NCBI GenBank assembly: GCA_913776045.1
Contig: CAJYOI010000035.1
Location: forward strand, 1-38,027
Reading direction: 5' to 3'
Length of the DNA: 38,027 nt
Source of the DNA: an uncultured Sphingomonas sp.
Lineage (GTDB): Bacteria; Pseudomonadota; Alphaproteobacteria; Sphingomonadales; Sphingomonadaceae
Numbering within the stretch: position 1 is the first letter of the stretch; every line of letters starts with the position of its first letter. The notes below the pieces were generated by a model. That model had not been told where the DNA came from, did no database searches, and worked only from the letters and a program-made list of their open reading frames with translations. Below, piece by piece: positions 1 through 38,027 of the stretch. The position numbers were made by a program, and so were the translations under genes.

Positions 1-848
1 CGCGCGTCGATCGCGAAGCCCAGCCGCGTGTTGGCATCGACCGTGTCGAACCCCTGGTCCTGCAGCGCATAGGCACGCAGCTTGTTCACCAGGCCGATCC
101 CGCGTCCTTCCTGCCGCAGGTAGAGCAGGATGCCCCAGCCGCCGCCGGCAATCCGCGCCAGCGCCTCGTTCAGCTGCGGCCCGCAATCGCATTTCAGGCT
201 GCCGAGCACGTCGCCGGTCAGGCATTCACTGTGGAGCCGCACCAGCGGGGGCGTGCCGTCGGGGCGACCGAGGATCAACGCGACATGCTCGCCCGCGGCT
301 TCGGGCGTACGGAACGCGACGATCTCGGCATCCTCGATCGCCGCCACCGGCAGGCGCGCGCGCGTGGCGATGGAGAGGCGAGTTGCATCCTCGTGCGCGG
401 CGATGTCGTCGCGGGTGATCGCCACATCGCCGATGGCATCCTCGCGCACGAAAAACGCCGGCAGTACCCCGGCGACGCGCGCGAGCAGCAGGGCGGCCGC
501 GGCGTCCTCGGCATGGGGCACGGCGATCGCGCGGAAGGGCCCCTTCATCGGCGTCGCCAGATCGCGTTGCGGGTCGGCGAGTGCGGTCGCGGTCGCGAAA
601 TCGAGCCACGGGGCGCGGTCGACCAGCACCGGCGCGTCGGGAACGGCGGCATCACGCTGGTTAGCGAGCTTCAGCGTCGCCGCGCGCCCGGCCGACAGCA
701 GCACCGCCGCTTGTCCCTCGGGATCGAACGCCCCCAGCCGCACCGCATCCGCCGTCTCGATCGCGAGCAACGTCAGCGCGCCGACCGACACCGGCCAGCC
801 GCGCCGCAGCGCGTCGATCGCCCGGGCCGTCGCCTTCGCGTCGCTCAA
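1..848 (-). CDS. ribA: GTP cyclohydrolase II (RibA) with long N-terminal extension; C-terminus beyond left edge
   Basis: Catalyses the first step of riboflavin synthesis, opening GTP to 2,5-diamino-6-ribosylamino-pyrimidinone phosphate, in the cytoplasm. The open frame runs from a TTG at 848 to the left edge, 282 residues seen. Residues about 203-280 carry the family core: Cys209, Cys220 and Cys222 in the C-x10-C-x-C zinc pattern ([15 protein letters not shown] follows Cys209), then [14 protein letters not shown] and [11 protein letters not shown]. About 185 residues precede this core, against very few in the 196-residue E. coli enzyme; this extension has no recognisable catalytic motif to my eye and could be a degenerate partner domain. 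The TTG start overlaps the xth stop (TTGA), so coupling to xth is likely. The TTG is chosen because no ATG or GTG fits the same position. The C-terminal residues are outside the window. Confidence 0.93.
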
Positions 849-1633
849 AGGTCGAACTCGGTGACGATGGGGACGTGGTCGGAGGGTTTGAGCCAGCTGC
901 GGCACGGCTCGCACACACGGTGCGACACCGCCCTCTCGGCGACCGCGGGGCTCGCCCACATATGGTCGAGCCGCCGCCCACGGTCGGACGCCGCCCAGTC
1001 CTTCGCGCGGTAGCTCCACCAGGTGTGGAGGCGGGCGGGCGCCGGATGGAACTTGCGGCCCAGGTCGATCCAGCCGTGCGCCTGTTGCAACCGGTCGAGT
1101 GCCTCGACTTCGATGGGCGTATGGCTGACCACGTCGAGCAGCGCCTTGTGGTTCCACACGTCTTCGGGGAGAGGCGCGATGTTGAAGTCGCCGGTCAGCA
1201 CTGTCGGCACGTCCAGCGTCTCCGACCAGCGCGTCATCCGCTCGACGAAATCGAGCTTCTGGCCAAATTTCGGATTGACCTCGCGGTCGGGCACGTCGCC
1301 GCCGGCGGGGACGTAGACATTCTCGAGCCGCAGGCCGTTCGGCAGCCGCACCCCGACATGCCGCGCCTCGCCATTCGCCTGCCAGTCGAGCCGGTCGTCC
1401 TCGACCAGCGGCACGCGGCTGACGATCGCGACGCCATGGTGCATCCGCTGGCCGTGGATGATGACGTGGTCATAGCCGAGCGCACGGAACGCGCCGGCGG
1501 GGAAGTCCGCATCGATGACCTTGGTTTCCTGCAGGCACAGGATATCGGGGGACTCTTCAGTGAGGAATTGCTCGACGATGCCGATGCGGAAGCGGACGGA
1601 GTTGATGTTCCAGGACGCGATGCTGAGGGTCAT
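845..1633 (-). CDS. xth: Exodeoxyribonuclease III (Xth)
   Basis: AP endonuclease and 3'-5' exonuclease of base excision repair, 262 residues, the normal family length (about 260-270). The exonuclease-endonuclease-phosphatase fold is clear. It opens with [11 protein letters not shown] (Asn9), then LQETK with metal-binding Glu36, TGDFNIAP with Asp149 and Asn151, and a terminal SDHVPIV with Asp252 and catalytic His253. The ATG at 1633 gives the full N-terminal motif. It is followed by ribA with a TTGA overlap, so the two are probably co-transcribed. About 300 bp with hairpins separates it from lolA upstream. Confidence 0.97.
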
Positions 1634-1719
1634 GCGCGCGAGATGTAGGCGATGGCCGCGGGTCGGGGAAGGGTCGTCCGTCTGGCAGGGTTCGCGCCGC
1701 GGCGTAGCCGCGCCGGCCG

Positions 1720-1784
1720 GGCCATTTCATTTCTGCGAAGCGGAAATGAAATGGCCCTCGCTCCGGGGGCATGGAGCGAGGGCC
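1720..1784. repeat. Two overlapping, mutually exclusive hairpins in the lolA-xth gap
   Basis: The 299-bp stretch 1634-1932 contains no convincing gene. It does hold two perfect inverted repeats that share the same GGCC. The first has 14-bp arms, 1720-1733 and 1743-1756 (GGCCATTTCATTTC and its complement), with a 9-nt loop. The second has 12-bp arms, 1753-1764 and 1773-1784 (GGCCCTCGCTCC and its complement), with an 8-nt loop. Only one can form at a time. They lie downstream of lolA and upstream of xth on the same strand, so they may be the lolA terminator or a REP-like palindrome. There is no long U tract, only an ATTTCATTT stretch. Confidence 0.6.
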
Positions 1785-1932
1785 GACCTGTCGTTCGTCA
1801 CGCAGGCTGGAGGGGGGGCCGGATGGGTCCGGGCAACAGGGGGAATCCCGAACAGGAAAGCCCCCGCCTCCGCACGCAAATGAATAGCCCGATTATCCTG
1901 TCGCTCAGATGAACACATTCGTTCATTTTGGC

Positions 1933-2544
1933 TCAGTTCCGCACCGAACCCCTCTTCGGATCGCGCCATTTGAACGCTTGGTCGCTGACCGGCACGCCGA
2001 ACTGCTGATTCGACAGACGAATCGAGGTGCGGTTGCCCTGGCTGTCGAGTGCGACCCAGCCCTGGAGCATCAACCCGCCCGGCGCGGAGGCCTGCTTGGC
2101 GAAGACCAGCGTGATCCGTCCGAACTCTGGCCGCTTGGGATCGCGCGCCTCGATGCTGACAACGTTCGGGTTGGCGCTCGGCTGAAGACTCGCAAACTTC
2201 GAGATGTCCTTGGTCGGGTCGAGCAGCACGCCCAACGGCGAGTTGCCGACCGGCCAGCGCGATTTCTGGCCCACCGAATAGTCGAGGAACCACAGGTCCT
2301 TGCCATCGCCGACGATCAGGATCGGCACGGACTTCTCATACTGGAAGCGGACCTTGCCCGGCTTCTTGAGCGTCAGCGTACCGGTCAGCACCTTCCCGGC
2401 GCGATCGGTCTGGGTGAAGTTGGCGGTCATCGTCGACACGGCCTGCAGATGTCGCTGCACCTGTGCGATCTCGGGCGCGGTCTGGGCGACGGCAGGCGCG
2501 GCGATGGCGACCACCGCTGCGGTCAGGTAAACGGGCTTGAACAT
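1933..2544 (-). CDS. lolA: Outer-membrane lipoprotein carrier protein LolA
   Basis: Periplasmic chaperone that takes lipoproteins from the LolCDE transporter to the outer membrane; 203 residues, usual for the family. It starts with a signal peptide (MFKPVYLTAAVVAIAAPAVA, cleavage probably after AVA/Q). The mature part has the LolA pattern of alternating strands: MTANFTQTDRAGKVLTGTL, GKVRFQYEK, ILIVGDGKDLWFLDY, and a C-terminal LVDSQGN-like turn seen as ALDSQGNRTSIRL. The frame stays open upstream, but the ATG at 2544 is preferred because AGAAGGA lies 8 bases before it and it begins the signal peptide. It follows ftsK by 59 bp and probably shares its transcript. Confidence 0.93.
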   Translation of the reverse strand: MFKPVYLTAAVVAIAAPAVAQTAPEIAQVQRHLQAVSTMTANFTQTDRAGKVLTGTLTLKKPGKVRFQYEKSVPILIVGDGKDLWFLDYSVGQKSRWPVGNSPLGVLLDPTKDISKFASLQPSANPNVVSIEARDPKRPEFGRITLVFAKQASAPGGLMLQGWVALDSQGNRTSIRLSNQQFGVPVSDQAFKWRDPKRGSVRN

Positions 2545-2603
2545 GGACGTCCTTCTGAAAGCGGGGCGTTGAACGCGGCGTGAACCCCGCCGTTCCGTGG
2601 GCC

Positions 2604-4949
2604 TCACCCCAGCGGCCGCCCGTCCTCGTCCATCAGCACTTCGCGGCGGCCGACGTGGTCGGGCTTGCCTACCAGGCCGTCCTTTTCCATCCGCTCGATC
2701 AGGCGCGCGGCGCTGTTGTAGCCGACGCGGAGCTGGCGCTGGAGCCAGCTGGTCGACGCCTTCTGGCTCTGCGCGACGTGCTGGACGGCCTGGCGGTAGA
2801 GCGCGTTCTCGGGTGTGTCGTCGCCGATCGGCGCGCCGTCCAGCGCGAAGCCGCCCTCTTCGGGATCGTTGGTGACCGCGTCGATATATTCCGGCTCGCC
2901 CTGCGCGCGCCAGAAGTCGGCGACGGCCTGAACCTCATCGTCGCTGACGAAGGGGCCGTGGACGCGCGCGGTGCCGCGGCCGCCGGGCATGTAGAGCATG
3001 TCGCCCTTGCCCAGCAGCTGTTCGGCGCCCTGTTCGCCGAGAATCGTGCGCGAATCGATCTTCGACGTGACGTGGAAGCTGATGCGCGTCGGCAGGTTCG
3101 CCTTGATGACGCCGGTGATGACGTCGACCGATGGGCGCTGCGTCGCCATGATCAGGTGGATGCCCGCCGCGCGCGCCTTTTGCGCCAGGCGCTGGATCAG
3201 GAATTCGACTTCCTTGCCCGCGGTCATCATCAGGTCGGCGAGCTCGTCGACGATGATGACGATCTGCGGCAGCGGATTGAGGTCGAGCGTTTCCTCCTCA
3301 TACATCGGCTTGCCGTTGTCGTCGTAGCCGACATGGACCTTTCGGCCCAAAGTCTGCCCCTTGGCCTTCGCTGCGCGGACCTTGTCGTTGAAGCTGGCGA
3401 GAGAGCGGACGTTGACGCTCGCCATCATGCGATACCGGTCCTCCATCTGCTCGACCGCCCATTTCAGCGCGCGGACGGCCTTCGGCGGATCGGTGACGAC
3501 GTCGGCCAGCAGGTGGGGAATGCCCTTGTAGATGCTGAGTTCGAGCATCTTCGGGTCGATCATGATCATCCGGCACTGGTCCGGGGTCAGCCGGTAGAGC
3601 AGCGACAGGATCATGCTGTTGAGGCCGACCGACTTGCCCGAGCCGGTCGTACCGGCAACGAGCAGGTGGGGCATCGGTGCCAGATCGGCGACGACCGGAT
3701 CGCCGGCGATGTTCTTGCCCAGCACCAGCGGCAGGCCCTGCGCGGCGTCGAACGCGTCGCTGCCGATCAGCTCCTGCAGCGCGACCGCCTCACGCCGGGC
3801 GTTGGGCAGCTCGATGCCGATGACCGTCCGGCCCGGGATGGTCGCGACACGCGCCGAGATGGCCGACATGTTGCGCGCGATGTCATCGGCCAGCGCGATG
3901 ACGCGGGTCGCCTTGATGCCGGGTTCGGGCTCGAGTTCGTACATCGTCACGACCGGGCCCGGACGCACTTCGACCACCGCGCCCTTGACCTTGAAGTCGT
4001 CGAGCACGCTTTCGAGCAGGCGGGCGTTGCGCTCCAGCGCGGCCTTGTCGATCGTCGGGTTGGCGTTGGGTGGCGGGGGCTTCAGCAGGTCCAGCGGCGG
4101 CAGCGTATAATTGTCGCGCAGGTCCAGGTTCTGCTGGCGCGCTTCCTTCTTGGCGGCGGGCGCCGGCGCGACCTGGCGATCGGCGATCAACGGGCCCGGG
4201 CGATCGATCGGCACCGCAACCTTGCGCGGGGCGGGGCCGGTCGCGGCCGGGGCGGGCGCGTCGGCATTCTCCTCGTCATCGACGTCGAACACGTCGTCGG
4301 CGTCGATCTCGTCCGCCGCGCCACGCGCGCGGGCGAAGGCCGGGCGACGCAGCCGCGGCAAGGGCAGCCGCGCTTCGGGCAGGTCGAGATTGACGCCGCG
4401 TGTCCACACGAACACCCCGATCAGCCCGATCGCCACGCCAGTGATCCGCATCGCCCAAATTTCGATGCCCGCGTTGCCGATCAGCGCGATGCACCAGCGA
4501 AACGCATCGGCCACCGTCAGCCCGACGATGCCGCCCCAGCCGCCGGGCAGGGTCATCACCGCCTCCGACGACAGAAAGGCAAAGGCGCTCGCCATCAGCG
4601 CCACGCCGATCAGCGTCGTGCGCAGCATCCGCCCCCAGCGCCCCAGCGGCACGTCGCGCCACAGGCGGGAGGCAAAGACGAGCCCGAGCGGCAGGACGAA
4701 CGCGACGGCGGGCCCGAGCAGGACGAACAGCGCATCGGCGGCATAGGCGCCCGGCACGCCCAGCAGGTTGCGCACCGGGCCGCCGGCCGCGGTGTTCATC
4801 GACGGATCGCCCGAATGATAGCTCGCCAGCGCAAGCCCCAGCGCGATCGTGCCGAGCAGCAGCAGCACCGCCGTCAGCATCGCCCCCGACCGCCGCGCAC
4901 CGGCCTTCACCGTGTCCCGCCAAAGATACGGCGCAGCCCGGCTCGCCAT
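2604..4949 (-). CDS. ftsK: DNA translocase FtsK
   Basis: Septum-anchored ATPase that pumps DNA at division and helps chromosome-dimer resolution near the terminus. It has 781 residues, close to other alphaproteobacterial FtsK proteins. Residues about 22-185 form four membrane segments. A Pro/Ala/acidic linker (about 190-290) is short compared with E. coli FtsK. The motor follows with Walker A GTTGSGKS at 433-440, LTPDQCRMIMIDPKMLELS, and Walker B IVIIVDELADLM near 560. The end (about 715-775, STSWLQRQLRVGYNSAARLI) is the winged-helix gamma domain that reads KOPS sequences. It is divergent from the gene at 5061, with 111 bp between, so both promoters must lie there. lolA follows directly. Confidence 0.97.
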   Translation of the reverse strand: MASRAAPYLWRDTVKAGARRSGAMLTAVLLLLGTIALGLALASYHSGDPSMNTAAGGPVRNLLGVPGAYAADALFVLLGPAVAFVLPLGLVFASRLWRDVPLGRWGRMLRTTLIGVALMASAFAFLSSEAVMTLPGGWGGIVGLTVADAFRWCIALIGNAGIEIWAMRITGVAIGLIGVFVWTRGVNLDLPEARLPLPRLRRPAFARARGAADEIDADDVFDVDDEENADAPAPAATGPAPRKVAVPIDRPGPLIADRQVAPAPAAKKEARQQNLDLRDNYTLPPLDLLKPPPPNANPTIDKAALERNARLLESVLDDFKVKGAVVEVRPGPVVTMYELEPEPGIKATRVIALADDIARNMSAISARVATIPGRTVIGIELPNARREAVALQELIGSDAFDAAQGLPLVLGKNIAGDPVVADLAPMPHLLVAGTTGSGKSVGLNSMILSLLYRLTPDQCRMIMIDPKMLELSIYKGIPHLLADVVTDPPKAVRALKWAVEQMEDRYRMMASVNVRSLASFNDKVRAAKAKGQTLGRKVHVGYDDNGKPMYEEETLDLNPLPQIVIIVDELADLMMTAGKEVEFLIQRLAQKARAAGIHLIMATQRPSVDVITGVIKANLPTRISFHVTSKIDSRTILGEQGAEQLLGKGDMLYMPGGRGTARVHGPFVSDDEVQAVADFWRAQGEPEYIDAVTNDPEEGGFALDGAPIGDDTPENALYRQAVQHVAQSQKASTSWLQRQLRVGYNSAARLIERMEKDGLVGKPDHVGRREVLMDEDGRPLG

Positions 4950-5060
4950 GATTCACAACCCCCAGAATATGCAGGCGCCCATTGTCCGCCCGCGCGGAGT
5001 CGACGTCAAGGCGGCGGCGCAGGCTTGCCGCCGTGCGAACCGCGATGCAGGTTAAGCGCC

Positions 5061-5636
5061 ATGCTGACCGCCATCGCCCTGCTGCTCGCGCAGACCGCCC
5101 CTGCCGATTGTTCCTACGATCGCGCTGCCATGCTGACGCTCGATCTGCGTGGATTCGACCAGGACACCGGCGGCTGGCGCAATCTGTCGATGCGCGGGTG
5201 CGAAGCGCAAGCCGCCGACCTGATCCGCGACTATCGCACCGCAAACGCGGTGCCACCAGACCGGATCGGCCTGCTGTATTGGCACGAAGGCCAGTTGCGG
5301 GCGAATCTGGGTGAGACCGCTGCGGCGATCGCCCTGTTCGAAAAGGCATACAAGACCCCCGAGCAGGACCGCGGCTTCGGCTGGAACCTGTATGTCGATG
5401 GCAGCATCGCCTTCCTGCGCCGCGATCGGGCTGCGCTCGACACGGCACGGGATGCGCTCGCCGTGGTGCCGCGCCCGACCGGGCTCGACCTGCGCGGACC
5501 GGACGGGAAGCCGATCGCGATTCGCTGGCCGATGAACCTCAACGTTCTCGACGGTTTCCAGCGCTGCTGGGACCAGCCGTACAAGACCGCTTATGTCTGC
5601 CCGCCCACTGTTGGCACGACGCCCGCGGCCCGGTAG
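5061..5636 (+). CDS. Uncharacterised exported protein with TPR-like helices
   Basis: A 191-residue protein I cannot name. The first 14 residues (MLTAIALLLAQTAP) look like a short signal peptide or anchor. The mature part has Cys near residue 18, Cys about 50, and Cys pairs near the C-terminus (QRCWDQPYKTAYVCPP). This would suit disulphides in the periplasm. The middle (IGLLYWHEGQLRANLGETAA, then ALFEKAYKTPEQ) has the spacing of one or two TPR helical hairpins. It is divergent from ftsK and ends 10 bp before the ubiquinone hydroxylase gene, so it may be co-transcribed with that gene. ATG 5061 is chosen because a stop in the region just upstream (TTAAGC) leaves little room and it starts the hydrophobic segment. 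Confidence 0.75.
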   Translation: MLTAIALLLAQTAPADCSYDRAAMLTLDLRGFDQDTGGWRNLSMRGCEAQAADLIRDYRTANAVPPDRIGLLYWHEGQLRANLGETAAAIALFEKAYKTPEQDRGFGWNLYVDGSIAFLRRDRAALDTARDALAVVPRPTGLDLRGPDGKPIAIRWPMNLNVLDGFQRCWDQPYKTAYVCPPTVGTTPAAR

Positions 5637-5646
5637 GGCTGTCGCC

Positions 5647-6864
5647 ATGAACCGCGCAGACGTCCTTATTCTTGGCGGCGGGCTGGTCGGCAGCGCGCTG
5701 GGTGTCGCGCTTTCGGCGCATGGCCTGACCAGCATCATCGTCGACATTGCCGACAAGGATACCATCCTGGCCGCCGGCTTCGACGGGCGGGCCTCCGCCA
5801 TTGCCAGCGCGCCGTACCGGATGCTGTCGGCGATCGGGGTGATCGATCGGCTGGCCGGGGTCGGCTGCCCGATCGAGGGCATCCGGGTCAGCGACGGGCT
5901 GGAGCCGGGGGCGCTCGATTTCGCGCCCGACGAGCCGGGCGATGCGCTGGGCACGATGTTCGAGAATCGCCACCTGCGCCGCGCGTTGGTGGAGGCAGCC
6001 GAAGCCGCCGAACACGTCGACCTGCGCATGACCACGCGCGCGGTATCGATCGATCGCGGGCAGTTCGGTGTCACCGCGACGCTGAGCGACGGATCGACCG
6101 TCCACGCGCCCCTGCTGATCGCCGCGGAGGGTCGCAATTCGCCGACGCGGGAAGCAGCCGGCCTGCGGGTCGCGCGCTGGACCTACGACCACGCAGCCAT
6201 GGTGTCGTCGTTCCACCACGCCGAATCTCACGACAACATCGCCTACGAGATCTTCTACCCCAGCGGTCCCTTCGCGCTGCTGCCGCTGGTCGACGATGCG
6301 GACGGGCACCGATCGGCGATCGTCTGGTCGGTGCGCGCGAGCGATGCGCCGGGCATGCTGAAGCTCAGCGACCGCGCGTGGCTGCATGAGGCGGAGAAGC
6401 GGATGGGCGGTTTCCTGGGGCCGCTCAGCAAGCTCACGCGGCGACAGAGCTATCCGCTCGGCTTCCACCATGCGGCGAAGATCACGGGCGAACGACTGGC
6501 GCTGGTCGGCGACGCCGCGCACGGCATCCACCCGATCGCGGGCCAGGGCGTCAACGTCGGCTTCCGCGACGTCGCGACGCTGGTCGAGGTGCTGGTCGAG
6601 GGCAAGCGCATGGGGCTCGACCTGGGCGACGCGCAGTTGCTCGCGCGCTACGAACGCTGGCGCAGCCTCGACACCTTCATGGTGTCGGTCGCGACCGATG
6701 GGCTGACACGATTGTTCGGCGTGCCGGGAAAGACGGCCAGTGCGGTGCGACGATTCGGGCTGTCGGCGGTGCAGCGCGTGCCCGCGCTGAAGGACCGCTT
6801 CATGGCCGAAGCGCGCGGCGAAAGCGGGCAGGTGCCGAAATTGCTTTCCGGGCTGATGGTCTAA
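5647..6864 (+). CDS. UbiH/UbiF/COQ6-family FAD-dependent hydroxylase (ubiquinone synthesis)
   Basis: Flavoprotein mono-oxygenase expected to hydroxylate the aromatic ring of a polyprenylated ubiquinone precursor at the inner membrane. It has 405 residues, normal for the family. The FAD-binding Rossmann motif GGGLVGSALG is at about 10-19. A DGR motif at 46-48 (FDGRASAIA) is typical of UbiH/COQ6. The second FAD/ribityl motif LVGDAAHGIHPIAGQGVN is at about 284-301. The start ATG 5647 gives the Rossmann strand its proper N-terminus. Which ring position it acts on (C5, C6 or C1) cannot be told from sequence alone, because alphaproteobacteria often use fewer hydroxylases with broader regioselectivity. 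Confidence 0.9.
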   Translation: MNRADVLILGGGLVGSALGVALSAHGLTSIIVDIADKDTILAAGFDGRASAIASAPYRMLSAIGVIDRLAGVGCPIEGIRVSDGLEPGALDFAPDEPGDALGTMFENRHLRRALVEAAEAAEHVDLRMTTRAVSIDRGQFGVTATLSDGSTVHAPLLIAAEGRNSPTREAAGLRVARWTYDHAAMVSSFHHAESHDNIAYEIFYPSGPFALLPLVDDADGHRSAIVWSVRASDAPGMLKLSDRAWLHEAEKRMGGFLGPLSKLTRRQSYPLGFHHAAKITGERLALVGDAAHGIHPIAGQGVNVGFRDVATLVEVLVEGKRMGLDLGDAQLLARYERWRSLDTFMVSVATDGLTRLFGVPGKTASAVRRFGLSAVQRVPALKDRFMAEARGESGQVPKLLSGLMV

Positions 6865-6948
6865 ATAACCACCAAAGTCGCGCCATCTCAGTTTGGGCAA
6901 CGCGCTTATATTATGAAATTCTCCCGTCACTCGCAGGGGAGAGTCGAA

Positions 6949-7674
6949 ATGATCACGCGCCTAGTCGCAGCAAGCCTGCTGTTCGCCTCATCGACAATAT
7001 TAGCGCAAACCCTCGACGATAGGCCGTGGCTAGCCACGGATGCGACGATCGTCATCGACCCATATCAGGATAATCCCGTCGACATGGCCAAGGTCGCGAC
7101 CGACCCCAACGTCAAGGCCGTCATTCACCGGGCCGGCGTCGGACTGCGTGCAGATACGCGTTACATCGAGCGCGCCGCGGAGGCGAAGCGCCACGGCCTG
7201 CGTTATGGCCTATACCTGATGGGCGTGCCGGGTGATCCGATCGCGCAGGCGGACGCGCTGATCGCCGCTGGCGCTCGCGTGAATGCCAAATTTCTCGCGC
7301 TCGATATCGAAAATCTCGATCCGAAACGGTCGATGGCGATCCCCGACGCCGTCCGCTTCCTCGATCATGTCCGCGCGAAGACCGGACGAAGCGCGGCCCT
7401 GTACGTGAACTTCTCCGTCTACAAGCATATCTCGCAGCGCTATCCGACGTCGGCGGCCTTGAAGGCCGCGCCGTTGTGGATTGCGCGCTTCTGAGACCGG
7501 CACGGCATGAACGACGCCACGCTTTGGCCGACGTACACGTTGTGGCAGTTTTCCAGCGAACTGAACTGTACGTCGTCCGGCCCATGTCCGTACCGCGTTC
7601 CGGGCACCAGGTCGGACATCGACGTCAACGTCTTTCGGGGCGGTGAAGCTCGGTTGAAAGCCTTGTTCGACTAG
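6949..7674 (+). pseudogene. GH25-type lysozyme-like exported protein interrupted by one in-frame TGA
   Basis: Reading from the ATG at 6949 (AGGGGAG about 8 bases upstream) gives a signal peptide (MITRLVAASLLFASSTILAQ). It is followed by a glycoside hydrolase 25 fold: TIVIDPYQDN near 33-42, VIHRAGVG near 58-65, and LALDIENLD with Asp119 and Glu121 as the likely catalytic acids. The frame meets TGA at 7492-7494 (codon 182), just after LWIARF. It then continues in the same frame for 59 more codons to TAG at 7672. That part encodes the family's normal end: YTLWQFSS and PGTRSDIDVNVF. So this is a single nonsense change, with no frameshift. Either the gene is inactive, the shorter protein is made, or the TGA is sometimes read through. 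It meets the next gene convergently with a 4-bp gap. Confidence 0.85.
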
Positions 7675-7678
7675 GGGC

Positions 7679-8311
7679 CTATTGCAGCGTTCCCGAATCC
7701 TCGTCGTGATGGCCGAAGAAGGTCATCAGCTGGACGATCAGCTCCGCCCGCTCCGACAGCGTCGTCGCCTCGAGCAGCGCCTGTTTCGATGCCGGGTCGA
7801 ACGGTGCGATCTGGGCGATGCCGTTGACCAGCGATTCGTCGTCGAGTCGCGCGACGCCTTCCCAATCGACCGCATAGCCGTGGATGTCGGCGAACTTGCG
7901 CGATTCGGCCTCTAGCGCGGCGCGTTCGCCCAGGTTGAGGATCTCGCCCGACGCGGTTGGCAGCAGCACCGCTTCGACCTGGCGGAAGCTGGTCGTCACA
8001 TCGAGTTCGCGGACGATGCGGAACCGCGCCAGCCCTTCGAGCACGATATTGTAGCGGCCGTCGTCCATCGCCTCGACATCGGCGATCTTGCCGACGCAGC
8101 CGATGTCGAACAGCGGCGGCGGGCCTTTGGGATCCTGTGCGGGCCCGCGCGGCTGGATCATACCGATCCGTCGGTCGCGCGCCAGCGCATCGCCGACCAT
8201 CGCCCGATAACGCGGCTCGAAGATGTGAAGCGGCAGGTGCATCCGCGGGAACAGGATCGCACCCGGCAGCGGGAATACCGACAGGCGCGTCGAGGCGGGG
8301 GCGTCGCTCAC
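7679..8311 (-). CDS. Lon N-terminal-domain (LON substrate-binding) protein
   Basis: A 210-residue protein made only of the Lon-protease N-terminal domain, without the AAA+ or protease parts. Key stretches are LSVFPLPGAILFPRMHLPLH, IFEPRYRAMV, IGCVGKIADVEAMDDGRYNI and LEGLARFRIVREL. Such stand-alone domains are widespread in proteobacteria and their function is not firmly known. The GTG at 8311 overlaps the stop of the thioredoxin gene (GTGA), so it is the likely start; an ATG at 8356 would give 15 more residues inside the upstream gene. The two are probably one operon, which suggests a protein quality-control link. Confidence 0.88.
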   Translation of the reverse strand: MSDAPASTRLSVFPLPGAILFPRMHLPLHIFEPRYRAMVGDALARDRRIGMIQPRGPAQDPKGPPPLFDIGCVGKIADVEAMDDGRYNIVLEGLARFRIVRELDVTTSFRQVEAVLLPTASGEILNLGERAALEAESRKFADIHGYAVDWEGVARLDDESLVNGIAQIAPFDPASKQALLEATTLSERAELIVQLMTFFGHHDEDSGTLQ

Positions 8312-9219
8312 CCGAACAGGATCGCGGACAGCTTGCGGCGATGCGCCGACACCCACGGGTCTTCCAGCCCGACCGCTTCGAACAGCTTGAGCAGCTGAGT
8401 GCGGGCGGCGCCTTCGTTCCAGTCCTTGTCGGTCGAGATCGATCGCAGCAGCGTGGCCGCCGCCGCATCGCGGTCGCCCGCGGCCATCTGGCCACCGGCC
8501 AGCTCCATTGCCGCGTCGTGGTCGGTCGGATCGGCGGCGACGCGCGCCTCCAGCCCCGACAGGTCGGCGACCGGCGTCGCGGTGCGCGCAAGATCGATCG
8601 CCGATCGCGCGCGTGCCACCTCGGGGGCCTTGGCGGCGTCCTCGGGCAACGCGTCGAGCACGGCGGCAGCCTCGTCCACCCGGCCCGCCGCGACCAGAGC
8701 GCGGGCGCGGCCCGCGGCGACCACGACATGGTCCGGCGCCATTTCGGCGAGTTGCTCGTAGATCGACAGAGCCCGCTCCGAATCACCCTCGGCCAGCACA
8801 TCCTCCGCCATCGCGATCAGCGGCTCCAGCTCGGCTTCCTGGGCGGCCTCGTCGCTCTGGATCGGCAGCTGGCGCAGCAATTGGTCGAGCATCGCCTTCA
8901 GCTGAGATTCGGTGCGCGCGCTGGTCAGGTCGGCGGCGAGCTGCCCCTGGAACATCGCATAGACGGTCGGGATCGAGCGGACCTGGAATTGCGCGGCGAT
9001 GAACTTGTTCGCATCGACGTCGATCTTTTTCAGCACGACGCCCTTGGCGGCATAATCGGCGGCGACCTTTTCCAGCACCGGCGCCAGCTGTTTGCACGGC
9101 CCGCACCAGTCCGCCCAGAAATCGATGATGACTAGGTTCGTCATCGACGGTTCGACGACGTCGCGGCGGAAAGCCTCCACGGCTTCCTTGTCGGCGGGCG
9201 AAAGTCCTAGCGTGGCCAA
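8308..9219 (-). CDS. Thioredoxin-domain protein with TPR C-terminus (CnoX/YbbN family)
   Basis: A 303-residue cytoplasmic protein. Residues about 10-115 are a thioredoxin fold with an intact active site WCGPC at 38-42 and the cis-proline loop IPTVY near 84. The remainder is alpha-helical and Ala-rich with TPR-like repeats (ALSIYEQLAEMAPD, AALLLRSISTDKDW-like segments), as in E. coli CnoX/YbbN, which hands oxidised clients to chaperones. Unlike E. coli CnoX (SXXC), the Cys pair is complete, so redox activity is possible, as in the alphaproteobacterial form. Its GTGA overlap with the Lon-domain gene suggests co-translation. Its ATG at 9219 gives the usual short N-terminal helix. Confidence 0.9.
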   Translation of the reverse strand: MATLGLSPADKEAVEAFRRDVVEPSMTNLVIIDFWADWCGPCKQLAPVLEKVAADYAAKGVVLKKIDVDANKFIAAQFQVRSIPTVYAMFQGQLAADLTSARTESQLKAMLDQLLRQLPIQSDEAAQEAELEPLIAMAEDVLAEGDSERALSIYEQLAEMAPDHVVVAAGRARALVAAGRVDEAAAVLDALPEDAAKAPEVARARSAIDLARTATPVADLSGLEARVAADPTDHDAAMELAGGQMAAGDRDAAAATLLRSISTDKDWNEGAARTQLLKLFEAVGLEDPWVSAHRRKLSAILFG

Positions 9220-9293
9220 GGGCGGTTCCTCACGAAAAAGCGGTTTGCGACCATGTGGGCGCAGATAATCCGCACGCCAAGTGTTTTCAGGGG

Positions 9294-9355
9294 TTGCGGC
9301 CGTGTGATTCGGCCGCTAATGGCTCGCCTCCACCCGCCGGAAAGCACTTTCCGGC
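9294..9355 (+). promoter_or_regulatory. Candidate tRNA-Gly promoter with two inverted repeats
   Basis: TTGCGG at 9294-9299, 17 bases, then TAATGG at 9317-9322 would serve as -35 and -10 elements. An inverted repeat GCGGCCG-N7-CGGCCGC (9296-9316) fills the spacer. A second palindrome, 9-bp arms GCCGGAAAG / CTTTCCGGC (9336-9344 and 9347-9355) around CA, ends 9 bp before the tRNA. The promoter call rests only on loose matches; the palindromes are exact. Confidence 0.4.
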
Positions 9356-9364
9356 AACGCCAGA

Positions 9365-9439
9365 GCGGGCGTAGCTCAGGGGTAGAGCACAACCTTGCCA
9401 AGGTTGGGGTCGAGGGTTCGAATCCCTTCGCCCGCTCCA
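9365..9439 (+). tRNA. tRNA-Gly (anticodon GCC)
   Basis: The acceptor stem GCGGGCG (9365-9371) pairs with CGCCCGC (9429-9435), followed by discriminator T and an encoded CCA (9437-9439). The D arm contains AGCTCAGGGGTAGAGC. The anticodon stem-loop is AACCTTGCCAAGGTT-like, with anticodon GCC in the loop. The T arm is GAGGGTTCGAATCCCTTC. It reads GGC/GGU glycine codons, heavily used in this G+C-rich genome. Confidence 0.97.
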
Positions 9440-9485
9440 GCATTCGCAGCTGATTAGCTGCGCCAATCAGCGAAAAGCGAATGCT
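9439..9485. terminator. Nested hairpin just after tRNA-Gly
   Basis: Outer arms AGCATTCGC (9439-9447) and GCGAATGCT (9477-9485) enclose inner arms GCTGATT (9449-9455) and AATCAGC (9465-9471). It begins at the last base of the encoded CCA, so it would terminate or help mature the tRNA transcript. There is no U tract after it. The rest of the 155-bp gap to 9595 shows only a short CGTA..TACG inverted repeat near 9552-9574. Confidence 0.55.
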
Positions 9486-9594
9486 CGGCCGATAGCGCAC
9501 CGCGCTGATCGACGACGCGGCTCTGCCGCGGCGCGCTCCCCGCCCATCTCACGTACCTCGACAAGCTCGATACGAACGGGTGTAGGTATCGGCG

Positions 9595-10398
9595 ATGGCC
9601 AAACACCCCCCGATTCGCGCCGGCATCGGCGGCTGGACCTTCGAACCCTGGCGCGGCGGCGTGTTCTACCCCGAGAAATGGCCGCAGAAGCGCGAGCTGG
9701 AATATGCCGCGTCGAAACTGACCGCGATCGAGGTCAACGGCACCTATTATTCGGGCTTCAAGCCCGACACCTTCGCCAAATGGCGCGACGAGACGCCGGA
9801 CGGGTTCGTCTTCGCGCTGAAGGCCTCGCGCTACTGCACGAATCGCAAGGTACTGGCCGAGGCCGGTTCGTCGATCGAGAAGTTTATCGACCAGGGGATA
9901 ACGGAACTCGGCGACAAGCTCGGCCCCATCCTGTGGCAATTCATGGCGACGAGAAAGTTCGATCCCGACGACGTCGCCGCGTTCCTGAAGCTGCTTCCGG
10001 CCGAACGGGACGGCGTCGGGCTGCGCCATGCGGTCCAGGTGCGGCACGAGAGCTTCGCCGTGCCCGAGTTCGTCGCGATGTGCCGCGCGGCCAATGTCGC
10101 GATCGTCTATGCGCGATCGGACGACTATCCGGCCATCGCCGACGTGACCGCGGACTTCGTCTATGCCCGCTACGAGACGGCGGTCGCGGACGAGCCCACC
10201 GGCTACGCGGATGTCGATCTCGACGGGATCGCGGCGACCGCGCGGACCTGGGCGACGGGCGGCGAGCCGGCCGGGCTGCCCTATGTGACGCAGGACGCCC
10301 CGAAGGCGCCGCGCGAGACGTTCCTGTTCTTCATTTCCGGCGCGAAGGAGCGCAATCCGGCGGCCGCACAGGCGTTGATCGCGCGGTTAGGCGAGTAG
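9595..10398 (+). CDS. DUF72 (YecE-like) family protein
   Basis: A 267-residue protein of the DUF72 family, a TIM-barrel-like fold related to endonuclease IV-type barrels; its biochemical role is not settled. Diagnostic stretches: IRAGIGGWTFEPWRGGVFYP at 6-25, KLTAIEVNGTYYSGFKP, FVFALKASRYCTNRK, LGPILWQF, AVQVRHESF and FVYARYE. Length is normal. The ATG at 9595 lies after a weak purine run and gives the complete first strand. Its last 12 bases overlap convergently with the HAD phosphatase gene. Confidence 0.92.
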   Translation: MAKHPPIRAGIGGWTFEPWRGGVFYPEKWPQKRELEYAASKLTAIEVNGTYYSGFKPDTFAKWRDETPDGFVFALKASRYCTNRKVLAEAGSSIEKFIDQGITELGDKLGPILWQFMATRKFDPDDVAAFLKLLPAERDGVGLRHAVQVRHESFAVPEFVAMCRAANVAIVYARSDDYPAIADVTADFVYARYETAVADEPTGYADVDLDGIAATARTWATGGEPAGLPYVTQDAPKAPRETFLFFISGAKERNPAAAQALIARLGE

Positions 10399-11064
10399 TC
10401 GCGCGACCTCTTCGAAATCACGCGCGACGGCGCTGACGCCCAGCGCCTGCAACCGGTCCGCATGGCCGATGCCGCAATGCATCCCCGCGCACAGACCAAC
10501 CACATAGGCGCCCGAGGCAACCGCGCCGGTCGCGCCGACCGGCGAATCCTCCAAGATCGCGCAGTCTGTGATAGGAACGCCCAGTCGGTTGGCGGCGTGG
10601 AGGTACAGATCGGGCGCCGGCTTGCCGCGCGCGACATGTTCCTTGCCCGAATAGATGTGATCGCCGAATACGTCGACGAGACCGATGTGGTCGAGGTGCG
10701 CGCGGATCCACGCGGTCGAGCTGGATGAGACTATCGCGCGCGGCAGGTGCGCGGGCAGCGCGCGGACGAAGGCGACCGCCCCCGCCACCGCGCCGACGCC
10801 GTCCCGGATCGCACGGGCATTCTCCGCCTCGCGCGCGGTCGCGAAGTCTTGCGGCAGCGCGCGGCCGATCCAGCGTTCGATCGCCGCGATGAAGTCTGCG
10901 CCCGACAGGCCCATGAACTGGTCCATCGACTCCTGCGCGGTCGTCGGGTGGCCGATGCCGGTCAGATAGTCGGCTATATGTTTATTGCCGGCATATTCGG
11001 TTTCCACGAGCACGCCGTCGAAATCGAACAGCAGCGCACCGAAGCGAACCGGCAGCGGCGTCAC
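10387..11064 (-). CDS. HAD-family (subfamily IA) phosphatase
   Basis: A 225-residue hydrolase like beta-phosphoglucomutase/YniC-type sugar-phosphate phosphatases. Motif I is LLFDFDGVLVETE with nucleophile Asp14 and acid/base Asp16. Motif II is IVSSSS. Motif III is the Lys in GKPAPD. Motif IV is CAILEDSPVGATGAVASG. A helical cap lies between motifs I and II (about 20-85). The substrate cannot be told. The GTG at 11064 overlaps the stop of the yggS-like gene (GTGA). A longer open frame extends upstream to 11355 but lies within that gene, so the GTG is preferred. Confidence 0.9.
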   Translation of the reverse strand: MTPLPVRFGALLFDFDGVLVETEYAGNKHIADYLTGIGHPTTAQESMDQFMGLSGADFIAAIERWIGRALPQDFATAREAENARAIRDGVGAVAGAVAFVRALPAHLPRAIVSSSSTAWIRAHLDHIGLVDVFGDHIYSGKEHVARGKPAPDLYLHAANRLGVPITDCAILEDSPVGATGAVASGAYVVGLCAGMHCGIGHADRLQALGVSAVARDFEEVARLLA

Positions 11065-11729
11065 GCCCGCGCCCCGAACAGCGCGGTGCCGACGCGGACG
11101 TGGGTCGCGCCGATGCGGACGGCAGTTTCCAGGTCGCTGCTCATGCCCATGCTGAGGCCGCCCACCCCTTCGTCGCGCGCGATCTTTGCCAGCAGCGCGA
11201 AATAGGGCGCGGGTTCGAGGTCGGCGGGGGGCACGCACATCAGCCCGGCGACCGAAAAGTTGGCGGCGCGGGCTTCGGCCAGCAGCGCGGGCAGGTCGGC
11301 AACCGCGCAGCCGCCCTTTTGCGGTTCGTCGCCGATGTTGACCTGGACGAAGCATGGCAGACGTCGGTCCTGCGCATCCATCGCCCGCGCGAGCGCTGCG
11401 ACCAGCGACGGGCGGTCGACCGAATGGATCGCGTCGAACAGCGCAACCGCGTCGGCCGCCTTGTTCGACTGGAGCTGACCGACCAGATGCAGCGCGATTC
11501 CCGGCGTCTCCTCACGCAGCGCCGGCCATTTCTCGGCCGCCTCCTGCACGCGATTTTCACCGAACACGCGTTGCCCGGCCGCGATCAACGGGCGGATCGT
11601 TTGGGCGTCGTGCATCTTCGACACCGCAATCAGCGTGACGGCGGCAGGATCGCGTCCGGCCAGCTTGCAGCCATAGGCAATGGTCGCGTGGATCGCGGCC
11701 AGGCGGCTCGCGGGATCGTCGTTCGGCAT
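11061..11729 (-). CDS. YggS/PLPBP-family pyridoxal-phosphate homeostasis protein
   Basis: A 222-residue, single-barrel PLP-binding protein that buffers PLP and affects amino-acid balance. PLP-binding Lys38 sits in LIAVSKMHD. Further signatures are VFGENRVQEA, LHLVGQLQSNKA, SVDRPSL, VQVNIGDEPQKGG and LSMGMSSDLETAV, ending with GATHVRVGTALFG. Length is typical. The ATG at 11729 is preferred over an upstream in-frame start at 11789, which would overlap the divergent ThiE-like gene. The start codons of the two genes are only about 23 bp apart, so promoters must overlap coding sequence. Confidence 0.93.
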   Translation of the reverse strand: MPNDDPASRLAAIHATIAYGCKLAGRDPAAVTLIAVSKMHDAQTIRPLIAAGQRVFGENRVQEAAEKWPALREETPGIALHLVGQLQSNKAADAVALFDAIHSVDRPSLVAALARAMDAQDRRLPCFVQVNIGDEPQKGGCAVADLPALLAEARAANFSVAGLMCVPPADLEPAPYFALLAKIARDEGVGGLSMGMSSDLETAVRIGATHVRVGTALFGARA

Positions 11730-11751
11730 GGCGCGCGCTATAGAAGCCGCG

Positions 11752-12426
11752 ATGCGCCGCCGCCACCCCCTGCCCCGCCTTTGGCTCATGACCGACGAGC
11801 GGATGGGCGACGCATTGTGGGACGCGCTGGAGCGGTTGCCGCGCGGTGCGGGTGTGGTGGTGCGCCACTATGGGCTGCCGCTGGCAGAACGCCGCGTGGT
11901 GCTGGCGCGGGTCGAGCGGATCGCGCGGGCGCGCGGGCTGGTCGTTCTGGGGACGCGCGGGCTGGTCGGCAGCGGCGGCATGCATAACGGGCGAGCGCGG
12001 TGTGGCATGAGCACACGGGCGGCGCATGACCGCGCGGAGATCGTCGCGGCGGGGCGCAGCGGTGCGGATGCGGTGTTCGTGTCGCCGATGTTCGCCACGC
12101 GGTCCCATGTCGGGGCGCGAGGGATGGGCGTCGTGCGGTTCGGGTTGCTGGTCCGCGGGGCGCAGGTGCCGGTGATCGCGCTGGGCGGAATGAATGCGCG
12201 CCGGGCGCGGCGGTTGCGGGCGATGGGGGTGTATGGGTGGGCTGGAATCGATGCTTGGTTAGCACCGGCCGTGAGACCGCGGGGGCGGGAAGATTGCCCG
12301 ATAGCGTCGATAGGTCCGGTACGCGCGGCGCGAAGTGAATTCGCGCCGTCGGTCGCTTCGCGATGTTGGCCGTGGTTCGCGCCGAGGCGGAAATTAGCGT
12401 CCGCTAATTTCCTGCGCGAACCTTAG
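11752..12426 (+). CDS. Thiamine-phosphate synthase/TenI-like protein with unusual C-terminal tail
   Basis: Residues about 1-170 resemble the ThiE/TenI barrel: LPRLWLMTDERMGD at the N-terminus, GLVVLGTRGL, ADAVFVSPMFATRSHVGARG, PVIALGGMNARRARRL and YGWAGIDAWL. Some canonical ThiE phosphate and metal residues are not evident, so a TenI-like or thiamine-related role is safer than true ThiE. The barrel should end near 12265. The frame, however, runs on for about 52 residues through two palindromes and a terminator-like hairpin, and stops at TAG 12424-12426. That overlaps the stop of the convergent gene. The tail reads like non-coding DNA and may result from a lost stop. Start ATG 11752 is chosen because it precedes the first strand. 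Confidence 0.75.
   Translation: MRRRHPLPRLWLMTDERMGDALWDALERLPRGAGVVVRHYGLPLAERRVVLARVERIARARGLVVLGTRGLVGSGGMHNGRARCGMSTRAAHDRAEIVAAGRSGADAVFVSPMFATRSHVGARGMGVVRFGLLVRGAQVPVIALGGMNARRARRLRAMGVYGWAGIDAWLAPAVRPRGREDCPIASIGPVRAARSEFAPSVASRCWPWFAPRRKLASANFLREP
12327..12347. repeat. Short palindrome inside the thiE-like 3' tail
   Basis: Arms GGCGCGAA (12327-12334) and TTCGCGCC (12340-12347) around GTGAA. It sits in the part of the reading frame beyond the ThiE/TenI domain and looks like intergenic structure. Confidence 0.5.
12374..12422. terminator. Large double hairpin between convergent genes
   Basis: Outer arms GGTTCGCGC (12374-12382) and GCGCGAACC (12414-12422) enclose an inner stem GGAAATTAGC / GCTAATTTCC (12389-12398 and 12403-12412). 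It abuts the TAA of the minus-strand gene (12423-12425), so it is the natural terminator for that gene. It would also act on the plus-strand transcript. Confidence 0.65.
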
Positions 12427-13139
12427 AACCGGAACGCGGTCCCGACGTACACCGACTGGCTGTCCCGACGCTGGTCGGCCAACTGCGGCAGGCGGTCGCG
12501 TTCGGTCCTGTAGCGGACGCCGGCGGTCAGATCGAGGTTGCGGGCGATCGAATAGGCGCCGCCGACGTCGAGCGAATAGCTGGGGGCATCCGCGATCAGG
12601 CGGGGCTGGTCGGCGCCGGGTTTCGACGATTCAGCCTTGACCCGACCGGCGAACGACTTGCCGGTGTAGCTGATGCCTAGATCGGCCACTTCGCGGCTAC
12701 CCGGCTGGCCGGCGAGATCGATCTTGGCGAGATCGCCCGAAATCGCGAAGCGCTTCCACCCCACGGCGACGCCCAGATTATAGGCGATCGGCGCGGCGGT
12801 GGCCGACGATGCGTTGATCGCGATGCGGTCGGCACCCACGGGGGCCGCGGTACGGCTCGACCGCGCCTGGACCGCGACCGTCACGGCGCGCGAACCGGCG
12901 CGGCCCGCGCTGGACGGCGTGAAGCGGAAACCGTTGCCCGAGATGCCGGCACGGGCGAGGGCGGCGGCGAGTCGCGGGTCGCCCGAGGCGGGGGTGAACG
13001 ACCCCAGCCCCTCGACCGACGGCGACAGGCGGCGCGGCGCCAGACGACCGTCTTCGGCACCGATCGCAGGCGCGATGGCGACGGCCGCGGCAATTGCCGC
13101 AACCAGCCCCGTTCCTGCAATGACGCGCATAGCGATCAT
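12423..13139 (-). CDS. Putative outer-membrane beta-barrel or surface protein, uncharacterised
   Basis: A 238-residue exported protein I do not recognise. A signal peptide (MIAMRVIAGTGLVAAIAAAV, then AIAPAIGA) is clear. The C-terminal half has short amphipathic strands: LGVAVGWKRFAISGDLAKI, DLGISYTGKSFAGRVKA, YSLDVGGAYSIARNLDLTAG, and it ends SQSVYVGTAFRF. A terminal Phe after alternating residues is the usual outer-membrane barrel signal, although only about six strands are visible. The start at 13139 has AGGAG and GGGAG runs 4-10 bases upstream. It is divergent from DUF3576, with about 180 bp between that must hold both promoters. Confidence 0.7.
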   Translation of the reverse strand: MIAMRVIAGTGLVAAIAAAVAIAPAIGAEDGRLAPRRLSPSVEGLGSFTPASGDPRLAAALARAGISGNGFRFTPSSAGRAGSRAVTVAVQARSSRTAAPVGADRIAINASSATAAPIAYNLGVAVGWKRFAISGDLAKIDLAGQPGSREVADLGISYTGKSFAGRVKAESSKPGADQPRLIADAPSYSLDVGGAYSIARNLDLTAGVRYRTERDRLPQLADQRRDSQSVYVGTAFRF

Positions 13140-13319
13140 GTGACTCCCACTCCTGATGCGAGCGGTACCACGCAATGACCCCGATGTTCCACCACAAGGA
13201 TTCTTTTATGTCTGAGTGTTGCAGCATATCCACAGGTGGCCGCGAGCTTGCGGCCCCGCACCGTCAGTCTATAGAGGCGTGTCGCCTGACGCCCTTGTCG
13301 TACCATTGAGGACTGCCCC

Positions 13320-13751
13320 ATGATTTCGCGTTCGCGTATCGCCCTCGTGAGCCTGACCCTGATCGCGCTTGCCGGTTGCGGCCGGGGGGACCGTCCCAAC
13401 GCCGACCTCGCCGCGTCGAAGGTGACGACGATCGGCGTGAACAGCTATCTGTGGCGCGCGTCGCTCGACACGCTGAGCTTCATGCCGCTGCTGCAGACCG
13501 ATTCGAACGGCGGCGTCATCGTGACCGACTGGTATACGAACCCCAACACCCCGACCGAACGCATGAAGGTCACCGTGTCGATCCTGGACCAGGACCTGCG
13601 CGCCGACGCCGTCCGCGTCGCGGCGCTCCGCCAGATCAACCAGGGCGGCCAGTGGGTCGCAGCGCCGGTCCAGGCGGCGACCGTGCAGAAGTTGGAAGAC
13701 ATCATCCTGACCCGCGCACGCGACCTGCGCCGCGGCGCGATCACCAAGTAA
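13320..13751 (+). CDS. DUF3576 lipoprotein
   Basis: A 143-residue lipoprotein of the DUF3576 family, found widely in alphaproteobacteria and often just before leuS, as here. The signal peptide ends in lipobox LAGC with lipidated Cys20. The mature domain contains [33 protein letters not shown] and [20 protein letters not shown]. Function is unknown; the position upstream of leuS-lptE suggests an envelope role but that is inference. GAGGA lies about 8 bases before the ATG. It probably heads the operon DUF3576-leuS-lptE-holA. Confidence 0.9.
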
Positions 13752-13764
13752 AGAGGTTTCGACA

Positions 13765-16260
13765 GTGTCAGTGTCGCGGTTCAACGCGTCCGTCGCCGAT
13801 GCCAAGTGGCAGGCGGCGTGGGACGAGCGCGGCACCTTCGCCGCCGACGATTCGAGCGCAAAGCCCAAGAGCTACGTCCTTGAGATGTTCCCCTATCCGT
13901 CGGGGAAGATCCACATGGGGCACGTTCGCAACTACACGATGGGCGACGTACTGGCGCGCTTCCGCCGGATGACCGGCCACGAAGTGCTCCACCCGATGGG
14001 CTGGGACGCGTTCGGCATGCCGGCGGAAAACGCCGCGATGGAAAAGGGCGTGCATCCGGGCGCCTGGACCTACGACAATATCGCCGCGATGAAGGCCCAG
14101 CTGAAGCGACTGGGCTTCGCGCTCGACTGGACGCGCGAGTTCGCGACGTGCGACCCGACCTATTACGGGCATGAACAGGCGCTGTTCCTCGACCTGCTGG
14201 CCGCGGACCTCGTCTATCGCAAGGAGTCCGCGGTCAACTGGGACCCGGTCGACATGACCGTGCTGGCCAACGAACAGGTCATCGACGGCCGCGGCTGGCG
14301 GTCGGGCGCGCTGGTCGAGAAGCGCAAGCTGAACCAGTGGTTCCTGAAGATCACCGACTTCGCCGACGAGTTGCTCGACGGCCTCGGCACGCTCGAGCAT
14401 TGGCCCGACAAGGTGCGGCTGATGCAGGAGAACTGGATCGGCAAGTCCGAAGGCCTGCGGTTCCGCTTCGCCCTAAGCGATGGCGGCGAGGTCGAGGTCT
14501 TCACGACGCGTCCGGACACGATCTTCGGTGCAAGCTTCGTCGCGGTCGCGGCCGATCACCCGATCGCACAGGCGATGGCGGGCGATCCGGCGGTCGCGGA
14601 CTTCATCGTCGCATGCAAGGCGGGTGGAACGTCGGCGGCGGAGATCGAGACTCAGGAGAAGCTGGGCTATGACACCGGCATCCGCGCGACGCATCCGCTC
14701 GACCCGTCGATCCAGCTGCCGGTCTACATCGCGAACTTCGTGTTGATGGACTATGGCACCGGTGCCGTTTTCGGCGTGCCGGCGCACGACCAGCGCGATT
14801 TCGAATTCGCGACCAAATACGCGCTGCCGATCCGCCGCGTTGTGTCGGAGGGGGATAAGATCGCCCCGGGATTTACCGACGCGGAGGCCTACACCGGCCC
14901 CGGCACGCTGGTGAATTCGCACTTCCTCGATGGCATGGACGTCGTCGACGCGAAACGTGCGGTGATCAGCCGCGCCGAGGCGGGTGGCTGGGGCGACGGC
15001 ACGACCGTGTGGCGCCTGCGCGATTGGGGCGTCAGTCGCCAGCGCTATTGGGGCACGCCGATCCCGATCATCCACTGCGACGCGTGCGGCGTGGTGCCGG
15101 TGCCGAAGGACCAGCTGCCGGTCGTGCTGCCGGACGATGTCAGCTTCGACGTGCCGGGCAACCCGCTCGATCGTCACCCGACCTGGAAGCATGTCGCCTG
15201 TCCGTCCTGCGGGGCCGAAGCGCGGCGTGAAACCGACACGCTCGACACCTTCGTCAACTCGAGCTGGTATTTCATCCGCTTCGCCAGCCAGCCCGACGAT
15301 CAGCCGTTCGACACGGGAGTCGCCGAGAGCTGGTTGCCGGTCGGGCAATATATCGGCGGGGTCGAACATGCGATCCTCCACCTGCTCTACGCGCGCTTCT
15401 GGACCCGCGCGCTGCGCCGGGTCGGCAAGATCGACGTCGCCGAGCCTTTCGCCGGGCTGTTCACGCAAGGCATGGTGACACACGAAACCTACAAGGACCC
15501 AGCCGGCACCTGGCTGGCGCCCGAGCAGGTCGCCGACGGCAAGGTCATCGCGACCGGCGAACCAGTAACGGTTGGCCGCGTCGAGAAGATGTCCAAGTCG
15601 AAGAAGAACACGGTCGATCCGTCACCGATCGTCGATCGCTACGGCGCGGATGCGGTCCGCTGGTTCATGCTCAGCGACTCCCCGCCCGAGCGCGACCTGC
15701 CGTGGAGCGAAGCGGGCATCGAGGGTGCGTGGCGCTTCGTTCAGCGCGTGTGGCGTCTGGTCGAGGGTGTCGAAGCCGGCGAAGGCGCCGATGCCGATCT
15801 CGACCGCAAGCTACACCGCACGATCGCCGGCGTCGCCGAAGATGTCGAGGCGCTGGCGTTCAACAAGGCCGTCGCCAAGCTGTACGAACTGACCAGCGCG
15901 ATCGAAAAGGCCAAGCCGTCGGCGTCGAAGGCACAGGCCGTGGCCACACTCGTCCGACTGGTCGCGCCGATGATCCCGCACATGGCGGAGGAGGCCTGGA
16001 GCGTGCTGGGCCAGGACGGCCTGGTCGCCGACGCCGCCTGGCCCGCAGTCGATCCGGCGCTGCTGATCGACGACTCGGTCACTATCGCGGTGCAGGTCAA
16101 CGGCAAGCTGCGTGACACGCTGACCGTTCCCAAGGGATCGGCCAAGGACGCGCTGGAGGCCGCGGCGCTTGCATCGGCCGGCGTTCAGCGCATTCTGGAG
16201 GGCGCTGTCCCCAAGAAAGTCATCGTCGTGCCCGATCGTCTGGTGAACATCGTCGCATGA
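13765..16260 (+). CDS. leuS: Leucyl-tRNA synthetase
   Basis: Charges tRNA-Leu in the cytoplasm. It has 831 residues, within the usual bacterial range. The class I HIGH motif appears as HMGH at 50-53 ([14 protein letters not shown]). KMSKS is at 608-612 ([14 protein letters not shown]). The editing (CP1) domain lies between, with [13 protein letters not shown] and [15 protein letters not shown], the threonine-rich and Asp-containing editing site. A zinc-like Cys cluster ([13 protein letters not shown]) is near 438-490. The GTG at 13765 has an AGAGG about 8 bases upstream; a second GTG at 13771 is possible. It overlaps lptE by ATGA. Confidence 0.97.
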
Positions 16261-16751
16261 AGCGCGCCGCCGCCTCGATCGCGCTACTGCTGACGCTCGC
16301 CGGGTGCGGCCTGCGCCCGCTCTATGGCGGCGCGGCAAGTCCGGCGCGCGGCGTGCTGTCGCAGGTCCAGATCACGCCGATCGCGGGCCAAGCCGGTTGG
16401 CTGGTCGGCAGCGCGCTCAAGGATCGGCTGGCAGCGGTCGAGGGGTCCTCTCCGCGCTACCGGCTCGATATCAAGTTGGACGATTCGATCATCGGCCTGG
16501 GCGTGCGACGCGACGATTCGATCACGCGCGAGCGGCGGACGCTGCGCGCGCGGTATCAATTGGTCGATTTGACGAGCGGGCTGACCGTCGTCGACGATAC
16601 CGCAGGGTCAGACGCCGGTGTCGACGTCGTCGGATCGGAATATGCCACGATCGCGGCCGAACAGACCGCCCTGGAACGCCTCTCGGGCATTCTTGCCGAC
16701 AAGATCGTCGCCCGCATCGCGCTCTACGCCCAACGGTCGCAGGCGCAGTGA
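16257..16751 (+). CDS. lptE: LPS-assembly lipoprotein LptE
   Basis: Outer-membrane lipoprotein that plugs LptD and helps insert lipopolysaccharide. It has 164 residues. Lipobox LAGC with Cys17 is followed by the family's GLRPLYGG. The mature part includes [12 protein letters not shown] and [21 protein letters not shown]. Identification rests mainly on the [10 protein letters not shown] start, the size and the leuS-lptE-holA order, which is conserved across proteobacteria. ATGA overlap with leuS and GTGA overlap with holA imply coupled translation. Confidence 0.9.
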
Positions 16752-17773
16752 AGGCGACCGCCGCCGGGATGGCCTCGGCGATCGACGACGCCGCCAAACG
16801 TGGCGGTAACGGCCCCCGCCTGTTCCTGCTCCACGGCCCAGATGAGGCCGGCGCGATGGAATATGCCGCGCGTCTGGGGCGAGCGATGGGCGCGGATGCC
16901 GAGAGGATCGACCTCGACGGGTCCGCGCTGAAGGCCAATCCCGGGCGTCTGGCCGACGAAGCCGCCTCCATCTCGCTATTCGGCGGCGCGCGCTACATCC
17001 GGGTGACCGCCATGGGTGAGGAATCGGTCGAAGCGGTCGACCTACTGCTGTCCGCCGCCTCTGCCGGCAATCCGGTCGTCGCGATCGCGCCATCCGCCAA
17101 GGCGACCGGCAAGCTGGTCAAAACGGCCGTGTCGAACCCCGCGGCGATGGCGCTGGCCTGCTATCAGCCGGAGGGAATGAACGCCGCACGACTGGCGACG
17201 GGAATCGCCCGAGAGCACGGGCTTCGTCTGACCGGCGACACGGCGGCTGCACTTTTCGAGGCGAGCGGCGGTGACCGTGCGGTGCTGACGCGGGAGATCG
17301 AGAAGCTGGCGTTGTTCCTCGACGCCGCTCCCGACCGGCCACGGGACGCTGGCGAGGACGAGCTCGCGCAGATCGGCGCCAACATCGCCGAGAGCGAAAT
17401 GGCGACCGCGATCACCGCGGCGATCGATGGCGATGCTGCGACGCTGGGTCGCGAGTTGCTGGGCGTCGACGCGGCAGGGATGACGATCCCGATGCTACGC
17501 GGACTCGCCAAGCGACTGATTTCCTTGGCGGATATGCGCGGTGAGGTCGATCGCGGCGAGTCGCCCGACATCGTCGTCGAGCGGCACCGCGTGTTCTGGA
17601 AGGAGCGCCCGGCAACGATCACCGCGCTGCGCCGCTGGACGACGCCGCAGATTGCGGCGGCCGTTTCGCGCGTACGGCGGGCCGAACGTGGGCTGCTGAC
17701 CGGCGGGAATCCAGCGGCGGTCACCGCCCAGCACGACATACTCTCGATCGCGCGGGCAGCGAAGCGACGGTAG
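16748..17773 (+). CDS. holA: DNA polymerase III delta subunit
   Basis: Clamp-loader subunit that opens the beta sliding clamp; 341 residues, normal. Recognisable stretches are PRLFLLHGPDEAGAMEYA (degenerate P-loop region), ISLFGGARYIRV, GMNAARLATGIAREHGLRLT, ALFEASGGDRAVLTREIEKL and a C-terminal helical collar domain with LLTGGNPAAVTAQHDILSIA. The start is GTG 16748 within the lptE stop (GTGA); the open frame further upstream lies inside lptE in another frame. It ends 15 bp from the convergent parB stop. Confidence 0.93.
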   Translation: MKATAAGMASAIDDAAKRGGNGPRLFLLHGPDEAGAMEYAARLGRAMGADAERIDLDGSALKANPGRLADEAASISLFGGARYIRVTAMGEESVEAVDLLLSAASAGNPVVAIAPSAKATGKLVKTAVSNPAAMALACYQPEGMNAARLATGIAREHGLRLTGDTAAALFEASGGDRAVLTREIEKLALFLDAAPDRPRDAGEDELAQIGANIAESEMATAITAAIDGDAATLGRELLGVDAAGMTIPMLRGLAKRLISLADMRGEVDRGESPDIVVERHRVFWKERPATITALRRWTTPQIAAAVSRVRRAERGLLTGGNPAAVTAQHDILSIARAAKRR

Positions 17774-17788
17774 CGCCTCTCGTGGGGC

Positions 17789-18703
17789 CTAGATCCGCTC
17801 GCCGCTAAGACGCTGGCAGACCATGTCGAGCTGGTCGAGCGTCGAATAGTTGAGCGTCAGCGTGCCGCCCTTCTCGCTATGCGCGATACGGATGGTCAGG
17901 CCGAGCAGGTCGCCGAGCTGACGTTCGAGCGCGTTGATGTCGGCGTCGGGCGCGCCGTTCGATGCCGAAGACGACGCCTTGCCCTTGCGCCCCTCGGGCT
18001 TCACCGCGCGAGCGAGCTTTTCGGTTTCGCGCACCGACAGCCCCTCGTCGACGACGCGGCGAGCCAGCGCCACCGGATCGGGCGCGCCGATAAGCGCGCG
18101 GGCGTGGCCCATCTCCAGTTCGCCCGTGACGACCATCGTCCGCACGCCTTCGGGCAGGTCTAGCAGGCGCAACAGGTTCGAGATGTGGCTACGGGACTTG
18201 TCGACCAGCTTACCGAGCACTTCCTGAGTGTGGCCGAACTGGTCGATCAGCCGGCGATAGGCCTCCGCCTCTTCGATCGCGTTGAGGTCGGCGCGCTGGA
18301 TGTTTTCGACCAGCGCGATTTCCATCGTATCGGCGTCGCTCAGCTCGCGGACGATGACCGGCACTTCGTGGAGCCGTGCGCGTTGCGCCGCGCGCCAGCG
18401 GCGTTCGCCGGCGACGATTTGATAGTCGTGGCCGTGCGGGCGCACGACGATCGGCTGGATCAGCCCGCGCTGCGCGATCGAGCGCGAAAGTTCTTCAAGC
18501 TTGTCCTCATCGAAGTGTCGACGCGGCTGCCCTGGGTGCGGTCTCATCGCACTGACCGGGAGCGTGCGGACACCCGAGGGGACCGACCCACCCTCCCCGT
18601 TGACCGGCGCTTCGACCACCGCGTCGCCGAGCAAGGCGCTCAAGCCACGACCAAGACCCGAGCGGGCTTTGCGACCGGCAGGTGCAGGCGTGTCGTCGAT
18701 CAT
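17789..18703 (-). CDS. parB: Chromosome-partitioning protein ParB
   Basis: Binds parS, loads as a CTP-dependent clamp and spreads along origin DNA. It has 304 residues. The N-terminal domain has a Lys/Arg-rich lead (RSGLGRGLSALLGD), then RPHPGQPRRHF, the box motif GERRWRAAQRA and ENIQRADLNAIEEAEAYRRL. The central helix-turn-helix reads VDKSRSHISNLLRLLDLP. The C-terminal dimer domain covers about 250-304. The ATG at 18703 overlaps the parA stop (ATGA), so ParA and ParB are co-translated. Three parS-like sites lie 0.8-3.3 kb upstream within the same operon. Confidence 0.97.
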   Translation of the reverse strand: MIDDTPAPAGRKARSGLGRGLSALLGDAVVEAPVNGEGGSVPSGVRTLPVSAMRPHPGQPRRHFDEDKLEELSRSIAQRGLIQPIVVRPHGHDYQIVAGERRWRAAQRARLHEVPVIVRELSDADTMEIALVENIQRADLNAIEEAEAYRRLIDQFGHTQEVLGKLVDKSRSHISNLLRLLDLPEGVRTMVVTGELEMGHARALIGAPDPVALARRVVDEGLSVRETEKLARAVKPEGRKGKASSSASNGAPDADINALERQLGDLLGLTIRIAHSEKGGTLTLNYSTLDQLDMVCQRLSGERI

Positions 18704-19482
18704 GCGGCGGCCTTGGCGACATTGGGGAGACGAAGGATCAGTTCGCGAGCGAGCGCGATATAGGCTTGCGAGCCCGTGCAGCGGTGATCGTAGATCAGCG
18801 CAGGCAGACCGTGGCTGGGCGCTTCGGACAGGCGGACATTGCGCGGAATGACGGTGTCGAACACGACCTTTCCCAGCACCGCGCGCACGTCGTCCGACAC
18901 CTGGTCGGTCAGGCGATTGCGACGATCGAACATTGTCAACACGACGCCCAGGATCGACAGCCCCGGATTGAAGCGCGAGCGGATGCGCTCGACGGTGCTC
19001 AGCAACTGGCTGAGCCCCTCCAGCGCGAAGAACTCGCACTGCAGCGGCACGAGCAACGCGTGCGCCGCGACCATCGCGTTGATTGTCAACAGCCCGAGCG
19101 AAGGCGGACAGTCGATCAGCACGACGTCCCACCGCGCATCGCTGCGCTGGACGGTGCGGTCGAGCCGGTGGGTACGCGCTTCGAAATCGATCAGCTCGAT
19201 TTCCGCGCCCGACAGGTCGACCGTCGCAGGGACCACGTCGAGGCGCGGGACCTGCGTGGCGATCGCGGCATCGGCCAACTTGCCCTCACCGACCAGCAGG
19301 TCGTAGCTCGACGTGTGCCGATCATTGCGCTTGATGCCCAGACCCGTCGAGGCATTGCCCTGCGGGTCGAGGTCGATCAGCAGCACCCGCGATCCCGTCG
19401 CGGCGAGCGCCGTGCCGACATTGATCGCCGTGGTAGTCTTACCCACCCCGCCCTTCTGATTTGCGATGGCGATGACTTTCAT
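18700..19482 (-). CDS. parA: Chromosome-partitioning ATPase ParA
   Basis: DNA-binding Walker-type ATPase whose gradient moves ParB-parS. It has 260 residues, with no N-terminal helix-turn-helix, so it is the chromosomal type. Deviant Walker A ANQKGGVGKTTTAIN is at 7-21, with the signature Lys in KGGVGKT. Walker A' is LLIDLDPQGNASTGLG and Walker B is VVLIDCPPSLGLLT. The ATG at 19482 overlaps the rsmG stop (ATGA); it opens directly into MKVIAIANQKGG, the standard family start. It is followed by parB with the same kind of overlap. Confidence 0.98.
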   Translation of the reverse strand: MKVIAIANQKGGVGKTTTAINVGTALAATGSRVLLIDLDPQGNASTGLGIKRNDRHTSSYDLLVGEGKLADAAIATQVPRLDVVPATVDLSGAEIELIDFEARTHRLDRTVQRSDARWDVVLIDCPPSLGLLTINAMVAAHALLVPLQCEFFALEGLSQLLSTVERIRSRFNPGLSILGVVLTMFDRRNRLTDQVSDDVRAVLGKVVFDTVIPRNVRLSEAPSHGLPALIYDHRCTGSQAYIALARELILRLPNVAKAAA

Positions 19483-20096
19483 CGCGCGGCCACTCCGCTG
19501 GCGACGACGATGCCCGAATTTGGATCGACGATGCTGTGTTTCACGTGAAACGTACCATGCCACGTCCGACTTGCACTCGCCACTTCCGATTGAGCGCTTT
19601 CGCCTTTCGGCAGAATGAAAACACTCCGCTTCGAGACAAAGCCACGAGATGCGGCGAGCAACGCCTCTAATTTGGCGACGGCCCGCGCAGAGATTACGTC
19701 TGCCATCGCAATGTCGAAGACGCGTTCGGCCTTGGCGTGGATGACTTGGACCTTCGACAGACCGAGCGTATCGGCGGAGCGCTGAAGAAACTCGACACGC
19801 AGTTTGCGCGGCTCGATCAATGTCACCGCTCGCTTGGATAACGCCGCGACCACCAGACCGGGCAGTCCCGCCCCCGCCCCGATATCCACCCAATGCTTCC
19901 AATCAGAGGGCGCATGATCGAGCAATTGCGCAGAATCGACAATATGTCGCGTCCATACCGATGGGACTGTTGCGGCAGAAATCAGATTCTGACGGTCGGC
20001 TTCGGCGAGCAGCAGATCGACATAGTCGGCTAGTCGGTCAAGCGCGGCCGCATCATATCGCTCGGCCAACCAGCGCTTCGCGTCGTCCTTGGTCAT
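19479..20096 (-). CDS. rsmG: 16S rRNA (G527-N7) methyltransferase RsmG (GidB)
   Basis: SAM-dependent methyltransferase acting on 16S rRNA G527; 205 residues. Signature stretches: WTRHIVDSAQLL at 48-59, SAM motif I VDIGAGAGLPG at 70-80, TLIEPRKLRVEFLQR, and ISARAVAKLEALL. It is linked by ATGA overlap to mnmG before it and parA after it. Near its 3' end the sequence encoding TFHVKH is itself a parS-like palindrome (19537-19552), so the protein's C-terminal region carries the imprint of a ParB site. Confidence 0.95.
   Translation of the reverse strand: MTKDDAKRWLAERYDAAALDRLADYVDLLLAEADRQNLISAATVPSVWTRHIVDSAQLLDHAPSDWKHWVDIGAGAGLPGLVVAALSKRAVTLIEPRKLRVEFLQRSADTLGLSKVQVIHAKAERVFDIAMADVISARAVAKLEALLAASRGFVSKRSVFILPKGESAQSEVASASRTWHGTFHVKHSIVDPNSGIVVASGVAAR
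19537..19552. other. parS site 1 (inside rsmG)
   Basis: TGTTTCACGTGAAACG contains the perfect 14-bp palindrome GTTTCACGTGAAAC (19538-19551). It matches the well-known bacterial parS consensus TGTTTCACGTGAAACA at 15 of 16 positions. It lies in the coding end of rsmG, about 60 bp before parA. Confidence 0.92.
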
Positions 20097-21934
20097 GCCG
20101 CCTGCCGTTTCACGTGAAGCAAAATCGCCGATAAGGCGGCGGGAGAAATCCCCCGCACACGCGAAGCATCGTCGAGCGTCGACGGGCGAGACGCGGTCAG
20201 ACGCTCGATCATTTCGTTCGAGAGACCGGGAACGGAACGATAGTCGAGCACCGGTGGCAGCGGCGTCGCAGCGGCCCGGCGACGCTCGGCAACGTCCTGC
20301 GCCTGTCGTTCGAGGTAGGGCGCATAGCGGGCGTCCTCGATCGCTTCGGCTACTGCGTCGTCATCGACCGTCGCGTCGCTTGCCAGCACATGCTCGCGCT
20401 GGACGCCTGGAAAACGCAACCATTCGCGAAAAGATCGCTTCGCGCCATCCGCGCCGACGTTCGCCCCACGTCGCCGCATGTCGTCGGACGACGCAATCGC
20501 AGCGAGCAGCTTGTCGACATGCGATCGGGCCTCACGACGTTCGGAAAGGTGTCGGGAACGCTCGGGTGACAGGCACCCCGCCGCCTCTCCGATTACCGAA
20601 AAACGCGTTTCCGCATTGTCCGCGCGCAGCCACAACCGGTGCTCGGCACGGGCGGTCAGCATCCGATACGGTTCGGTCACCCCCTGTAGGGTGAGGTCGT
20701 CGATCATCACACCCAGATAACTGTCGCTCCGGTCGAGCAGAACCGGCGCCATGTCGCACGCAACGGCTGCTGCGTTCAAACCGGCGACGAGCCCCTGCCC
20801 GGCCGCTTCCTCATAACCCGTCGTTCCGTTGATCTGCCCTGCACAGAATAGTCCCGGTATGGCCCGCGATTGCAGATCGCCGCCGAGCGACCGCGGGTCG
20901 AGATAGTCATACTCGACCGCGTATCCCGGCTCGACGATCCGGCAGTGCTCAAGGCCGGGTATGGACGCGATCATCGCTGCCTGGATATCGTCGGGCAGTG
21001 AAGTCGAAATGCCGTTGGGATAGACCAGCGCATCATCGAGCCCCTCTGGCTCCAGGAAAAGCTGATGCCCTTCGCGGTCGCCGAAGCGGTGCACCTTGTC
21101 CTCGATTGACGGGCAGTAGCGCGGTCCCCCGCCCTCGATCGCGCCGCTGAACAGCGGCGAACGGTCGAGGCCGCTGCGAATGATATCGTGCGTCCGCTGG
21201 GTCGTCCGCGTCACGCCGCAGGCGATCTGCGGGAGCCGAGGGCCACGGGTCATCGGCGACATCGTCCACGCGATGTCGTCGCTCGCCTGCTCTTCCAGCC
21301 GCGCCCAGTCGATCGTCCGACCATCCAGCCGCGGCGGGGTGCCGGTCTTCAAACGACCGAGCGGCAGCCCCAAGGATCGCAGCTGGTGGCCAAGGCGGGT
21401 CGCCGCGCGTTCGTGTACCCGCCCGCCTTCCGCCCGCCATTCCCCGCGGAAGATGCGACCGCCCAGGAAGGTACCCGTCGCGATCACAACGGATCGTGCC
21501 GGCAGTAGACTTCCGTCGCCTAATTCGACGCCTGCCACCGCACCGCCTGCGTCGCATACCAGCGCATCCGCTTCGCCCTCGACGACGGCGATATTGGCTA
21601 AGGCTGCGATCGCCCGCTGGATTGCCCCTGAATAAAGCTTGCGGTCGGCCTGGATGCGCGGCCCCTGCACCGCGACACCCTTGCTGCGGTTGAGCATACG
21701 GTAATGGATCGCGGCGGCATCGGCGGCGCGTGCGATAAGACCATCAAGAGCATCGACCTCGCGCACCAGATGCCCTTTGCCGATCCCGCCGATTGCAGGA
21801 TTGCAGGACATCGCGCCGACCTTCGTGGCATCGAACGTGACGAGAGCGACACGCGCCCCCCGGCGCGCTGCAGCGGCAGCCGCTTCGGTTCCGGCATGAC
21901 CGCCGCCGATAACGATGACATCGAAACTGTTCAC
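20093..21934 (-). CDS. mnmG: tRNA uridine-5-carboxymethylaminomethyl modification enzyme MnmG (GidA)
   Basis: FAD protein that, with MnmE, installs cmnm5U34 on tRNAs. It has 613 residues, standard. The dinucleotide-binding motif IGGGHAGTEAAAAAARRG is at about 9-26. Further family signatures are CNPAIGGIGKGHLVREVDAL, GTFLGGRIFRGEW, LKTGTPPRLDGRTIDW, YCPSIEDKVHRFGDREGHQL and FCAGQINGTTGYEEAAGQGL. It overlaps rsmG by ATGA and lies 58 bp after mnmE. A variant parS lies in its last codons (LLHVKR). Confidence 0.98.
   Translation of the reverse strand: MNSFDVIVIGGGHAGTEAAAAAARRGARVALVTFDATKVGAMSCNPAIGGIGKGHLVREVDALDGLIARAADAAAIHYRMLNRSKGVAVQGPRIQADRKLYSGAIQRAIAALANIAVVEGEADALVCDAGGAVAGVELGDGSLLPARSVVIATGTFLGGRIFRGEWRAEGGRVHERAATRLGHQLRSLGLPLGRLKTGTPPRLDGRTIDWARLEEQASDDIAWTMSPMTRGPRLPQIACGVTRTTQRTHDIIRSGLDRSPLFSGAIEGGGPRYCPSIEDKVHRFGDREGHQLFLEPEGLDDALVYPNGISTSLPDDIQAAMIASIPGLEHCRIVEPGYAVEYDYLDPRSLGGDLQSRAIPGLFCAGQINGTTGYEEAAGQGLVAGLNAAAVACDMAPVLLDRSDSYLGVMIDDLTLQGVTEPYRMLTARAEHRLWLRADNAETRFSVIGEAAGCLSPERSRHLSERREARSHVDKLLAAIASSDDMRRRGANVGADGAKRSFREWLRFPGVQREHVLASDATVDDDAVAEAIEDARYAPYLERQAQDVAERRRAAATPLPPVLDYRSVPGLSNEMIERLTASRPSTLDDASRVRGISPAALSAILLHVKRQAA
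20106..20121. other. parS-like site 2 (3' end of mnmG)
   Basis: CGTTTCACGTGAAGCA: the palindrome has one mismatch (GTTTCACGTGAAGC, 20107-20120) and differs from consensus at two of 16 positions. It overlaps the last coding residues of mnmG, just before rsmG. Confidence 0.75.
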
Positions 21935-21976
21935 GGACGCGCGATGTATGCCGACTGAGACGCAACGTCAAAGTCG

Positions 21977-21992
21977 CGTTCCACGTGGAACA
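21977..21992. other. parS site 3 (mnmE-mnmG gap)
   Basis: CGTTCCACGTGGAACA with a perfect 14-bp palindrome GTTCCACGTGGAAC (21978-21991). Compared with the usual TGTTTCACGTGAAACA it has the symmetrical change T-to-C and A-to-G, a known tolerated parS variant. It abuts the mnmE stop codon and is the only one of the three outside coding sequence. Confidence 0.88.
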
Positions 21993-23291
21993 CTATTTAC
22001 CGATGCAAAATCGGCCGAACAGCGCGTCAAGCACATCCTCGACATGCGATCGTCCCGTGATTGCATCGAATGCTGCACGCGCGAGGCGCAGTTCCTCGGC
22101 GATGACCAGCGCGTCCATCGACTGTGCTGCGATGCACAAAGATTGCTGTGCAGCGCCGCATAGAATCCGCTGCCGCTGATTGAGCGCGGGCACATCGTCC
22201 GCCGGCAGCATGGCTTGAGCAATTTGCGTCATCCGCTGCCACAGGGCCCTATCGCCAGTGTCGTCCAGCGCCGACACGGCGATCCGGCCGTCCGGCGCAA
22301 TCTGTCGATCGGGTCGGTCGGCACGCGGGTGGACGAGAATGACATCGCTTGCGACGTCGGCGGGTTCGTCGTCGCCCAGCCAAAGGACCAGATCAGCCGC
22401 GGCGACGCTTTCGCGCGTGCGGGCGATGCCGATCGCTTCGATCGGATCGTCGGTCTCTTCCGCCAGCCCGGCAGTGTCGGTCAGCACCCAGGCGATGCCG
22501 TTACGCACGACGGGTGCCTCGATCCGGTCGCGCGTGGTGCCCGCGATGGGCGAGACGATCGCCGCTTCGCGCCCGATCAGGCGGTTCAGCAATGTCGACT
22601 TGCCGCTGTTCGGGGGGCCGGCCAGCACCACCCGGATGCCATCGCGCAGGCGTTCGACGGGCGGTTGCGCAAGCAAGGTCGCGATGTCGTCCGCCAACCG
22701 CCCTACACCGCCCCGCACGGCGCCGATGATGCCGTCCTCGTCGACCGCGTCGGGTTCGTCGCTGTGATCGATCGCCGCTTCGATCATCGCCGACAGACCG
22801 ATCAGCCGGTCGTTCCAGCCCTCGATCCGCTGACGCAGATGCCCCTCGGCCGCGCGCAGTGCCGCGCGGCGCTGGCCCTCCGTCTCTGCCGAGAGCAGGT
22901 CGGCGAGACCTTCCGCTTCGGTCAGGTCGATCCGTCCCGATTCCAGTGCGCGGCGGGTGAATTCGCCCGGTTGCGCCGCCCGCAGGCCCGGTAGGTCACC
23001 AAGAACCGACTCCATCCGCCGGACGACCGCTCGGCTGCCATGCAGGTGCAGCTCGGCGAGGTTTTCGCCGGTCGCGGTTTCGGGTCCGGGGAACAGGATG
23101 ACCAGGGCCCGGTCGATCGCGTCTCCGCTGGCAGGGTCGTTCAGCCGGCGCAGACTCGCCCGGCGCGGGGCCGGCAGTTGCCCCCCGGTCAGAGCGCGGA
23201 CTGCGGCAAAGGCCTGCGATCCGCTGATCCGCACAACTGCCAACGCGGCCGGTGGCGCGCCGCTCGATAACGCGAAGATCGTGTCGGTCAT
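21993..23291 (-). CDS. mnmE: tRNA modification GTPase MnmE (TrmE)
   Basis: Partner of MnmG in wobble-uridine modification; 432 residues. The N-terminal folate-binding domain starts MTDTIFALSSGAPPAALAVV, the normal start of the family. GTPase motifs: G1 AGPPNSGKST (224-233), G2 GTTRD (251-255), G3 DTAG (272-275). The C-terminal FCIGK with Cys429 is the conserved C-[I/L]-G-K ending. The ATG at 23291 overlaps the stop of the small DUF6489 gene. It stands 58 bp upstream of mnmG, with a parS site between. Confidence 0.98.
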   Translation of the reverse strand: MTDTIFALSSGAPPAALAVVRISGSQAFAAVRALTGGQLPAPRRASLRRLNDPASGDAIDRALVILFPGPETATGENLAELHLHGSRAVVRRMESVLGDLPGLRAAQPGEFTRRALESGRIDLTEAEGLADLLSAETEGQRRAALRAAEGHLRQRIEGWNDRLIGLSAMIEAAIDHSDEPDAVDEDGIIGAVRGGVGRLADDIATLLAQPPVERLRDGIRVVLAGPPNSGKSTLLNRLIGREAAIVSPIAGTTRDRIEAPVVRNGIAWVLTDTAGLAEETDDPIEAIGIARTRESVAAADLVLWLGDDEPADVASDVILVHPRADRPDRQIAPDGRIAVSALDDTGDRALWQRMTQIAQAMLPADDVPALNQRQRILCGAAQQSLCIAAQSMDALVIAEELRLARAAFDAITGRSHVEDVLDALFGRFCIGK

Positions 23292-23521
23292 CCGCCGGTC
23301 TTGGTGCCCGCCTCGAACATCTGGCGCCAGAAATTCATGCCCGCCTCGCCCATCGGCGCCCAGTTCTTCATCATTGTCTCGATCATTTCGGGCGGTACCC
23401 CGCCCTGCATCGTCTCGAGCATCATCGACACATAGCGGTCATGCAAAGGGGTCAGATCGGGCAGGCCCATCGCCGCGCGCGCTTCTTCCGGCGTACAATC
23501 GATCTCGACGTTGATCTTCAT
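23288..23521 (-). CDS. Small DUF6489-like protein
   Basis: A 77-residue protein, predicted cytoplasmic, resembling a family of small alphaproteobacterial proteins (DUF6489 by my recollection). It begins MKINVEIDCTPEEARAAMGL, then PLHDRYVSMMLETMQGGVP and ends WRQMFEAGTKTGG. Met-rich amphipathic helices resemble those in polyhydroxyalkanoate-associated or phasin-like proteins, but that is only a similarity of composition. ATGA overlap with mnmE places it at the head of the mnmE-parB operon. It is divergent from the hydrolase gene at 23616. Confidence 0.78.
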   Translation of the reverse strand: MKINVEIDCTPEEARAAMGLPDLTPLHDRYVSMMLETMQGGVPPEMIETMMKNWAPMGEAGMNFWRQMFEAGTKTGG

Positions 23522-23615
23522 GCGCCCTTTTCCCCATGTTAGCGTTGCGCTTGTCGCAACCTATGCGCGCGATGCGTAGGCGTCCGCAATCTTTCCCTGA
23601 CAGGAGCATGTCCGA

Positions 23616-24311
23616 ATGACCGACACGACGATCCCCACGCTGGACGAAGACGGCCGGTTCGCCGCCTATGTCGCCCGCCCCGCCGGCACGCCGCGGGCCG
23701 CAATCGTCGTGATCCAGGAAATCTTCGGCGTGAACCCCGGCATCCGCCGCAAATGCGACCGAATGGCCGAAGATGGCTATCTGGCGGTTGCCCCGGATCT
23801 GTTCTGGCGCCTGGAGCCGGGCATCCAGCTCGATCCCGACATGCCTGAAGAAATGGAGCGGGCGCTGGGCCTGATGGGCAAGTTCGACCAGGACGCCGGC
23901 GTTCGCGATATCGAGGCGACGATTCGCTGGGCGCGATCCGAGGTCGAAGGCGGCAAGGTCGGCTGCGTCGGCTACTGCCTGGGCGGGCGTCTGGCCTATA
24001 TGACGGCGGCGCGGACGGACGTCGACGCCAGCGTGGGCTATTACGCGGTCGGTATCCCCGACCTGCTGCGCGAGGCGCAGGCGATCGCGCACCCACTGCT
24101 CCTCCACATCGCCGGCGACGACGGGTTCGTCGATACGGAAACGCAGGCCAAGATGCATGAGGGGCTGGACGATCACCCGAAGGTGACGTTGCTCGACTAT
24201 CCGGGCGAGGATCACGGCTTCGCGACCGAAATGGGCGACCGCCGCTCGCCGGAGGCCGCCGACCGTGCGGATGCGGCGACCACGGCCTTCTTCGCCGAGC
24301 ATCTCGGCTGA
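23616..24311 (+). CDS. Dienelactone-hydrolase-family alpha/beta hydrolase
   Basis: A 231-residue cytoplasmic alpha/beta hydrolase of the DLH family. The nucleophile is Cys121 in VGYCLGGRLAY. The catalytic acid is probably in HIAGDDGFVD (about 168-169), and His200 lies in GEDHGF. IVVIQEIFGVN at 31-40 is the usual oxyanion/Glu36 motif of the family. The true substrate is unknown; such genes are common outside chlorocatechol pathways. AGGAG lies 9 bases before ATG 23616. Terminated by the hairpin at 24320. Confidence 0.92.
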   Translation: MTDTTIPTLDEDGRFAAYVARPAGTPRAAIVVIQEIFGVNPGIRRKCDRMAEDGYLAVAPDLFWRLEPGIQLDPDMPEEMERALGLMGKFDQDAGVRDIEATIRWARSEVEGGKVGCVGYCLGGRLAYMTAARTDVDASVGYYAVGIPDLLREAQAIAHPLLLHIAGDDGFVDTETQAKMHEGLDDHPKVTLLDYPGEDHGFATEMGDRRSPEAADRADAATTAFFAEHLG

Positions 24312-24319
24312 TACGAAAA

Positions 24320-24343
24320 GGGGCGGTCCTGACCGGCCGCCCC
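24320..24343. terminator. Bidirectional terminator between convergent genes
   Basis: Arms GGGGCGG (24320-24326) and CCGCCCC (24337-24343) lie in the 61-bp gap between the hydrolase and the TerC-family gene. They are flanked by GTTT on the plus side and by a run reading CTTTTC on the minus side. Confidence 0.75.
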
Positions 24344-24372
24344 GTTTAGATTCGTGGTTTGACGCCCGTTCC

Positions 24373-25020
24373 TCAGAACAGCGTGCCCAGCCCCACCTGC
24401 GGGTCGATATAGCCTTCGTAGATCATCTTGCCGGCGACATAGAGGATGACCAGCAGGCCTACGTAGGCGATCCAGCGATAACGCTCGATGTACTTGGCGA
24501 TGATGTTGGCAGCGAGACCCATCAGCGCGACCGACAGCAGCAGGCCGATGACGAGGATGCCCGGATGCTCGCGCGCGGCACCGGCGACCGCCAGGACGTT
24601 GTCCAGGCTCATCGATACGTCGGCGACGGCAACCGCCCAGGCGGCACCGGCAAAGCTCTTGGCGGGCTTCAGATTGCCCAGTTCCTCGTCGTGGCCGGCA
24701 TCCTGGCGCAGTTCGCGCCACATCTTCCACGATACCCACAGCAGCAGGAGGCCGCCGGCGAAGATCAGCCCGACGACCTGCATCAGCTGCGTGACGGCCA
24801 GCGCGAAGAGGATGCGCAGGACCAGCGCGGCCATGATGCCGATCAGGATGACCTTCTTGCGCTGGTCGGCCGGCAGGCCCGCCGCCAGCGCGCCGACGAC
24901 GATCGCATTGTCGCCCGCCAGCATCACGTCGATCAACAGCACCTGCAGGAAGGCGCTGAGCGCGGCAGGAGAGCCGATATTGCTGAAATCCGCGACGATA
25001 TGTTGCCAAAGTTCGGTCAT
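24373..25020 (-). CDS. TerC/YjbE-family integral membrane protein
   Basis: A 215-residue inner-membrane protein with about seven hydrophobic segments. Two acidic intramembrane motifs mark the family: LIDVMLAGDNAIVVGALAAG (about 29-48) and VADVSMSLDNVLAVAGAA (about 134-151). A short polar loop (RELRQDAGHDEELGN) separates the halves. Family members export metals, especially manganese, or help metal loading of secreted enzymes; the exact ion here is not determined. I looked upstream (25021-25073) for a yybP-ykoY riboswitch and saw no room for one. The ATG at 25020 is the first that starts the hydrophobic domain. Confidence 0.88.
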   Translation of the reverse strand: MTELWQHIVADFSNIGSPAALSAFLQVLLIDVMLAGDNAIVVGALAAGLPADQRKKVILIGIMAALVLRILFALAVTQLMQVVGLIFAGGLLLLWVSWKMWRELRQDAGHDEELGNLKPAKSFAGAAWAVAVADVSMSLDNVLAVAGAAREHPGILVIGLLLSVALMGLAANIIAKYIERYRWIAYVGLLVILYVAGKMIYEGYIDPQVGLGTLF

Positions 25021-25073
25021 GGTCCGAGCGATAGCCGGGTTCGTCGCTAGGGGATAGCCGGGAAAGGCTGGCG

Positions 25074-25430
25074 TCAGTGCTTGCCGTACGCGTCCTGCAT
25101 TTCGCCCAGCCATCCGGCGCGTGGCACGATCGCACCGACATCGCGCCGCCGCTTGCGGGCTTCGACCACATCGATCGGTTCGACAAAGGCGATCGCGACC
25201 GATCCCTCGTCCACCCGCACGACGCGGGCCAGCACGCTTTCGACCAGACCGATCGTCACCGCGATCATCTCGCCGACGCTCAGCCCCTCGACCGCCGACA
25301 TGCGCAGGCCGGTCGCCGACAGATTGACTACGCGGTGCGTGGTCGGCGACGCCGTGTTCTGGCGGTGCAGGACACCGGTAAGCATCACGCTCGTTCGATC
25401 GGCTCTGAGAGGACGGGACGGCTGTTCCAT
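25074..25430 (-). CDS. PilZ-domain protein
   Basis: A 118-residue protein with a PilZ-like domain, expected to bind cyclic di-GMP. The N-terminal Arg-bearing segment (PSRPLRADRTSVMLTGVL) is followed by VVNLSATGLRMSAVEGLSVG, the usual (D/N)xSxxG part of the domain, then ARVVRVDEGSVAIAFVEPID. The RxxxR part is atypical (RPLRADR), so c-di-GMP binding is likely but not certain. It stands alone, minus strand, 53 bp before the TerC-family gene and may be co-transcribed with it. Confidence 0.8.
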   Translation of the reverse strand: MEQPSRPLRADRTSVMLTGVLHRQNTASPTTHRVVNLSATGLRMSAVEGLSVGEMIAVTIGLVESVLARVVRVDEGSVAIAFVEPIDVVEARKRRRDVGAIVPRAGWLGEMQDAYGKH

Positions 25431-25494
25431 GCGTCTGCCGATAGCAGGAGAAGCCTAATTCACGTTTAATGACGGGCGATGGTCGCGTTCGGGT

Positions 25495-25523
25495 AAAAAA
25501 AAGGCGTGGGCGAAGCCCACGCC
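25495..25523 (-). terminator. Strong intrinsic terminator of rho
   Basis: On the minus strand the arms GGCGTGGGC / GCCCACGCC (25515-25523 and 25503-25511) close a TTC loop and run straight into eight U residues (A run 25495-25502). It is the most textbook intrinsic terminator in the window. Confidence 0.93.
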
Positions 25524-25525
25524 GT

Positions 25526-25583
25526 CGGCCGGGTTGCACCCGCCGGCCGTGCCGGTGCGAGTCCTGCGGCGGGCCGCCGCAGG
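25526..25583 (-). repeat. Two extra hairpins in the rho 3' untranslated region
   Basis: Between the rho stop and its terminator lie arms CGGCCGG / CCGGCCG (25526-25532, 25543-25549) and a palindrome CCTGCGGCGG / CCGCCGCAGG (25563-25572, 25574-25583). Neither has a U tract. The 162-bp gap 25431-25592 is otherwise empty. Confidence 0.6.
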
Positions 25584-25592
25584 CCGCAGCCG

Positions 25593-26849
<1,257 letters not shown>

Positions 26850-27009
26850 CTGTGGCGTCCGGACTTGGAGGCTGTCGGGGGATTTTCGGGCGCTGCGGTG
26901 TCGACAGTCGACGGGTGGCGCGAACGAGAGGCGAGGAAGACGCGCCCGCAGGGCTGCGGATCGCGATTGAAAGCGAGTTAGGATTCGCCTTCGCCCAAGT
27001 CAACCCGGC

Positions 27010-27465
27010 TCAGAAGGGTTTTACCACCACAAGTATGACGATCAGGATCGCGGCCAGCGCCGGAACTTCGTTGATCAGCCGCAGCTGGCGGCCGGTCAGC
27101 GTCGCGTGACCCGACTGCAGCTTGCGGGCATAGCCGATCGCCCAGCCGTGATAGCCGCTGAGCAGCAGCACGACGAGCAGCTTGGCATGGAGCCACCCCA
27201 GGCCCGGCACGCCGTCGAACAGCCCGGCATTGGCGGCGAGCAACAGCCCGAGCACCCAGACGATGACCAGCGACGGCGTCAGGATCATCCGGCGAAGGAC
27301 GCCCTCGCGCTTCGTCCAGCGCGCTTCTTCCCTTGAATCGCCCAGCCCCTCCTGATGATAGACCAGATAGCGCGGCAGCATGAACAGCCCGGCCATCCAG
27401 AAGATCACGAAGACGATGTGCACCGCCTTCACCCACAGATAGGATTGGCCGAGAAGGTTGGTCAT
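27010..27465 (-). CDS. hemJ: Protoporphyrinogen oxidase HemJ
   Basis: Inner-membrane enzyme that oxidises protoporphyrinogen IX, the penultimate haem step in most alphaproteobacteria. It has 151 residues and four membrane segments. It opens YLWVKAVHIVFVIFWMAGLF with His16, the conserved haem-binding/active residue, then LPRYLVYHQE. WLHAKLLVVLLLSGYHGWAI carries further conserved His and Lys. The ATG at 27465 overlaps the hemE stop (ATGA). The pair hemE-hemJ-rho next to oriC is the usual arrangement in this group. Confidence 0.93.
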   Translation of the reverse strand: MTNLLGQSYLWVKAVHIVFVIFWMAGLFMLPRYLVYHQEGLGDSREEARWTKREGVLRRMILTPSLVIVWVLGLLLAANAGLFDGVPGLGWLHAKLLVVLLLSGYHGWAIGYARKLQSGHATLTGRQLRLINEVPALAAILIVILVVVKPF

Positions 27466-28505
27466 CGCGGCGACCGTACGCGATCGATCAGCTGCTGAAC
27501 ATGCTCGATCGGTGTAAATTGACCGATGCCGTGACCCAGGTTGAAGATGTGCGGTCGGTCGGTGAAGGCGTCCAGGATGCGGTCGATCCCGGCGTCGAGC
27601 GCGTCGCCCCCGGCGAACAGCGCGATCGGATCGAGGTTGCCCTGCACCGGCAGGTCGGTCGGGAGCACGGCGTTCGCCCAGGCGGGATCGACCGTCTCGT
27701 CCAGACCGACCGCATCGGGCCGCACGCCGGCCACGTAATCGACCAGCTTCGCCCCCGATCCCTTGGGGAATCCGATGACCGGCGTACCCGGGCAACGCTG
27801 GTGCAGGGCCGCGACGATGCGGGCGTTGGGGGCGATCACCCAATCCTCGTACTGCGTCGGGCTGAGGCTTCCGGCCCAGCTGTCGAACAGCTGCACCGCC
27901 TCCACGCCATGCGCGATCTGCTGTGCCAGATAGTCGACGGTCAGGTCGACGATCCGGTCGACCAGCGCCGTCATCGCAGCCCGGTCTGCATAGGCGAGCG
28001 TCCGCGCCTCCGCCTGGTCCTTCGAGCCCTGCCCCGCGATCATGTAGGTCGCGACCGTCCAAGGCGATCCTGCAAAGCCGAGGAAGGTGACTTCTGGAGG
28101 CAACGCCGCGGCGACGCGGGTGCAGGTGTCGTAGATCGGCTGGAGCTTGGCGGTATCCGCCAGACCCAGCGCATCGATCGCCGCATGGGTCGTAAGCTTG
28201 GGGGCGAGCCGTGGCCCCTCCCCCGCTTCGAACCACAGGTCCTGGCCCAACGCCCAAGGCACCATCAGGATATCGCTGAACAGGATTGCACCGTCGAAGC
28301 CGAAGCGACGGATCGGCTGGAGCGTAATTTCCGCCGCTGCCTCCGGATCGGTCGCCAGCGCGAGGAACCCGCCCTTCTCTGCCCTCAGCGCGCGATACTC
28401 CGGCAGATAGCGTCCCGCTTGGCGCATCAGCCACATCGGCGGCACCGATGGCATATCCCCCCGAAGCGTCTGGAGGAGCGGTTTCGTAGGCGCAGATCCG
28501 GTCAC
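27462..28505 (-). CDS. hemE: Uroporphyrinogen decarboxylase
   Basis: Converts uroporphyrinogen III to coproporphyrinogen III in the cytoplasm; 347 residues. The N-terminal signature MWLMRQAGRYLPEYR has the conserved Arg/Gln pair. FSDILMVPWALGQ carries the catalytic Asp, GFAGSPWTVATYMI follows, and FNLGHGIGQFTPIEHV is the standard C-terminal motif. The GTG at 28505 is chosen because it opens shortly before KPLLQTLRG; the frame stays open further upstream through the origin but without family similarity. Its leader is the A+T-rich part of oriC, so transcription and replication control may interfere here. Confidence 0.95.
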   Translation of the reverse strand: MTGSAPTKPLLQTLRGDMPSVPPMWLMRQAGRYLPEYRALRAEKGGFLALATDPEAAAEITLQPIRRFGFDGAILFSDILMVPWALGQDLWFEAGEGPRLAPKLTTHAAIDALGLADTAKLQPIYDTCTRVAAALPPEVTFLGFAGSPWTVATYMIAGQGSKDQAEARTLAYADRAAMTALVDRIVDLTVDYLAQQIAHGVEAVQLFDSWAGSLSPTQYEDWVIAPNARIVAALHQRCPGTPVIGFPKGSGAKLVDYVAGVRPDAVGLDETVDPAWANAVLPTDLPVQGNLDPIALFAGGDALDAGIDRILDAFTDRPHIFNLGHGIGQFTPIEHVQQLIDRVRSPR

Positions 28506-28805
28506 ACTCGCGTCCCAACTTAAAAAGAAGAAGAGAATATAAGGGTTGTTGAAGGTTGTTGGCGCGTGGGTAGCGGGGTTTCTTTCCCCGTCCAGACTCT
28601 GCCAACAGATTGACCGGGAAAAAGCGCCGAAAGCCGTGCGATTCGATTCCGCTATCCCCGTTATCCACAGCCTGTGCACCGATCGGCGAATTGTGATGTG
28701 CGTTGTGGATATCGGTGGATGAATCGGCCGGATTTTGTCGGTTTGGTGGCCGGGCCGACTTACGCTATCCGCCGTCCCCATGTTGTCCACAGATCGCTCC
28801 AGCCG
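28506..28805. other. Predicted chromosomal replication origin (oriC)
   Basis: A 300-bp gap between divergent hemE and ppsR, the place of oriC in Caulobacter and other alphaproteobacteria. DnaA-box-like sites: TTATCCACA (28661-28669, perfect, plus), TGTGGATAT (28704-28712, minus, 8 of 9), TTGTCCACA (28783-28791, plus, 8 of 9) and a weak GGTGGATGA (28714-28722, 7 of 9). The stretch 28519-28560 is about 70% A+T, with AAGAAGAAGAGAATATAA and two GGTTGTTG repeats, and would suit unwinding. GANTC methylation sites are at 28595, 28640, 28645 and 28721. A TTAA-N7-TTAA CtrA site was not found. Confidence 0.88.
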
Positions 28806-29627
28806 GTGAAACTGCACCTCCACCTGCTGTCGGACTCCACCGGCGAGACGCTGGAGAATATCGCCAAGGCGGCGCTGGCGCAGTTCGACGACGTCGATAC
28901 CCAGCGCCACTTCTGGCCGATGATCCGCAACGAAGCGCATCTGGAGCGCGTGCTTGCCGAAATCGGCCAGCATCCGGGCCTCGTGCTCTTCACGCTGGTC
29001 AATCCGGCGATCCGCATGATGTTGGAGGACCGCTGCCGCGCGATGGGTTTGCCCGCAGTCGCGCCGCTGGACGGCGTGAACGATGCGCTGTCGGGGCTGC
29101 TCGGGCAGGAAGCGAAGGCGCGGCCGGGCCGCCAGCACATGCTCGATGCGGCCTATTTCGCCCGCGTGGAGGCGATCCAGTGGACGATCGCGCATGACGA
29201 CGGCATCGCGTCGGACGATTGGGAAGAGGCCGATATCGTTCTGGCGGGCGTCAGCCGGTCGTCGAAGACGCCGACGTCGATCTACCTCGCCAACCGCGGA
29301 TACAAGGCGGCGAACATACCCATCGTGGTCGAAAGTCCGCCGCCGGCGATCCTCTATCAGCTGAAGAAGCCGCTGGTGGTCGGGCTGACCACCAGCACCG
29401 ACCGGCTGGTCCAGATCCGCCGCAACCGCCTGCTCTCGCTCAACCAGAAGACCGAGACGGCCTATGTCGAGCAGGAATCGGTCGCGCGCGAAGTCGCCTA
29501 TGCGCGCCGCCTGTTCGCCGACAACGGCTGGCCGGTGATCGACGTCACGCGCCGATCGATCGAGGAAACCGCCGCGGCGATCATCGCGCTGGTCAGCGAA
29601 CGCAATTTGCCGAAGGTGGAGCGATGA
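28806..29627 (+). CDS. Pyruvate, phosphate dikinase/PEP synthase regulatory protein (DUF299)
   Basis: Bifunctional kinase/pyrophosphorylase that switches pyruvate phosphate dikinase or PEP synthase off and on by ADP-dependent phosphorylation; 273 residues. It begins LHLHLLSDSTGETLENIAKA. The P-loop-like GVSRSSKTPTSIYLANRGYK is at about 148-167, then NIPIVVESPPPAI. The start is taken as GTG 28806, straight before the LHLHLLSDSTGET motif. An ATG at 28674 would add 44 residues made from oriC sequence and is rejected. ATGA overlap with maf. The target enzyme is not in the window. Confidence 0.93.
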   Translation: MKLHLHLLSDSTGETLENIAKAALAQFDDVDTQRHFWPMIRNEAHLERVLAEIGQHPGLVLFTLVNPAIRMMLEDRCRAMGLPAVAPLDGVNDALSGLLGQEAKARPGRQHMLDAAYFARVEAIQWTIAHDDGIASDDWEEADIVLAGVSRSSKTPTSIYLANRGYKAANIPIVVESPPPAILYQLKKPLVVGLTTSTDRLVQIRRNRLLSLNQKTETAYVEQESVAREVAYARRLFADNGWPVIDVTRRSIEETAAAIIALVSERNLPKVER

Positions 29628-30220
29628 GACTGATCCTGGCCTCCGGCAGCGCGTCGCGCCGGGCGATGCTCGAAGCCGCGGGCGTGACCTTCGCGATCGA
29701 GCGGCCGAATGTCGACGAGGATGCGGCGAAGGCGTCGTTGCTGGGCTCGGGCACCGCCCCACGCGACGTGGCGGATGCGCTGGCGCAGTTGAAGGCGGTG
29801 AAGGTGTCCGCGCGCGAGTCAACCGCGCTGGTGCTCGGGTCGGACTCGGTGGTCGAACTGGCCGATGGCACGATGCTCGACAAGCCGACCAGCCGCGAGG
29901 ACGCTGCCGATCATCTGCGCCGCATGTCGGGCAAGCGCAGCCGGCTGCATAGCGCGGCGGTGATGGTCGAGGGCGGGCGACCGGTGTGGCGCGAGGTCGA
30001 CACCGCGCATCTGTTCGTGCGGCCTTTGTCGGACGCGTTCATCGACGCCTACCTCGACGTCGAATGGCCGGCGATCGGGGCTTGCGTCGGCTGTTTCAGG
30101 ATCGAAGGGCCGGGTGCGCAGCTGTTTTCGCGGATCGACGGCAGTCAGTTCACCGTGCTCGGGCTGCCGCTGTTGCCGGTCCTCGACTATCTGCGCGTCC
30201 GCGGCGTGCTGATGTCATGA
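29624..30220 (+). CDS. maf: Maf-family nucleotide pyrophosphatase
   Basis: House-cleaning nucleoside triphosphate pyrophosphatase that removes modified or non-canonical pyrimidine nucleotides; 198 residues. The N-terminal LILASGSASRRAMLEAAGV is the family signature (S-x-S-x-R-R). LGSDSVVELADG carries the catalytic Asp. Then DKPTSREDAADHLRRMSGK, and YLDVEWPAIGACVGCFRIEG in place of the more common GKAGAY, which is usual in alphaproteobacterial members. It is fused by ATGA overlaps to ppsR upstream and aroE downstream. Confidence 0.94.
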   Translation: MRLILASGSASRRAMLEAAGVTFAIERPNVDEDAAKASLLGSGTAPRDVADALAQLKAVKVSARESTALVLGSDSVVELADGTMLDKPTSREDAADHLRRMSGKRSRLHSAAVMVEGGRPVWREVDTAHLFVRPLSDAFIDAYLDVEWPAIGACVGCFRIEGPGAQLFSRIDGSQFTVLGLPLLPVLDYLRVRGVLMS

Positions 30221-31083
30221 CGCCACCGCGCGCCGAGGTGATCGGCGATCCGATCGCCCAGTCCAAATCGCCGCTGATCCACACATTCTGGCTCGATGCA
30301 TTGGGGCTGGCCGGGAATTACGGGCGTGTGCATGTGACCTCGGACGATCTTCCGGGGTATTTCGAGCGCGTCCGAGCCGATCCCGACTGGCGCGGGTGCA
30401 ACGTCACCATGCCGCACAAGATGGCGGTTATGGCGCTGGTCGATGAGGTCGATTCGGTTGCGGAGCAGGTCGGCGCAATCAACACGATCGTATCGCGTGA
30501 CGGCCGTCTGATCGGGTATAATACCGATGTCGGCGGAATCATCGAGCCGTTGAAGCGTCCCGACCGGGGGATCGGCGGCTATCGCTGCCACGTCGCGACC
30601 TACGCCCAGATCATCGGCGCGGGTGGTGCCGCACACGCAGCCGGCGTCGCGCTGGCGTCGATGTACGATCTGGAATTCTATAATCGTACGCTCGATAAGG
30701 CGGTGGCCTTGGCCAAGCTGTTCGGACTCGGGCCGGATCATGCAGCCGGGCTGGAGGGTCTGGGCCCGATCCGCAATGCCGATGATGGACCTGACGATCA
30801 GCGGTATAGCCATGTCGTCTTCAACGCATCGTCGATGGGGATGACGGGGCAGTTGCCCGTCCCGATCGATCTCGATCCTTACTATCCCGATACGATCGTG
30901 TTCGATGCGGTCTATTCGCCAATGGAAACGCCGTTGCTTGCCGCGGCCCGCGCGCGGGGATTGCGGACGATCGATGGTCTCGAGATGCTGATCGGACAGG
31001 CGGCGCTGGCATTCGCCCTGTTCTTCGGCGCGGAGCCGCCGCGGGAGCGGGATGCGGAACTGCGCGCCCTGCTTTCGGCATGA
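30217..31083 (+). CDS. aroE: Shikimate dehydrogenase
   Basis: NADPH-dependent reduction of 3-dehydroshikimate in aromatic amino-acid synthesis; 288 residues. The shikimate site is GDPIAQSKSPLIH and NVTMPHKMAVMAL, with catalytic Lys68. VGAINTIVSRDG and IGYNTDVGG follow. The NADP-binding loop is IIGAGGAAHAAGVAL, unusually with AAHAA where many have RA-A. It ends with GLEMLIGQAALAF. There is a short insertion around 107-120 (KRPDRGIGGYRCHVATYAQ) before the Rossmann domain. ATGA overlaps on both sides. Confidence 0.95.
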   Translation: MTPPRAEVIGDPIAQSKSPLIHTFWLDALGLAGNYGRVHVTSDDLPGYFERVRADPDWRGCNVTMPHKMAVMALVDEVDSVAEQVGAINTIVSRDGRLIGYNTDVGGIIEPLKRPDRGIGGYRCHVATYAQIIGAGGAAHAAGVALASMYDLEFYNRTLDKAVALAKLFGLGPDHAAGLEGLGPIRNADDGPDDQRYSHVVFNASSMGMTGQLPVPIDLDPYYPDTIVFDAVYSPMETPLLAAARARGLRTIDGLEMLIGQAALAFALFFGAEPPRERDAELRALLSA

Positions 31084-31688
31084 GTGATCGTCGCCCTCTC
31101 ATCCTCGGCCTCACCGGTTCGATCGGCATGGGCAAGTCGACGGTCGCGGCGATGTTTGCGGATGCCGGCGTTCCCGTGTTCGACGCCGACGCGACCGTTC
31201 ATGCGCTACAAGGCCCCGGCGGTCGGATCGTCACGGCGATCGAGGCGCGATTTCCCGATACGACCGGGCCTGACGGCGTGGACCGCACCGCATTGGGCGA
31301 AGCGGTGATCGGGAAGCCCGAAGAATTCGCGGCGCTGGAAGCGATCGTTCACCCCGCGGTCGCGGAGGAGCGCGAGGCGTTTCTTGCCGCCCATGCCGGT
31401 GCGCCGCTCGTCGTGCTCGACGTGCCGCTGCTGTTCGAAGCCGGCGGCTGGCAGGCGGTGGACAAGATTGCCGTCGTGTCCGCCGCACCGGATGTCCAGC
31501 GTGCCCGCGTGCTGGCGCGGCCCGGCATGACGCAAGTGCGGTTCGAGGCGATCCTGGCCAAACAGCTGCCCGATGCCGAAAAGCGCGCCCGCGCCGACTT
31601 CGTCATTCCGACGGACGGTTCGCTGGACGCGACGCGTGCCGAAGTGGGGCGTGTCATCGCTTGCGTGGCACGCACGACAGGAGGATAA
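31080..31688 (+). CDS. coaE: Dephospho-CoA kinase
   Basis: Last step of coenzyme A synthesis; 202 residues, normal. P-loop LTGSIGMGKSTVA at 11-23, then VPVFDADATVHALQGPGG, HPAVAEER, LVVLDVPLLFEAG and RPGMTQVRFEAILAKQLPD, the usual family order. The start overlaps the aroE stop (ATGA). Its last codons GGA GGA TAA lie in the stem and loop of an inverted repeat that includes the dnaQ ribosome-binding site. Confidence 0.96.
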   Translation: MSDRRPLILGLTGSIGMGKSTVAAMFADAGVPVFDADATVHALQGPGGRIVTAIEARFPDTTGPDGVDRTALGEAVIGKPEEFAALEAIVHPAVAEEREAFLAAHAGAPLVVLDVPLLFEAGGWQAVDKIAVVSAAPDVQRARVLARPGMTQVRFEAILAKQLPDAEKRARADFVIPTDGSLDATRAEVGRVIACVARTTGG

Positions 31689-31695
31689 GTCCTCC
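31680..31695 (+). promoter_or_regulatory. Inverted repeat hiding the dnaQ ribosome-binding site
   Basis: GGAGGATAAGTCCTCC: 6-bp arms (31680-31685 and 31690-31695) around a TAAG loop. The left arm is the only Shine-Dalgarno-like sequence for dnaQ (ATG 31696). The right arm touches the start codon. The coaE stop TAA is at 31686-31688, in the loop, so a ribosome finishing coaE would keep the stem open. Confidence 0.7.
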
Positions 31696-32385
31696 ATGCG
31701 CGAAATCGTGTTCGATACCGAAACCACCGGCCTCAGCTTCGCCGGTGGCGACCGGCTGGTGGAAATCGGCTGCGTGGAATTGGTCAACAAGGTCGAGACG
31801 GGCAACAGCTTCCACGCCTATCTGAACCCGCAGCGCGATATGCCCGAGGAGGCGGAGCGGGTGCACGGCTTGTCCGCCAAGTTCCTGTCCGACAAGCCGC
31901 TGTTCGCGCATATCGTCGCCGACATGCTCGACTTCCTGGGCGATGCGCCGCTGATCGCGCATAATGCCGCGTTCGACTTTTCCTTCCTGAACGGCGAACT
32001 GACGGCGCACGGCCATGCCGAGATCTGCCGCACGCGGATGGTCGACACGCTGATGATCGCGCGGACCAGGCATCCCGGCGCCAAGCACACGTTGGATGCG
32101 CTCTGCGTCCGCTACGGGATCGATCGCTCGCACCGTATCGTCCACGGCGCGCTGCTCGACGCGCAGCTGCTGGCGCAGGTCTATGTCGAGCTGACCGGCG
32201 GGCGTCAGATCGGCCTCGGCCTCGCGGTCGATACGGTCGTCGATGCGCCTGCCGCCGTGGCCACCGTCCGCGCCGAAATGCGCCCTCCGCGGCCTCATGC
32301 CGCAACACCTGAAGAACTCGCTTTGCACGCCGAGTTTATGAAGGGGGTCAAGGAACCGCTGTGGGGGGGCGCCGCGTTCGGTTGA
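31696..32385 (+). CDS. dnaQ: DNA polymerase III epsilon subunit (proofreading exonuclease)
   Basis: 3'-5' proofreading exonuclease of the replicative polymerase; 229 residues. ExoI motif IVFDTETTGL has Asp7 and Glu9. ExoII is LIAHNAAFDFSFLN. ExoIII-epsilon is HGALLDAQLLAQVY, with catalytic His and Asp. The final part (about 180-229, including EELALHAEFM) would bind the polymerase alpha subunit. It lies next to coaE as in most alphaproteobacteria. The right neighbour here is hpf, not secB. Translation may be coupled to coaE through the inverted repeat at its start. Confidence 0.96.
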   Translation: MREIVFDTETTGLSFAGGDRLVEIGCVELVNKVETGNSFHAYLNPQRDMPEEAERVHGLSAKFLSDKPLFAHIVADMLDFLGDAPLIAHNAAFDFSFLNGELTAHGHAEICRTRMVDTLMIARTRHPGAKHTLDALCVRYGIDRSHRIVHGALLDAQLLAQVYVELTGGRQIGLGLAVDTVVDAPAAVATVRAEMRPPRPHAATPEELALHAEFMKGVKEPLWGGAAFG

Positions 32386-32391
32386 CGGAAC

Positions 32392-32414
32392 GGGGGGCCA
32401 TTCCTAGGTCCCCC
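32392..32414 (+). terminator. Hairpin between dnaQ and hpf
   Basis: Arms GGGGGGCC (32392-32399) and GGTCCCCC (32407-32414) pair over eight positions with one G-U pair; loop ATTCCTA. It starts 6 bp after the dnaQ stop, so it may terminate that operon or stabilise the hpf leader. There is no U tract. Confidence 0.5.
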
Positions 32415-32441
32415 ACCCCAGAACGAGAAAAGGAGATACTC

Positions 32442-33035
32442 ATGGAAATCCGGGTTTCGGGTCATCAGGTCGATACGGGCGATGCGCTGAAGAGCCACGT
32501 CGAGGATCGCCTGCAGGGTATCGCCGACAAGTATTTCTCCCGCGCCATTTCCGCCCAGGTGACGTTCGGCAAGGGACCGCACGATCACGGGTTCAAGTGC
32601 GACATCGTCGCGCATGTGATGCAGGGCCTGGTGCTGAAGGGCCATCACGAAACCTCCGGCGACGAAGCGCGCCTAGCCTTCGACGGCGCCGCCGACAAGA
32701 TCGAGAAGCAGCTGCGCCGCTACATGCGCCGCCTGAAGGACCGCAATGCCGGCCAGGCCGCCGAATTCGCCGAAGCCAATGGCTATGACAATGCGGGCTA
32801 CACCGTGTTCAACGGCGGTGCCGAGGAAGAGGCGGAAGTGGCCGATGCGCCCCTGATCATCGCCGAAACCCGCGTCGACGTGCCAGATGCCAGCGTGTCC
32901 GACGCGGTCATGATGCTCGACCTGCGCAACACCAACGCGCTGCTGTTCAAGAATAGCGGGACGGGCAACTTCAACATGGTCTATCGCCGCCACGACGGCA
33001 CCATCGGATGGGTCGAGCCTAACCGGGCCGGCTGA
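32442..33035 (+). CDS. hpf: Long-form ribosome hibernation promoting factor
   Basis: Binds idle 30S subunits and promotes 100S dimers in stationary phase; 197 residues, the long (two-domain) type. The N-terminal S30AE domain (about 1-105) reads MEIRVSGHQVDTGDALKSHV, with a Lys/Arg-rich face near KQLRRYMRRLKDR. A linker (about 108-140) follows. The C-terminal dimerisation domain has AVMMLDLRNTNALLFKNSGT, GNFNMVYRRHDGTIGWVEP. AAGGAG lies 6-7 bases before ATG 32442. ptsN follows by 26 bp, the widely conserved hpf-ptsN pairing, but rpoN is not present next to it. Confidence 0.95.
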   Translation: MEIRVSGHQVDTGDALKSHVEDRLQGIADKYFSRAISAQVTFGKGPHDHGFKCDIVAHVMQGLVLKGHHETSGDEARLAFDGAADKIEKQLRRYMRRLKDRNAGQAAEFAEANGYDNAGYTVFNGGAEEEAEVADAPLIIAETRVDVPDASVSDAVMMLDLRNTNALLFKNSGTGNFNMVYRRHDGTIGWVEPNRAG

Positions 33036-33061
33036 CCGATCCCGCCGACGGACAAGGGGGC

Positions 33062-33538
33062 ATGATGACGACGGCCGATCTCGGCGACCTGCTGGCACCG
33101 GATGCGGTGCTGGCCGATGTCGCGGCGGGCAACAAGCGCGCGCTGTTCACCGCGCTGGGCGCTGCCGCGGCACGGGTCTGGTCGCTGAACGAGGGCGTCG
33201 TCGCCACCGCGCTCGCCGCGCGCGAGAAGCTGGGCACGACCGGCTTCGGCGGCGGCGTCGCGGTGCCCCATGCCCGGATCGAAGGACTGGAGGCGGTGCG
33301 CGGCGTCTTCGTCCGTCTGGCGCGCCCCATCGAATTCGACGCGGTCGATTCCCTGCCGGTCGACCTCGTCTTCATGATGCTGTCGCCACCGCAAGCGGGG
33401 GCCGATCATCTGAAGGCGCTGGCCCGCGTGTCGCGTCGCCTGCGGGACCGGCCCTTTGCCGAGAAACTGCGCGGGGCGGGCTCGCGCGACGCGCTCTACG
33501 CCCTGCTGACGACGGCCGAGACGCGTGACGCCGCCTGA
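33062..33538 (+). CDS. ptsN: Nitrogen-type PTS enzyme IIA (EIIA-Ntr)
   Basis: Phosphorylated regulator of the nitrogen PTS, linked to nitrogen, potassium and stringent-response control; 158 residues. The phosphorylated His70 is in GGGVAVPHARIEG. LAAREKLGTTGFGGG precedes it and VDLVFMMLSPPQAGADHLKAL follows, both family signatures. An AAGGGGG run is 3-8 bases before the ATG. A second ATG at 33065 is possible. It follows hpf and overlaps the next gene by 14 bases. Confidence 0.94.
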   Translation: MMTTADLGDLLAPDAVLADVAAGNKRALFTALGAAAARVWSLNEGVVATALAAREKLGTTGFGGGVAVPHARIEGLEAVRGVFVRLARPIEFDAVDSLPVDLVFMMLSPPQAGADHLKALARVSRRLRDRPFAEKLRGAGSRDALYALLTTAETRDAA

Positions 33539-33998
33539 GGGCGTGCCTTCGGGAGCGGAGGCGCATTACCGCTCGCTCGAATCGCTTTACGCTTCGGCGC
33601 CGATCAACGCGCTGTTCGAGTCGCGGCTGACGATTCCGGCCGCGGGGCTCAGCCGGATCGCCTTCACGCTCGACGACCGGCATTTGCATGCCGCGGGGGC
33701 TGTCCACGGCACGGCCTATTTCAAGATGCTCGACGATGCGGCCTTCTACGCCGCGAACAGCTTGGTCACCGACCGATTCCTGCTGACGACCGCGTTCAAC
33801 CTGTTGTTCACCCGACCGCTGGGCCCGGGCCCGGTGGTGGCGGAGGGGCGGTGGGTCAGCGGGCAGCGCCGCGTGCTGATCGCCGAGGCGCGGATGATCG
33901 ACGCGTCGGGCGAGGAGGTCGCGCGGGGGACGGGCACGTTCATGAAATCGCGAATCCCGCTCGCCGGGCTCGACGGCTATCGCAGCACTGCCGGATGA
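33525..33998 (+). CDS. PaaI-like hotdog-fold thioesterase
   Basis: A 157-residue protein with a hotdog fold, expected to hydrolyse acyl-CoA thioesters. AAGAVHGTAYFKMLDDAAFY at about 56-75 is the family helix with its HG and acidic Asp. Strand pairs FNLLFTRPLGPGPVVAEG and RRVLIAEARMIDASGEEVAR follow. The start is GTG 33525 within the ptsN 3' end, giving a 14-base overlap. The substrate is unknown. ATGA overlap with the following DUF1491 gene. Confidence 0.85.
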   Translation: MTPPEGVPSGAEAHYRSLESLYASAPINALFESRLTIPAAGLSRIAFTLDDRHLHAAGAVHGTAYFKMLDDAAFYAANSLVTDRFLLTTAFNLLFTRPLGPGPVVAEGRWVSGQRRVLIAEARMIDASGEEVARGTGTFMKSRIPLAGLDGYRSTAG

Positions 33999-34324
33999 CG
34001 CCGCGGCTGACGTCCGAGTTTCGCGTGAAGGCGCTGCTGCGCCGCGTTCACGACGCCGGCGGGTCGGCAATGGTGCTGGCAAAAGGCGATGCGATGGCGG
34101 GCGCGATCCTGATCGTCGCGCTGGAGCGTGGGCAGGCGCCGACCTGTTGGGAACGCGACTTTGCCGGCACCGGGCTCACCCGTTGTGGCCCGGCCGATAC
34201 CGACCCCCAAGATGTGGATGCCTATTGGCGGCGGCGGCTGCAGAGCGATCCTGACCTATGGGTGATCGAACTGGATATCGCAGCAGCCGAACGGTTCGCC
34301 GCTGAAACGATCGCGTCGAATTGA
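33995..34324 (+). CDS. DUF1491 family protein
   Basis: A 109-residue cytoplasmic protein of the alphaproteobacterial DUF1491 family; function unknown. It starts LTSEFRVKALLRRVHDAGGS, then AGAILIVALERG and DVDAYWRRRLQSDPDLWVIE, with the family's W-x-x-x near the end. ATGA overlap with the thioesterase suggests co-translation. The following 175 bp (34325-34499) contains no convincing gene. Confidence 0.88.
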   Translation: MTPRLTSEFRVKALLRRVHDAGGSAMVLAKGDAMAGAILIVALERGQAPTCWERDFAGTGLTRCGPADTDPQDVDAYWRRRLQSDPDLWVIELDIAAAERFAAETIASN

Positions 34325-34499
34325 CTCTGAACGCTGGATGACCGACAGGCCGGCTTCCTAAATTCGCGTTGTGCCGCGCGGGGTGCGATCCCGGTCGGTT
34401 ACGCAGTCGGGGGGATTACCCGCGACGGCTTCGAAGCAGGCGAAAAACGCCGCATCGTCCCAGCCGTCTCGCGTGCCAACCGCACATATACGAAGTTGC

Positions 34500-35183
34500 A
34501 TGTCGCTGTTCGCTCGTGCCGCATCCGCTGCGGCCGTTACCTTGTGTGCGGCCCTTCTGTTGGGCACCACCTCGCCGGGTTTCGCGCAGGAAGTTCCTTC
34601 CGCGCATGTCTCGACGCTCAATGCCCTGGCGCTGCCCCAGGTCCCGATGACGCCCACCGCGCCGGACGCTGCCGCAGCCGCCCCCCAAGCCCGTTTCCAG
34701 CCTGCCGTCATCCAGACGGTTCAGCCGCTCCCCACCGCGACCCCCGCCGTCGTCCAGGACGATGCGGACGAGGGCTATGACAGCCTGGCCGATGCCGTCG
34801 CCGACCAGTCGGCGGGTCTCGATGACGCCGAGATGCGCTGCCTCGCCGCCGGCGTCTATTTCGAATCGAAGGGCGAACCGCTCACCGGCCAGCTCGCGGT
34901 CGCGCAGACCATCATCAACCGCACAAAGTCGGGCCGTTTCCCCAAGTCGATCTGCGGCGTGCTGACCCAGGCGGGCCAGTTCTCGTTCGTGCGCGGCGGC
35001 AATGTCCCGACCGCCGAAGGCCGCGCCGGCTGGCAGACCGCGGTTGCGGTCGCCAAGGTCGCCGCCAACGATCTGTGGGACGGTGCAGCCGACAAGGCCC
35101 TGTATTTCCACGCTCGCCGCGTTTCGCCGGGCTGGCGCGCGACGAAGGTCGCTGCGATCGGCAACCACGTCTTCTATCGCTGA
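34500..35183 (+). CDS. SleB/CwlJ-type cell-wall hydrolase
   Basis: A 227-residue secreted peptidoglycan hydrolase. A signal peptide (about 1-30, ending PGFAQ) precedes a Pro/Ala-rich low-complexity linker. The C-terminal Hydrolase_2 domain (about 107-227) has DDAEMRCLAAGVYFESKGEP, with the Glu residues near YFESKGE as likely catalytic acids, LAVAQTIINRTKSGRFPKSI and CGVLTQAGQFSFVRGG. Alphaproteobacterial members are vegetative or division-related, since there are no spores. The ATG at 34500 starts the signal peptide; an in-frame start 43 codons upstream (34371) would add a hydrophilic stretch before it and is rejected. No good Shine-Dalgarno is seen. Confidence 0.88.
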   Translation: MSLFARAASAAAVTLCAALLLGTTSPGFAQEVPSAHVSTLNALALPQVPMTPTAPDAAAAAPQARFQPAVIQTVQPLPTATPAVVQDDADEGYDSLADAVADQSAGLDDAEMRCLAAGVYFESKGEPLTGQLAVAQTIINRTKSGRFPKSICGVLTQAGQFSFVRGGNVPTAEGRAGWQTAVAVAKVAANDLWDGAADKALYFHARRVSPGWRATKVAAIGNHVFYR

Positions 35184-35205
35184 GGCGCCCTGCGGGGTAG
35201 CCTGC

Positions 35206-35220
35206 GTTCGCAACATGTTC
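35206..35220 (+). promoter_or_regulatory. Probable LexA (SOS) operator for mmcB
   Basis: GTTCGCAACATGTTC: GTTC (35206-35209), seven bases, GTTC (35217-35220). This is exactly the direct-repeat GTTC-N7-GTTC LexA box of alphaproteobacteria. It lies 12 bases before the preferred mmcB ATG (35233) and covers the upstream ATG at 35215. Confidence 0.85.
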
Positions 35221-35224
35221 TACA

Positions 35225-35251
35225 GGGGCGCGATGGCTTCCATCGCGCCCC
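35225..35251 (+). repeat. 12-bp perfect hairpin enclosing the mmcB start codon
   Basis: Arms GGGGCGCGATGG (35225-35236) and CCATCGCGCCCC (35240-35251) around CTT. The ATG at 35233-35235 is inside the left arm. It could be a terminator for the upstream hydrolase gene or a translation-control structure for mmcB. Confidence 0.75.
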
Positions 35252-35745
35252 TTGACGTATCTGCACCTGATGCGGTCGACCGGCTGGTCGCGACCGACGT
35301 CGCGCGCGGTGTCTGCCGGATGCTGCTGCGCCACGACATCGTCGCGATCGCCGAAGTACCGCTCGACGGCGGCCGCCGCGCCGACCTCATGGCGATCGGG
35401 CCTAAGGGCGAGCTGGTGATCGTCGAGATCAAGGTCTCGCGCGCCGACCTGCTCGGCGATTGTAAATGGACCGACTATCTGCCGCACTGCGACCGCTTCT
35501 TCTGGGCGGTGCCCGCCGGGTTCGACACGACGCCGCTGGATGGAGCGGGATTCCTGCCCGAACGATCGGGGGTAATCGTCGCCGATCGCTACGACGCGGC
35601 GATCGTTCGCGAGGCGGCGGTCGTGGCGATGCCGGCGACCGCGCGGCGCAAGTGCACGACGGCCCTCGCTAGGCGTGCGGCGCGGCGGGTGATGGGGTTG
35701 GTGGATCCGGACGCGTTCGGTGCGGACGGCGTCGGCCGGCGATAG
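35233..35745 (+). CDS. mmcB: MmcB-family DNA repair protein (PD-(D/E)XK-like nuclease)
   Basis: A 170-residue protein like Caulobacter MmcB, an SOS-regulated mitomycin-C-resistance factor. The nuclease-like core has Glu41 in IAEVPLDGGRRADLMAI, Asp51, and Glu65-x-Lys67 in LVIVEIKVSRADLLGD, a PD-(D/E)XK layout. CKWTDYLPHCDRFFWAVP follows. The nominal longest frame begins at ATG 35215, but that codon lies in a LexA-type operator, so ATG 35233 is preferred. The transcript would then be leaderless or nearly so. A strong hairpin surrounds that start. It ends convergently with the ankyrin gene, after a terminator at 35774. Confidence 0.88.
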   Translation: MASIAPLDVSAPDAVDRLVATDVARGVCRMLLRHDIVAIAEVPLDGGRRADLMAIGPKGELVIVEIKVSRADLLGDCKWTDYLPHCDRFFWAVPAGFDTTPLDGAGFLPERSGVIVADRYDAAIVREAAVVAMPATARRKCTTALARRAARRVMGLVDPDAFGADGVGRR

Positions 35746-35773
35746 ACGGACGACGACTCGTCACGGCGGGCAG

Positions 35774-35794
35774 CGGATCGGCATCGCCGATCCG
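35774..35794. terminator. Hairpin between mmcB and the ankyrin gene
   Basis: Arms CGGATCGGC (35774-35782) and GCCGATCCG (35786-35794) with a 3-nt loop, in the 70-bp gap between convergent stops. Confidence 0.7.
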
Positions 35795-35815
35795 TCTGAT
35801 GGCGTGTCGCGATTC

Positions 35816-36415
35816 TTAAAGCTTCGGCCCCGAAACGCCGCGCGCGCTGGCCTTCGGCGCGTCGGTCAGCAGCTTCGTCAGCGCCGGCGAACGATTGTCC
35901 TGCCTGGCATAATCCCGCGCGGTCATGCCGGCGACGCGATCGGCCTGGTCGGGGTTCGCGCCGGCCTTCAGCAGCTTGTCGGCCAGGTCGAAGTTGCGCA
36001 GCTGCACCGCGCGGATCAGCGGCGTCTCGCCCGAGGTGTTGGGCAGGTTCAGGTTCGCCTTGCGGGTCAGCAGGCTGTCGATGCAGTCATCGCAATTGCC
36101 GTTGATCGCGATCATCAGCGACGTGTTGCCGCGCGCATCCTGCGCGTTGATCGCAGCGCCCCGGCTGAGCAGGAAACGGATATAGGTCGCGTCGTTGCGG
36201 CGCGTGACGATGTGCAGCGCGGTATCGCCGCTGCTCGCTTCCTTGGTGTTGATCAGCGTCGAACCCGGTTTGTCGAGCATCTGCGTCACCTTGGTGCCGT
36301 CGGCTTCCTTCACGGCCTTCAGGAACTCGTAGCTGTCGGACATGCGCTGCGCCGGCGCGGTGGCGGGCAGTGTGGCGACGGTCGCGGCGAGCATGAGGGC
36401 GAGGGGACGGATCAT
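35816..36415 (-). CDS. Exported ankyrin-repeat protein
   Basis: A 199-residue protein with a signal peptide (MIRPLALMLAATVATLPATA). About four ankyrin repeats follow: SSGDTALHIVTRRNDATYIR, then ARGNTSLMIAINGNCDDCID, then TSGETPLIRAVQLRNFDLAD, then MTARDYARQDNRSPALTKLL. Thus a periplasmic protein-binding role is likely, with partner unknown. ATG 36415 is preferred to the in-frame TTG two codons upstream. It is divergent from the SCO1 gene with about 72 bp between, which must hold both promoters. Confidence 0.9.
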   Translation of the reverse strand: MIRPLALMLAATVATLPATAPAQRMSDSYEFLKAVKEADGTKVTQMLDKPGSTLINTKEASSGDTALHIVTRRNDATYIRFLLSRGAAINAQDARGNTSLMIAINGNCDDCIDSLLTRKANLNLPNTSGETPLIRAVQLRNFDLADKLLKAGANPDQADRVAGMTARDYARQDNRSPALTKLLTDAPKASARGVSGPKL

Positions 36416-36487
36416 CGGCAAGTCGGGCCTTCATCTGATGGCTTGGGGTTGCAGCAGGCGGCCTATCAGATCATGGCTGGCGTTGCC

Positions 36488-37072
36488 ATGAACAGCTTGC
36501 TGATCCGCGCCCTGTCGCTTGCGCTTGCCCTGACCGCCTGCAATGGTGGGTCATCCAGTCTCCCGCCGCTAGCCGGCGCGCGCATCGGCGGGCCATTCAC
36601 CCTAACCGACGGCAGTGGCAAGACGGTCACCGACCGTGACTTCGCGGGGAAATATCGCATCGTCTATTTCGGCTACACTTTCTGCCCCGACGTCTGTCCG
36701 GTCGACGTCCAAACGATTGGCGCGGGGCTGAAGGCGTTCGAACAGCGCGATCCGGCCAAGGCGCGCGAGGTCGTGCCGATCTTCGTCACGGTCGATCCCG
36801 AACGCGATACGGCCCCGGTGGTGAAAGCCTTCGTCGCCAATTTCCATCCGCGGATGGTCGGGCTGACCGGCACGCCGCAACAGATCGCCGACGTCGCCAA
36901 GGCCTATGGCATCTTCTTTCAGAAGGGGAAGGTGTCGCCCGGCGGCGGTTACATGATGGACCATAGCCGCCAAGCCTATCTGATGGGCAAGGATGGCCAG
37001 CCGATCGCGCTGCTGCCGACCGAAAGCGGCGCGGAGAAGGTCGCCGACGAACTGCAACGCTGGGTCCGGTGA
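36488..37072 (+). CDS. SCO1/SenC-family copper chaperone lipoprotein
   Basis: Membrane-anchored thioredoxin-fold protein that loads copper into the CuA centre of cytochrome c oxidase. It has 194 residues. Lipobox LTAC places lipidated Cys18. The copper ligands are present: Cys66 and Cys70 in YTFCPDVCPVD and His159 in MMDHSRQAYL. FVTVDPERDTAPVVKAFV is a family signature. A second in-frame ATG at 36473 would add five residues; 36488 gives a cleaner lipoprotein signal. No oxidase genes are in the window. It overlaps the next gene by GTGA. Confidence 0.92.
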   Translation: MNSLLIRALSLALALTACNGGSSSLPPLAGARIGGPFTLTDGSGKTVTDRDFAGKYRIVYFGYTFCPDVCPVDVQTIGAGLKAFEQRDPAKAREVVPIFVTVDPERDTAPVVKAFVANFHPRMVGLTGTPQQIADVAKAYGIFFQKGKVSPGGGYMMDHSRQAYLMGKDGQPIALLPTESGAEKVADELQRWVR

Positions 37073-37509
37073 CAGACACCGATAGATTCTGGGAAACGAC
37101 GCCGCTCGCCAAGCTGGACCGCGCGCAGTGGGAGGCGTTGTGCGACGGGTGCGGCAAATGCTGCCTGCACAAGTTGGAGGACGAGGAGACGGGTGAGCTG
37201 ATGCCGACCAACGTCGCCTGCCGCCTGCTCGATCGGCGGATGGGCATGTGTTCGGATTACAAGCACCGTCACGCCTATGTCGCCGAATGCGTCCGGCTGA
37301 CCCCGCGGCTGGTCGACGAACTCGACTGGTTGCCTTCGACCTGCGCGTACCGGTTGCGCGGGGAAGGGCGGCCGTTGCCCGATTGGCATTACCTGGTCTG
37401 CGGCGACCGTGAGGCGGTGCATGTCGCGGGTGAGTCCACGCGCGGCTGGACGATCAGCGAGGACGATGCCGGGGACTTCGAACATCACCTGGTCGAGCGG
37501 GAGTTGTGA
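37069..37509 (+). CDS. YcgN-type cysteine-cluster protein (UPF0260)
   Basis: A 146-residue member of the YcgN/UPF0260 family; function not established. Eight cysteines make the probable Fe-S or Zn cluster: LCDGCGKCCLHKLEDEE near the N-terminus, then CRLLD, MCSDYKHR, ECVRL, TCAYR. The family ending GESTRGWTISE is present. The GTG start overlaps the SCO1 stop (GTGA) and its own end overlaps the next gene the same way. Confidence 0.9.
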   Translation: MTDTDRFWETTPLAKLDRAQWEALCDGCGKCCLHKLEDEETGELMPTNVACRLLDRRMGMCSDYKHRHAYVAECVRLTPRLVDELDWLPSTCAYRLRGEGRPLPDWHYLVCGDREAVHVAGESTRGWTISEDDAGDFEHHLVEREL

Positions 37510-38027
37510 GCGCAGGCGCCGACGTCGAGGTCGTCCGCCACCCCCGCGCGCGGCGGATGAAGCTGGCGTTCGATCCGGCGAGCGGCCGCGTGCGACTGGT
37601 GCTGCCGACACGTGCCAAGCTGGCGGCGGGGCTGGCGTGGGTCGAGGAACATCGCGGCTGGATCGCGGCGCAACAGGCGAAACTGCCGGAAGGGCGGCCG
37701 TTCGTGCCCGGCGCGGTGGTGCCGATCGGTGGCGATGACGTCATGCTGGCATGGAACGACGCCGGGCCGCGCACGCCGCGGCTGGCCGACGGCCACCTGA
37801 TCGTCGGCGGGCCGCGCGAAGGGTTCGAGGCGCGGATCGCCCGCTGGTTGCGGCGCGAGGCGCTGCGCGTGCTGTCGGCGGAGACGGCCGAATATGCCGT
37901 GAAGGCCGGCGTGACGGTCAGCGCGGTCGGCGTTGGCGACACGCGATCGCGGTGGGGCAGCTGCGCGTCAACGGGCGCGATCCGCTATAGCTGGCGACTG
38001 ATCCTGGCACCGCCCGCCGTGCGCCGC
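37506..38027 (+). CDS. YgjP-like (DUF45) metallopeptidase-domain protein, C-terminus beyond right edge
   Basis: The first 174 residues of a YgjP-type protein. RRMKLAFDPASGRVRLVLP is the usual N-terminal strand region, LAWVEEHRGWIAAQQAKLP follows, then TRSRWGSCASTGAIRYSWR and LILAPPAVRR. In this family the next residues normally form the HExxH zinc site, which lies just outside the window. The GTG at 37506 overlaps the YcgN-type stop (GTGA), so it is the third gene of that operon. Confidence 0.88.
   Translation, partial: MSAGADVEVVRHPRARRMKLAFDPASGRVRLVLPTRAKLAAGLAWVEEHRGWIAAQQAKLPEGRPFVPGAVVPIGGDDVMLAWNDAGPRTPRLADGHLIVGGPREGFEARIARWLRREALRVLSAETAEYAVKAGVTVSAVGVGDTRSRWGSCASTGAIRYSWRLILAPPAVRR

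Follow-up and report, generated by a model that had tools for sequence, protein, structure and literature searches.

A probable chromosomal replication origin between hemE and ppsR in a draft Sphingomonas genome

Sphingomonad origins located beside hemE and equipped with DnaA boxes have already been published, and our locus can be likened by description to those of Sphingopyxis granuli TFA and Novosphingobium PP1Y (DoriC), where oriC likewise lies near hemE and holds several DnaA boxes (PMC4741004, PMC4059872). For TFA, the descriptions additionally present a putative unwinding element and conservation of the gene order, as in the sequence studied here (PMC4741004, PMC4059872). In regard to the Cori of Caulobacter crescentus, which extends from hemE to CC0001/COG1806, the flanking genes, the DnaA boxes and the A+T-rich tract given in its descriptions are common to both origins (PMC1914354, PMC8959179). 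The boxes themselves differ, as those of Cori are described as moderate G and weak W boxes, while the Sphingomonas gap contains near-consensus DnaA boxes (PMC4468827).

The window, i.e., the whole analysed stretch of 38,027 nucleotides, corresponds to contig C35, one of 68 contigs in a 3.15-Mb draft. Its hemE-ppsR gap is, in all probability, the chromosomal oriC of a Sphingomonas, as judged from the sequence. The features of this region are given below, where row counts refer to an alignment of the window with the best 80 of 576 confirmed stretches from relatives (L002-L081), i.e., 81 rows which share kinship and whose counts are thus not independent.

28506..28805, no strand: hemE-ppsR intergenic region, proposed oriC, 300 bp between the gene starts
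27462..28505, minus strand: hemE, left flank, GTG start at 28505 (TIGR01464, 382.5 bits)
28806..29627, plus strand: ppsR (pyruvate, phosphate dikinase / PEP synthase regulator), right flank, GTG start (NF003742, 325.7 bits)
28517..28546, no strand: A+T-rich candidate unwinding element, the least stable 30-mer of the contig
28600..28615, no strand: conserved non-box block TGCCAACAGATTGACC, in which GCCAACA (28601-28607) mirrors TGTTGGC at 28557-28563, about 40 bp away
28661..28669, plus strand: DnaA box A, TTATCCACA, at most one mismatch in 54 of 81 rows
28673..28681, minus strand: box position B, CGGTGCACA, decayed in the window by 4 mismatches, without mismatch in 30 of 81 rows
28704..28712, minus strand: DnaA box C, ATATCCACA, at most two mismatches in 81 of 81 rows and at most one in 50
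28714..28722, minus strand: weak box of the first-pass annotation, TCATCCACC, 2 mismatches, position not conserved
28721..28729, plus strand: box position D, GAATCGGCC, lost in the window, up to two mismatches in 37 of 81 rows and a gap in 10 rows
28783..28791, plus strand: DnaA box E, TTGTCCACA, the box with the highest conservation, all 81 rows having no more than one mismatch

The coordinates 28506..28805, proposed in the first-pass annotation, are correct, with hemE starting at 28505 on the minus strand and ppsR at 28806 on the plus strand. The ppsR frame stays open upstream, with alternative starts possible from 28674 onward, and the start was set at 28806 because most relatives align from residue 1 or 2; in its best segment, PpsR of the window shares 97% identity with that of Sphingomonas sp. 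Leaf33, which very probably assigns the organism to Sphingomonas. Such placement between hemE and COG1806 (ppsR) is that of the hemE-type alphaproteobacterial oriC. Among the genes assigned by family searches, hemE, rho, mnmE, mnmG, rsmG, parA and parB read to the left and ppsR, maf, aroE and coaE to the right, bearing out the earlier remark that the flanking genes mostly point away from it. In the whole window, Rfam at gathering threshold gave nothing but one tRNA.

The DnaA boxes in the gap are clustered beyond chance. One perfect box and two single-mismatch boxes, which had been reported within about 130 bp, were found and span 131 bp, while none of 300 first-order Markov copies of the window brought two or more boxes (up to one mismatch each) together within 131 bp. 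In the draft as a whole, 5 DnaA boxes are perfect and 123 have no more than one mismatch, whereas the reversed control pattern is commoner, with 10 and 264 matches; among the 100 listed of these 123 places, the gap is the only one holding a box triple within 200 bp. The earlier inventory of boxes stands for those that it listed, including the weak box, but the position of the latter is not conserved, the columns around 28712-28722 being poorly conserved, and two further box positions of relatives, decayed in the window, had been missed.

These positions, B and D, belong to a layout that relatives keep with near-fixed start-to-start spacing, in which A (plus strand) is followed by B (minus) at +12, C (minus) at about +43, D (plus) at about +60 and E (plus) at about +122. 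The window thus retains A, C and E, i.e., three of up to five box positions present in Sphingomonas relatives. The hemE-ppsR pair and its gap were found in 79 of the 80 loci L002-L081, the remaining one (L054) being cut by a contig end. In these 79 loci, boxes with at most one mismatch reach 9.97 per kb in the gap vs. 0.08 per kb in the flanks, and 64 gaps hold two or more of them and 15 a single one. Likewise, in a sample of the family (L204-L232), at least one box was present in 27 of 29 gaps, with two or more in 26 and none in 2. A wider set comprised 20 loci belonging to other families within the order (L233-L252), where all 20 gaps contain at least one box and 17 two or more, and 20 loci from other genera of the family (L253-L272), where the corresponding numbers are 19 and 11, with one gap devoid of boxes. 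All 40 were chosen from genomes with a ppsR match, and hemE and ppsR border a gap in each of them. Loci of Sphingomonas type, with 80-83% PpsR identity, were also present in records titled Bacillus, Arthrobacter and Microvirga (L021, L031 and L062), and these titles therefore look wrong.

Across the order, a ppsR match was obtained in 176 of 196 genomes, and 14 of the 20 genomes without it belong to a single genus of the family, g12, where none of the 14 sampled genomes shows a match. In all 10 g12 genomes examined, hemE is followed by an origin-like gap of 286-328 bp and then by maf. These gaps (L273-L282) contain at least one box in 10 of 10 cases, and two or more in 4. The simplest reading suggests that ppsR was lost in this genus and that the origin remained at hemE.

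The A+T-rich stretch that had been noticed on the hemE side turned out to be the least stable part of the whole contig. In a nearest-neighbour profile, the minima of predicted stability start at 28517 for 30-mers, at 28512 for 50-mers and at 28515 for 100-mers, which points to an A+T-rich unwinding region. The least stable 30-mer of the gap starts at most 70 bp from hemE in 74 of 79 loci of L002-L081, and lies within the same distance in 48 of 49 loci of the family (L204-L232 and L253-L272), in 10 of 10 g12 loci and in 20 of 20 loci of other families. On visual inspection, some 115 bp separate the A/G-rich tract at 28520-28546 from box A, and therefore no DnaA-trio is claimed. With respect to the conserved block at 28600-28615, TGCCAACA was found in 66 of the 79 loci L002-L081, 20 of 49 in the family, 9 of 10 in g12 and 0 of 20 in other families. 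Together with the mirrored TGTTGGC, this block is a possible hemE promoter or protein binding site.

Segregation genes and parS-like sites are located on the hemE side of the gap:

19537..19552, no strand: parS-like site with 1 mismatch, genome-wide consensus match
20106..20121, no strand: parS-like site with 2 mismatches, genome-wide consensus match
17789..19902, minus strand: parB (17789-19132) and parA (18700-19902) ORFs, from family matches

The true starts of parA and parB are probably inside these ORFs, as the family matches begin well inside. The draft has only three parS-like sites that deviate by no more than two mismatches, and the two in the window, 8.7-9.3 kb from the ppsR start, neighbour parA, parB, rsmG and mnmG. 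The third, with 2 mismatches, lies at C7:325-340, near the end of another contig. A parS-like site was also found 6-10 kb from ppsR in 7 of 7 other Sphingomonas genomes, one of which (G175) has an additional site elsewhere. Including the genome of the window, 8 of 8 thus have such a site at most 10 kb from the locus, and parS near the gap is indicated here by consensus matches with 1-2 mismatches.

Skew and octamer counts give weak signals within the window itself. Polarity and skew were sampled as 20-kb stretches of three relatives, H160509, Leaf33 and S. echinoides, with about 10% sampling for GC skew. In H160509 (G001), the octamer GGGNAGGG, which we take to be the FtsK-orienting sequence, is predominantly reverse in all 22 samples from one arm and predominantly forward in all 18 from the other; this 40/40 count takes the far arm boundary, near 817 kb, from the counted samples themselves. 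With five variant octamers, the consistent samples numbered 4-15 of 22 and 9-15 of 18. The flip falls between the samples at 2570-2590 and 2600-2620 kb, and the gap is located at 2603.8 kb. In Leaf33 (G002), the octamer was counted 8 times forward and 23 times reverse in 10 left samples and 24 and 7 times, respectively, in 7 right ones, with variation among single samples. Plain GC skew places the minimum at the locus in one of the three relatives, Leaf33, whose shallow sampled cumulative minimum in the 180-299 kb interval agrees weakly with the locus at 236 kb. In the other two, the minima are 0.2-0.46 Mb off the locus, the sampled cumulative minimum being near 2.14 Mb vs. 2.60 Mb for the locus in H160509 and near 2.10 Mb vs. 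2.48 Mb in S. echinoides. Denser sampling of the latter, a scaffold with N gaps, was ambiguous in both GC skew and octamer polarity. The octamer polarity thus agrees with the locus in H160509 and Leaf33; GC skew is described as insufficient for several alphaproteobacteria (PMC1914354).

It could be proposed that the gap is merely a DnaA-regulated divergent promoter for hemE and ppsR, with the origin located elsewhere. The conserved non-box blocks could indeed be promoters, and a pair of DnaA boxes is present upstream of ccrM in the same genome as well. However, the box array, the stability minimum, the parS neighbourhood and the polarity flip of a relative all converge on the gap, and g12, although devoid of ppsR, keeps the hemE-side gap with at least one box in all 10 loci examined. 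We therefore hold a mere divergent promoter to be very improbable. Still less credence can be given to an origin at another box cluster, e.g., C19:52420-52471, or beside dnaA on C53. At the C19 site, a perfect box and a second one with a single mismatch share 52 bp, and 23 of the 123 box places, beyond the 100 listed, are left where a cluster could sit. On the other hand, the C19 pair is situated directly upstream of ccrM, a place where no more than 8 of 28 relatives have boxes with up to one mismatch, and on C53 the 7 kb surrounding dnaA are without any box.

The reading of the gap as oriC, already advanced in the first-pass annotation, is supported by the box geometry common with relatives, the stability minimum, the parS-like sites and the polarity flip of a relative. 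Its mode of action can be modelled on DnaA-dependent origins in regard to binding, unwinding and initiation. By such analogy, DnaA-ATP would bind to boxes E, C and A, and the DnaA complex could spread over the ppsR half of the gap, followed by melting of the A+T tract beside hemE. The melted tract would then be the place of DnaB loading, giving rise to bidirectional replication, and ParB on the parS-like sites, about 9 kb off, may move the new origins apart.

In regard to regulation, consensus forms of two elements were not found in the gap. Cori has five CtrA sites, whereas no TTAA-N7-TTAA with 0-1 mismatch is present in the Sphingomonas gap, the best match, at 28539, having two mismatches; the CtrA sites of the Caulobacter Cori subtype were thus not found. 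CtrA control, regarded as unsupported by the sequence from the beginning, is rejected for lack of such a site. Among 80 relatives, the 300 bp before ppsR hold a best CtrA match with one mismatch in 2 cases, with two in 42 cases, with three in 35 and with four in a single one, as descriptive counts. The absence is unremarkable because such sites are mostly lacking outside Caulobacter: a review reports them as absent from origins besides Caulobacter and possibly Rickettsia (PMC4468827), while CtrA motifs have been predicted in Wolbachia and kin (PMC1914354). The IHF consensus, WATCAN4TTR or WATCAN5WTR, likewise has no match in the gap, unlike in Cori, and a degenerate site is possible. An IHF site is given as one of several origin criteria, not all of which need be present (PMC1914354). 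As a separate observation, the draft shows no match to GcrA (PF07750), which is present in 77 of 80 genomes of the order and in 6 of 6 others of the genus. Because it is so widespread in the order, an assembly gap is the likely cause.

At oriC of E. coli, the GATC methylation motif is clustered. The Sphingomonas gap resembles the E. coli oriC with its Dam/SeqA system in having a clustered methylation motif, here GANTC, and differs in the methylase, CcrM instead of Dam. Four GANTC sites are present, and all but the one at 28640-28644 shift position among relatives:

28595..28599, no strand: GANTC site, motif match
28640..28644, no strand: GANTC site at a conserved position, in place in 78 of 81 rows
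28645..28649, no strand: GANTC site, 27 of 81 rows
28721..28725, no strand: GANTC site, motif match

This cluster was compared with dinucleotide shuffles, of which each group had 20 and the window 2000, and with seven control motifs, as well as with genome samples and intergenic regions elsewhere. In the window alone, the shuffle test gave P = 0.05. Across the 79 relatives, GANTC reaches 14.8 per kb in the gap vs. 2.2 in the flanks and exceeds the shuffles 3.4 times (383 vs. 111.5), the excess being 3.0-fold for the family sample, 4.3-fold for g12 and 1.5-fold for loci of other families; the control motif AGNCT is likewise enriched, 2.5-fold in L002-L081. The origins of three sampled relatives hold 11.7, 16.6 and 13.4 GANTC per kb vs. 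1.2-1.6 in genome samples. Their other intergenic regions (150-800 bp), delimited with a crude gene finder that scored 18.7% of the H160509 sample as intergenic, hold 1.9-2.6 per kb, and 5 of 321, 2 of 159 and 1 of 120 of these regions attain the density of the origin. Overall, the origins of relatives are about 6-11 times denser in GANTC than flanks, genome samples and other gaps. In a 73-kb sample of the own genome, partly picked for DnaA boxes, at least four GANTC sites were present in 11 of 1409 other 300-bp windows.

In the draft, C19:51141-52268 encodes a CcrM, which matches the solved CcrMI 6pbd with an E value of 2.8e-153. With 3-9 sites in 600 bp, GANTC is abundant upstream of ccrM too, and such clustering is therefore not confined to the origin. 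This upstream region (L082:2270-2507 on C19) further contains a perfect DnaA box with TTATCCATA at a distance of 43 bp, and also a one-mismatch CtrA-like site, the latter kind being present upstream of ccrM in 3 of 28 relatives, and the gene next to it resembles rnhB by eye.

One potential role of the GANTC cluster would be a sphingomonad methylation timer replacing CtrA, in which GANTC over the boxes, hemimethylated from each firing until CcrM returns, would block re-initiation in a Dam/SeqA-like manner via a putative reader. We consider such a timer unlikely. GANTC is described as generally over-represented in alphaproteobacterial intergenic DNA and is known from Caulobacter origins (PMC3973325). 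In the same source, the loss of CcrM left initiation control in Caulobacter undisturbed (PMC3973325). Finally, although a Dam/SeqA-like hemimethylation effect has been proposed for the RepC-dependent second origin of Agrobacterium, CcrM depletion or excess is reported to make no clear difference at ori1 (PMC11514494). Among the titles and abstract openings listed by searches on Sphingomonas origins and on GANTC at origins, none dealt with GANTC clustering in sphingomonad origins.

The locus is real, correctly placed and ordinary in kind, and its interpretation is very probably correct. Chromosome replication almost certainly starts here, and as the gap sits where relatives have their origin it is to that extent expected, the GANTC cluster being the one less expected feature. 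The origin of a draft Sphingomonas genome is thereby placed, and a testable box architecture is offered for the genus. The g12 loci suggest that one of the two genes usually marking such origins, ppsR, can apparently be lost while the origin stays by hemE. Furthermore, the GANTC cluster, situated at a DnaA-dependent origin where CtrA sites are not evident, provides a place to test the involvement of CcrM methylation in initiation.
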